Positions 1 to 64,000 of a stretch of DNA of 64,000 nucleotides are shown in pieces; within the stretch, counting starts at the first letter, position 1, and each line of letters opens with the position of its first letter. The position numbers were made by a program, and so were the translations under genes. The stretch is taken from assembly GCF_041146795.1 (NCBI RefSeq), contig NC_135175.1:34248669-34312668 (forward strand), read 5' to 3'. This DNA is from Maylandia zebra (lineage: Eukaryota; Chordata; Actinopteri; Cichliformes; Cichlidae). The notes beneath the pieces are model-generated. The model was not told the origin of the DNA. It worked only from the letters and a program-made list of their open reading frames with translations, and did not search any database.

Positions 1-428
1 CCAACAGGAACACGTGAGGACCGGGACAGGAGACTTCAACACATTTGACGATTTCACTTTTGATGAACTCGTCTGATTTTGAAGTGTCCAGGATCCCTGG
101 TGTGTCTACAACACTAATCACCCTGTTACCCCACTGTGTCACACCTTTTTCACAAAACTCAGTCACTGATGCAGATAAAGGACAAGATCTGAAACGCTCA
201 CATCCCAGGATGGTGTTCCCAACAGCACTCTTGCCCACACCAGTTTTTCCAATCATCACAATCCTCAAATCAGGACCTGAAACACAAATGACTAATTTGA
301 TTTAACCCAGGTACACAAGAGTTTTACAAGAACCAAAGTGAAACTGAGAAATTTTGACATTTTTCAAAGGAAAGTAATTAAAGACACAATGATTAATAAT
401 AAGTCTTACCTGGTGGAAATGAAGCCAT
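1..428 (-). CDS. GIMAP-family GTPase, gene A (partial, runs off left edge)
   Basis: Two exons on the minus strand: 428-410 (MASFPP plus one base) and 276 to beyond position 1, with donor CAG|GTAAGA and acceptor TTTCAG|GT, phases agreeing. The 98 visible residues start an AIG1 GTPase domain: P-loop GKTGVGKS at residues 16-23 and G3 motif DTPG at 64-67. GIMAPs bind GTP and form membrane scaffolds in lymphocytes (family knowledge). The reading frame is open throughout, so the gene looks intact as far as seen. It is closest in layout to genes D and C, which share the 7-codon first exon. Its promoter is at about 0.5 kb, and gene B diverges from it across about 390 bases. The C-terminus lies outside the window. 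Confidence 0.9.
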
Positions 429-495
429 GTTTTCTCTTCACTGTTGTCGCTGCACAGGTGAGAGATGAATGCTAAAACTGCAACAAACATGTTGC

Positions 496-525
496 TTTTT
501 ATAGCTCAACAGATGACACGCCTCC
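496..525 (-). promoter_or_regulatory. GIMAP core promoter of gene A (TATA plus GGAGGCGTGTCA)
   Basis: On the minus strand GGAGGCGTGTCA is followed by a 9-base spacer and then GCTATAAAAA, about 70 bases before the gene A start codon. The same arrangement with the same spacing precedes gene D, gene C and the relic at 30.5 kb. The conservation is seen in the sequence. Promoter function is inferred from position and the TATA box. Confidence 0.65.
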
Positions 526-817
526 TGCAGTATTATACAGTCAGAGAACAGCAGTCTGCAGGCTTTAGACAGAGTCACACAGAGTTATGCTTCAACAGAC
601 CGAACAACTTCCACTCACTGTAAGTTGTGTGTCTACATTTCTTTGCTTTGTAGCAATAAAAAATAATTTCTAATCAAGAGTGTCTAAGAGTATCAGAAAA
701 ATGTATTTATTTAACGGAGATATACTAATTTGTTAAATGAGTATACTTAAACAAAAGTGAAGAGTTGTGCTGGCATTGACATTTGAACCTGCAGGTTATT
801 CGTTCAAATCCTGCATC

Positions 818-1980
818 ATGGGAAACTTTTTCAGCAAATGGCAAGACGGAAGCAACGAGACTAAAGACAGACAACCGGCGGCAGACAATATGAGGTAAAG
901 CTAAAAGTCGAGCACTTTTGATTTAGCTTTAGCATGTAAATCAAGTCTCTTTTCATGGGGTACATATATGCAATGAAATATTTTGCAAATGTAGCTCATA
1001 GAGATACTCTGAAATGTTTGCATATTATTATGATTATAACTTTTTATGACACAACAACCAGCTTCCTGATGAAGTGCGTGGGATTACAATGTATAACAAG
1101 ACCACACACTGATGAGGCAAAGACAGGTAAACCACTATCTCTTTGAACTGCTATATAAAGCACATACTAGTGGGTTTTTCAGTCAAGCAGCATTGTTCAT
1201 ATGATTTCTGAAGCAAAGAGTACTTGAAAAATAATGCAATAAAGATTCACTAATGGTAACCACATTCTTTTGTGTTTTAATAGTACTGTACAAGACTCAA
1301 TCTTAAATTATTTCATTCACTTTTAATTTATTCTTTTTTTAATGTAGCATAATAAGTTTTCACTTACATTACTATTGGTATACATCTATGCAGGACGACA
1401 CACTGGCACCACAGTGAACCTTGTTCTTTTGGGAATGGCTGGGACTGGAAAGAGTGCCAGTGGGAACACCATCCTTGGACAGAAACACTTTGTTTCTAGA
1501 CCCAGTTCAACGGCGGTCACCACAATTTGCCAGAATGTACAAACTGAGATCAGTGGTGTAGACGTAAATGTGATTGATACCCCAGATATGTTTGATGATG
1601 ACATTGCTCCATCAGTTAGGGGCAAACATGTGAAAAGGTGCAAACAACTCTGTGAATCAGGACCATGTGTGTATGTACTTGTGATGCATGTGAGCAGATT
1701 TACAGATGATGAGAGAGACATCATGGAAAAGTTAGAAAAAGCTTTTGGGAGGGAAGTTAGAGGACGAACAATCATCCTGTTCACCCGAGGAAACGACTTG
1801 CAGCAGGCGGGAATGGGCTTGGAGGATTTTCTTCATTCTTGCCAACCTGATCTGAAGAAAATGGTTGAAAAGTGTGGAAACAGGTGTGTTCTCTTTGAGA
1901 ACAACAAATCAGGTCCTGATCAGGTTGAAAAACTAATGAAGGTGGTAAACACAATACTCAAAGACCAGAATAATGTATAA
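818..1980 (+). CDS. GIMAP-family GTPase, gene B (three exons)
   Basis: Proposed exons 818-894, 1062-1126 and 1394-1980. Phases agree (77, 65 and 587 nt; 242 residues). The last exon carries the AIG1 domain: P-loop GMAGTGKS near residues 61-68, DTPD at G3, TRGND at G4, and a HSCQPDLKKM segment near the C-terminus. Exon 3 has exactly the length of the matching exon of gene E, and the exon 2 donor is followed by gtaaaccac as in gene E. The middle exon is the least certain part. The N-terminus reads MGNFFSK, a good N-myristoylation pattern. The codons before this ATG are homologous to the end of gene E's exon 2, so the start seems to have arisen from an internal Met. A poly(A) signal AATAAA lies at about 2220. 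The gene diverges from gene A. Confidence 0.75.
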
Positions 1981-2267
1981 ATTGAAGTGCTTGGAAATTA
2001 TTTTTTTTGCATATATGTAAAAATAGAGCATTGAGCGAATCAGTATCTTGAAGAGGTAGATGATCTAATACAGCTAAAAATGTGAATCTTTGGTGTTTTC
2101 TTTAATAAATTTCATTTGAATTAACATACAGATGAGAAGAATGATCTGATATTTTTTCTTGGACTTCTGTCAAAGGAGGCAATGAAAGCTTGTTAACCTT
2201 TGTAAACTGGAACTAATTCAATAAAACTAAAATTTTCAGTACAAAGTGTCCAATTGTTCTATGGTCT

Positions 2268-2345
2268 AAGACTCAATTCAATTCAATTTTATCTATATGG
2301 CACCACATCACAACAACAGTGGCATTAAGGTGCTTTCTATTGTAA
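2268..2345. repeat. Common teleost interspersed repeat fragment
   Basis: An ATTCA-rich start runs into a segment (tttatctatatggcacca) resembling a very common fish dispersed repeat, judged from memory of that motif. It lies just past the gene B poly(A) site and has no coding content. The family cannot be assigned here. Confidence 0.45.
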
Positions 2346-2384
2346 GGTATTTTAAGTACTACTTAAATATCCTATTAACAACAA

Positions 2385-2605
2385 GTAAGCAATGGGGGTG
2401 AGTGAGTAAGCTCAGGAGGTAGAGGGTGGTGGTTCGAGTCCCGTCTTCTACTTACCCCCAAGTTTCTCTCCAGTGCACCTATCACAGTATGAATATGTGT
2501 GAATGTTAGATAGAAAGCACAGAAAAAAGGTGCTTGTATGACTGGGTGAATTAGGTAAGTTGTATAAAGCACTTGAAGTGTGCAATGGGAGTCCATTTAC
2601 AATTT
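2385..2605 (+). repeat. Decayed tRNA-derived SINE
   Basis: The segment contains gctcaggaggtagagg (A-box-like) and ggttcgagtccc (B-box consensus), followed by the typical fish SINE body ending in taaagcacttgaagtg. This is the layout of a tRNA-derived SINE with an internal pol III promoter. Several indels suggest an old copy. Confidence 0.6.
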
Positions 2606-2749
2606 ACCAATCTGAGAGCAAAGTCCTCTATTTAGGTGATACAGTACTATGATATGTTCAAGAGAAGATGAGGCCTAATCATTCAAAACATTCCACGTGA
2701 GGAGAAGGATTTTAAATTTGATTCTGGATGTAGAAGGGATCAGATGAAG

Positions 2750-2900
2750 AAAAGCCAATTTGCTAATGGTAAATGGGCTGGTTCTTGCATTGCGATTTTC
2801 TACTCTGAGCACTCAAAGCATTCATATAACTTGCCGTATTCAGTGCTTTCTATCCATCATTCACACACTCTCCTTGTTCTATCTTCAGATATTTAGATAT
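2750..2900. repeat. Degenerate interspersed repeat
   Basis: The text aatgggctggttcttgcatt followed by catcattcacacactc resembles a decayed copy of a widespread fish repeat. It has no ORF, and the assignment is weak. Confidence 0.3.
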
Positions 2901-3184
2901 ATTCATGTGGGGCTGTTGTTGGATGCATGTATTTATGGAAATTCTGTATGTGCAAAAAACTAGGTATCATATATTTTGATTATTGTTGATAGACTCATTA
3001 TCGCCATTGCCTGTGTTCACCATAAATTAGGTAATGGTGGTGGTTTCTTAGGAGTTACTCTCACATGTGTATCAGGCACACAGAGGGAAGCCACATGTTG
3101 AAATGTATCAGTGTCAATTTACTTTTCCTGTAAGAGATATATACTCTGAGGAATGTACCAATTCATGACCGATAATATTCCATT

Positions 3185-3484
3185 GGTCCCCTGGGCAGAC
3201 TCTTTTAGGCGGACTCGTTTCCAGTAGGTGTCAGACTCCGCCAGAGCTGCCCTTTGTCACTGATTCTGTTCATGATTTTTATGGACAGAATTTCTAGGTG
3301 TAGTAAAGTGGCAGAAGGCTTTCACTTATGTAGTCTCAGAATCCCATCTTTACTTTTTGCAGAAAATGTGATTCTGTTGCTTGATCGAGTGATGGCCTCC
3401 AGCTCGCATAAGTATCTCGGAAATCCTGCTCACGTGAGTACATTTACCTTTGACAGTTTGGAGGCAGATCCAAAGAAGAACTAA
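3185..3484 (+). pseudogene. Non-LTR retrotransposon reverse transcriptase relic
   Basis: The frame from 3254 includes LFMIFMDRISR and LRIPSLLFAENVILLL, which match the palm region of fish LINE reverse transcriptases where the catalytic box reads FADDV. Here it is FAENV, so the catalytic Asp pair is lost. The upstream CPLS-type segment is shifted in frame. Only about 75 residues remain. It is a dead fragment of uncertain clade. Confidence 0.6.
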
Positions 3485-4985
3485 GACTAAGAACAAGAAA
3501 AATAACTCACTTCTCAAAACACAATACAACAAAGATTCAAAAATCCCAAAAAACACAAAACACTGAGAACAAATTCAGGGACCTTAACAGGACTTTTTTC
3601 TATAAAAATAGAAATGGATACCCCACCTCTAGCCCTTTGCTGTTTTCAATGTTCTGAAGTAAAGATACTAAAGATCAAAGATTATAGAGAGACTGCTGAG
3701 ACTGTCCATGTTCTCCTTCTCCATTCAAATAAGAAAGCAAAATAGGGCAAAAGATGTTGTAAATGTTGTTATGTGCATCGTATATTTCATGGAATTATTG
3801 TTTTATACTGTTGTTACGTCCCCACAACAGTATAACAGTATTTACTCATCATTTGATTCAGATATTGTGAGTTAATGTTGTAGAGATTCAGAAAACCTCC
3901 AATGTGGCTAGATCACTATGCAGGAAGTAAACTGCACAACAGCTTTTACTTTTGATTTGAGAAGAATTTCTATGTTTTTGTTCAATGTAATGAGCCTGTT
4001 ACTAAACAGAAACCCTGCTTAGTCAGATCTGCTCTGATAATTCAGCTGTTGAGCCAACCCTAATCTCCTATCACCACTTGATAAGATATCTCGTGAGAGT
4101 CATCAGCTTCCTATAGAAGAACGAACATGCTGGCATGAGACTCAAACAATTATAACAGAAAGGTGGGCAGTGATGTAACACCTGTGGGTTGGGCTAAAAG
4201 TACTGAGGAATGTTCATGTTTTCCTTTGCTCCAAAATTCAGTGTTAATGCCACTGTTTCACTTCAGAGTTGGTTGTGGAAGTTTTTTGCTTGCTTGCTTG
4301 TTTTACTTCGAATATGTTTCACACCCACTTGTGAGGAGAAACTCAATAAAGGGACTTTACAAACATTTCAGTTTGATGTTTCTCCTTTGAAAGACAACAG
4401 AATTAATAGCTAATATTTAATTATTTAGTACTTTATTATTATTTTTGTCTGTATGTCATAGTTATGATTAAAAACAAAATGGAATTGAGCAGGAATTGAT
4501 CCTGCAACATGAAATACTGGTATCGGAAGTATCGGTATTTCAGGATTGCTCCTCACATCACTACCCCTCAGTCACTGAGTGAGACGGTAGACAACGGTGA
4601 AGAGGAGAGTGCAAGTGCATTGCAAAAACACATAAATGTGACTGACACCCATAAACGATGCAGCACCCGGCTTGAGTTTAAAGAAGCAGACACTAACTAA
4701 AAAGAGAAACCAAATCAAACCAGCCAATCTGAGGCATTTGATTTTTCTGAATGTCAACCTGCACTGAGGACATACTGTTTTTGAGTTCGGCCCTTTTTCT
4801 GTTCTGTGGATTTGTTAGCAGTGTTTAAACCATGACCCTATTGAAAATTGCAAAACATGAATGTCTTGAGCATATTGAGCACTCAGTTCACTAGTTAGCT
4901 GGCAGCCCTATCTGATAACTGTTAGAATTCATATTATGGCAAGAACCTAAATCACCTAAATAAATAGAAACGACAGTCCATTATT
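3485..4985. other. Stretch without recognisable genes
   Basis: AT-rich sequence with short chance ORFs only. A small GTATCGG-type repeated motif near 4520-4545 recalls the termini of the hAT element at 35.4 kb but is too short to assign. Confidence 0.5.
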
Positions 4986-5645
4986 ACTTTAAGAACTGAA
5001 GGTCAATCAGTCTGGAAAATTGCTATAACTTTAAATGCATCCCCGAGCGCAGTCACAGAAACCATCGGCACTAAAACGAAATTGGCTCACATGAGAACCG
5101 CCCCAACAACAACTGTTCAGAGGAGACTGGATAAATCAGGCATTTATGGTCAAATAGCTCCTAAGAAAGCAAATAGCTACTAAGGAAAAGCAACAAGCAG
5201 AAGAGATTTGTTTGGGCCAAGAAACACCAGGAAGGAAGAGATGGACTTCTCTGACCAAATGGCCTGGCCTCCACAGTCACCTGACCTAAACCCAATCAAG
5301 ATGATTTGGGATGAGATCGACCGCATAGTGAAGGCAAAAGGACCAACAAGTGCTGAGCATGTTTGGGAACTCCTTCAAGACTGTTTAAAAAGCATTTCAG
5401 GTGACTGAAAGCTCATTGAGAGAACACCAAGAGAGTGCAAAACAGTAAACAAAGTAAAGGGTGGTTATTTTGAAGAATCTAAAATATATATTTAAATAAT
5501 TTCACACTTTTTTGTTTACTACATAATTCCATATATTTTCACCCATAGTTTTGATGCCCTCAGTAGGAATCTACAATGTAAATAGTCGTGAAAATAAAGA
5601 AAATACATCAATTGAGAAGATGTGTCTAAACTTTTGACTGGTAGC
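4986..5645 (+). pseudogene. Tc1-like transposon relic
   Basis: The frame at 5208-5408 holds [20 protein letters not shown], the C-terminal catalytic block of Tc1 transposases, with the E of the usual NPIE replaced by K. Upstream, recognisable helix-turn-helix-region text (cagtctggaaaattgc) is separated from it by a large internal deletion. The right end gtgtctaaacttttgactgg looks like a Tc1 terminal repeat. It is inactive. Confidence 0.65.
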
Positions 5646-5689
5646 ATATATATATATAAGTTAATTTCCCTCTCACCCCTGCAGGCAGT

Positions 5690-6480
5690 CTATCCTTCAA
5701 GCTTGGGTCCTCTTCCAGAGACCTTGTCCTGCACAGTAACTTTGCTGTTCCTAGGACCGCACTCTTCTGAACAGAGATGTTGTTCCTGGGATCTACTGGA
5801 GCCACTTGCCTAGCTTGGGGGTCACTACACTGAGTGCTCCGATTACCTCTGTAGCCACTATTACCTTCAACCTCCACGTCCTCTCGAGTTCTTCTCTCAG
5901 TTCTTTTCTGAGCCCTTGGTACTTCCCGACTGTCGTTTGGTATAACTTCATCTAGCACTACTGCCATCTTCCTCAGCTTGTCTACCACCACTATGTCCGG
6001 TTGGTTAGCCATCACCAGTTTGTCTGTCTGTATCTGGAAGTCCCACAGGATCTTACCTCGGTCATTCTTGGCCACCCTTCCCATTTTTAACATGGGACTT
6101 CCAGGCCAGATGTTTTTGTATACTATGCCAGCAACTTGGCTATGGCATTACAAGTATGCCTTGCCTGCTAGCACCTTGCACCCTGCTGTAATGTGTCAGA
6201 TTATCTCAAGGGCATCTTTACACAGCCTGCACCTGGCATCTTGCCTGGTGTGGTAGACCCCAGCCTCTATGGATCTTGTACTTAGAGCTTAATCCTATGG
6301 TGCCATGGCTATTTCCTCTGTGCTGTCTTTCCATCCAGCTTTATTCATCCACTAGTAGGATTTCTGGATGTCAGCCACTTTCTCTATCTGCCAGTGGTAT
6401 ATACCATGCAGGGGCATGTCCTTCCATGATGCTTCCTCCTATTGCTCCTTTCTTTCTTGGGTTTCTGTTGATGAGGTATT
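5690..6480 (-). pseudogene. C-terminal zinc knuckle and restriction-like endonuclease of the LINE
   Basis: Reading the minus strand, a CRLCKDA...HITAGC zinc-knuckle segment (about 6240-6165) is followed by QPDIVVVDK and, about 12 residues on, VLDEVIPND. This is the PD-(D/E)-type endonuclease core of R2/R4-group LINEs. ISVQKSAVLGTAKLL follows near the C-terminus. The open frame covers 6093-5626, but stops and frameshifts separate it from the zinc knuckle, and a segment after NDSR is rearranged. No function remains. This domain nicks the target DNA in live relatives. Confidence 0.6.
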
Positions 6481-6680
6481 CACTAAGCGCTCACTAGTAT
6501 TCAGCCTACTTCCGTTCACTTAGCTTACAGTGCTACAGTACAGGGTAATAGGTGTTGATAGCCCAGATCTTGTTCTTGCCATTCAGTTGACTCCTCAGGA
6601 CTTGCCTTGCAGGTATTTGGTGGTTGTAGCTTTATTAGCGACCTCTTCGTTATTCACATTTCCCTGTGAGATTCCCAGGT

Positions 6681-7939
6681 TGTCAGGGGGTTGGGTTTTT
6701 ACGATCCAGCATTCTGAGTTTTTTTAGTTTTTTTTATTTCTTAGGTTATATTTGAATATGTTAAGTTATTGCATTATTTTTAGTTAAGGTTTAGTCTAAT
6801 CTATGATATCATCAAAGTCCTTTTAGTTTTGAGTCTTTGTCTGTTCTCTGTGTAGTCTGTCTTGTCCTCTATGTTTAACTTGTTTCCTGTTTTTTATTGA
6901 AGCGTCCCATTTTCCATGGTTAGTGTGTTTAGTTTTCTTTCCCCTTTGGCGTCATGTGTTCCCCCAGGTGTTTGCACTTCCCTGTTAAGTGTCGGCTGTG
7001 TGCGGACAGGGATAGGACCCAAGGTGCAGACTCCGGAGACAGAACTTAAACCAAAACAGCTTTAATGCTGAACGCAAACATAACATAACTGGAAAAACTC
7101 AAAAATAAACTAACACCAGCGGATTGACAAAACACACAGCAAAGTAAACGGTAGATCGCGACACTGACATAGAGAAACACAGGGCTTAAATACACAGAGG
7201 GAGCAATCAGGGAATGAATAACAGGAGGGAAACACAGCTGGGGCAAAACAGAACTGACGAGACAAAAGGAAGCGTAAACTGAACACACTGAGATAAGACA
7301 GAGACCTTCAAAGTAAAACAGGAAACACATAACACAGACTCACATGCAGGCACTACAGAGGGAACAGAGACGTGGGACCAGGGCAGACACAAACACTGAC
7401 TGAACACGGGGATATAGGAACTAAGGATACACAGAGACGCGAACTAGACAAGGGGATACAGGTGATAGGGGAGACAGAGCAACTAAAGAAGACAGAGACA
7501 TAAACCATAAGACAGAACTCAAAGAAACCAAAGACTAGAAAGTATAAATAATATAATAAACTCAAAACCCCTGGGTCAACGACCCAGGCATCCTAACATT
7601 CCCTCATTACTCTCATGTGTATTTAAGTCTTTTTTTCTCCCTCTGTTCATTGTCAGGTCGTCTGTTTACCTCACCTCGTGTTCCTGGAATTCATGTCATC
7701 TCAAGTCCCGGTTTTCTTAGGTTCATGCTCATGTTCCTGGTTATATTTTATGTTTATATGTCTAGCTTTAGCTTTCCCAGTTTAGGTTGTAATTTAGTTT
7801 TCACCATTGCCATTTTGTTTCTATGTTTTTCTAACAGCAAGAATAAAATTCTTGCTTTTTCTTTAGCTTCAGGTCTGCCCCTTGTGTTTCCTACTTTTAG
7901 GTCCACTCCTTAAGCACACTGGCCATCCCAGCCATGACA
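6681..7939 (+). mobile_element. Solo LTR inside the LINE (outer)
   Basis: The element starts TGTCAGG and ends CATGACA (TG...CA ends with TGTCA/TGACA inverted tips). It is flanked by the 5-bp duplication CAGGT at 6676-6680 and 7940-7944. An AATAAA signal sits at about 7846, close to the 3' end, so the LTR reads on the plus strand. Without the nested LTR it is about 638 bp. No gag or pol sequence is present, so this is a solo LTR left by recombination. Confidence 0.85.
6983..7598 (-). mobile_element. Solo LTR nested in the outer solo LTR
   Basis: The element runs from TGTTAAG to CCTAACA (616 bp) with the perfect 5-bp target duplication TTCCC at 6978-6982 and 7599-7603. An ATTAAA signal near the left end on the minus strand gives the orientation. 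It carries no internal coding region. It resembles the outer LTR in size and layout but has different tips (TGTTA/TAACA). Confidence 0.85.
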
Positions 7940-8551
7940 CAGGTACTGGTAGCTGTCCTTGATGTCTGCAATGTTGCCTTCTGGTAGTGCAGTCCCCTTA
8001 CTTCTGACTACTTTCCCTCTCTTTGTTACCATACAACTACACTTCTCCACACCGAATGACATTCCAATGTTGTTGCTCTATATCCTTGTGGTGTGGCTAA
8101 GTGAATCAATGTCTCATTCACTCCAGGCATATTCTCCTGCCTTTAAGCTCTCTGACGTACCTCCTAGGCACCTTCTTCATTGAACCTTTCTCCAGGTCCA
8201 ATACTTGGCTAACTTCCCTCCGTGCTACCTTGATCTTGGCATCTAGTCTCCTTATCCATGGAGGGTACTATTCCTTGTAGCTGTTCATCTTGTAGCAAAG
8301 CATCTCATTGATCACTGCTATGCCATGCTGTAGATCAGGGCCCTGTTTCAGGAAGCCGGTTTAGAAAACTCAGAGTGAAAAACGATACGCAGGGTTGAGT
8401 AATCCCGAACTGTCCAACTCGGAATATTCGGTTTCAGAAAGGCTGATAACAATTAGTTCAGTCAACGCGGAGTTGCTTTAACCCCAAGTGAAGCGCGCGG
8501 ACGAGGATACATAAAGCCCTGATAAGCGGAGCACAGATTAAGCGAGTCACC

Positions 8552-9730
8552 ATGGAGACGGAGGGAAAGAAGGCGTGATCAATGTATTTTACAGCGCTTG
8601 AGGCCGAAATTCTGATGGCAGCATATGCCGATAACACGCAAATTCCGCGGAAAAAAGTAACACAGCCACAGCTGCGAAAGACAGGGAGCATGCATGGCAA
8701 AACATAGCCGACAGAGTCAATGCGTGAGTGTTACTTTAAACATTGATCTAGGGATTTCCACCCATTTAACACGTTATTTTATCATATGTTATTTTATTTG
8801 TTATTTTATACATTTTATTTTGTGATGTGATGTGAGCGCAGGTGCAACCCAACAGAACCCAAACGTTCCTGGCAGCAAGTAAAAATGAAATATAAAAATA
8901 TAGTCCAAACAGGTAAGGTGTAATTGTATTATGAGCCATAGTGCTTGGTCTGTTTGTCCCATGTAAATCAATTGCAGTTAGAGGCTACATTAATTTTCCT
9001 TCTGTAAGCACTTATTGAAATTATCTGAGCACATTACAAGTACATATTTGCTTACTCTGTATGCTCAAATGTGGCCCGTTATAGCCAACAGAAAAAAAGC
9101 GGAGGCCCGAAAAACAGGTGGGGGTCCTCCACCACCACCACTCACAGAGGCTGAGCAGTTGGCCCTCAGCCAAAACAGTGGGCGCCCTGTGGCTGAAGGC
9201 ATCTCTGCGGGGACATCCTCTGAGTCAATAACCCCGCAAGACACAAGTGCCTACATAGGGGGTAAATTCAAAATAATACATGATGTGCATACATCCTTTC
9301 TTCACAGTCACCTTTGCAGTGCGACACATTCATTTGATAAACTCTTTACCATAATGGATTATTTTGTAGTGAAGTTATTTTCCTACTGATTTTGCCTTCC
9401 CTCAGGCTTGGTTGTCTTTGAGAGCATAATGACAATGAAGTGTAAGGTGATTGGTATGTTTGTTAATTGCCATTTGGTCCCTTGTAAGTTATAAGTGACC
9501 TGTATAAACCTCATTCTATCAGTTGATGGTGGTGGTGTACTGCATCTGGTGCAGCCTCCTGTTGAGCCAGACCAACATGCAGTTGTGAGTAATACTCCAC
9601 AGATTATATGAGTGTACAGTAGAACAGCAATGTTGTTTATTTCTTTACTACAGGAAAATAATGAAGAAACATTGACAGCTGTTACAGAGGAGGAAGCAAC
9701 AGAGACACTCTATGAGGTGTACATCTTTTA
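8552..9730 (+). pseudogene. Harbinger Myb/SANT-like accessory protein, broken
   Basis: Exons can be followed at about 8552-8722, 8842-8912, 9085-9261, 9522-9583 and 9654-9730. The first two form a Myb/SANT-like trihelix: FTALEAEILMAAYAD, then AWQNIADRVNA, then RSWQQVKMKYKNI. In live Harbinger elements this partner binds the ends and carries the transposase into the nucleus. Two lesions are visible in exon 1: an in-frame TGA just before the domain, and a one-base loss in the run after CGGAAA. The product is therefore dead unless a downstream start is used. The later exons are proline- and glutamate-rich. Confidence 0.7.
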
Positions 9731-9820
9731 ATACTTTGTGTACAGGAAATACAGGCGACCAATAAAGCCAGTTGAACAAAAAATCTGTTTATTCTTCTTT
9801 CAACATGTTGAGGTGATGGG

Positions 9821-11102
9821 TCAAAAGAAATGATTGTGACATATGGTGTCTCTGACTGCACTTCCATCTTGTATGTCCGTGGGAGGGTCAGGATGTTCAT
9901 GGTTTGGATCACTGCTGATGTTTGGTTCAGAAGGACAGTGTTCTCCTCTAATTGTGGCAATGTTGTGAAGAATCACACATGCCACAATAATGTCACATGC
10001 CCTTTCTGGGGTGACCCTGAGTCTTTGCAGGCACTGGAACCGGGCCTTAAGCATTCCGATAGTCATTTCAATTCTGGCTCTTGTCCTGCAATTAGCCAGA
10101 TTATATCGCTGCTGTGGGCCCGGTTCAGGGTCAGGGTAAGGGGTAAGCAAATAGGGTAAACATGGATACCCCCTATCACCAAGCAAGTAGCCAGTGAACT
10201 CTCCTAAGAGAGAAGGATACACTTCAGTTCAAATGTCCCTGAAGCAATTGGTCTTTATATATTTTAAAGTATTCTCAACTCACCATGTCCAAATTTTGTG
10301 CTCAGTGTACATTCACGGAATATTTGTGAGTCATGGACAGAGCCTGGCCACTTGGCTTCCACATTTGTGATAATGTTGGCAGCATCACATATGATCTTCA
10401 CAGTGCAGAGAACACAAATTAGCATCCATTACTATGATAAAATAATTTGTTAGTTTGAAATGCTACAGGGAACTATGTACCTGTACATTAATGCTGTGGA
10501 AAGACTTCCTGTTCACATAGTCTCCTTCATTTACTAAAGGAGCAATGACTGGAATGTGAGTGCCATCTATACAGCCAATCACGCCTGGGAATCCTGAAAA
10601 TAAATGTAAAATTTAAGTAGTAGTCCAAGTATCACCACACCATAAATTAAGTTTTGTTCATCCTGATACCTGCAATTTTGTGGCATCCCTCTTTGATAAA
10701 TCTTGTGGGTCTATGACCGGGGAACACCACAAACCAGTACAGGAGACGTTTCAGTGCAACTGTAACATTCCTGACTGCCCGACAGACGGTAGCCTTGGAA
10801 ACGTGCTCAGCGTCACCAATATTATACAGAAAGCTCCCGTTTGCAAAAAAACGAAGTGCAATACAAATAATATGTACAGAACTGAGAGCATGTCCGCGAT
10901 GTGTCACATGCGTAATATATGGCCTGAGGATGTTATTCAAATAACTTATAGATTGTGCTGAAAAACGGTAACGTTCGCACAGAAAATCATCAGGAAATGA
11001 TAAAATGTCCAAACGCGCTCTAATCACTCTCTCCCGGCGGAGAGCTCTGCGGAGAATTTGGGCTTCACGATCTACTGGCTCTTCAAGGAAGGGACACGCC
11101 AT
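9821..11102 (-). CDS. HARBI1-type Harbinger transposase (four exons, intact frame)
   Basis: Exons 11102-10670, 10593-10481, 10395-10284 and 10203-9821 (433, 113, 112 and 383 nt). All have GT/AG borders and matching phases, giving 346 residues with no stop. The true ATG is MACPFLEE at 11102. An N-terminal HTH-like region ([13 protein letters not shown]) precedes the DDE nuclease: CIDGTHIPV (D154), LLGDRGYP (D229) and [13 protein letters not shown] (E265), with 35 residues between the last two. All three catalytic residues are kept. The transposase cuts and pastes the element at 3-bp targets. Its Myb-like partner in the same element is broken, so movement would need a partner from another copy. 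Confidence 0.85.
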
Positions 11103-11488
11103 GTCCGACACTTCCTACTGTCAGGTTTCCGACAAAGGGGCGGAGACAGTCAGGGTTAGTTGTAGTAAACCTGCTAGGGGGCAGGTTAGCTTCACGGCGT
11201 GTGTCGTCATAGTGACTCACTCAGGCTTCAGCTGAACTCGCTTTGTGAAACCGAAAACCCAGAGTTTTCGTTAACTCAGGGTATACTTACTCAGTTTTTC
11301 CACTAAACCGGCTTCCTGAAACAGGGCCCAGGTGGTTGATTTCAGTGATGGTCGCAGTAGGAGTTGTCCATAGTGCTGCATCCACACTACGGACTATCTT
11401 CTACCTAAAGTACCTTCAGAGGGTACTTTACGTAATCTTTCTAACCAGCTGCACAGGGTCCAAGTTTCCAGCTTTGTCTTAATCCTAT

Positions 11489-11935
11489 TGTCATGTTTAC
11501 GTTGTGTGGCAGGCAGGAAGTAGAATCCAAACACAGGACTCATACACAGAGAGGAATTAAACTCAAAGCAGCACCTTTATTGCTGGGAACAAAGTCCATA
11601 CTAATACAAAACTAAACCAAAAGCAAGAAACTAGAAACTCAAACCAAAAACCTAAGAATAGAGAAACAAAACTAAGAACAAAGAACCAGGAAGCACAGAG
11701 GAAACCACACATCAGAGAGGCCACATGAAGGTTAATGACACAAAAACAAGCAGGGGAAGACTGAGGACTATAATACACAGGCTGGATAATGAGAGGATTG
11801 GGAACAGGTGGAAACACAGCTGGGACTTATCATACATAATGAGACAAGGAGAAGCAAAACTAGACACACTGATCTAGGGCAAGGACTATCAAAATAAAAC
11901 AGGAAACACACAGATAAAAACTCAGATTCAAGACA
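11489..11935 (-). mobile_element. Probable solo LTR without matching target duplication
   Basis: On the minus strand the element starts TGTCTTG (11935) and ends CATGACA (11489), 447 bp, with AATAAA near its 3' end (about 11576), as in the other solo LTRs. The flanking 5-mers differ (cctat and acaag), and two different LINEs meet at it. The missing duplication suggests recombination between two copies, or an imprecise border. Confidence 0.6.
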
Positions 11936-11941
11936 ACAAGC

Positions 11942-15046
<3,105 letters not shown>

Positions 15047-15236
15047 CAGAATCTACTTTTTTATTTCAACTTTGTTTTATTAATTTCAACAATGACATAC
15101 AAAGTTAGCAACAGCTAAGTCCATCTTGATTTCAGAACAGTGGTATGTCCATTATACCCTCCAACCCCCCAACCCAAATTCTCCCCCTACCAGGTCTACA
15201 ATAAACAAAACACTGCATAGAACCAGTTTCTGCCCC

Positions 15237-15240
<4 letters not shown>

Positions 15241-15276
<36 letters not shown>
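15241..15276. repeat. (CA)n microsatellite in L1 3' UTR
   Basis: About 18 CA units, followed by A-rich sequence. It produces long low-complexity open frames on the minus strand that are not genes. Confidence 0.9.
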
Positions 15277-15280
<4 letters not shown>

Positions 15281-17056
15281 CCCAAAAAATAAATAAAATT
15301 AAAAAAAATAAATAAATAAATAAAAAAAAACCAACAACAACAACACCTCAGGACCCATACACATAACAAGCATAACCCCCAAAAAACAACAACAACCACA
15401 ACTCCCCCCGCCTCCTTCCCGCCCCGTAACCAAACAGACAAACAAAAACAAACAAAACAAAAACAGAGAAAACAATAGCAGAGAAAGGGCCAAACAAAAC
15501 AAAAGGAAAAACAAATAGATGAGGTATAAATAAGATTAAAAAAAAAAACAAAAAAAAAACCATTATAATGTAGCTTCGCTCAGTTCACTTCAGACTCAGG
15601 AAGTAAAGTAATAGTGTCGACCAGCAAGAGAAATGATTTCCAGATTTTATTAAATTCCCTAATAGAACCTTTTAGAGAGAATCTAAGTTTTTCCAGCTTT
15701 AAGTTAAAGAGTACATCTCTCACCCAATGGTCATGAGTTGGGGGGTGGGGAAGCTTCCACTTCAACAGAATAAGCCTCCGGGCCAGTAAAGTGGTAAAGG
15801 CTAGGGCCTGTTTGAGGGGACCAGATAAGTTCAAGTCGGGAGGAATGCCAAAAATTGCAGAGAGTGGGTTAGGAAGGACAGTCTGGCCATATGCTTGGCT
15901 AAGTGTGTCGAATATATTCCTCCAAAATGCACTCAGTTTCGAACATGACCAAAACATGTGGACATGGTTGGCAGGCGATAGTCCACATCTGCTACAGGCA
16001 TCACTGATGGTTGGATAGATTTTAGATAATTTTGCGTTTGTATAGTGTACTTTATAGACCACCTTGCACTGAATCAAAGCATGACGAGCACAAATTGAAG
16101 ACGAGTGAATCAATTTCAAAGCACAATCCCACTGCTGTTCTGGCAGGGTTGTCTGAAGCTCTTCCTCCCATCTCAGCTTAATATGAGAAATGGATTTGGG
16201 GACCAAAGCATCTAGTATTTTATACAAGGCTGATATCAGTCTGTTTTGATGAGGGTTCGTCTGCAGGATGATATCCAGATTTGTTTCTGGAGGCCGATTG
16301 GGAAAGTGAGGGAACTGCGTTTTTACAAAATTTCTAGCCTGAAGATAGCGAAAAAAGTTGGAGTTAGGCAGGTCGTATTTGGACGATAGGTCAGCAAAAG
16401 ATAGAAAGGTGTCCTGACTGTACAAGTCCTTAACAGTCCTAAGTCCGTTATCTTTCCAACTACTAAAGGCCGCATCAGTGTTTGAAGGTGCAAAATTAAA
16501 ATTTTTTGATAAAGGTGTTAGCAAAGACGGTCCAAGTAGCCCGAAGTATTTTCTGAACTGTCGCCAAATAGTTACTGTTTCCTTAGCTATTGGATTATCC
16601 CCAACAAAGGTTGGAGAAAAAGGGAGTGGTGAGCTGAGTATTGATGATAATGAGTAAGAGCTAGATGCAGTTTCCATTTGTACCCAAGCTGTTACAGGGG
16701 GGTCGTTATGAACCCATTGTAAAAGTTTTTGTATGTTAGCTGCCCAATAGTAGTGTCTAAAATTGGGCAGACCAAGACCACCATCACTTTTAGAGGACTG
16801 AAGAATAGACTTGCAAATTCTAGCTTGTTTCCCTCCCCATATGAAATGTGACAGAATCTTTTCTAACTTGTCAAAAAATGCCTTGGTAAGAAAAATCGGG
16901 ACATGTTGAAAAAGATACAAGAATTTTGGGAGGACACTCATCTTTATCAGGTTAACTCTCCCTGCCACTGACAATGGTAGAGAAGTCCAACGGTCACAAT
17001 CTTTCCCAACATTTTCTAGTAGGGATAGAAAATTCTCCCTCATCATTTTATGTATA

Positions 17057-20000
17057 CACTGTAAAAACTGTGATTGGGGTTAATTAGAATCTAATAGGAG
17101 AGTAATAGTAATTATTACTCAGTAAAAATGTGTATGAGTAGTTTTAATCAAATCTAAGCAAAATTCAACAATTTTGAGATGTTCAGTTATTTAAATTTAC
17201 ACAGTTTTGTTTGGGGTAAATTCAGCAATGGTTTGTTGAGTAGATTTAAAAAAAATGTTTGAGTACTAAAAAAATTTAAGAAATCTAATAGATTTAACTG
17301 ATGAAAGCATTTTCATTTTAATCATTGTACACTTCCGCCCATAATCCTTTGTGCCACGTGCAGGACACACGTGCTTCATGAGTGGACGTCTCCATTTTGT
17401 CAGAGGTAAGACTTCTTAATTTGTTCAAATATAAGACAATAACGTATATCGGTTTTGAGTAAAGGTTTTAAACAGTATGATACGTCGAAATTTTATTAAT
17501 AATCATCACTGTAATGATAGTATCGTATTTTTACACAAATGGCAGTTAGTGGACTGCTAGCACAAGGTCACTTTCCAAGCCTTCACGACTGTGTTACTGA
17601 ACAGCTTTAACTAACCACATGTTTTACCGTATTAAAAAATATCAACGGTATATTCCGATGAGTTTTAACGTCTTTCATCCACGTTTAAAAGTTCATGAAA
17701 AGGTTTTGCGGTCAGTTGTGAGTGATTTTGTCAGCCACAGTCAGTTTTTCGAACTCCAGTTTCCAATAATGGCGGCCGCTACTAAGTTTTAAAATTACTC
17801 TTAGTAATCTTTCTGGGTCACAAAATAAACTTTTAACATATTTTCAGGCGCGAAAGTAGCTGTGTAAACATCAAATATCTGCTCGGTTTATCAAGATATC
17901 GCATGTTTGCAAAAGTGCTTCGACGTTTTCGGAGCATCTGCTACCCACCAGCTTGATAGCAAGCCGGGAGCTCGAGGGTCACTGAAGCCGCTGAGAACGG
18001 CACAACTCCCGGCACATCATTTTCAGATCACCGCGGGGTTTCGCTACTCAGTTTAAACGTAATGTATAAGTCACTTAGACAACCTAAAAATGTTATTGTT
18101 TGGTTTTTTTCAGTGTTTTATTTGTTCGTGAGTAAATCGGTTTGGCTGAGATTAAAGTTATTAGATTAGATTAGATAAAATAAAACTTTATTAATCCCCC
18201 GGGTGGGTTCCTCCTTGGTTTTTACACAGCTGACTAAACGTCAAAAATGATAATGTTGCTTTCCTTTCAGGTAATGGAAGATCCCTCAACTTAAATTCAC
18301 CTGATCAGCATGGGATTGAAGTTGCAGGCTATCATAGCCAAGGTATTTTCCACAGACATTTCAGCTTGGAATTTTATTTAAAGAATTTTTTTGTCAAATT
18401 TCATTTGCATGGTGCACAGCTCCACTAATTTGTTTGCATGTTTTTGTCAGTGCAAGAGGACGCCAGGACGTCACTGATATAATTAACAACACAATTATGG
18501 GTTTCATGTTTTAATTGTATTTTAAATACATGTCTATTCTTAGTAAAAAACAAACAAACAAAAAACAAACAAAAAAACACAAGTACAGGTATTGCTGGGT
18601 TTTTGTTTTGTCCCAAGAAGGAAAAACCCTTTCTGACGAACATAAACTAAATTAGATAAAAAAAACTAAATGACTAAATTAATGTAATTTACTAAAACGA
18701 CACATTTAAAGATTGAACCTGTCAAGCATGTTGACAATACCTTTGTGTTGACTGTCAGCACCCAGGCATGTGCATTAACATCAGCTAATTATCGCACATA
18801 ATGCTCCATGTGATGATAATTTGATATTTAACAGTTTTTTTTAATACTGCCAATTCTCACAGTTTTGTCTTAATAAATGGTCACTTATCTGATGGTAATT
18901 TTTGGAATTCTTGCTCATTTTCAGTCACCAAGCAATCCTAGCAATAACATAACCAGAAATCTGGTTATTCAGTGCTTGATGGTGTACCTTGGGGAGTCCA
19001 TTGATCAACTGATCAAAGAGTACAGTGTAAGTGTTGAAGTAGAAACATTATTCTGTTTTTGTTATTCATATGTGTTTGTCAAGTTTCAAATAATTTGAGG
19101 CATTATCATGTTTTATTTGTCATTCAGCTACAGGATGTGTCCAGGAAATATTTCATGTGTGCAACTACAGTCAGAAAACCCATGTGTTTGTTGTTTCAGG
19201 ATGCTGATGAGGATGGTGTGTCACAAGATCTTTCTGAACAGAGGATGAAAATCTACAAAATCAAGGCTGTTGGATCTGAGGAGGATGACATTGGCATTGT
19301 GCTGGAGGGTGTGAGAGTTATGCCTGCTCTGGGCAATTTTCCAAGAGCATGCGCAATGCTGGTTGGATTGACATATGCAGTCGATCTTGCCTATCCCAAA
19401 GAGCTAAAATACACCTTGGAAGTATTCCAGAAACTTTTCCTTGAACTGGATTGTGCTAAGCTCTCACCAAAAGTGAACAGCCTCAAGAACAAGTTATTAG
19501 CTTAAACGAGGACTCTGAAAGAATGAAAGGGAAGTAAGCTCACTGAAAACCTTTGGTTTGTCTTTGTTAGATGCAGCTATCTTTTCAGTTTTTAAGTTAA
19601 TTTCATCTTATTCATATCTTACCCAAATGACCTGCAATGTGTCAGGCTGTATTTGTGCTCTTCATTTTAATTTTGTTTTTTATTACCTACAAGTTTCTTA
19701 GGAATATTCTGTTTGAAAGGCAGCAAATTGGAGGAATCACTAGTGAAGCTTTTCTTTGTTTATAGTGTATGTTACTATAAAACATTGGTTTAAAACAACT
19801 TTAAAATTTAACAGAAGTGCAGTCCTGTAGCTGTAGAAATGTTACTTGCTCTTACATGTGTCTTAGATTTTCTCAGGTTAAACATCCAAATTGGGATAAA
19901 AGGTTGATTTACATTATTGATATTCCATGTACATGAGTGAAAAACCTTTGTTCTACAGTTATATTGAGTGATTCAATTTAACAAAAGATTGACAAACTAA

Positions 20001-20814
20001 AGTTTTTGTTTGTCAATCATAAATAAGTAACAGAGATAAAGGAAACGGTAAAGGATATTCAAATTTCAGGTTCATGTTGATATTACAGTCTAAAGATTAA
20101 TTTCTTTTTTACAAAACTGGTTTACATTCATGCAGTTTATGTTGCTGTTGCTCTGTACACAAAGCTGTGTGATAAACTGTTTATGACACTAAAACAAATT
20201 TACAGCAGAGGAATGTATTTAGGAGATCAGGAGATTGTTGATGAGAATTCAGTGTATACGAGCAGAAAAATGTTATATTATAAATTACTGTGTTTTATTT
20301 TCCACAATAAAACAAATTACTGTTTTGATGTTTTCTTTGTGAAATTGATTCATTTTACTCAGAAAATAAGTAAAATTCATTTCATTTTCTCTTATTATTC
20401 AGTCATTATTTTTAAGGTTTATTTGGAAAATTATTGAATCCAATTTGAGTTTTACTGAAAAAACAAGAAGATTTCATTTCTTTGTAATGGATATTTTAGG
20501 AAGTTTTTACTAAACCTTTGCCAGATAGTTAGTAAATTCAAAGTAATTTTTCTCAGAGACTTATTTCATATCAATTATTTTTTTTGGTAAAGTTGGGCAA
20601 TTTCAACCTTCAGTTTGAGATTTTGACCCTAAATCCAACACATATTTACAGTTTAATTCTATTAATATCTACTTTTGTTTTCTATTTGAATTTAATTAAC
20701 ATTTTCTCTACATTTTACATAAATCTTTTGAAATTAAAATCTACTTAATTATTTCAAGTGTCACTTTGTTGCCATAACTTTTTTAAGTAACCTCTAGTCA
20801 CAGTTTTTACAGTG
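17057..20814 (+). mobile_element. TA-flanked DNA element with CACTG termini carrying a SAMD3-like gene
   Basis: The inverted termini CACTGTAAAAACTGTGA occur at both ends, flanked by TA on each side (17055-17056 and 20815-20816). Taking out the element and one TA restores the L1 ORF2 frame, so the borders are exact. It is 3,758 bp. It encodes no transposase that I can recognise, only a three-exon gene at 18310-19505 and a possible untranslated first exon ending near 17405. CACTG ends with TA targets could fit a CACTA/Mirage-like or a Tc1-related group. The superfamily is not decided. Confidence 0.8.
18310..19505 (+). CDS. SAMD3-like C-terminal-domain protein carried by a transposon (146 aa)
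   Basis: Exons 18310-18342, 18925-19026 and 19200-19505, all phase 0 with GT/AG borders, give 146 residues starting MGLKLQAIIAK. The last exon encodes DIGIVLEGVRVM, ACAMLVGLTYAVDLAYPKEL and LSPKVNSLKNKLL, which matches the C-terminal region I recall from many teleost predicted SAMD3-like proteins. No catalytic motif is seen and the biochemical role is unknown. The gene lies wholly inside the TA-flanked element and is the only intact frame in it. It could be a captured host gene fragment or the element's own protein. The first exon is the least certain. Confidence 0.65.
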
Positions 20815-23800
20815 TAGAAGAGGAAATAAAAACCCCCAAATATCTAAATCCGGTTTCTGTCCACTTAAAAGGCACTATTGAGTGGGGAAGAGCTCTGGCC
20901 AGGGAATTAAGGGGTTGCAACTCACTTTTTTGATAATTGACCTTATATCCTGACAGTGTACCATATTGGTCCAGTATGTCAAAAAGCACCGGGAATGAGT
21001 TTAGAGGGTCAGAAATGTACAGGAGCAAGTCATCTGCATAAAGGGAGAGTTTGTGAGTCACACCGAACCTTGTAATGCCTTTAAATCTATCCTCTGAACG
21101 CAGCCATATTGCAAGAGGCTCGATAGCAATGGCGAATAGGAGGGGTGAGAGAGGGCACCCTTGCCTAGTGCCCCTCTCAAGTGGAAAAGGCAAAGACAAG
21201 TTGTTGTTAGTACGAATACAGGTGGATGGCGAGGAATATAGTAGCTTAACCCAGAGAATAAAGTCAGCCCCCAAGCCAAACCTATCCATCACCTCATAGA
21301 GGAAGCTCCACTCGACGCAGTCGAAAGCTTTCTCCGCGTCAAGAGATACCACAACCTCTGGAATTGAGTTGCACGATGTATGGATAATATTCAAGAGGCG
21401 TCTTGAATTGTCATATGAGTGCCTGCCGGCCATAAACCCCGTCTGGTCAAAGGCGATAATTTGTGACAGAACACGTTGTAGCCTAAGTGCGAGGATTTTA
21501 GATAGTATTTTAAAATCAATATTTAAAAGAGAAATTGGTCTGTAACTACTGCACAACAAAGGATCCTTATCCTTTTTCAGGATTAAACAAATAGTAGCTT
21601 CGGACAAAGTCTTGGGTAATTGACATTTTGAAAAGGCTTCATTATACATATCTTTCAACAACGGTGCCATAAGATCAGAATTGACTTTATAGTATTCTGC
21701 AGAGTAACCGTCAGGGCCCGGCGATTTACCTGTGTTTAAGGATTTAATGGCTTCTTGTACCTCTACTACAGTAATAGGTCCCCCTAATCCTTTCGTCAGA
21801 TCTCTATCTATTCTTGGAAAATGTATATTTTGGAGAGTTTCTTCTGATAGAGGGGGAGAACTTGAAGTGTACAGATTGGAATAGAAACTTACAAATACTT
21901 CATTAATTCCCTCTGGGTCCGATATTATGTCACCAGCAGCAGACTTGACCTTTGGGATTAGCTTAGAGGTTGCTTCGGCACGGGCTTGATAAGCCAGAAG
22001 TTTCCCTGCCTTGTCGCCAGATTCAAAAAAGCGTTGCTTAGTCTTAATTAATTGAACCATAGCTGTTGCGGTGGTGGTTAAATTGAGACTGGCTTGAACT
22101 TTCACACGTTCTGTATAGAGGTTAGGATCTGGGTTTGATGCATATCTGCCATCTAGATCTTTGATCTTATTCAATAAACTGGACGTGTAAGTTAACTCTT
22201 TCTTCTTTAAATTTGACACAAATCCTATAAGCTGGCCTCTCATGTAGGCTTTCGACGTTTCCCATAATACACCTCTTGACACTTCAGTAGAATCGTTCAA
22301 CTCAAGGAAAAGTGAGAACTGTGATCTCAAAAAATGTGTGTAGTCATCCCTTATCAACAGGCTAGAGTTAAATCTCCAATGTTTAATGGGTCGAGACGGG
22401 GTCGCTAATACCACATCAAAAGAAACTGGTGAATGATCTGAAATGGCGATAGCATGATACTGACAATGGCTAATTTTACAGAGAAACCTAATATCAACAA
22501 GAAAAAAGTCTATACGTGTATATGTACGGTGGGGATGAGAGAAAAAGGAAAATGCCTTAGTAGTGGGATTCGCATGTCACCATGGATCCACAATCCCCAG
22601 CTGAGTTTTGAAAAATTCTAGGGTTTTAGCAGATTTATTCAGGGAACAGGCCTTAGTTGACGATCTATCCAGCAGAGTGTCCTGAACCAAGTTAAAATCA
22701 CCTCCAATAATAAGATGATAGTTTTCCAAATTTGGAAGTGAAGAGAAAAGTTTAGCTATAAAAGAGTCGTCATCCCAGTTCGGCCCGTACACGCTAGCCA
22801 GTATCACAAGTGAGCCCTGCAAGTTTCCTGACACAAATGTGAAACGGCCATCTGGATCAGCAATAACTTTATGTTGCTCAAACAGAATATTATTACGAAT
22901 AAGTATGGCTGTCCCTCTAGCCTTGGCGTTAAATTTGGAATGATATATATTGCCGATCCAGTTTCTCTTGAGTCGCCTCACTTCTCTGTTGCAGAGATGT
23001 GTCTCTTGAAGAAAAAACACATCTCCTTTAAGCTGCTGTAAATGCGCCATAACTTTGTTAACTTTGGCTGCATTCCCCACCCCTCTCACATTCCAGGAGA
23101 CAATTCTAAGACCATTGATTGTGCTCGACATACCTTACTATGTTCAGACAGGTCTTTGATTTGACAAGTTGACAGTGGCCAGGGGAAAGCTGGTGTCTGT
23201 ATTTGAGGTAGTAGACTGTGAACAGAACAGGGGGGAAAAAACCAGAAAGAAAAATAAATAAATAAAATAAAATAAAATGAAATGAAATGAAATAAATAAG
23301 ACACAACAACAACAACAACAGAAAAAACATAAAACAAGGCAATACATACATGCAGATCGAACAACATAAATTGGACCTGGATACCCCCGAAAACAAAACT
23401 TGCAAGTGTCCATTGCACAGCAAGGTGTAAACATTCCCGTGTGAAGACTTCGCCATCACAACTCTTATCAAATGGCTTGCTTCCCTGTGGCGGCAAGGTC
23501 TCACTATGAAAATATGCCTTGTCAATATTCTGCTAGAAAAAATTGAGGAACTAGGATGTATCTTACTATACAAAAACGGACAGAAGAAAAGCACAAAAAA
23601 GGCAGGCTGGGGTATTGTTGTCCCCCATTTGTACATGGCAGGAATCAAACTGTAGGAGAGGCAATAATAATGAAAAAATGTGTGTTTATATAAAGTAAAA
23701 CAGTATATACATATATGTGTACGTAGCAGACTAGCGTGCCAACGGTGGTATTAGAACAAAATATAAACAGGGGTATTATAAAGGAAAATGAGAGAAAAAC

Positions 23801-23918
23801 AGAAAAAACAATGAGGTTAGAATTACTCAAACCATGCTGTCCTCTGGGTACCAAACATCAAACTAAAATGTCATGAGCCCTTCTATGGAAGTGGCAAGAT
23901 CCAACCATGACCCTCAGA

Positions 23919-24737
23919 TCAGGTTTCCAGAATGTTAGAACTCAGGGGACGGTGTGAGGCGATATAGCTCCGAGCGTCGCCTGGTGACGCCAGTCGCTTC
24001 CGGTTCATAACGAACAGTTTGGCCGGGTAGCGAAGCTGAGGCTTGAGTCCAAGATCGTACAACTCCTTCATAACTCCGCGGTAAGCGGACCGTTGTTCCA
24101 GCACCTCAGGGCAATAGTCCTCGACAATATGGATGGGGGTGTCCTTATATTTCAGTTTACCCCGCATTTCCCGAGCTTTGCGCACAACGAGCTCACGGGT
24201 CTGGTAGCTATGGAAACAGACAACAACCGCTCTGGGTTTCGCGTTGGGGCCTGGTCTTGCCACCAGTGCCCGGTGGGCTCGATCCAACTCCGGGGCCGTT
24301 TTCAAAACGTCCACTCCAAATATGTCCACAAGCACCTGAGAAAAGAACACAGTTGGCCTGGGCCATTCAATATTTTCAGGGACCCCCAAGAGGCGAATAT
24401 TGTTGCGGCGGCTCCTGCTTTCAACGTCGATTAGCCTAGCTCTCAGCTTCTCGTTATCCTCCGCCACCACCGCTAACTTAGCCACCACGTTCTGGAGCTC
24501 CGCGCTCGTAGTTGTGGCCATAGTTTCCAAGGCTGTAATCCGTTGGTCATGGTTGTTGAGAGTCGTTTGGATGTTGTCCAGCTTGTTTTCAAGTCGCTGA
24601 ACGGATGTCTTGAATTCTGCCGAAAGCGAGGCTTTGTGCTCGTCCAGCGTGGTCTTTAGCATAGCCATGATGGCTTCATTAGCCGCACTGAGCTCATCTC
24701 TTTTTTGCTCCTGGTTCCTGGTGTTTCTACTGGTCAT
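23919..24737 (-). CDS. L1 ORF1 protein (272 aa, intact)
   Basis: Open frame of 272 residues starting MTSRNTRNQEQK. A coiled coil spans about residues 15-105 (heptads in LENKLDNIQTTLNNHDQRI). An RRM-like domain follows (RSRRNNIRLLGVPE, LDRAHRAL, PRAVVVCFHSYQTRELVV), then a C-terminal domain with EDYCPEVLEQR. L1 ORF1p is a trimeric RNA-binding chaperone. There is no stop or frameshift. It lies 146 bases from the element's 5' end, with the usual gap before ORF2. Confidence 0.88.
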   Translation of the reverse strand: MTSRNTRNQEQKRDELSAANEAIMAMLKTTLDEHKASLSAEFKTSVQRLENKLDNIQTTLNNHDQRITALETMATTTSAELQNVVAKLAVVAEDNEKLRARLIDVESRSRRNNIRLLGVPENIEWPRPTVFFSQVLVDIFGVDVLKTAPELDRAHRALVARPGPNAKPRAVVVCFHSYQTRELVVRKAREMRGKLKYKDTPIHIVEDYCPEVLEQRSAYRGVMKELYDLGLKPQLRYPAKLFVMNRKRLASPGDARSYIASHRPLSSNILET

Positions 24738-25319
24738 CTTGGCAGATTATGACACCAGATACACAATACCACCAATACAACTCCACACTTTGTTGCGGGT
24801 AGTGAGAAATTATCAAGTAGTTGTGATAAAAGTAGAAACCCTGCGAAGAGCGACTATTTCGACATGCCGTCTACCGGAAATCCCAGAATCTACTTTTTTA
24901 ATAATAACAAAAACACAACAAATTAGACAGTTAGGTATAGATGTTTATTTAATTTGACTTTCATTTTCTAGACAAAAAGAACACTAAACTTTTTAAAGAA
25001 ACATTGTGATGAAAAAATTGATTTAAATACATATTTTTACAATGAATAATAGAGTTGTGTTTACACATATAAACTACAATGATTTAGGACTGCTGCATTT
25101 AGAATAGATACAAGAAGTACCTTTCTCTAATGATTAGAATCAGATCCAAAACTTGCATTATGGTTATTATTAAACTTTAATATACCACTATTAGCATCCA
25201 AGGACACACAATTATCTACACGAAGTGTGTGTCAGACATTTTCATATGTTCACAGATGGGTACACAGACTGTCTTGTTTCCATTATGCTGATTGTGTTTA
25301 GACAGTTTATCATATTGAT

Positions 25320-26248
25320 TTAATCTCTTGCAAGAATGGAATGAAAACGTAAAACGCTCTGGTGCAGTGGAGCAAGGAACCTGTACTGAGCGACTCGCAT
25401 TCCCATTTTCCGTGCGGCCTCCACCTCTTGAAACATCTCATCTGTGTAGTACATGCGCGTGTTCTCAGCCACCATGCGATCAATCTTGCCGATTAGCTCA
25501 TTCACTTGCTTTCTGCCCCTGTTTGTGTTTTCAAAGACGTGGAACCTATTTCCACATCTTTTGGTAATGACTTTAAGACCTTGGTGGCCTTTATTTACAT
25601 ACTCTTCTATTGTCATGTCTCCAAGATCACCACCGCGGGTGAACAACACAATCATGTGATCGTTAGCCCTTGGCCCAAACAGCTCCTGCAGGGCTTCCAC
25701 AGAGTTTTTTTCTTCTTTGGTGAATCGACCGACTTGAATAACCAGCAGGAACACGTGAGGACCTGGACAGGAGATTTCAATACATCTCACAATTTCTTTT
25801 TTGATGATTTCTGCGGATTTTCCCGTGTCCAGAATGCCAGGTGTGTCTACCACACTAACTACCCTATTACCAAACTTCTTCACACGTTGTTCACAAGATT
25901 CAGTCACTGACTCTGAACTGGGAGAAGAAAGGAAACATTTTTCTCCCAGGATGGTGTTTCCAACTGCACTTTTTCCCACACCAGTTTTTCCAATCAGCAC
26001 AATCCTCAAGTCAGGACCTGAAACACAATTAACTAATTTGATTTAACCCATATACACAAGGGTGTAACAAGAACCTCAGTGAAACTGGGAAATTTTGACA
26101 CTTTTCAAAGGAAAACAATCAGGACCTGAAACACAGATTTCCCCGGAACTATTTACCATGCCAGAAATCAATAGCTCAACATCTCAGAATCTCAGTTTGG
26201 GATATTAGCTATACACAGGTAGAGCTTACCTTGTGGAAATAAAGCCAT
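25320..26248 (-). CDS. GIMAP-family GTPase, gene D (two exons, complete)
   Basis: Exons 26248-26230 and 26017-25320 give 238 residues with agreeing phases. AIG1 domain: P-loop GKTGVGKS at 16-23, DTPG at 64-67, the conserved box [14 protein letters not shown]4 LFTRGGDL, and GNRFHVFEN near G5. The C-terminus [17 protein letters not shown] is a typical GIMAP ending. All guanine-nucleotide motifs are intact, so this is the reference minus-strand GIMAP here. GIMAPs act as GTP-dependent membrane scaffolds in lymphocytes (family knowledge). It lies just beyond the 5' end of the L1 element and has the shared promoter block at 26.31-26.36 kb. Confidence 0.93.
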
Positions 26249-26314
26249 ATTTTATTGAAGTATTGTCCTGGCAGAGGTGAGAGCGATGAATGTGAATATT
26301 TCTGTTGAACTCAA

Positions 26315-26355
26315 TATTTATAGCTCCATAGCTGACACGCCTCCAGTACTTGCAT
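26315..26355 (-). promoter_or_regulatory. GIMAP core promoter of gene D with near-octamer
   Basis: The minus strand reads ATGCAAGT, then GGAGGCGTGTCA, a 9-base spacer and GCTATAAAT. The near-octamer differs from ATGCAAAT by one base. Spacing matches the other GIMAP promoters in the window. Function is inferred. Confidence 0.6.
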
Positions 26356-26399
26356 AACAGGTTTATGAAATATTGACAGAGCAGCACAGCATAAGTGAG

Positions 26400-27720
26400 G
26401 AAACAGTAAGGAGAAGAAAGATTTGTAGTTGCTTAAAGTATGAGAACAACTGTTTTTCACAGAAAACTATATTTCAATTGCGCTTGGCAACATCTTCTGA
26501 AGAAGAAATTTAAAAACTACCTCATTCAAATGACCTGTAACTGTATAAAATATAATAATAATTAATAACAAGTTTGTGTAACTCTTAAAAAAAAAAACAC
26601 AGTTACAAGAAGTTTCACACTTTGAATAATAAACCCCTTGCATTACTACCAAGACAAAGACTACATTAGTACTACTTAGTAAGTTGAAGTTCTGAACCAT
26701 AAATAAATATAAATACCATCAAAGGCCACCTGTGCTGGAGGTGCGCAGGACAAGCCCAGAACACCTCACCCAGGAGGCACCAAGAAGATATTCTGTTCGG
26801 ATGTCAGTGCAGCAGGATGGATACATTTATTTATATATCTTAAAAACTGTAGTTCAGACAGACAACATGTGTCTGACAAATTCATAGGTATAAAAATATC
26901 AATCATATTTTCTACTTAAATGATCAAAATTGGTCTCGGTGGGTCAGCCAGAGTTGAATCTGTCCAAAAGAATCAAAGGCTCTGTAAGGAATCAGGAAAC
27001 CATGTCTGATGGAATGGATACAACACGGATCATGGATTCAGACCAGAACAGGGTCAATTCATCTTTCATTGTTTCCCAGCTCATCTTATTCTGATCATTC
27101 ATAACGATTTAATTCTTACTGGCACAATTTAGTTGCATTTCTTATAGCATGTTCGCTTTTACTGATAAAACTTTATGAATTTATAAAAAAAACTTGGAAA
27201 CTGTCCTGGATTTTTTAAGTTAAAGGTTAAACTATTAATGAACTCTGACAGTAAGTAAAACATGTAGGAAGCCAATTACTTATCAGTGAAAACTGATCTT
27301 AGATCAGGTTAGAAATTAGGGAATCTTAAGGCAGAGTTTCTGTCAATCTAATTAATGACTAAAACAATCAAATTCTTTATTAAAGAAGGTTAAGTTGCTA
27401 CATTCTATTAATTTGATTTTTTTAAAGATTTTTTTGGGGAGGGGGCATTTTCTTCACCTTTATTAGATAGTACAACAATGAAGAGTAGACAAAGGCAGTG
27501 AACTGGAGGTAAATTACATGGTTTACCCAACCATCCAAATTGTTTGATTCAGGTGTTCCAATCTCTTCTTTAGCCACAGATGTATAAAATCAGCAACCTA
27601 TGCATGCAGACTGCTTCTACAAACAATTGTGAAAGAATAGGTGGCTCTCAGCGTGGTACCAGGATAGGATGTCACCTGTGCAACAAGTTCAGTCGTGAAA
27701 ATTATTTTTCTTCCCACTGC
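26400..27720. other. Intergenic stretch with decayed repeat pieces
   Basis: No gene is seen. Text near 26725-26820 (cacctcacccaggaggcacc) resembles the 3' part of a fish LINE. Text near 27450 (cacctttattagatagtaca) resembles another common repeat. Both are short and unassigned. Confidence 0.45.
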
Positions 27721-27724
27721 GAGG

Positions 27725-28733
27725 TCTGTCTCTTCTAAGTCCCTGTTTGTGCATGGATTAATAATTGATTGATCAACAAATGAATTTACTGTGTCTTACA
27801 GAAACCTGGCTACAGCAGGATGATTATGTTAGTTTAAATTAATTAAGCCATACTAATTGTCAGTATTGCCAGTTTACTAATCAACCAAAGACCCAGACGG
27901 AGTTTTAATTCATTTGAAAGCCTGATGCTTAATCTTGTCCACCCCAGCTGTAAAACTCAAAAAGGTAGTTTTATTTGTTATTTCTCATCCAAGTAGTCCT
28001 TACTCAGTTTCCCTCTGATTTCTCAGACTCTTCATCAGATTTAGTTCCCAGCTCAGATAAAATAATTATTATTATTTCAACATTCATGTAGATACTAAAC
28101 ATGACAGCCTCAAGAGGGGGTTTGATTGTTTATAAGACACAATTTGCTTATTTTAAATTGTAAAAGAACCCACCCACCATTTAATCACACTCTAGATCTT
28201 GTTCTGACAGTATTCTCTGAAACCACTCTTTTTTTCTGATCATTTCCTGATAACATTTGCAATAATTGATTACACAGCAGTGGGGAGTAGACTTTATCAC
28301 AGTAGATGTCTTTCTGAAAGCGCTGTAACTAAGTTTAAGAATATAATCCACCCACTGTTATCATCTTCAATGCCCTGTACCAACACAGAGCAGAGCAGCT
28401 ATCTGAACGCTACCCCAACAGAGGTCAATCATCTTGTTAATAATTTCACCTCCTCACTACGTACGACTCTGGATACTGTAGCTCCTGTGAAAACTAAGGT
28501 CTCTAATCAGAAGTACCTGACTCCGTGGTATAATTCTCAAACACGTACCCTAAAGCAGATGACTCGTAATCTGGAGAGGAAATGGCGTGTCACAAATTTA
28601 GAGGATCATCATTTAGCCTGGAGAAATAGTTTGCTGCTTTATAAGCCCTCCGCAAAGCCAGAACATCTTACTATTCGTCACTGATTGAAGACAATAAGAA
28701 CAACCCCAGGGTTCTCTTCAGTACTGTAGCCAG
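27725..28733 (+). pseudogene. CR1-like LINE ORF2 fragment (copy 3)
   Basis: The segment matches copies 1 and 2 from the [13 protein letters not shown] region through the linker. It carries many indels and stops in the endonuclease part (27750-28270). The clearest open frame, 28280-28684, encodes SRCLSESAVTKF and LKQMTRNLERKWRV. It is older than the other two copies. No reverse transcriptase is present. Confidence 0.75.
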
Positions 28734-28963
28734 TCTGTGAGTCTGTATCTACTATGAGGAGACTTAAGTTATTTTGCGACTATAGAGAGGGCTTTACCAG
28801 AAGTTGGTCTGCACCCTAACAGAGCTGTTTTTTCCATGTTGTCATCAAACATATATTACTTACAAAATTTTATTGCTTCTTGGCAAGAAATGTTATAAAA
28901 TTGGAACACCGGTTTATTTCCTTTCAAATGGTGCCACATTTGTAAAGAAAATACATTTGTGGG

Positions 28964-29655
28964 TTGTCAGTGAAGGTTCTCAGTCATCCAGGTCATCTTA
29001 AGTCTAAGGAGCTTGGACAGAAAAGTGTCTGGACTTCTTTGAGTTGCTTGAAGACGTTACATTATGGAGAAACTCCTAAACACAAACTTAACAATGTGGT
29101 GTATGCTGTACAGTGTAGCGAGGAATGCCCAGACCTCTACATTGGAGAGACCAAACAGCCACTTCATAAATGCATGGCACAACACAGAAGAGCCACCTCC
29201 CCAGGACAAGACTCAGCTGTCCATCTGCATCTTAAGGTCAAAGGTCACTCTTTCAATTATGCCAATGTTCACATTTTGGACAGAGAGGACAGATGGTTTG
29301 AAAGAGGAGTGAAAGAAGCATCTATGTCCACTGTGAGCGACCATCTTTGAACAGAGGCGGTGGTTTACGACACCAACTGTCTGCCATCTATAATCCAGTT
29401 TTGAGATCCCTTCCCAGATGCCTTAATGGCACTCATCCCCTTGGCCATCTGACCTCAGGACCCATTTTCACACCTTGGCTCATGTGATTAGGTAGAGGAT
29501 CATTAGGGGGTCCATTGTCCCTCTCAGTGTTATACTCCCACAGGGCCTAAATTTGGGACTCTAGAACTGAAGAATCTTCTCAAATGAGAGGTGAAATGTC
29601 TTCAAGCAACTTAAAGAAGTCCAGACGCTTTTCTTTCCAAGCTCCTTAGATTACA
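28964..29655 (+). mobile_element. Penelope-like element fragment with inverted ends
   Basis: The coding part (about 29080-29400) encodes NNVVYAVQCSEECPDLYIGE, the GIY-YIG endonuclease core of Penelope-like retroelements, followed by DREDRWFERGVKEA. It is flanked by inverted pieces of the pseudo-LTR: AAGGAGCTTGGACAG near 29003 and its reverse complement near 29640. Frameshifts near 29320 break the frame. Related copies lie at 58.8-60.3 kb. Confidence 0.75.
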
Positions 29656-29659
29656 TTTG

Positions 29660-30400
29660 TGGGTTGAACAGTTTAAGTATGTGGGTTGTGCCTATGAAAA
29701 ACTTGTTAAATCTTCTCTGCCAATGCTAAACAGCTTATTCTGTTGCTGAATCTTGTTATGTGTCATTTATTGGATTGGATGATAGAAGTTGGTGGTTGGC
29801 GGTTTAACAATTTATTATAGCCATAACAAGATAAATGTCCATGCATTTAGTGCTAAGTTTATATATCGTGGAGTGGTGTTCCCTGGAGGAAAGGGAGAAG
29901 GTAGGTGACACGGTGAATGAAAGAATGGCCAGGTACCTAAGTAATCTGAAGACAGAGGAGTGCATGAGCACATGAGTGCTTAATTATGCTGCCTTACAGG
30001 AAAGGTGAGTCTAGCACTCACACACGCGCAAAGCCAAGTGTAAGAGACGCAAAAGAAAGAGAAAGAATAGCAAACCACAACGGAGGCATGGGATCAGGAT
30101 AAAACAAAGAACATAACATTAAACTTCAAACAATAAAAAAAACAATATTCTGTCATATACTAAAATATTTGAGATAACATCATTTTTTTTCATCAATTGT
30201 CACACAGGGAATGTGATGAAATGAAGACAGCAAAGCAAACTGAGTCTTTTCATAATCGTACTAGTGCATTTCATAACAGTACAATATCATGAAAAGGTTC
30301 TTTGTTCTAATAATTTCATGAACTTTCCTATATTCTTATTCACTTCAGTCTTTTACATTTTAAGTTTTATTCCCAAATTCTCTGCAGGGTTTGGATTCAG
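29660..30400. other. Intergenic stretch, nothing recognised
   Basis: AT-rich, with no ORF above chance and no repeat I can name. Confidence 0.4.
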
Positions 30401-30404
30401 CTAG

Positions 30405-30500
30405 CCTAAATAATCAGCAGGACATGAGACTTCAGCACATCACACAATTTATTTTTGCTCGTGACCTCTTCAGTTTGTCTGGTTTGGGTGTTAGTGGATG
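30405..30500 (-). pseudogene. GIMAP exon relic, divergent from gene E
   Basis: The plus-strand text atcagcaggacatgagactt at 30412 and the following cagcacatcacacaattt align with the GIMAP exon 2 region of genes A and D (ccagcaggaacacgtgagga and catctcacaattt). Several indels are visible and no frame remains. With the GIMAP-type promoter at 30.57-30.60 kb, this shows that a minus-strand GIMAP once stood head-to-head with gene E, as A does with B. Confidence 0.55.
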
Positions 30501-30564
30501 AAAATCAAATTTTTCTGACGAATTCTCCACCACAAAGATGACACAACTGAATGTTAAAAACGTT

Positions 30565-30604
30565 ATATATAGCTTCACACATGACACACCTCCAGCATTT
30601 GCAT
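30565..30604 (-). promoter_or_regulatory. GIMAP-type promoter block with perfect octamer ATGCAAAT
   Basis: The minus strand reads ATGCAAAT (30604-30597), CTGGAGGTGTGTCA, a 9-base spacer and GCTATATATA. The octamer is the consensus site for Oct-family factors active in lymphoid cells. The minus-strand gene it once served is a relic, but gene E starts about 100 bases away on the other strand. Confidence 0.6.
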
Positions 30605-30702
30605 AACAGGTTATTAAAACAGACAAAGATCGGCACTGCTTGCAGACGCCACACAGCTCGTCTTCTTCACTTTGCTAAACTGGACTGAAGGACTGAAGGA
30701 CT

Positions 30703-32428
30703 ATGTCTTCTAGTGGGTGAAAATATTCTGTAAATAGAATTTTTAGTTGTTTTGCTGAAATTAAAAGAACTGCATAGCAAATGGGAAAATGAACCATGTG
30801 ACTTATTGTTTTCACAGAAAGGAAGATTGTAGTTGTTATCCTGGGAAGAGATGAAGTCTTGAAGAAAGCTCTAATAACCAACATCCTGGGAAAAGATTTA
30901 TCCAAACTAGATAAAAGACAAGCTTTGAAAAAGATTGAGATCTATGTAAATGATATATATGAAGTCATGTTTACGCCAGACTTGTATGCAGAATTTAAGG
31001 ACATACAAGACTTGTTGTGTATTAATCGATATCCTGACATGTGTCTGCTGGTGGTAGAACATGGCTTTTCACCAGACGATGTTCGGAAGCAGATAGAACA
31101 TCTGAGCAATAAGACTGAAAAACCTGCAGAAGAGTTTATGGTTTTGCTTCCACTGAGTTATAAACCCACAGATTACTCGTTCATATCCTGCACCATGGAA
31201 CAGGTTTTCAGTGAGCTCGACAGACTGGCTGAAGGCAGAAATCTGATGCTAACTAAAACAAAGTAAGGATGAAAAATAACATAATGCTTTATGGTATTTT
31301 TTCATGTATTTGTGGGGGAAGGTTGCTATGCTACTAAAACACAGGTATTAAGGCTTAATTTGAACATTAGGTCCACAGGTAATCCTGTTGTGGCGAAGGC
31401 GTGTTCCCGGGCTCAGCTGCAGGGGAGGGTGGTGCAGTGCACTCAAGGGACAGTGTTGGTTGGAGGATCAGGTGGACATGATTGAACTAATGAGGTTTCA
31501 CCCTTTTTATAGTGAGATCAGAGATCAGAGACGGGAGAGTGCGCAGACAGCTGGAAAGCCAGCGGATGTGTGTGCCGAACCAGGAAAACAGCCTATAAGT
31601 GAAAAATCAATCAAAACCATTAAACAACCACAGGAACAGAGTGTCGGGTCACGGCCCTTTGTACCTCTTCCACGTTTGTCAGCACCACGCACTGTGATGG
31701 CAATGCCAGGTAAACCACAATCTATACAGTGTCTTTCAGACTTGTTCAGACTGATATCAGTTGGAAGTTCATTATTCAAAACTATGTCGATGTTTCTGAA
31801 ATTCATTACAGGAATCAAAACAACACAACACTTCCATACAGGAAAGCGTACCAGCAACAAAGTGAACCTTGTTCTCCTGGGAATGTCTGGGACTGGAAAG
31901 AGTGCGAGTGGAAACACCATCCTTGGAAAGCCAGTCTTCTTCTCTAGACCCAGTTCACAGCCCGTCACCAAAGATTGTGAGATAGCAGAAACAGAGATAA
32001 ATGGCAAACATGTGCGTGTGATAGATACTCCAGACATGTTTGATGATGACATTGAAGAACCAGTTAAGAACAAATATCTAAAACAGTGCAAAGAGCTCTG
32101 TGAGTCACACCCTTGTGTGTATGTACTTGTGATGCATATAAGCAGATTTACAGATGGTGAGAGAAATATACTGAAAAAACTGGAAAAAGCTTTTGGGAGG
32201 AATGTTAAAGAACAAACTATCATCCTGTTCACTAAATCAGATGATTTGCATCGTTCTGGAAAAACGCTGACTGATTTTCTGCATAGTTGCCAACCTGATC
32301 TGAAGGAAATGATTCAACAGTTGGGCAACAGGTGTGTTCTCTTTGAGAATAACAGATCAGGTTCAGCTCAGGTGGAAAAGCTGCTGGACACAGTGATCAT
32401 GGTTTTAGAAAAACAGCAGAAGTTATAA
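30703..32428 (+). CDS. GIMAP-family gene E: dead N-terminal AIG1-like domain plus active-type AIG1 domain
   Basis: Proposed exons 30703-30712, 30818-31262, 31513-31709 and 31842-32428 give 412 residues with all phases agreeing. Residues about 4-151 fold like AIG1 (IVVVILGRDEVLKKALITNI), but the P-loop positions of GKTGVGKS read GRDEVLKK, so nucleotide binding should be lost. After a linker rich in K, P and Q, the last exon encodes a full AIG1 domain: GMSGTGKSASGNTILG, DTPD, FTKSDDL and HSCQPDLKEM. The last exon has the same length as in gene B (587 nt). The tiny first exon is the weakest call. A pseudo-GTPase beside a normal one suggests internal regulation or dimer formation (inference). A poly(A) signal AATAAA lies near 32725. 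Confidence 0.75.
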
Positions 32429-32429
32429 T

Positions 32430-33385
32430 GTCATGTGTCAGATCATTTTCAGTGTAAAGATATGAGAAATAGTTTGACCATGAAGTTATTTGATATCTTA
32501 AACTCGTAGATAAAAATGTTCTAATTTTGATTTTTAGCCATAATTTTTCTTTGTTTTCTACAAACTGGCGAATGAACGATTGGTTTCTGAATTGTTTTCT
32601 TTTTTGCTTTTGTTTTTTTGTTGTTGTTGTTTTTTTTGGGGGGGGGGGGGGGGCAATCTTGGTAAAATAAATCAATGAAAGCTCATTTTGTAAAGTGTAA
32701 CAGTAACAAATTATTGCTGAATTCAATAAAACGAAGTTAATGTGCATCTGGTGTCTCTTGGATAAACAGGACATTGTTAGGTCTTTAGTTTTGTGTTTGG
32801 TCCTCTGTAAAAACATCTCAGGTATTCAGGTTAATTTAATAGAAGTGAGTGAGCTGCAGAGATTCCAAGACACCAACAAACTTCCGACTCCTATGATGTC
32901 TCATAAATACATAAATATCCATATGCTGGATTTTAAAATGGCATGTGGTGAAAACCTGTAATAAATGAGATTTAAAGAATATGAAATGTTAAAATGTATA
33001 GACTGGACATCTTATATGAAAATATAAAATTAACTTAATTTTTTCAATTAAGTACAGCATAACGGCATTTGTCCAGTTGTCTTCCTCGTGCACGAGAAAC
33101 ATAAAGAACTTTGCCTAATCGCGTCTTGCTTTGCTGTGTAGAATTGTCTTGAACGTTCCACCGAGTAGGTTTATGCTACAAACCTATCAACAATCTTAGC
33201 CAGTTATTTATCTGTTCATTTATGTAATTATTTTATTTTATTTCATTTTATTTTTTTGTCTGGAACCAAAACTGTATCCAGGTGCAGCTTCAACAAACGC
33301 CACTATAACTGCTGATGTGTCGCCATCTACTGGCCATTTGATGAATAAGCCAGGATAAAGAACTTATGATCTTACTGCACATTTA
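32430..33385. other. Gene E 3' flank, no further gene
   Basis: It holds a T-rich then poly-G tract at 32600-32653 and AT-rich DNA. No coding frame is recognised. Confidence 0.5.
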
Positions 33386-33387
33386 TT

Positions 33388-33480
33388 TAGTTCAGTTCAT
33401 CCATTCATCCATCAATTCGCTTCCGCTTATCCTTTTCAGGGTCACGGGGGATACTGGAGCCTATCCCAGCTGCCCAACAA
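33388..33480. repeat. Common fish interspersed repeat fragment
   Basis: The text catccattcatccatcaatt, then cttccgcttatcc and gagcctatcccagctgcc, is a very common dispersed repeat in fish genomes, judged by memory of the motif. Confidence 0.55.
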
Positions 33481-33511
33481 TCATATGACCTATGAGAAGT
33501 GCTTTGGTGAC

Positions 33512-34360
33512 CAGAGGTGGGTCCAGTATCCAAAATTGTACTCAAGTAAAAGTAGCATTACTTTAAAATATTATTACTCAAGTAAAAGTGAAAAGTAGTC
33601 TTCAAAAATGTTACTCAAGTAAGAGTAAAAAAGTACTTGGTGAAAAGACTACTCAAGTAGTGAGTAACTGTTTGAAATGTCTGATTTATTTTTTAAATAA
33701 ATGCTATCAGACAAACAAAAATAAATAAATATACAATTTTTTGTATTTTCAAATAGAATATATGTAAAAAAATCAACAAAATAAGGCACAAAAATTCTAA
33801 TTTCCAGATTTCAGTTTTTCACAACATAAAGCATTTTTCATCAATACCTACAGTAAATAATATAAATATATAAACAGTGCAAACCATTTCCAGTGACAAG
33901 ATATGCTGTAAACGTTATATTCATTTTTGCTCCAAATGCCACAGCAGCCTCAGAGGAAACATTAGAACAAGGCATCTTCAACATATGTACATACACGGCA
34001 GCTCAGTTTACCATAAGTTGTATGGGTGTGCGTCTATTTCTGCATATTTAGCAAACAATGTGCCATTTCTTCACTCAGTGAGGTGATGGTTAAGCTTCAG
34101 CAGCAGTTTGCTCTCAAGGTTCTTTCTGTGAAGCTTTAACTGTTTAGCAGTGAACAGGAGTCCTGCATGACTGAGAAGTCCTTCACAAGCTCCAAATGCA
34201 GGAAGAGCTGTATTCATTTTGATCGACAGCTTCTTGATGGTAGGAACGCCATGCAATGGATCCACACCTCCAGTGAATGGACATGAAAGGTACCTCTCCA
34301 GTTCCCCTGCTTCTGGCTTTCCTGACCCCATGGATCCATCACCTTTGTCGGTTAGGCTGC
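33512..34360 (-). mobile_element. hAT element remnant
   Basis: The left end cagaggtgggtccagtatcc, followed by repeated actcaagtaaaagta units, is typical of a fish hAT family. On the minus strand, 34331-34071 encodes TIKKLSIKMNTALPAFGACE and then LLSHAGLLFTAKQLKL, the C-terminal dimerisation block of hAT transposases. The rest of the transposase and the right end are missing or unrecognised. Confidence 0.65.
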
Positions 34361-34422
34361 TGTTTGCGCTGGCCTCATCCAGCTCTGAGTCTAAGTGATG
34401 TCTGATGAAGTGGAGACCTGTG

Positions 34423-34531
34423 GAAAGAGGCTTCCGTATCCGAGGCTTTTCAAAGTGGCCTCACAAAATTATCACGACTACAACAACCAGAAAAAGAGCT
34501 GGATGGACATTGCTGCTCAATTGCAGCTGCC
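34423..34531 (+). pseudogene. Isolated MADF-domain exon fragment
   Basis: The plus frame encodes YPRLFKVASQNYHDYNNQKK followed by SWMDIAAQLQLPG, which matches the MADF (Myb/SANT-like, Adf-1) DNA-binding domain, and ends at a possible donor CTG|GTCAGT. No other exon was found. It may come from a transposon-linked MADF gene. Whether it is expressed is unknown. Confidence 0.45.
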
Positions 34532-35432
34532 TGGTCAGTGTTTTTCATTAGTAATTTAGCAAAGTTGATGGTGGTGGAATGTGTGTGTCTGTGTGTGTGT
34601 GTCTGTCTATGTGAGTGAAAGACAGAGAGGGAGAACGAGAGACAGATTTTGTATGATAAGCTTCATGTTATAAACGCACAGTTTGAGCACTCAGGTCGCA
34701 TCAGAGATGTCTTTTTACGCCTCTTGGTGGCGCTGTCACTTGGTGTTTGCTCGCTCTGTGGTAGAGTATCACTTCCTGTTCCTGCTCAAACACAGTGATG
34801 TTTCTGAGTAGCTTATTTGCTTAGCAATTTAATTAACAACTTTTAAATACATTCTTCTTTCATAGTATAATCTTCACGTGCTTCATCCGAAGCACACTTT
34901 CTGTGTACTCACTACCTAATTTATAGCCAAAGTATTCACTCACTGTGTCTGTACTGTTTCGCTAGCTTAGCTCGTAGCTGACTCGTTAGCACCATGGCTA
35001 CTTCACCTGTCCCTCCCGCACTTTCCTGCTCATTGTGTCAGATGTTTAGTTACTCTTCGGCCTCCTTTAGCAGTAATGATACTTGTAAGAAATGTAGCAT
35101 ATTTGTAGCTTTAGAGGCCAGGATTACTGAATTGGAGACTCGGCTTCGCACCCTTCATTCACCCGTAGCTAGCCAGGCCCCTGTAGCTGGTGCAGCGAAG
35201 ATAGCGTAGGCCCCGCTAGCTGTTCCCCGGCAGACCCCAAGCAGCTGGGGAAAGAGGGAGGCTGGGTCACGGTGAGGAGGAAGCATAGTCTTAAACAGAA
35301 GCCCCAGGTACACCACCAACCTGTTCATGTGTCTAACCGTTTTTCCCCACTCTGCGACACACCCGCCGGGGTTCAAACTCTGGTAATTGGTGATTCTGTT
35401 CTCAGATATGTGAAGCTAGAGACACCGGCAAC

Positions 35433-36981
35433 TAGGGATGGGTATCGTTTAGGTTTTATCCGATACCAGTACCAAACCGGTACTTTTCAAACGGTGCCGG
35501 TGCTTAAACGGTGCTCAAACTGGTGCTTAAAGAATGGAGAACACAAACTTTGTCCAAAAACCTCTCATTTTCAGCTGTTTTTTTGTAAAAAGATAACAAT
35601 GTTAGCCTTTTCTGCAGCTATAGGTCATATATGGTATCACTCTTGGCTGGAAGCAGTGCTTAATAAATGGAAAATGTCATGGTCCTGCGGCCATGACTCA
35701 GTGACTTTGTGTTTGTGTTCTTTATTGTTATTACTTTCATTATTATTCGTGGCTGTTTTGGGATGGTTTGTGTTTTGGGATTTTAGATACTGGGTTCTGG
35801 GTTTGTGCTCCCTCTGTTGGTCCCTGGTGTTAGTGTTCCCCTGTCTCGTCAGGTTAATCAGGTCCAGCTGTGTCCCCCACCTGTGTGTGATTTCCCAGTG
35901 TCTCTCTGTGTACTTATAGTGTGTGTTTTCCTCTGTTCCTCGTCGCGTCGTCTGTGTTCATATTTTGTGAAATCCCCTGCGTGCTCTCCCTGCTGTTCTC
36001 CCTTCATGTCAGGTTTGCTACTCCTTGGTGTAGTTTCTCCCAGTTTAGTTCATCCTTAGTTCTGTTTTGCCATCTCCACTTTATGTTTGGTATTGTTAAT
36101 AAATCGCCCTCACGTCTGAATAAGTGCTGCATTTGAGTCCTCCTTCCACTCTTCACACGGCCGCTGCCCCGAGCCGTGACAGAAAAAACACCAATTTTGT
36201 CTAAAAACTTCTCATGTTTAGCTGTTTCCCACTTTTCTTTAGTCATTTTAGCCTTTTTGGCCAGGATGAAGGGAGTATCTTCCATCAAACAAGAAGACAG
36301 CCACATGTAACTACGACGGTATTTGCTAGTTCACCTTACATGCATTAATGTGATAATGTGGTTAGCCTACTCAACGTGAATTACACACGAACAACATTAA
36401 GCTACTCACGCAGAGAAGAGCGGCTGTTGCTGCCATCATCATCCGTCATCATTTCTGCTACACTGGCAGGGCTAGGGGCCAGGACTCTCCTCTTCCGGTT
36501 CTTGGGGGATGTTGCTAACTCCAGGTCTGATAACAGGCACCACACCCGCAGTAGATGCGCTCGGTGTGAGGTCTCGCAGCAAGCTATCAAATACGGTACA
36601 TTTCTCGGCTTAAAAAAAAAAAAAACGCTATGCGTCGCCAGGTGTTTCATCAGATTCGAGGTGTTACCTCCTTTGACAGTATCACAGTATCACCTTAAAG
36701 CACTTGTTGCTGCTGAGTTTGCATCTTTTGCTGTGAAGTACAGCCAGACTTTTGACCGCTTCGCCTTGGGCATTTTTAATATGTAGCTCTGCTCTAAAAG
36801 AACGTACGTACCTGGGCCCGCCTACTACGCTCACAAAGGTAAAATGATTGGCTAGAATCCAAAGTGTATGACATCTCAGGAAAAAAAGCACCGAAATAAA
36901 GCACCGAAATGTGCACTGCTTTTCGGTCTGGTTACTACCATTTATGTCAGAACCGGTGCCGGATACCGGTACCCATCTCTA
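35433..36981. mobile_element. Non-autonomous hAT element with 8-bp target duplication
   Basis: The ends TAGGGATGGGTATCG and GGTACCCATCTCTA are inverted. Flanks are CCGGCAAC (35425-35432) and CCAGCAAT (36982-36989), an 8-bp duplication with two changes. Copy 1 of the host LINE (near 13970) shows the empty site CCGGCAACCATAGTC, which confirms the borders. There is no transposase. A solo LTR lies inside. Confidence 0.85.
35675..36181 (+). mobile_element. Solo LTR (507 bp) in the hAT element
   Basis: Starts TGTCATGG and ends CCGTGACA, with the 5-bp duplication GAAAA at 35670-35674 and 36182-36186. AATAAA at about 36098 gives plus orientation. No internal retroviral or Gypsy sequence is present. 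Confidence 0.88.
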
Positions 36982-37422
36982 CCAGCAATCATAGTCAATT
37001 GTCTTCCAGGAGCCAGAGCAGGCGACATTGAAGGAAATTTAAAACTGCTGGCTAAGGGTAAACGTAAATACAGTAAAATCATAATTCACGTCGGCAGTAA
37101 TGACACCCGGTTACGCCAATCGGAGGTCACTAAAATCAATATTGAATTGGTGTGTAACTTTGCCAAAACAATGTCAGACTCTGTAGTTTTCTCTGGTTCC
37201 CTCCCCAATCAGACCAGGAGCGACATGTTTAGCCGCATGTTCTCCTTAAATTGCTGGCTGTCTGAGTGGTGTCCCAGAAACGATGTGGGCTTCATAGATA
37301 ATTGGCAAACCTTCTGGAGGAAACCTGGTCTTGTTAGGAGAGACGGCATCCATCCCACTTTGGATGGAGCAGCTCTCATTTCTAGAAATATGGACAAATT
37401 TATTAAACCCCCCAAAATATGA

Positions 37423-38052
<630 letters not shown>

Positions 38053-38152
38053 TGAACATACACTCCTCTCAGACAGCAAAAAGAAAACAAAAAAGTCATC
38101 AGATTTGTCACTCTGTTAAAGGCCTAAATTTATCATTTTCCCAAATCAAATG

Positions 38153-39190
38153 TCATTGCCCTCCGTCCTCATCCTCCTCAGATAATACAAATCCTTCTAC
38201 AAAATTCACAAATGGTCTCCACACCTTCTCAAAAACATCCAATTTCCTTTTCAGTATACATGTCATCCACTCCAATGGCAAAGCCACCATCATTTGTTTT
38301 ATCCACTGTGTGATACTTGGTTCCCTTGTTCTTTTCCATTTTAGTGCGATTAATCTTTTTGCTTGTAACAAACCCATATCAATAAACATTCTGTCACTTT
38401 TTGTGTATCTCATGTTTTCTGGGTACAATCCCAGAATAAGGAAGCCAGGATCCAAAACCTCTTTGGATAATATTTGTTTCATAGTTTGTGTTACTGCAAC
38501 CCAAAAAAACCCCCAAAAAGAGCCTATCTTCCTGCAATCCCAAATACAATGCCAAAAGTTACCTTTATCTTCATTACATTTATTACAAGTGTCTGGAATA
38601 TTAGAGTTGTACTTATTTAATTTTTCCGGAGTAACATATATTCGCATTAACCATTTGTATTGCAACAACCTTAGTCTAGAATTAATATTCTGTTTATGAG
38701 CTTTTGCACAAACCAATGCCCATTGTTCCATGGATATGTCCTTCTTTGAATCATTTTTCCAGGCGTTCAACTTTCACAAAAAATTGTCAGATGTTTTGGA
38801 CCTAATCAATTTATATATTTCTGATATTGCCCCTTTTTTTGAACTGCTTTTGCTAATTATGTCTTCCAATTCTGATTTTGGTGGTTTGGTGCAGGTGTTA
38901 TTTTGATTTGCTCGAATGTAACTTCTAATTTGGAGATATTTGAAAAATTGCTTTCTATCTATATTATATTTATGTCTAAGCATATCAAAGGATATCATAT
39001 CTTGAGAATCTGTTGCATACAAATCTTGGATTTTTTGGAGTCCTTTAATTGACCATTGTCTCTTTGTCTGGCTCTTGGCGAAGGCGGTCGCACTTTTTCT
39101 CTTCTCCTCCTTCCCCTTATCTTCCCTGCTTAGCCTCTTGTGTCCTTGTCTTGTCTCGTGTGCATTACTTTCCCTCGAACAGTCTCTCAC
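38153..39190 (-). pseudogene. L1-like ORF2 C-terminal region
   Basis: Frames 39190-38774 and 38770-38153 are nearly contiguous, with one shift at SDNFL/KLNAW. They contain WSIKGLQKIQDLY, FFKYLQIRSYI and a zinc knuckle CNKCNEDKGNFWHCIWDC, as in L1 ORF2. The first part of the upper frame (MRDCSRES...) is sequence of the inserted retroelement, not LINE. Confidence 0.75.
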
Positions 39191-40516
39191 TGTCGTTCTC
39201 TAAAACCTAAAAGAGAATTATGGATTTGATCAACTGGTCTCTGAATGCTATTGACACCCTTTTCTCAACGAGAAGTCGGGGCTCGGGAGAGCCTGAGTGC
39301 CCTGGAGGGACTTTCCCTGCCCGATACACGATGGATGGGTGGCAGACCTGGAGGATCTTGTGCCTGGCGGGACTGTCTATCGAGGATGCTGAAGATATCT
39401 ACCTATTCGGAACCATGATAACAGGGTTCTTGCTGATCGGAGCTGGCTTGGCCCTGACTTATCGGAGAAATAAGAGAGCAGAACCAGCTGTTCAAACCCC
39501 CCCAAAGCTGACCGCTGGAATTGAAGCGATGGGACGAGGCGCGACCTCTCACACGGAACGCAGCATGGTTAACACCTTGGAGACGCTTACAGCTGCCGTG
39601 AAGACTCAAAATAACACCATTGAGCGTATGAGGGGATACATCAGAGAGAGGCCTGCTCAAAATGAGATCCTTGAGCGAAAATTGGATCACATCGCAGATC
39701 GGATCACTGCAGTTGTGAGGTCTCAGAATCAAAAGAATGACAACACCACGGAACAGAAGTTTGATACCATCATGGGGAGGCTCGCGGCTCTCCAACGGGA
39801 GATTGAGAGACCAGCGTCAGAGTGCTAAATTCGGCTGCTCGCATAATGGAGAAATCAACAATATTCAACATATGGACACCATGGCGCCAGCTGCTCAGGC
39901 CCAAGGCTGGAGCCGACCAAAACAACTCCCTGATAACGACTGTGTGATGACTATTCTTCCCATCCCATGCAAGGCCACCTGGGTTGGCTGGCAGACTGTT
40001 TACTTAGCCTGATACAGCGAAGGACACTGTCTCAGCTGGACTCTGGACACGCACACACATACACTTACACTGATAAGCATGCACTCATCCCCCTCCCTTT
40101 CCAAACGCCTTCGATGCTTGTTTCCTGCGGGGGAAGACGGCGGGTCTGCGTGCCGCGCTGAAATGGTAGCGCTGTGTAGGACGACTGCTGTGTTCCTTCG
40201 GATTACCCCCCACCCCCCTATCCACCCCTGTGGCTTGTCACGTGCTCTAATGTTGTGATGTGGACATTAATGTGCTCTCTGTGCAGAGGAGGTTTTTATT
40301 GTTTCCTGTTCTCATGCTGTCCTCCCATAGGTGCCCAGCGTGAGAAGAGGTCTCTTTTTTTCCTCTTGTATCTTTCCCATTGTTGTGTACTTTTTCAGTG
40401 TTTTCTCTGCAAGTGTTGTATGTGTAAGTCGGGGGGGGGGGGGGTCCTATTCCTCTGCGGGGCAACCTGCATATGGCCAATAAAGCATTCATTCAATTCA
40501 ATTCAATTCAATTCTA
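39065..40516 (+). mobile_element. ORF-bearing retroelement with (ATTCA)n tail
   Basis: A plus-strand unit inside the minus-strand L1-like element. It has a pyrimidine-rich leader, a 202-codon ORF (39220-39828), about 650 bases of 3' UTR, then AATAAAGCATTC followed by an ATTCA-type tandem tail ending near 40516. A tandem-repeat tail after the poly(A) signal is usual for products of CR1/L2-type machinery. The left border and target duplication are not resolved. No reverse transcriptase is encoded. Confidence 0.6.
39220..39828 (+). CDS. Unknown 202-aa membrane and coiled-coil protein in a retroelement
   Basis: Open frame of 202 residues starting MDLINWSLNAIDTLF. A hydrophobic segment at about residues 60-81 (LFGTMITGFLLIGAGLALTY) is followed by RRNKR, so one membrane span with a positive inside flank is likely. 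Residues about 110-198 are rich in heptads (ERKLDHIADRITAVV), predicting a coiled coil. I do not recognise a family with a known function, though similar multicopy frames may exist in teleosts. It has no catalytic motif. It lies within a unit ending in AATAAA and an ATTCA tail, so it is likely transposon-encoded rather than a host gene. Confidence 0.6.
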   Translation: MDLINWSLNAIDTLFSTRSRGSGEPECPGGTFPARYTMDGWQTWRILCLAGLSIEDAEDIYLFGTMITGFLLIGAGLALTYRRNKRAEPAVQTPPKLTAGIEAMGRGATSHTERSMVNTLETLTAAVKTQNNTIERMRGYIRERPAQNEILERKLDHIADRITAVVRSQNQKNDNTTEQKFDTIMGRLAALQREIERPASEC

Positions 40517-41650
40517 AAAACTTCATCGGTGTAAACTGTGACAATACAACAGGTTCCTTCATATATCTTTTTACATCATACAACACTTTGACCATGTTCT
40601 TTACCATTGGATTTTTCGCCTTTTTAATCAAGTTTATTGCTGTGTCTGAGAAAAAATATAAAGGTAAAGGTGGATGCAAATTAATACTTTCCATCTCTGA
40701 CCATTGCGGGGCGTTATTTAAGTCAAAATAGTATCTTATAGACCTGATTTGACATGCCCAGTAATACCACTCAATATTTGGACACATGACACCACCCTCG
40801 TTGTATGGTAGATGCAACAATGATAATCTTATCCTTGGTCTCCCATTTTTCCATAAAAAACCAAGAACATCCTGCTAAACCAATCAACAGGAGGCGGCAG
40901 GGGGATGTTCTGATACGCATAAAGCACCTTTGGCAGTATACTCATTTTGTATATATTAATCCGACCAATTAAAGAAACTGGTAGAGATATGCATCTGTCC
41001 ACTATCTCTGTTATTTCTTTAGAAAGTCTTTCATAGTTATTTTCCATGATCTCACTTAATTTGGGCGAAATCATTATTCCTAAGTACATAAAGTCCTTTA
41101 CTGTCTTAAAATGAGATGTTACTATATGTGGGTTTTTCCTTTCTTCTTCATTAAGTAATAAAACGGATGATTTAGATTTGTTAATGACATACCCTGATAT
41201 TTGACCAAACTCCCCTATCAATCTAAGCAGAGCAGGTATAGATTCTGTTATTTTAGAGAGATATACTATTACATCGTCTGCGTACAACGAAATCCTATGT
41301 TCTACTTCATTTACCATAATTCCTGTCAATGATAAACTCGAACGTACGGCTATAGCAAAGGGTTCCATAGCTAATATAAACAACAGTGGGCTTATCGGTG
41401 AGCCTTGTGGACATCCCCGTTTCACGTGCATGTTTGCAAGCTTGTTTTCAATACCTGCAAACTCCTCTCGTATGGCACGCTGCAACCTCTCCTCTATGTA
41501 GCCACTATCCGCAGGGCCGTGTTTGCTCATGGTGGCTGGCTTGTTAGCTGAGCAGGCCTCGGACGCGCTAGCTTCACCGCCAAACACCGATATCTTGGTT
41601 TCCGTGGTTGACTTAGTCTTCTCCTTGGTAGTTTTACCAGGTCCAGGCAT
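40503..41650 (-). pseudogene. L1-like ORF1 start fused in frame to reverse transcriptase
   Basis: The frame 41650-40829 begins like an ORF1 ([19 protein letters not shown], then [19 protein letters not shown] coiled coil). It passes after NMHVK straight into [20 protein letters not shown] and [10 protein letters not shown], the reverse transcriptase palm. Everything between, including the endonuclease, is deleted. The catalytic YADD is kept. The next frame (40820-40503) carries more ORF2. This is an in-frame deletion product. Confidence 0.78.
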
Positions 41651-42231
41651 CGTGGGTCTATAGCGTATTTCGTTTTCGTGTTTTGGAGCGTTTTTCCTTA
41701 ATTTTAAGGATTTAGCAAAGTTTCTTGCAGGAGCAGTTCAGAGCTCGACCGATTGCTACGGTGACGTCATCGGAAGTCCCCAGAAACCCGTCTTACTTGT
41801 TATCATCAATCGTCCACCTGGGCCTTACACAGAGTTTCTGTCTGATTTCTCAGACTTTTTATCTGATTTAGTTCTCAGCTCAGATAAAATAATTGTTGTG
41901 GATGATTTTAACATCCATGTAGATGCTAAAAACGACAGCCTCAACATGGCATTTAATCTTTTATTAGACTCAATTGGCTTCTCTCAAAATGTAAAAGAAC
42001 CCACCCACCACTTTAATCACACTCTAGATCTTGTTTTAACATATGGCATAGAAACTGAACATTTAACAGTGTTTCCTGAAAACCCTCTCCTGTCTGATCA
42101 TTTTCTGATAACATTTACATTTACAATAATTGATTACACAGCGGTGGAGAGTAGACTTTATCACAGTAGATGTCTTTCTAAAAGCGCTGTAACTAAGTTT
42201 AAGAATATAATCCACCCACTGTTATCATCTT

Positions 42232-44398
42232 CTTTTTTCTTTTTCTTTTTCTTTTTTTTTTTGTGTCCCGTTTGGATCTGTAGCCATCAGAATTGTTGTC
42301 TTAAGGCCAAGAAAGATGCCAAGCGGATTTATTTTACCAAGTGGATCATCATGGCCTTGCCATATTGGTCCATTTGATTGACCTTTATTATAATTATGAA
42401 TTTATTTTATTTTCAGTTCCTACAAACGGGACAGACATGACTGGGGGATAGGACAGGGAGAAAGAATGAAAGAAAGAGAGGGAGAGAAAGAAAACCAAAG
42501 GGGAGAAGAGACGGTGAGAAGGGGGGGAAGAAAGAAAAAACAAACAAACAAAAACAACAAAACACCTGGGTCACCTGTATGGAGAAAAAAAACAGAAGAG
42601 AAAGCAAACAACAAAGAGCAACATAATAAAAAAAACGGCACCATCACAATAAACTAGCTAGCAGTAGATATCAGTAGATACTAAGTAATAAACGATATTG
42701 TGCAGCACGCAAGATAGACAGCGCACAATGTGCTTTGAGGCAGCAGCCAAGAAAGCTGTAGTCCGCGTCTGTGAATACCCATGTGTACACCTGTGTGCAT
42801 ACCTGTGTGGATCAGCATGCTTGCATTCCAAAGGTTTCTCCATGTAACGATCTGCTAGGGAGTGTGGGGAGCCACAGCCCCGTCCACCAGGGTATGAAGC
42901 AGGTATGAAGGAGATCAAAACTCCAGACATCCAGAGGCCCCCAGAACACAAGAGACCAAGGAAGACCAACAGAGGGGCAGCCGCGCCACTGTCTCAGTAA
43001 GAGCTGAGGAGAGTCCCAGATGAGGGCTCACTCAGCAGCCGCGGAGCAGAAGCCAGGGGGAGTTGCAGTGACGCGCCCGTGAGCTCCGCCGGCAGCCAGC
43101 TGTGCCTGAGTGACCGAGCCCCAGGCCGAGAGGCACAGACATACAGGCACACACAGATACAAACATCCATTCCCACCCTCATGCTCTCATATGCACTTAC
43201 TCCACACTCAACCAACGTGGAGACAGACATAAAGAGACGTTGTACACACGATCACACTCCCCAAGCGTACTCTACGAACCGGGTCTAGGTACCCTTGCCC
43301 CTGGAGGGGGGAACTGCACCCAGACCCAGGTGGTGTTACCCTTTTCCCTGCGGTGGGGATAGGCAGACCGCCCCGACTCCGCAGCAACAGGGAGGCCCCA
43401 CACTCCAGACCGCAGTCGGACGGCCAACTCCTCCTAGCCCCCCCGCTCCAGCAGGCCGCAGAGAACGGGGGTGAGAGAAGACTCCAAACCTCCCTCCACC
43501 CGCTCATTGTAGTGTTGATGCATGTGTGTTCTAAGGTGCATTTAAAACCCAGGAGGGCATGGAGCTACCTGCCAGAGAGCAGCAGGTAAGCGCATAGTCC
43601 CTCCTGATAGCCCTCAATGTCTAAGTGTATTCAAAATTGAGAGGTGGGCAACGACGCCAGGGGTGAGGTGTACACCCTGATGGTAATTTGGACTCCGTGT
43701 ATCGTGCCTACCCCCAAGATCCTATATGTATGTGTAATGAGAGTGTGAGTAATGTGAATGTCTAAGTTGTGGGATAAAATTGAGGCAGAGGCAGCCAGAA
43801 GGGGACAGAGGGGTGGTAGCCTCCTCTGCACCCTGGTGACATACCCCTACTCCAAGGCGCTGCATGTGTGGGTGGTTGTGGTGGAGCGGGAGGAGGGAGG
43901 CAGCTGGAGATGGGGAGGGAAGGAAGGGAGGGGCAGGTGACCCCTCCCTGGGGCCAGCTCCCCCGCTAACCCCAGTAGGCACTCCCATACTCCGCGACCC
44001 GCCAGGGAAAGGGGGCCCAGGCCCATCCAGACCGGGGCCCAGCGCAGCAGCGCCCCCCGGCCTCACAGAGCCCGGGACAGTCCACCCAACCCCACCACAG
44101 AGAAAACTGCACCCACCCCACCATCCATTCATCTTCCAGACTACATGAGACAATAGACGCCCAGGCTGAGATCTTCCTCCACCTCTCCTGTATCTCCCCC
44201 TCCTGCAGAGAGTTCCTGGGGAGAGGAAAGCTCCTGCTAGGTGTGACAATCTCCCCCACCAGTTGAAGAGCCCCCCAGGCGGCTCGATGCACCGGCGGCA
44301 CCCTGCGCCAGGGATGGGCCCCCATGCACCCACCCGCCCACAACCCCAGCAACACACAAACCAGGACCCAAGGCCCCGAGGCCCGGCCAGGGCCCCAG
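42232..44398 (-). mobile_element. GC-rich poly(A) retroelement (2.17 kb)
   Basis: Flanked by the perfect 16-bp duplication CCACTGTTATCATCTT (42216-42231 and 44399-44414). The left end is a T-rich run (poly(A) on minus). The right end is very GC-rich. The long open frames on both strands at 43.7-44.4 kb look like composition artefacts and have no domain I know. A second copy begins at about 63596. Long duplications and a poly(A) tail indicate mobilisation by an L1-type machinery. Confidence 0.8.
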
Positions 44399-44949
44399 CC
44401 ACTGTTATCATCTTCAATGCCCTGTACCAACACAGAGCAGAGCAGCTATCTGAACGCTACCCCATCAGAGGTCGATTATCTTGTTAATAATTTCACCTCC
44501 TCACTACGTACGACTCTGGATACTGTAGCTCCTGTGAAAACTATGGTCTCAAATCAGAAGTACCCGACTCCGTGGTATAATTCTCAAACACGTACCCTAA
44601 AGCAGATGACTCGTAATCTGGAGAGGAAATGGCGTGTCACAAATTTAGAGGATCATCATTTAGCCTGGAGAAATAGTTTGCTGCTTTATATGAAAGCCCT
44701 CCGCAAAGCCAGAACATCTTACTATTCATCACTGATTGAAGAAAATAAGAACAACCCCAGGTTTCTCTTCAGCACTGTAGCCAGGCTGACAAACAGTCAG
44801 AGCTCTGTTGAGCCAACAATCCCTTTAACATTAACTAGTAATGACTTCATGAACTTCTTCACAAATAAAATTTTTATCATTAGAGAAAAAATTACCAACA
44901 ATCATCCCACAGATGTAATATTATCTACAGCTACTCTTAGTACCACTGA

Positions 44950-45895
44950 TGTTTATTTATTTATTTATTTATTTAGGACAGTGCATGTTAATGAACATAA
45001 ATGTAAAAAAAAATGAATGTAAACATACCAGATTATAGCCAAGGGCTAATTTCCATCTGTTGTCCTTAAGCATAAAAATAGACATAATAATTCATAAAAA
45101 TTCATCATTCATTCATAATAAAAACTCCATCACCAAACTTACACATACACACCATTCTGTCCCCAAATAAAACATTAAAACTATACAACTTATACATGAT
45201 CACACACTTGATTTGTCCATAACCAGTTTTTAACCTTTGCCTTAAACAAACTGAGTGTAGAGCATTCTCTAATGGGTTGAGGAAGACTGTTCCACAGATG
45301 GCCACCCTGGACAGAAAGGACGTTCTGCCCAAATGCTGTCCGTCTGTGGGGTATAAACAAGTCTCCTCGGATTGTAGCTCGAGTGGTCCTGTCTGAGCTT
45401 TCTTTATGCCTAATGAACTGCTTTAGTGGTGGTGGAGCAAGGGAGTGTAAGACTTTATATATTAAACTCACTCTTTTAAGTTTCACTAAGTTATTGAAGT
45501 TCAGTAATTTATGTTTTTTTAACACATGACAGTGGTGGTGGGAAGTCGGTTTTTTGTCAAGTAGTTTTAAACTTCTTTTATAAATGTTTTCAATAGTTTT
45601 AAGTGTTGTTGGACAAGCAAGTGACCAGGATGTCAAACAATAGTCCATATGAGAGATGATCATTGAGTAAAAATAAGTTTTTGCAACATTCATATTTAAA
45701 TTATTACATATATGATTAAAATTTCGATTATTAAATTTAAGTACCTGGGACACTTTATTTATGTGACTCTTGAAGGATAATGTTGGGTCTAGAATGACCC
45801 CAAGATATTTAAATTCTGGAGCTAATTCAAGCTCTACTCCATCCAGGAATATGTTTGACTGCTTCAAGTTTAAGGGGCGTTTTGAAAAATACATA
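44950..45895 (-). mobile_element. L2-like LINE, 5'-truncated, with (AAATAAAT)n tail
   Basis: Its 3' end at the left carries a TTTATTTA tandem tail (44950-44978). The frame 45906-45190 encodes EFKYLGVILDPTLSFKSHIN, HMDYCLTSWSLACP and TRATIRGDLFIPHRRTAFGQ, the C-terminal part of an L2/Rex-type ORF2. The frame is open for 238 codons, and its first few codons come from the adjoining Tc1 element. It is inserted in CR1-like copy 2. Confidence 0.75.
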
Positions 45896-46112
45896 CAGTG
45901 GGGCAAAAAAGTATTTAGTCAGCCACCGATTGTGCAAGTTCCCCCACCTAAAATGATGACAGAGGTCAGTAATTTGCACCAGAGGTACACTTCAACTGTG
46001 AGAGACAGAATGTGAAAAAAAAAATCCATGAATTCACATGATAGGATTTGTAAAGAATTTATTCGTAAATCAGGGTGAAAAATAAGTATTTGGTCAATAA
46101 CAAAAATACAAC

Positions 46113-47135
46113 TCAATACTTTGTAACATAACCTTTGTTGGCAATAACAGAGGTCAAACGTTTACTATAGGTCTTTACCAGGTTTGCACACACAGTAGCT
46201 GGTATTTTGGCCCATTCCTCCATGCAGATCTTCTCGAGAGCAGTGATGTTTTGGGGCTGTCGCCGAGCAACACGGACTTTCAACTCCCGCCACAGATTTT
46301 CTATGGGGTTGAGGTCTGGAGACTGGGTAGGCCACTCCAGGACTTTCAAATGCTTCTCACGGAGCCACTCCTTTGTTGCCCGGGCGGTGTGTTTTGGATC
46401 ATTGTCATGTTGGAAGACCCAGCCTCGTTTCATCTTCAAAGTTCTCACTGATGGAAGGAGGTTTTGGCTCAAAATCTCACGATACATGGCCCCATTCATT
46501 CTGTCCTTAACACGGATCAGTCGTCCTGTCCCCTTGGCAGAAAAACAGCCCCATAGCATGATGTTTCCACCCCCATGCTTCACAGTAGGTATGGTGTTCT
46601 TGGGATGCAACTCAGTATTCTTCTTCCTCCAAACACGACGAGTTGAGTTTATACCAAAAAGTTCTACTTTGGTTTCATCTGACCACATGACATTCTCCCA
46701 ATCCTCTGCTGTATCATCCATGTGCTCTCTGGCAAACTTCAGACGGGCCTGGACATGCACTGGCTTCAGCAGCGGAACACGTCTGGCACTGCGGGATTTG
46801 ATTCCCTGCCGTTGTAGTGTGTTACTGATGGTGACCTTTGTTACTTTGGTCCCAGCTCTCTGCAGGTCATTCACCAGGTCCCCCCGTGTGGTTCTGGGAT
46901 CTTTGCTCACCGTTCTCATGATCATTTTGACCCCACGGGATGAGATCTTGCGTGGAGCCCCAGATCGAGGGAGATTATCAGTGGTCTTGTATGTCTTCCA
47001 TTTTCTGATGATTGCTCCCACAGTTGATTTTTTCACACCAAGCTGCTTGCCTATTGTAGATTCACTCTTCCCAGTCTGGTGCAGGTCTACAATACTTTTC
47101 CTGGTGTCCTTCGAGAGCTCTTTGGTCTTGGCCAT
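46113..47135 (-). CDS. Tc1 transposase (340 aa, intact)
   Basis: Open frame of 340 residues. N-terminal paired helix-turn-helix regions (residues about 1-120: [20 protein letters not shown] and [20 protein letters not shown]). DDE domain with [12 protein letters not shown] (D153), [11 protein letters not shown] (D244) and [11 protein letters not shown] (E279). The spacing of 34 residues between D244 and E279 is the DD34E signature of Tc1. A KRRVWR-like NLS region ([10 protein letters not shown]) is present. No defect is seen. The protein performs cut-and-paste transposition at TA. The pogo insert leaves it untouched. Confidence 0.93.
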
Positions 47136-47309
47136 GGCGGAGTTTGGAGTCTGACTGTTTGAGGCTGTGGACAGGTGTCTTTTATACAGATGATGAGTTC
47201 AAACAGGTGCCATTCATACAGGTAACGAGTGGGGGACAGAAAAGCATCTTACAGAAGACGTTACAGGTCTGTGAGAGCCAGAGATTTTCCTTGTTTGAGG
47301 TGACCAAAT

Positions 47310-48810
47310 ACCGTATTTTCACGACCATAAGGCGCACTTAAAAGTCTTAGATTTTCTTCAAAAAGTACGGCGCGCCCTATAGCGCAGTGCGCCCTGTGTG
47401 TTGTAAGGAGGACGTAGTAGAGAACACCATGAGAACGCTAAAGGGTGAAGTGTGGGCGCAACCCTGAAAATGGCAACGAGACACGCTTATGAAGCACAGT
47501 TTAAACGAGGTGGCCCGAGTTGGAGGAAAGACTCGAGCGGTGGATCATCGAGCAAAGAACGAGCGGGAGAAGCGTTTCGACGGTCACCATTCGGCTAAAA
47601 GCAGTTTCACTTTCACTTTTTATGAAACGGTGCCATTTTTCCATCCGGACCAGGACTACGGTAGCGCAGCAACTTCCAGCGGATTATAAGGAAAAGCTGG
47701 CCATCTTCCGCTCCTACTGCAGCAAACACATCGGCGACAAAAACATCCAGCCCAGCCACATCACAAACATGGACGAGGTCCCGCTCACTTTTGACATCCC
47801 GGTGAGTCACACTGTGGAGAAGAAGGGGACCAGCACGGTAGCGATACGCACAACAGGGCACGAAAAGTCTTCTTTTACTGTTGTGCTTGACTGCCATGCT
47901 AATGGACAGAAACTGCCGCCTATGGTGATTTTTAAGAGAAAGACTTTGCCTAAAGAGAAGTTTCCAGCAGGAATCATCATTAAGGCAAATGAAAAGGGCT
48001 GGATGGATGAGGAAATGATGAAAAAGTGGCTGAGGGAGGTGTATGTAAGGAGACCAGGTGGTTTTTTCCACGCATCACCATCGCTCTTAATCTGTGACTC
48101 TATGCGTGCCCATCTCACAGCCGATGTGAAAAAACTAATGAAACAAAGGAACTGTGAGCTTGCTGTCATTCCGGGAGGCCTGACAAAGGAACTCCAGCCG
48201 CTGGACATCGGTGTGAACCGCCTGTTCAAAGTAAGGCTGCGAGCGGCCTGGGAGCGATGGATGACCGATGGAGACCACAGTTTCACCAAGAGTGGAAGGC
48301 AGCGCCGGGCGAGTTACGCCACAATTTGCCAATGGATTGTAGATGCTTGGGCTAACATGTCTGCTGGCACTGTTGTTCGAGCTTTCGCAAAAGCCGGCAT
48401 CATTTCCGAGGAGCCGCACGGCACGGAAAGTGACTCTGACAGTGAAGAAAGTGAACCTGGCATGTTTGATGGAGATTTAGCGCAGCTGTTCAATTCAGAC
48501 ACAGCGGATGAGGACTTCGATGGGTTTGATTGATGATAAAAACGTGAGTACCAAACTTTGTTTTGCTCCTGCTTTATTGTTAAATATGCACACTTGTATG
48601 CTTGTGTGTTGTTGATGATGACGATTACTGGTAATAAAAATGTGAGTACCGAACTCAGGTTTGCTCCCACTTTATTTTTAAATACGCATACGGTACTTGT
48701 ATGCGCCCTATGGTCCAGTGCGCCTTATGTGTGTGTTAAATACAGTAAGGGCACACATAACTGAGACTGCGCCTTTTAGCACAGTGCGCCTTATGGTCGT
48801 GAAAATACGG
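47310..48810 (+). mobile_element. pogo-like transposon nested in the Tc1 repeat
   Basis: Ends CCGTATTTTCACGACCATAA are inverted and perfect over about 27 bp, flanked by TA (47308-47309 and 48811-48812). Removing it restores the Tc1 repeat text CCAAATACTTATTTT. It is 1,501 bp with one transposase gene on plus. Confidence 0.88.
47470..48533 (+). pseudogene. pogo/Tigger-like transposase, N-terminus damaged
   Basis: ATG near 47470 begins MATRHAYEAQFKR, but an internal loss and shift removes most of the helix-turn-helix. The main frame 47520-48533 (337 codons) picks up at EERLERWIIEQRTSGRSVST. Its DDE domain has NMDEVPLTFD, LLICDSMRAHLT and LQPLDIGVNRLFK, the D-D-D triad of pogo transposases. The tail is acidic (SDSDSEESEPG). 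The catalytic part is intact but DNA binding is probably lost. Confidence 0.8.
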
Positions 48811-49009
48811 TACTTATTTTCCACCCTAATTTACGAATAAATTCTTTACAAATCCTACCATGTGAATTCATGGATTTTTTTTTTTTTTCACATTCTGTCT
48901 CTCACAGTTGAAGTGTACCTCTGGTGCAAATTACTGACCTCTGTCATCATTTTAGGTGGGGGAACTTGCACAATCGGTGGCTGACTAAATACTTTTTTGC
49001 CCCACTGTA

Positions 49010-50780
49010 TGTTCTGTTTAGAGAGAAGAGGCTTTCTCCTGTCAACCCTTCTGTACAGATCATATCATTTTAACATGCTAACTGTGGCCTGTAGAGTCTA
49101 AGATGTACCTCTTAAGTTTTTGTTTAAGCTCCTCTAAAGAAGGTGATCTGACTTTGGGATGAATTTACTGGGATGTCTGACATGGGAAGACTTCCATATT
49201 GTGTTACCACACATGGATGCTACAGACCAAATATGGATTCCAACATCCTTGCACTTGCCATCATTGTACCATAAATATGATAAACATGTTTTATGGTGTG
49301 CATCATGTTGATTTCGTGTTCTTAGTATTGTTTTTTGTCATGTACACTGAGAGCAAAGAAATAGCCAGAGCCCAATTCCCTGGATGTTAAAACATATTTA
49401 GTAAATAAATCTGATTCTGATTCAGATTGTGAAAGCGGGGTTTTATAGTTAGACATGACTGATGACAGTGGTGTATTTAAATTATTTATTCAGGTAAAAC
49501 ATCTAAATGGATAATGATCAGGCAATAATTAACAATTAATCATGAACCCAAAGGGAAATTTTATTCACAATAATTTCATTTAAACAACCAGAAAACAGAC
49601 AAAAAAGACAAAGAAAATTCAACCTTCTCCTCTTAGAAATCATAATTCAACATTTAAAAAACACAGAAAATACAACATACAATTCAGTTCAGATATCACA
49701 AACCACCATGAATATAAACTACAAACTGGAGAAGATGAACCAGAGACAAGAAACACTTTAAAAGCAGATCTTGTGTCTCACTTTAAAATGTTTTCCTAAT
49801 GAACACCCAAATACAATGTCAGACAATCAGCAACCGATATCTTCATTATTTTTTGTGATAACTCAAATAGAATGATCCTAAACAGCTTTCTACACTGTGT
49901 CATTCGAAAGAGATTTCATGTTTTCATCTGTACGTACAGAAACTGTCCAGTGTCGCAAAATCGATCAATGTAGAGCAGTGTCACAAACCACGGAAGCCCC
50001 AGAAAAGTGCAATCAAACGTTGAGTTTATTAACAGCCCGGAGAAGACATCAGCATATGTCTTCTGACCAAAATACATGTTGTGGACACTTATAAAGCAGT
50101 GGGGTACACGCCCCCCCATGGCGTCAATGACAGATTAAAATAGGTTCCAGACATTAGTCACAGTTAATCGTACATCTTGTACATCTTTAATAGCTATAAA
50201 CAGACATAGAACTTCTCATTTTGATAACACCTTCCATACAAGGTAATAATCTTAAGCCCTCAGGGTCTCTGAGGCTAATTCTTGACTCTGCTCATCTGTT
50301 ACCAAGTAGAATAAAATGCAACAGGTTTGCAACAAGAAGCTGGAAACATTTGGGCCTCTGCTCAGGCCTATTCCTAGATTATATGTATTATATGTACTGT
50401 AAGCATGCATTGCAGTTATCCTTCTGCTGTATGTTCTAGTTTCCCTCAGCATGTATCACCTGGACAGTCACGCCAGTGAAGCTTAAGACCCTTAATGAAC
50501 CGAACATCAACTCAAAATAAGCACAAATATGCAATGTGTATGCAATACTTCAAACCGTACTTGTAATAAAAGTTAACATAATGGAAGGATCCTCAAATGG
50601 ACATCTTCAATAAACAACCATAATGCAGTATCAATACTGTGAAAAATATTATTAGATGAAATAATGCTGTAAAGAATGTTATTAATGCAATTATAATGAT
50701 GCAGATTATATGGCAGCAATAAAAGAATTTCTGTATCTCCACACCAGTTTAGACTAGATGGTGTACTATTTATGACAATA
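49010..50780. other. Intergenic stretch, no gene recognised
   Basis: Repeat-like text at 49020-49190 (gagaagaggctttctcctgt) resembles a common fish element. The rest is AT-rich with only chance ORFs. Confidence 0.45.
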
Positions 50781-50782
50781 GT

Positions 50783-50863
50783 TTAATCTCTCCCAAGAAG
50801 GATGCGAAAAAGTTTGATATGCTGAAGCAGCGCCTCAGTGAACCTATACTGCTGCAGTGTCAT
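50783..50863 (-). pseudogene. Orphan GIMAP C-terminal segment (27 codons)
   Basis: The minus frame reads MTLQQYRFTEALLQHIKLFR and ends LLGRD then TAA. It aligns with the end of gene D ([20 protein letters not shown], ending LARD). It lies about 180 bases past the CARD stop codon of gene C. It is therefore the leftover 3' end of the GIMAP exon that the CARD segment displaced. It is not in frame with gene C. Confidence 0.75.
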
Positions 50864-51041
50864 TCCCAACATTTAAAGCATCAAAATGTTTTAGGTAACA
50901 GTAAAGTGCTACTGTGTGGTTTTACCTCTTGAAAGACATGAACAGCTTTCCAAAAATCTGTCATTATGACAGCAGTTTCCTAGCACTGAGAATGATTAAG
51001 GACAGTGACTGTTAGGAAGATCACTTCCATGTGCCACCTCT

Positions 51042-54000
51042 TCATTCTGTTTCAATCCCTAAATGTTTACAGAGAAACGGGTCCTCCTCACGCAGAAACT
51101 TAGTCATCTGTAACCAGGCAGCTTCACCTTTATTGTATACAGTGTCAAAAACACAACGAGCTCTCTCACTTTTGTTATGCTTTGTGTCTGCTTCCTCCCT
51201 CTCAGCAGCAGTTATCACCTTTTTCTCCAGCAGTTTGTCCAGCAGACTGCTGAGAACAGGTCCTGATATACTTTGGATGAAGCGGCTCCGTAGAGCTGAT
51301 GATATCTTCTTTGAACCAGTGTCCAAAATTCTCACAGTATCAGTTTCCCCTCCAACATGAGGACCTGGAAAGGAGGCTTCAACACATCGCTCATATTCTC
51401 TTTTGAGGAAATCATCTGTTTTTGCAGTGTCCAGGATCCCTTGTGTTTCTACAACACTAACTACTTTGTTACCCCACTGAGTCATGTGTTTTTCACAAAA
51501 CTCAGTTGCAGATTCAGTAAAGGCACATCTGAATTTTCTGTCTCCCAGGATGGTGTTTCCAACAACACTCTTACCCACACCAGTTTTTCCATTCATCACA
51601 ATCCTCAAATCAGGACCTGAAATGCATTTCACAAATTAAATTTAACCCATATACACAAGGGTGTAATAAGAGTGCCAGTGAAACTGAGAAGTTCTCAAAG
51701 CTACACTCTTAAAAATGCTGGGTTATTTTCATAACTCAACTGCTGGGTAAAAGCCGTAGGTTCGTAAGTTGGGTTATTGTGACCAAATTTTGGTTCAGAA
51801 ATCATGACTCAGGAGTTGGGTTGGTTGTGCCGGGTTCTTTAATTCACTCCACAGCTTGACTAATTCTGTTGGGTCATAGGTTGGGCAGCTTTGATAAAAT
51901 ATTACACAATTGTTTGGGTAGAAGATAAGCTTCAGGTTGAAGATAAGCTTCAGAAGAAGCCACATCATTCTTCACAAACTGCCATTTTCAACTAGACTGT
52001 GACCTGATCAGATATCACTGGACTTCTCCACTACTATGAAATAAAAACAAAGAAAGTATGAGATTGGGTGTTGCATTTGTGGGAAAAAGGTAAAAAAAAA
52101 AAGAAAAAGCAGCACAGTCTATCTAAACAATTTAATTTAATTCAATTATTTAATTTAACCTAAATGACCTCTATGTTGATAACAACATCTTTTTATTTTA
52201 TAATTTAAAGAAAATGATAATTTGTCCCATTTAGATTTTTTAAGGATAGATTGCGCTAATACTTCGATCCCCTTTTTTCCTCGTTCACTAGACCGCGCAA
52301 AGGGCACACGCATCCCTGCGTTTAGCTTGCTTGCTTCTAATGAAAACGTGATGGCAACATACGCAAGTATTTATACTGCCACCACACATATTTAGCCACC
52401 ATCTTCGATCCTCACTCTGAGACCTCGGCAGCTTTACTTGTAATCAAAGTAATTTACTTGTAATCAAAGTAAAAATTAAAAAATAATAATAATAATAATT
52501 TACTGACTTCTAAATATCGTTTGTATTAAGCCTTTTGATTCTTAGTCTATACACAAGGCTAAATTGTTGAAGGGTTAACCTGGCAGTGCTGCGAATGTTG
52601 GCTGCATTCAGACCCTGCTCAGTGTACAGTTAATCTGCTCTTCACTTAGATAGAGGCAGTGCTAGCTACTCTATGACACTGGGTGAAAGCAGCCTGTCAT
52701 TACTTCACAGACGAAAGTCACCGACTTAATTGTCTGAAGGATCGGTCCAGGGTACAAAAGCTGTGCAATCACACTTTCTTATATATTATTTGTAACTTAT
52801 ATCTATGTACATTCACTTGAATGAAAATTAAAAATGAGAAATGCTATCCTTGCTAACTTTTGAGTATTGTGACGGTTCGGTCCATAGCAGTGAAGGAACG
52901 TCGGGCACTGGTTAAAGTGCAAAAAAAAGTTTTTTATTTGACCCTAAAACAAAGTTGGTTAAATTATACAGAGAATTCAAAATCTTGGCCCATAAAAGAG
53001 TTCAAAGTAACAGAACTCTTCTCAAAAGTTGGCAACAAATAATACTGCTAACTCAAACAAACTAACCTAACTAAACAAGACAAAGAGGAAACTTAAACAA
53101 TGACTGATCAGCTAACAAAAAACACAGAAAGGCGTAGAACACACAAAACCCAACTAAAACTAATATAACAAATTCAATCATCCCTCCCCTCCCCCCATGC
53201 TTCAGAATTGTGGTATGACCCAATTTGCAGGTCTCCACATAGGCTTGCTCCGCCCCTTTTCCACCTTTTTGCTCATCAACCAAGGGACTGGGAGCAGCTG
53301 CAACTGAGGTAACTCAGAAAACAAAGAAAGATTAAATCATACATACATAACAGTGGAAACTAAAATGTGTGCACTTATTTTAGAATACAGTATTATGTGA
53401 TTGTATAAGTAAATTAATTTTTAACCAAAACCAGTTCTTTATTACCCTGTAAATTAAATCCTATATTTAAGGAAAGAAAAATTTAAGTGTAGTGTTATGT
53501 GTAAGCCTGTATTGTAACACTGATGTTTGGTAGATATTACCACTGTGTGGCTGTAACTGCAGCCATAACAAGTAGATTCAGTTATTCTAAAATTAATATA
53601 AAAATGTTTTAACTTTAATTCTTTAACTGTAGAACATCCGTGAGGTTCACCTGAGGGGGATATTAGTGATGTGACGTTCTGTATCGAGGCTTCGAAGCTT
53701 GTGTCGAGTAATGGAGGGGGCGTTTCCGCGATGCGCGTATCGAGGCTTGCTTCATTTATGGGAGGAGCTGAAAATGATGACGTCCGAAGCCTCGCTGCCC
53801 GGCTGTACCACGTGACTGGTTCATGAAGTAGTTCGAACTTCGCCGCGAGCTATGACAGCGATATAAACCCCTCAGACTTCATTCAAAATGTGGGTGTTTG
53901 ATGGAGAGTTGCGGTTAGTGAGAGTTTGGAGACAGTTTGGAGGTTTATGAGAGTGAGGAGAGAAAGTCAGGAGAGAATGGAGCCAGCTAAGAAGAGGAGG

Positions 54001-55229
54001 ATGTCCTCCCCTGTGTGGGAACATTTTGATTTTATTCCTCCCAACAAGGTATGTAAATTTCTACAGAAGATGTATTTTCATAATACTGATGGTGCAATAC
54101 AATTTATGTTAAGCTGTCTGTACTTTTGTACAAGGTGAAGTGTTTGCTATGTGCCAGGGAGCTGGGATATAACAACAACACCTCATCCATGCTTAGGCAC
54201 TACAGAGCTTTGCATGAGAATAAGGGGAACACCGATTGTGGAGCAAGACCAGGTGAGCCATCAAATGCAATGATAATATAGCATGCAGTAATGTTACTAA
54301 ATGATATAACAATATTATACAACTGTTATAAGTTACGTGTGTGATATTTATACTTGTGCTTTGTCTTTGTCTTTCCTCAGAGAACAATCTCAAATAGATG
54401 AAGACCTGGTTACCATGATGATTGAGGACTCCCAGCCATTTAGCATTGTGGAGGACAAAGGATTCAAAAGATTTGTTAAATCATTAAATCCTACCTATGT
54501 TCTCCCCACTAAAAAGGTCATAAAAGCAGTGAAAATTTAGTTTTTACTGAATAAAATGTGAACAGGCAGGACTGAGGCCTCAGTGTGTAGCTGTCCATAC
54601 CTCAACGTTACAAAAGCACAACCACTGTCCACACCCCAACCACACCTCACCTCACAGTAAATGATCGTTTCCATTTTAAGCATTTCCAAATAATCATTTT
54701 CCATACTGCCAGTATAAATATACACAGTATACTGCCATCACTACAATATACATGTTTTACACACTCCTTTTGTTGTTGACATTTACAGGCTGTGTGCAAA
54801 AGGCCACACTCTTCAAATTCATGCCAACTAATATTTTTACGTCCAGTAGGTGTCCTGCTAGAGCAAATGAAGCTTCAAGAAGCTTTGCACTGGAGTGAAC
54901 CAATTGGATGAAAAGCTTCAGTGCTTCATGAAGCTTCATCTGCCCATCACTAGGGGATATCTTTGGCTGCCAGTCTTGAAGAACACCAGCACATACCTGA
55001 GTGTAAAAAAAACGTATTTTCCGGCGATGTTTGCTACCCTACAATCCGTTCTACACTGTAGTAAAATCAGTGACATTTGACCGTCCTGTTGCTCCCATTG
55101 AAATGTATACAGCCTATTTAAAACCTGAAACTTAAAATTGTCCGTAGCCTGCTGTTGTCACCACTGTCCTGTTTTAAATGGATACTAACTAGCTAACTGA
55201 CTGAATGCCCATTAAACTTATAACTCCTG

Positions 55230-55298
<69 letters not shown>

Positions 55299-57253
55299 AT
55301 TTTCACTGTGGCTACATTTGGGCTTCTTGGTCAGAACGTCAGGGACACTGTGCTGTGCTGGCCAAGGTAAAATGACTCCAGTGGCAGCTCCCACAGTGTG
55401 TGCGCTGGGGGGATGTAAACAAAGAGGATCAGTCAAAACGTTTGATTTCTTTTATTTTTCCAAAGCTTCTGCTCTTTGTATTTGTTTATTTTACAAGAAA
55501 TCTACAGAAAAGTAAATTATTTGTAAAATCAAATCTTTTTAAATGCAACTGGTTTTTCTTGCAGCCTAACTTAAGGAATAAAGGCAATTTTGTCATCATC
55601 AATAGTGGATCAATTTAAAGGACTGCCATGGCACAGAATATGTAAGTATCTACACTTCAACAGATACACACAACAACAATTAAAAAACCTGAATACTGGT
55701 CAGTTTTTCAGTCAGTATACTGAGTGTCATTGTGATTATAAAAATAAATATACAGTTTGTATTTACTCAATTTCCATATCTTTAAAAAATGTATGCACAT
55801 TATATGTCACACATTTAAGTTATATCTTCAGTCATATGCACATTATAGATGCATAAATAATAACATTTGTTTAAATCTATTGCGAAGTTGGCAAAAAGGT
55901 TTGTACAACCTTGTGACAATATAAAGTGTGTGAAACATGATACTTGATCTTGGCTTAGTCCATCTCCTAACAATTAATTGCAAGCATTCACAACCAAAGA
56001 CTGGTCTGCTTCATTGTTGTTTTATCCTCTCTGAGCAAATGTCAAGCATAGAGTTGGAGCTCACCGCTCCAGGATTACAGACAACTTGACATTAACCAAA
56101 CAACTGCAAATAATGTTTTAAATCTTACTTTACTGACCCCTTTCTTTTGTTTAAAAATTTCAGGATGTGTGGTTTAGCCCTTGCAGAACTGATAGGCCAG
56201 CAACTGGATTTCTGAAGTGGTGTATATGTAATGTCAGAAAAACCTTTCATTCTATCAGGAAGAAGAATTCAGCACCAAAGGACCCCCAAGAAAATGTTCA
56301 TCTTGCCTGGTACTAGAAGATAGATTTGTTTCTGCTTTTTGCACCAATCTAAGGTCTTTTGATGGCTGCTTCAATTTGTTTTTGGTTTTGATGCAAGTTA
56401 CCCAAAGTCATGTGCCCAGGTTCGGGAATTCCTTCACACTGTCATCTATCCCAAGAATAGATGAAGCCCAGCACATGAATCAAATATGATCAAATTAATG
56501 AGGGCTCATTTAGTTATGATGTAAGCATAAAATGCATGAAATGATCTGAGAGGGAGATTCCCTCTTGCCACTTTTCCAAAGAGTAAGATGTATGTCCAAA
56601 GATGTATGTATTAGGTACTGAAAAACATCATCAATTCATCAGTTTTTTAAAGTTAAGAGTTTTTACATGTAATTTGTTCTAAAATAGAGCCGGCTTTACA
56701 TAACATACTTTACACATGTCTTCATGTGTATTAACATGTACATGTGCTGTAACCAAAGACTGATGTGAAGTAATGGATATAATATAATGAATTATATACT
56801 TTTTAAACTTGCGTTTTACTTTCATTTATATAATTTTTATGAATTTGACTTTCTATGTTCTATGTATCATATGGCAATAAAACAATTTTTTTAAGAAAAG
56901 ATGTTTTGAATCTAGTTTTTATAATCTGAATTTTATAATAAGTAGAAATCTTAACCCAAACATTAATGGTAATATAACCCATGTGATGGGTTCTGACTTT
57001 TGACCCAATTTTTTGGTAACCTCAACTTCAAACATTGGTCAATTTAACCCAATTTTTGGAAAGTTATCCCAACCCAGTGTGCTGGGTCAAACCAGTAACT
57101 CTGTTAAGCTGAAACAACCCAGAGTTGGCTCGGTCCATATTTGACCCAGCGTTGGGTTACTGATTGGGACATTTATAACCCAGCATTTCTAAGTGTGTAA
57201 CAAACCATACAGAGAAATTAACTTTAAGTCTTACCTGGTTGAAATGAAGCCAT
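51042..57253 (-). CDS. GIMAP-CARD fusion, gene C (truncated AIG1 domain plus CARD)
   Basis: Exons 57253-57235 and 51616-51042 give 197 residues with matching phase, using the same 7-codon first exon as A and D. Residues 1-94 are the first half of an AIG1 domain: P-loop GKTGVGKS at 16-23, but G3 is ETQG (63-66) instead of DTPG, and the region from G4 on is absent. Right after FPGPHV comes GGETDTVRILDTGSKKISSA and a CARD: SRFIQSISGPVLSSLLDKLL, ITAAEREEAD, KGEAAWLQMTKFL. CARDs recruit inflammasome partners such as ASC or caspase-1-like proteins. The junction lies inside one open exon, so it is a genomic fusion. The intron is 5.6 kb because of an inserted element. GTP hydrolysis is unlikely. Confidence 0.8.
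53664..54952 (+). mobile_element. Internally deleted hAT transposon with perfect 8-bp duplication
   Basis: Ends TAGTGATG...CATCACTA are inverted, flanked by GGGGATAT at 53656-53663 and 54953-54960. It is 1,289 bp and encodes only the start of a transposase. It is nested in the TA-flanked element of gene C's intron. Confidence 0.88.
53977..54540 (+). pseudogene. BED zinc-finger start of a hAT transposase
   Basis: Exons 53977-54048, 54135-54252 and about 54384-54540, with agreeing phases. Residues 1-24 read MEPAKKRRMSSPVWEHFDFI. The BED finger has CLLCAREL and LRHYRALH (C-x2-C...H-x4-H). The third exon has QIDEDLVTMMIEDSQPFSIV and stops at KAVKI. The catalytic core is deleted. What is left could still bind DNA (inference). 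Confidence 0.7.
55229..55297. repeat. (TG)n microsatellite
   Basis: About 34 uninterrupted TG units in the gene C intron. Confidence 0.97.
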
Positions 57254-57323
57254 CTTAATGTCACTGTTGCCACTGCTCAGGTGAGAGAGATGAATGTTAA
57301 AGCCTCTGTTCAACACATGGCTT

Positions 57324-57356
57324 ATTTATAGCTCCACAGAAGACACGTCTCCTCCT
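57324..57356 (-). promoter_or_regulatory. GIMAP core promoter of gene C
   Basis: The minus strand reads GGAGGAGACGTGTC, a short spacer, then GAGCTATAAATAAG, about 70 bases before the gene C start codon. It matches genes A and D, with a small insertion in the upstream box. No octamer is seen. Confidence 0.6.
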
Positions 57357-57555
57357 GTATTTGACAGAGAAAGAGGGCAGCACAGCCTTAAGACACCACA
57401 CAGAGTTTTCCTGCACCTGACTGAAGAGCCACCACTTACAGGGAGTTTTGCTTGTAAACCTTTCTTTGCTTTGTAACATTAAAATAAAAACACAGTTAAT
57501 GAAGGCTTTAACATATTCAGATAAAGTAAAGAAAGAAAAAATTTTTTGATTTCAT

Positions 57556-58230
57556 TTCCCCCTCCAGTGGGCAACAGTTTAATCTCTTTTTCCCATACAC
57601 AGCTGGAGCTGTTCTTGTCTGTCAGACTCAGGTTAATATTTGTAATGACTTTTGTTTAAGACTATCTGAAATGATGGAAAGTAGCTTTCATGGTGCTCCT
57701 CTTCAAAATCAGCTTCTATTGGTTGACAGAACAGGTCATGTTCAAGATCCGTGAATGGAGTGTAAACATCCTTTGGATGCAGTTTACAGTGAGAGGACGT
57801 CTATTTATCTCTCAGTTTTTTCTGACTTCCTCCTGTCACGCAGAGTTTTGCAGAACAAAATAGTTCACGGCAGCATGAAAACACTGAGAACAGATCTAAC
57901 ATCAGCATCTGGGGGTTTGTAGAAGAGCAGAATCAATGTTTAGATTGGGTCGCAGGGAGAGTCTTCATCCTTGACATTATCATAACCAGAAAACCCTGTG
58001 ATGTTTATAACAACATGAGTTTCTGTTATCTGGTGAGGGGGGGAAAACTTGACGGCGTCTCCTTCTCCCTTCATGACAAACAGCAGGCCTGTCACACTGC
58101 ACTGGTACAGCCCTGCACAGGAGCACTGGAACAGGTAGGTTTCATCATCAAAATTATCAGCACTGATGATAGGTGTAAACTCTTTTAACCTCATGTCAGG
58201 TAAGCTTGCTGCTCGTGTAAATCCTTCCAC
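57556..58230 (-). pseudogene. FIIND (ZU5-UPA) domain relic
   Basis: The frame 58230-57940 encodes EFTPIISADNFDDETYLFQC, CSCAGLYQCSVTGLLFVM and HQITETHVVINITGFSGY, the ZU5 half of FIIND. A deletion after GEGDAV removes the segment that normally holds the self-cleavage site. Past a stop at 57940, shifted frames give LILLFYKPPDADVRSVLSVF, HCKLHPKDVYTPF and SSSCVWEKEIKLL, the UPA half, ending near 57556. FIIND precedes CARD in NLRP1- and CARD8-type proteins. Here it lies on the same strand just upstream of the GIMAP-CARD gene and is clearly dead. Confidence 0.75.
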
Positions 58231-58289
58231 ACTCCAGACTTGCCTTGCTTAAAGTGAGATTATTGACAGTAGTCAATAATAATAGATAG

Positions 58290-58610
58290 TCAGACTGTCT
58301 TTTGTGCAACCCACCCCCTCACCTGCGCATCACCTGGATTGACTACAAGAAAGCCTATTACTCATAGCCTCAAACAAGGCTCCTGGAATTCCCAGAACTA
58401 TATAAGATCAACAGGACCCTAAAAGCCTTCATCGGGAATTCAACGGGGATGTGACAAAAAACACTAGAGGCCAACTTCAACCAATCCATCACCATCAAGT
58501 GTGGGATTTATCAAGAAGATACTCTGTCCCCACTGCTGTTCTCTTAATAGGCCTGAGTCCCGCTGAGGAAGTGGTTCATTACTACTAGAAGGCAACATTG
58601 CAGACACTAA
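58290..58610 (+). pseudogene. R2/R4-type LINE reverse transcriptase relic
   Basis: Plus frames give ITWIDYKKAY, LYKINRTLKAFIGNSTGM and IKCGIYQEDTLSPLLFS, palm-region text of the same LINE family as at 5.7-11.5 kb. The usual QGDALSP is changed to QEDTLSP, and stops are frequent. Confidence 0.6.
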
Positions 58611-58836
58611 GGAAAGTTACACATGCCCGAGGAGTGAGTTGAATGGGAAGATCAAGATGTATACTTTAATTGTATACTACAGACTCTATAATATTACACA
58701 AATATTTAAAGATGCCGTTTTTGTTACCCATAGTGACTTTCGCCTGTTCCTGCCATGAAATTGACCTTATATTTTTGTTAAAGTGGTACATTCTCTGAAC
58801 TTAAAAAGTTGATGTTTTCTGTCTTCTAATGTGAAT

Positions 58837-59179
58837 AGTCAAAGGAGCTTGCAAAGAAAAGCGTCTGGACTTCTTTTAAGTTGCTTGAAGACGTTTCACC
58901 TCTCATCCGAGAAGCTTCTTCAGTTCTAAGGTCAAATGGTGGGGAGTCCCAGATTTAAACCTAGTGGGAGTATCCCCCCACAGAGGGACAAAAGGACCCC
59001 CTGATGATCCCCTAATCGCCTGAGCCAAGGTGTGAAACTGGGTGTGGGTCCCAATCAGCCAGAGTTTCGGGTGAGCTCTTTGTGAAACCTGGCCCTACCT
59101 TATCATGCGAATTCGCATGATAAGGTGATAAGCAACTTAAAGAAGTCCAGACGCTTTTCTTTGCAAGCTCCTTTGACTA
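58837..59179. mobile_element. Inverted-dimer Penelope pseudo-LTR
   Basis: GTCAAAGGAGCTTGCAAAG at the left and its reverse complement at the right are the ends of one inverted structure. Near 59097-59126 there is a 30-base perfect palindrome centred on GAATTC, where two pseudo-LTR pieces meet head-on. No coding sequence is present. The left arm (about 260 bases) is longer than the right (about 70). Confidence 0.7.
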
Positions 59180-59417
59180 CAATGACCTGGATGACTGAGA
59201 ACCTTCACAGACATCTAATGTGAATAATACATTAGTTTGTAAGATTTGCAGTCACTGCATTATGTTTGTTTTTTTTAATTCACATCTAAATCTAATTGCC
59301 ACATTGTGTACTACTCAAACACTGTTCTTCAAAATCATGATAAGTTTTTTCAAATGATTGCTTGTTACTGAAATATGCACACATATACGTTGGCTGATAA
59401 CTTCTTTGTATTACGTC

Positions 59418-60270
59418 TGTGAAGGTTCTCAGTCATCCAGGTCATCGTAGTCAAAGGAGCTTGCAAAGAAAAGCGTCTGGACTTCTTTAAGTTGCTTGAA
59501 GACGTTTCACCTCTCATCCGAGAAGCTTCTTCAGTTCTAAGGTCAAATGGTGGAGAGTCCCAGATATAAACCTAGTGGGAGTGACCCCCCACAGAGGGAC
59601 AAAAGGACCCCCTGATGATCCTCTAATCGCCTGAGCCAAGGTGGGAAACTGGGTGTGGGTCCCAATCAGCCAGAGTTTCGGGTGAGTTCATTGTGAAACC
59701 TGGCCCCACCTTATCATGCGAATTCCTGAGATCAGATGGCCCAGGATGTGAGTGTGCGTTAAGGCGTCTGGGAAGGATCTCAAAACTGGATTATATATGG
59801 CAGAGAGTTGGTGTCGTAAACCCCCGCCTCTGTTCAAAGATGGTCGCTCACAGTGGACATAGATGGCTTCTTTCACTCCTCTTTCAAACCATCTGTCCTC
59901 TCTGTCCAAAATGTGAACATTGGCATCCTCGAAAGAGTGTCCTTTATCCTTAAGATGCAGATGGACTGCTGAGTCTTGTCCTGTGGAGCTGGCTCTTCTA
60001 TGTTGTGCCATGCGCTTGTGAAGTGGCTGTTTGGTCTCTCCAATGTAGAGGTCTGGGCATTCCTCGCTGCACTGTACAGCATACACCACATTGTTAAGTC
60101 TGTGTTTTGGCGTTTTGTCTTTCGGGTGAACCAGTTTTTGTCTGAGTGTGTTGCTGGGTCTGAAATACACTGGGATGTCATGCTTGGAGAAAACTCTCCT
60201 GAGTTTTTCTGAATCACAGGACAAGATAGGACAAGCCTCCACACATCAAACACTTCTGAGCTAAATTTTA
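59418..60270 (-). mobile_element. Penelope-like element, 3' part with GIY-YIG gene
   Basis: Pseudo-LTR text at 59418-59730 is the same as in the inverted dimer. The coding part on minus is at 60242-59688. It is 5'-truncated and lacks the reverse transcriptase. Confidence 0.75.
59688..60242 (-). pseudogene. Penelope GIY-YIG endonuclease domain (184 codons open)
   Basis: The open frame has a linker (FSKHDIPVYFRPSNTLRQKL), the GIY-YIG core NNVVYAVQCSEECPDLYIGE followed by TKQPLHKRMAQHRRAS, then HLHLKDKGHSFEDANVHIL and DREDRWFERGVKEAIYVHCE with the catalytic Glu. GIY-YIG nicks target DNA in Penelope elements. The domain looks complete but its reverse transcriptase is missing, so it is a remnant. 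Confidence 0.75.
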
Positions 60271-60274
60271 CCAT

Positions 60275-60940
60275 AGAGTCATAGATCTAGCCTTCTCCAT
60301 CTATGCAGTGTACTGTACTTTACTATATTATAGGGCAATCAACCCATCTAAAGAGTTTAAAACATCTCAAAGGCATTTACACTTACTTAACTGTCCCCAC
60401 ATCAGTTATGCCTATTGGGCAAACCAAAACAATCAATCACGTTTATCTCTGGAAGAACAACCTCATTCTCTAGGTGCTCCCAGCATGTTTGAGGCCTGGC
60501 AAAATCCCTCAATGAAATGTGATAAAACCAAAATCCTACCTGTAGGGTGTCAAACAATGTGTCAGAATTCAGTACACATGTCAAAAGAACTGTTGTTATT
60601 GTTATGTTTACTCAGACAATGAAGACCTAATGCACTTACATCAATTACTTACTTACATCAGGAACTGACATGCTAGAAAAACCGTCTACACAAGTAATTA
60701 TTAGTCAAGGAGGTGTGAAACATGCATGCTATAATTACTCCAGTCACTTTTAATCATGCTCAGGACTCTAAAAGAGTTTGTGATGCTCAGAGAGTCATGT
60801 AAATGCATATCAGTTCTAAAATGATTAGAAACGTCACACCAACGGCCACCTTAGCTTAAAAACACACTGAACCTTTTCAGGCAAAACTGCCTGACTGTTC
60901 AATCAGATGTTGTCTGTGTTCATTTCCTGATCCCTCGTGG
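60275..60940. other. Intergenic stretch, nothing recognised
   Basis: One 104-codon open frame at 60308-60622 has no domain I know and may be chance or old repeat. Confidence 0.4.
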
Positions 60941-61229
60941 GTGACACAGGCTGTATCCCAATTCAGGGTCTGCAGCCTTAAAGGCCGCATTTTAAGGCAG
61001 ATTACGTCACAGCGACGCGATGAAGGCTGTCCCAATTCAAAGGCTGCTCGAAATGCGGCCCTCAAATGCGTCCTTCATTTCCCTGAATTTTAAGGATGTG
61101 GCTGTGTAGACTTCGTGGCCCAACATATCCCAGAATGCATAGCGCGGCAGTGGGTGTGGATAATTTTGCCGAAGAAAAATGGTGGAAGAGGGAGGGGCAC
61201 CCGAAGAGTAAACTTTTAAAAGTAAGTAC

Positions 61230-62929
61230 GTCTCTGGTAGGACGTATCAATTCAATTAAAATGACCATTCTACCCAAATTTCTATACCTTTTCCAGGCCA
61301 TACCCATTTTCATTCCCAACACTTTTTTCAATAAGCTGGACTCTGTCATCTCATCTTATCTATGGCAGGGTAAACGCCCAAGGCTTAATAAGATGCATCT
61401 TCAAAAATCTAAAATTGAGGGTGGGTTTGCACTTCCCAACTTTCGTTTTTATTATTGGGCTGCTAACATATGATGTTTGGTGTTTTGGTATTTTTACCAT
61501 AATCGGAGTGGTTGTCCTGACTGGGTCACTATGGAATTGCATAGTGACAACAGTATATCCTTACCAGCTGCACTTTGTTCTCCACTCTCATCCTCTTCAT
61601 TCAACTTCATTCCCAACCCTGTAGTGGTGCACTCATTAAAAATATGGGGCCAGTTTAGGAAATATTTTAAACTTTGTGACTTCTCCCTTCTCAGCCCCAT
61701 TGCATCTAACCATTTCTTTAAACCTTCTACCCAGGATGGTGGGTTTGCGGAGTGGCACAGAAGTGGAATAACTTGCTTCAAGGACCTATTCATAGCCAAC
61801 AAACTAGCATCATTTGAACAACTTGCTAATAAATATATTCTTCCATCATCACACTTTTTCAGATACTTGCAAGTCAGGCACTTTATTTGTTCCCAGACTT
61901 CAGGCTCAAGCCCTCCACCAGAGCCTACACTACTAGAAACTATCCTACAACTCAATCCAACCAATAGAGGGCTGATCTCCTTGCTTTACAATAAAATGTT
62001 AAATTTGACACATACCTCTTCATCCAAGCTCAAGACACTGTGGGAACAAGACTTAAACATGACAATCTCTGACGAAACATGGGCCTCTATACTCAAACAT
62101 GTCAACACAACATCACTATGTGCCCGCCATTGTTTAATCCAGTTCAAAGTGGTGCATAGAGCCCATTTCTCAAAATCCAGATTATCCTGTATCTACCCTG
62201 AAATCACTCCATATTGTGACAGATGCAAAACTGCTGAAGCCTCACTGGTCCACATGTACTGGTCTTGTCCCAATCTCACTCAGTTCTGGTCAGAGGTTTT
62301 TCGTACCCTGTCCAGAATTCTCAGTGTGACGCTGGCCCCCGGCCACCTTCCTGCTGTGTTTGGCATCAGTGGGAATGAGGTGCTTCTACTGGCCTCTAAA
62401 AAACAGGCATTATCATTCTGTTCCCTGTTGGCCAGGAGGGCAATCCTACTGAGGTGGCGGGACGCTGCCCCTCCCACTCACAAACAGTGGTTACATGACC
62501 TCATGGCCTGTCTAAAACTGGAAAAGATAAGACACTCACTTCAGAACTCCACTGGGAAATTTCAAGGCATGTGGGGACCCTTCCTTGATGCTTTTCAAAA
62601 TCTATGAGAATCAGTGTGCGGGTGCAGGCAGTGACCTGGGTGGGAATGAATGGGATTGTTTTGCAGGGATTTTGTTACTTTGGGATATATTATACATTTG
62701 TTTATATTCTCTTTTTTCTCTTTCTTTCCCTTTTTTCTTTTTCTTTTTTTTTCTTTTATTTCACAGCCGAAGATACATTTTTGAACTCATTGCACAGCTT
62801 AAATGTACTACTTAACCCTAATGTACAGATCATCTGTAATCCCTCTCTTTTCTTTCTGTTTATATGTATAATATATATGTTGATGTTTATGTGTATAAAA
62901 GGAAACCTCTTAATAAAAAAAAGACATTG
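61230..62929 (+). mobile_element. 5'-truncated L1-like LINE with 15-bp duplication
   Basis: TTTAAAAGTAAGTAC occurs at 61215-61229 and again at 62930-62944. The element ends in AATAAAAAAAAG. Only the 3' 1.7 kb of the LINE was inserted, the usual outcome of incomplete reverse transcription. Confidence 0.85.
61231..62607 (+). pseudogene. L1-like ORF2 C-terminal part
   Basis: One frame from SLVGRINSIKMTILPKFLYL through the zinc knuckle CDRCKTAEASLVHMYWSC to the end FLDAFQNL at 62607, with a single in-frame TGA after YYWAANI. It differs clearly from the L1 at 15-25 kb, so it is a separate L1 subfamily. Confidence 0.8.
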
Positions 62930-63595
62930 TTTAAAAGTAAGTACTGAATATTATGTCACTTATTTATGTGCAATAATAATAATTTAATAACGAAGAACTT
63001 TAAAACATTACTGTTGGCCACATGTTGGCAAAGTTATGTGACATTAGTGATGTTTGTACTTTCAGCGTTTACTTGGTTTTAAAGCCTATACTTTAAAATA
63101 TACGCCGCTCAATAGTGGACCTTAATCTTACAGAGAATGTGATGATTTCATGGATAATTAAAGTCAGTCATATATCCACAAACACAACAAGCTCAAAGTC
63201 ATTGATGCTGCTCGGTTTGCAGTCCTGAATATCACGGCACAAGCAGGATTCACTGCACTGTTAATGTTAGCTATGTTATATTGCTGCCTCTGTTCGGTGG
63301 TGTCGAGCCAAACGGACTTTAACGTGTGTTTGAACGAGCTGACGGTTCACTCGTTAAGCTGAAAGAAAGATGCTTTAATCACAGGAGTCACACATGTGTC
63401 CACTGTACCATCTGGAACTCTTCTTGTTTAGCACTCGTAATAACACAAACACTAAATCCTCCTTCTCTTGTGCTGTTTTGTAGCAGATGTTTACACCTGA
63501 GACTGTCACCTGTCTGTCTGTCCTGCACTCTCTCTCTCTGTTTCTTTCTCTCTGATTGTGTAATAAAAGTATGAACATGTGTTTATAAGTTACAC

Positions 63596-64000
63596 TGAGG
63601 GTGGGAATGGATGTTTGTATCTGTGTGTGCCTGTATGTCTGTGTCTATATGTCAGGTTGGGTATCAGACGCCACCTCTCTGGGGACATCTCAGGCCCTCC
63701 AAGGTTTGGAGGCCTATCTCCCCCCACCACCACTTCCCCTGCCAGTGGCGGACTCCCTCAGACATCGGTGCGTTGGTGGTTCTTTGTGTCTGGGGATGGG
63801 CATCCAGGTACACACCGGCTCACTCCTTGGCGGCCGCTTATCGGGGCCTGGAGCCTGGGGCTCGGTCACTCAGGCACAGCTGGCTGCCGGCGGAGCTCAC
63901 GGGCGCGTCACTGCAACTCCCCCTGGCTTCTGCTCCGCGGCTGCTGGGTGACCCATCATCTGGGACTCTCCTCAGCTCTTTCTGGGACAGTGGCGCAGCT
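63596..64000 (+). mobile_element. Second copy of the GC-rich retroelement (5'-truncated, runs off edge)
   Basis: From GAGGGTGGGAATGGATGTTT on, it matches the reverse complement of 43180 down to about 42980, with an extra segment at about 63650-63840. Plus orientation means the poly(A) end lies beyond the window. Frames here are not considered genes. Confidence 0.65.

Follow-up and report, generated by a model that had tools for sequence, protein, structure and literature searches.

A GIMAP-CARD reading frame in Maylandia zebra and its probable origin by insertion into a FIIND-CARD gene

A single open reading frame on the minus strand of the cichlid Maylandia zebra genome joins half of an AIG1 GTPase domain to a complete CARD, and raises the question of how these two parts came together and whether their product serves any function. 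We analysed it within a window of 64,000 nucleotides of contig NC_135175.1. Read directly, the frame begins with an ATG at 57253; the coding part of exon 1 (57235..57253, minus strand; ATGGCTTCATTTCAACCAG) specifies MASFQP plus one base and is followed by a GT donor (GTAAG). The acceptor TTTCAG precedes the start of exon 2 at 51616, and exon 2 (51042..51616, minus strand) remains open for 575 bp, through the N-terminal half of AIG1 and then the CARD, to a TGA at 51044-51042. The splice pair 57235/51616 lies at consensus sites, both of them intact, and the spliced protein has 197 residues. Pfam profiles applied to this protein (cut-offs 27 bits for AIG1 and 23.9 bits for CARD) place AIG1 at residues 10-94 (profile 1-86, 67.3 bits) and CARD, above its curated cut-off, at residues 114-193 (44.3 bits); on the minus strand the AIG1 half occupies 51355..51616 and the CARD 51057..51296. 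Upstream of exon 1 an intact TATA-like box (TATAAATAA, 57322..57330, minus strand) was read within a stretch that can be aligned to window positions 661-392 and 26344-26225; this GIMAP-type upstream region and exon 1 align with two paralogs in the window. The preliminary description had reported the stop-free frame, the splice junction, the two domains and the GIMAP-type first exon and upstream region, and our readings agree with it on each. The intron of 5.6 kb consists mostly of one 5.5-kb element (51702..57199) with 25-bp terminal inverted repeats of 92% identity, and would measure 120 bp without it.

The same description proposed that the GIMAP half is a GTP-binding but non-hydrolysing module, and such a module might switch the attached CARD. 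The P-loop, GKTGVGKS, does conform to GxxGxGKS, as this proposal would have it. Against it, the profile match stops at position 86 of 212, so that G4, G5 and the remainder of the G-domain are missing, and G3 does not conform to DxxG: DTPG has become ETQG, with the loss of a D and a P kept in 95% or more of 119 relatives; the altered G3 and the absence of G4 and G5 had been noticed correctly. The half-domain, which ends in PGPHV, has lost seven of 39 near-invariant GIMAP residues, a loss equalled in none of the 119 relatives. Its private changes are neutral-like (21 nonsynonymous to 5 synonymous), and its end branch is the third-longest among 46 rows (0.49 against a median of 0.1). A prediction by AlphaFold from a 24-row alignment leaves it unfolded (block pLDDT 29-55). 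The absent motifs, the residues lost, the neutral-like pattern of substitution and the predicted fold together lead us to reject the GTPase switch, which we regard as highly improbable.

The origin of the CARD is indicated by what lies on the 5' side of GIMAP exon 1. Adjoining it on the same strand is a relic of an NLRP1/CARD8-like FIIND domain (57559..58194, minus strand; Pfam FIIND, 50.6 bits), which stops at the UPA/CARD linker. It carries six lesions: three in-frame stops, two frame changes and the deletion of some 60 internal codons. The preliminary description had overlooked this relic, and with it the NLRP1/CARD8-like origin of the CARD. Because the relic lies directly upstream, we take the CARD to come from an NLRP1/CARD8-like gene that was split by the GIMAP half; FIIND and UPA are no longer in frame with the CARD, the relic being broken and the GIMAP insert lying between. 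Among 120 FIIND-CARD proteins, the best match both of the relic (76.7%) and of the CARD (76.3%) is P0123 of Pelmatolapia mariae, whose residues 1-274 match the relic in three pieces, the last ending at 57560 (tblastn). The linker GGETDTVRILDTGSKKISS before the CARD aligns with the FIIND-CARD linker, and its derivation from a captured intron is thereby excluded. The old C-terminal tail (QNEEVAHGSDLPNSHCP, 50999..51058, minus strand) also survives, as seen in its match to P0123 residues 369-388 (95%, tblastn) and in an alignment to L006, a FIIND-CARD locus of the same genome; a 1-base insertion immediately past the CARD has put it out of frame. In a 61-row tree the fusion CARD is sister to P0123 (SH-aLRT 86; with P0126, 84). 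When the loci were compared, P0123 found no support as the uninterrupted ortholog: L003 of M. zebra is nearest to its FIIND (90%), whereas the fusion is nearest to its CARD (74%). L003 itself encodes FIIND, UPA-FIIND and CARD within one frame of 675 residues, and such single-frame genes lie about 120-195 kb from the window.

The boundaries of the GIMAP-derived sequence are narrowly placed. The insert (51355..57558, minus strand), about 0.7 kb excluding the inverted-repeat element, comprises the upstream region, exon 1, the intron and the first half of exon 2. Matches to GIMAP loci L010 and L012 (blastn) begin at 57558 and GIMAP matches stop at 51355. An 8-bp sequence, TGGAGGGG, flanks the insert on both sides. 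Its first copy (57559..57566, minus strand) is at the left, FIIND-side end, where the L003-type and L010/L012-upstream alignments meet with an overlap of 7 bases, so that the true boundary could sit as many as 7 bases deeper; the second (51347..51354, minus strand) is at the right, CARD-side end. Searched against its own genome, the fusion exon gives 21 matches, one of them itself: nine are GIMAP-type and every one ends at base 266 of the exon, seven are FIIND-CARD-type and begin at base 267, 268 or 329-334, and the remaining four are short. Since GIMAP-type matches end at 266 and FIIND-CARD matches start from 267, the junction is sharp; it had earlier been placed at 51354/51353, one base away from the actual 51355/51354. 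Of these matches none but the locus itself crosses the junction, and no second spanning copy was found among the best-scoring candidates of the own-genome search. A processed retrocopy is excluded, as the insert contains intron ends and an upstream region.

Could the join be an artefact, a GIMAP stretch misassembled onto a CARD stretch? The locus is repeat-rich and both families are multicopy nearby, but the window contains no N, and relic and CARD stand on either side of the insert, in their proper order and with 8 bp in common. An annotated protein, P0002, bears on this in both directions. It is the only annotated counterpart of the fusion among the best 120 of 205 and 120 of 139 matches listed, and it has the identical GIMAP/CARD junction, with 120 identical residues, which speaks against misassembly. 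Its residues 121-180, however, are verbatim the CARD tail of L006, which rules it out as a clean independent ortholog and shows that joins may fail in such families. At the point where P0002 switches CARDs, the fusion and L006 have 25 exact bases in common, or 38 with one mismatch. P0002 is either an assembly chimera or a recombinant allele; in the latter case it might represent a second form of the fusion. Overall, we consider misassembly of the fusion locus very unlikely.

We are therefore highly confident that the 5' half of a GIMAP gene was inserted between the UPA and the CARD of a FIIND-CARD gene. About 0.7 kb of GIMAP sequence (promoter, exon 1, a short intron and the first 88 codons of exon 2) now sits within a former single-frame FIIND-UPA-CARD gene of the NLRP1/CARD8 type, in frame with its CARD. 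The insertion would have broken the host gene, whose FIIND half has decayed, and spliced transcripts may still be made from the GIMAP promoter; the GTPase half would be non-working and the CARD, if made, would probably still fold. GIMAP and FIIND-CARD family members lie within about 0.26 Mb on the same contig, and such swaps could for that reason recur.

Whether selection has since maintained the frame is harder to judge. The CARD has a predicted six-helix death fold (AlphaFold; residues 104-186, block pLDDT 94-98 over most) and is, in one prediction, the sole confidently folded part of the fusion. The top PDB matches of this model are the CARDs of ICEBERG, caspase-1 and CARD8 (Foldseek), ICEBERG being the best by sequence as well as by fold. 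Such features, with the intact splice sites, favour a translated working gene, as does the CARD core, in which four of 30 columns conserved at 90% are changed, a number that 12 of 118 relatives equal or exceed. The fusion frame has no stop or frameshift until its last five residues; had it decayed like the FIIND relic, 3.5-5.4 lesions would be expected (P of none, 0.005-0.03), and neutral simulations give a probability of an open frame of 0.0009-0.14, depending on age and indel rate. Because the frame has remained unbroken next to a FIIND half that carries six lesions, a working gene is nearly as likely as drift. Its CARD, free of FIIND and UPA and under a GIMAP promoter, would then be of the CARD-only type with a floppy GTPase-derived leader. 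It would bind CARDs of the ASC or caspase-1 type and most likely cap or dilute UPA-driven CARD filaments as an ICEBERG-like decoy, an action we rank above the starting of filaments; loss of UPA should raise the filament threshold (PMC7794386).

Against a working gene, the private changes in the CARD are as under neutrality (28 nonsynonymous to 8 synonymous), and its end branch, in a tree without P0002, is 0.32 (median 0.091; sister P0123, 0.12). An ordinary branch length (0.10, median 0.082) had come from a tree that included P0002, whose early CARD residues are the fusion's own, and was discarded; the longer branch lowers our estimate for function, which we now hold as a tentative reading, and raises that for drift. 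By identity the FIIND relic is no more diverged than the CARD, which also tells against function; as a test of constraint this comparison is uninformative, FIIND identity being equal to or below that of the relic in 1201 of 1520 pairs of similar CARD identity. The dN/dS of the CARD (0.64-1.28 for six of seven loci) is compatible with function, since uninterrupted FIIND-CARD genes are themselves fast (0.51-1.32 between pairs, median 0.68). Also in favour of drift, the 120 of 205 and 120 of 139 matches listed include no annotated counterpart other than P0002. With selection detectable on neither half, the open frame would most likely be a surviving remnant, and we give about an even chance to an insertion-born chimera that now drifts with no selected function. 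We think it rather unlikely that the insertion produced in one step a vertebrate inflammasome regulator, a CARD-only modulator that evolves fast, is expressed from a GIMAP promoter and has escaped control by FIIND and UPA.

The locus shows, almost to the base, how a CARD can be severed from the FIIND domain that restrains it and coupled to a different immune promoter, and as relatives of both parents are in the same genome, the way in which a possible inflammasome regulator arose is directly testable. Should there be no expression, the locus is a clear instance of an unbroken frame that mimics a novel domain architecture while being the drifting product of an insertion.

Among known systems, the teleost NLRP1/CARD8-like FIIND-CARD genes (P0123; L003 and L006) have a CARD and linker homologous to those of the fusion, whose locus keeps the same order with the FIIND relic upstream; in the fusion, however, FIIND and UPA are severed and broken and the frame that leads into the CARD opens with a GIMAP ATG. 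Cichlid GIMAPs (L010-L014, P0003-P0005) have in common with it the upstream region, exon 1, splice sites, P-loop and first 88 exon-2 codons, whereas the fusion lacks G4, G5 and the remainder of the domain, has an altered G3 and has gained a CARD. ICEBERG-type regulators are defined as CARD-only proteins that bind and inhibit the CARDs of ASC and caspase-1. The fusion would resemble them in that, in one prediction, the CARD is its sole confidently folded domain, and it differs from them in being FIIND-CARD-derived and in bearing a GTPase-derived leader. The preliminary description had named fish GBP and NLR proteins with CARDs, but no such GIMAP. No vertebrate GIMAP/AIG1 and CARD fusion was recognised in the open-licence literature searched, but AIG1 and CARD do occur within one protein in non-vertebrate animals, in other layouts. 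The CARD is N-terminal, before AIG1, in amphioxus (PMC12373286) and is named ahead of AIG1 in the snail Biomphalaria (PMC7053062); we infer an independent origin for these. Zebrafish Gbp3 and Gbp4 (PMC4932187) are GTPases with a C-terminal CARD, and the GTPase activity of Gbp4 is required. Like the fusion, they place sequence of an immune GTPase ahead of a CARD in a single chain, whereas the GTPase sequence of the fusion derives from a different family and is a half domain without G4 and G5.

The fusion gene lies on the minus strand and begins with a GIMAP-type first exon (ATG at 57253, end at 57235, then a GT donor), read in the sequence and preceded by a GIMAP-type upstream region. Its second exon (51616-51042, minus strand), delimited by reading the sequence and by Pfam, carries the N-terminal half of an AIG1 domain followed by a CARD and is open throughout; the spliced product has 197 residues. 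In this product Pfam scores AIG1 (profile positions 1-86 of 212) at 67.3 bits and the CARD at 44.3 bits; each exceeds its curated cut-off. The preliminary description, which had joined half an AIG1 GTPase to a death-fold domain in one open exon, is thus borne out, its C-terminal half does score as a CARD, and its coordinates are correct to within one base. The intron contains a 5.5-kb element (51702-57199) with 25-bp terminal inverted repeats starting TA; without this element it would measure 120 bp, close to the roughly 130 bp in the paralog at the start of the window. The window also contains two transposase frames: an uninterrupted one of 361 aa (46116-47198, minus strand), of Tc1/Sleeping-Beauty type and bearing HTH and DDE domains, and one of 342 aa (47505-48530, plus strand) with Tc5-type HTH and DDE_1 transposase domains. 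Two more AIG1 frames (31364-32428 and 1348-1980, plus strand) have at most 41% identity to the proteins retrieved.

Besides GIMAPs, the matches listed in the first protein searches included a single fusion (P0002) and a single CARD protein (P0122). When the CARD was searched together with the broken FIIND half (the relic) that lies directly upstream of GIMAP exon 1, 139 proteins were retrieved; nearly all of the 120 listed carry FIIND and CARD. Their sources are cichlids and other spiny-rayed fishes, and a large number are labelled NLRP1-like or CARD8-like. Among these 120, the top match for both relic (76.7%) and CARD (76.3%) is P0123, a FIIND-CARD protein of Pelmatolapia mariae. Residues 1-274 of P0123 match 58194-57560 in three pieces on the same strand, a stretch that scores 50.6 bits as FIIND. 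In-frame stops interrupt this stretch at three points, its reading frame changes twice, and a deletion has removed about 60 codons. From residue 273 on, P0123 aligns with the window, starting at 51353 and taking in the peptide GG.TDTVR ahead of the CARD; the bases 3' of the fusion stop codon also align with it.

At the left junction, 57559/57558, FIIND-type sequence is followed by GIMAP-upstream sequence, and the two alignments overlap by 7 bases; at the right junction, 51355/51354, GIMAP sequence is followed by FIIND-CARD sequence. TGGAGGGG is present at both junctions of the GIMAP insert. At the duplication site the FIIND-CARD loci L003 and L006 have GGAGGG and TGGAGG, respectively, and therefore back some, though not every, base of the duplication. 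The flanks match each other at 13 of 15 bases, and an equally good 15-base match arose twice in 2000 random draws. We searched the 962-Mb genome, in which the window sits on a 37.9-Mb contig, with the 579-bp fusion exon. Its 21 matches (best candidates) comprise the exon itself, nine of GIMAP type, all stopping at exon base 266, seven of FIIND-CARD type, all beginning at base 267 or later, and four short ones; among them, no match other than the locus itself crosses the junction. On the same contig, at 34.054-34.129 Mb and some 120-195 kb away from the window, five loci (L001-L005) have FIIND and CARD matches that share open frames of 448-730 aa, and in L003 FIIND, UPA-FIIND and CARD all score in one 675-aa frame.

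GIMAP and NLRP1/CARD8-like FIIND-CARD genes adjoin one another at 34.05-34.31 Mb of this contig, where near-identical pairs of GIMAP matches (L010/L011, L013/L014 and L018/L019) suggest segmental duplication. A further CARD frame (118 aa, 55.9 bits) lies about 6 kb past the window end (L021:6882-7133; C9:34318881-34319132, minus strand); beside it no FIIND match but the relic was found among the matches listed. Two other contigs, C2 and C33, hold 22 scattered CARD matches in 114-aa frames of similar score, with one more on C3; they make up an amplified CARD-bearing family.

P0002 is identical to the fusion over 120 residues spanning the junction, and its next 60 residues reproduce exactly the CARD tail of L006, which lies on a different contig of the same genome. 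Its source, tagged lgn, is presumably a collection assembled from public reads, and the longest contig there is 1528 bp. P0002 supports the junction from a second data set, rather than representing a second clean gene.

Of 39 columns conserved at 95% or more across 119 relatives, the GTPase half has lost seven; no relative has lost more than four. AlphaFold predicts it to be unfolded (block pLDDT 29-55, 24-row alignment). GTP binding, which the preliminary description had proposed for this module, is not borne out and is very unlikely. In a quick tree of 46 hand-chosen rows, this half has the third-longest end branch (0.49; median 0.1). Measured against seven GIMAP loci, it has a dN/dS of 0.51-0.76, compared with 0.25-0.52 among those loci (five pairs). 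It carries 21 nonsynonymous and 5 synonymous private changes, compared with 12:13 in two paralogs (Fisher P = 0.02); an earlier count, using two window paralogs, gave 20:7.

The CARD fold is predicted confidently, and the best-matching solved structures are the CARDs of ICEBERG, caspase-1 and CARD8. Four of 30 columns have changed at 90% conservation or above, as many as in 12 of 118 relatives, and one of ten at 95% (20 of 118). Other measures speak against constraint. Private changes (28 nonsynonymous to 8 synonymous) look as they would under neutrality and resemble those of L003 (9:3). The dN/dS is 0.64-1.28 against six of the seven FIIND-CARD loci (L005 was left out, and the end of L007 is broken), and these six give 0.51-1.32 among themselves (15 pairs, median 0.68). 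In a tree of 61 rows, the end branch of the CARD (0.32) exceeds both the median (0.091) and that of the sister P0123 (0.12). A value of 0.10, from a tree including the CARD of P0002, was withdrawn because the first residues of that CARD are those of the fusion itself.

We count six lesions in the FIIND half and none in the fused frame ahead of its last five residues, within which a 1-base insertion has shifted the stop. Decay of the kind seen in the relic would be expected to leave 3.5-5.4 lesions in the fused frame, with a probability of 0.005-0.03 of finding none; in simulations with 28-56 neutral substitutions, the frame stayed open with probability 0.0009-0.14. An open frame beside a lesion-bearing relic favours maintenance, provided that the two are of equal age, as the lesion-based argument presumes; however, the substitution pattern points the other way. 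We consider it about an even call that the fusion is drifting, and a functional fusion only slightly less likely.

The insertion deprived the CARD of UPA and FIIND and brought in a GIMAP promoter. Translation would yield a solitary CARD preceded by a floppy leader; this protein would most likely act as a decoy, and less probably as a weak activator. In NLRP1 and CARD8, signalling runs through a fragment made up of UPA and CARD, and with UPA the CARD forms filaments at a lower threshold (PMC7794386). Among open-licence papers we recognised no vertebrate GIMAP-CARD protein. Zebrafish Gbp3 and Gbp4 combine a GTPase with a CARD (PMC4932187), AIG1 together with CARD is known in Biomphalaria (PMC7053062), and amphioxus has AIG1 and CARD proteins in which the CARDs are N-terminal (PMC12373286).
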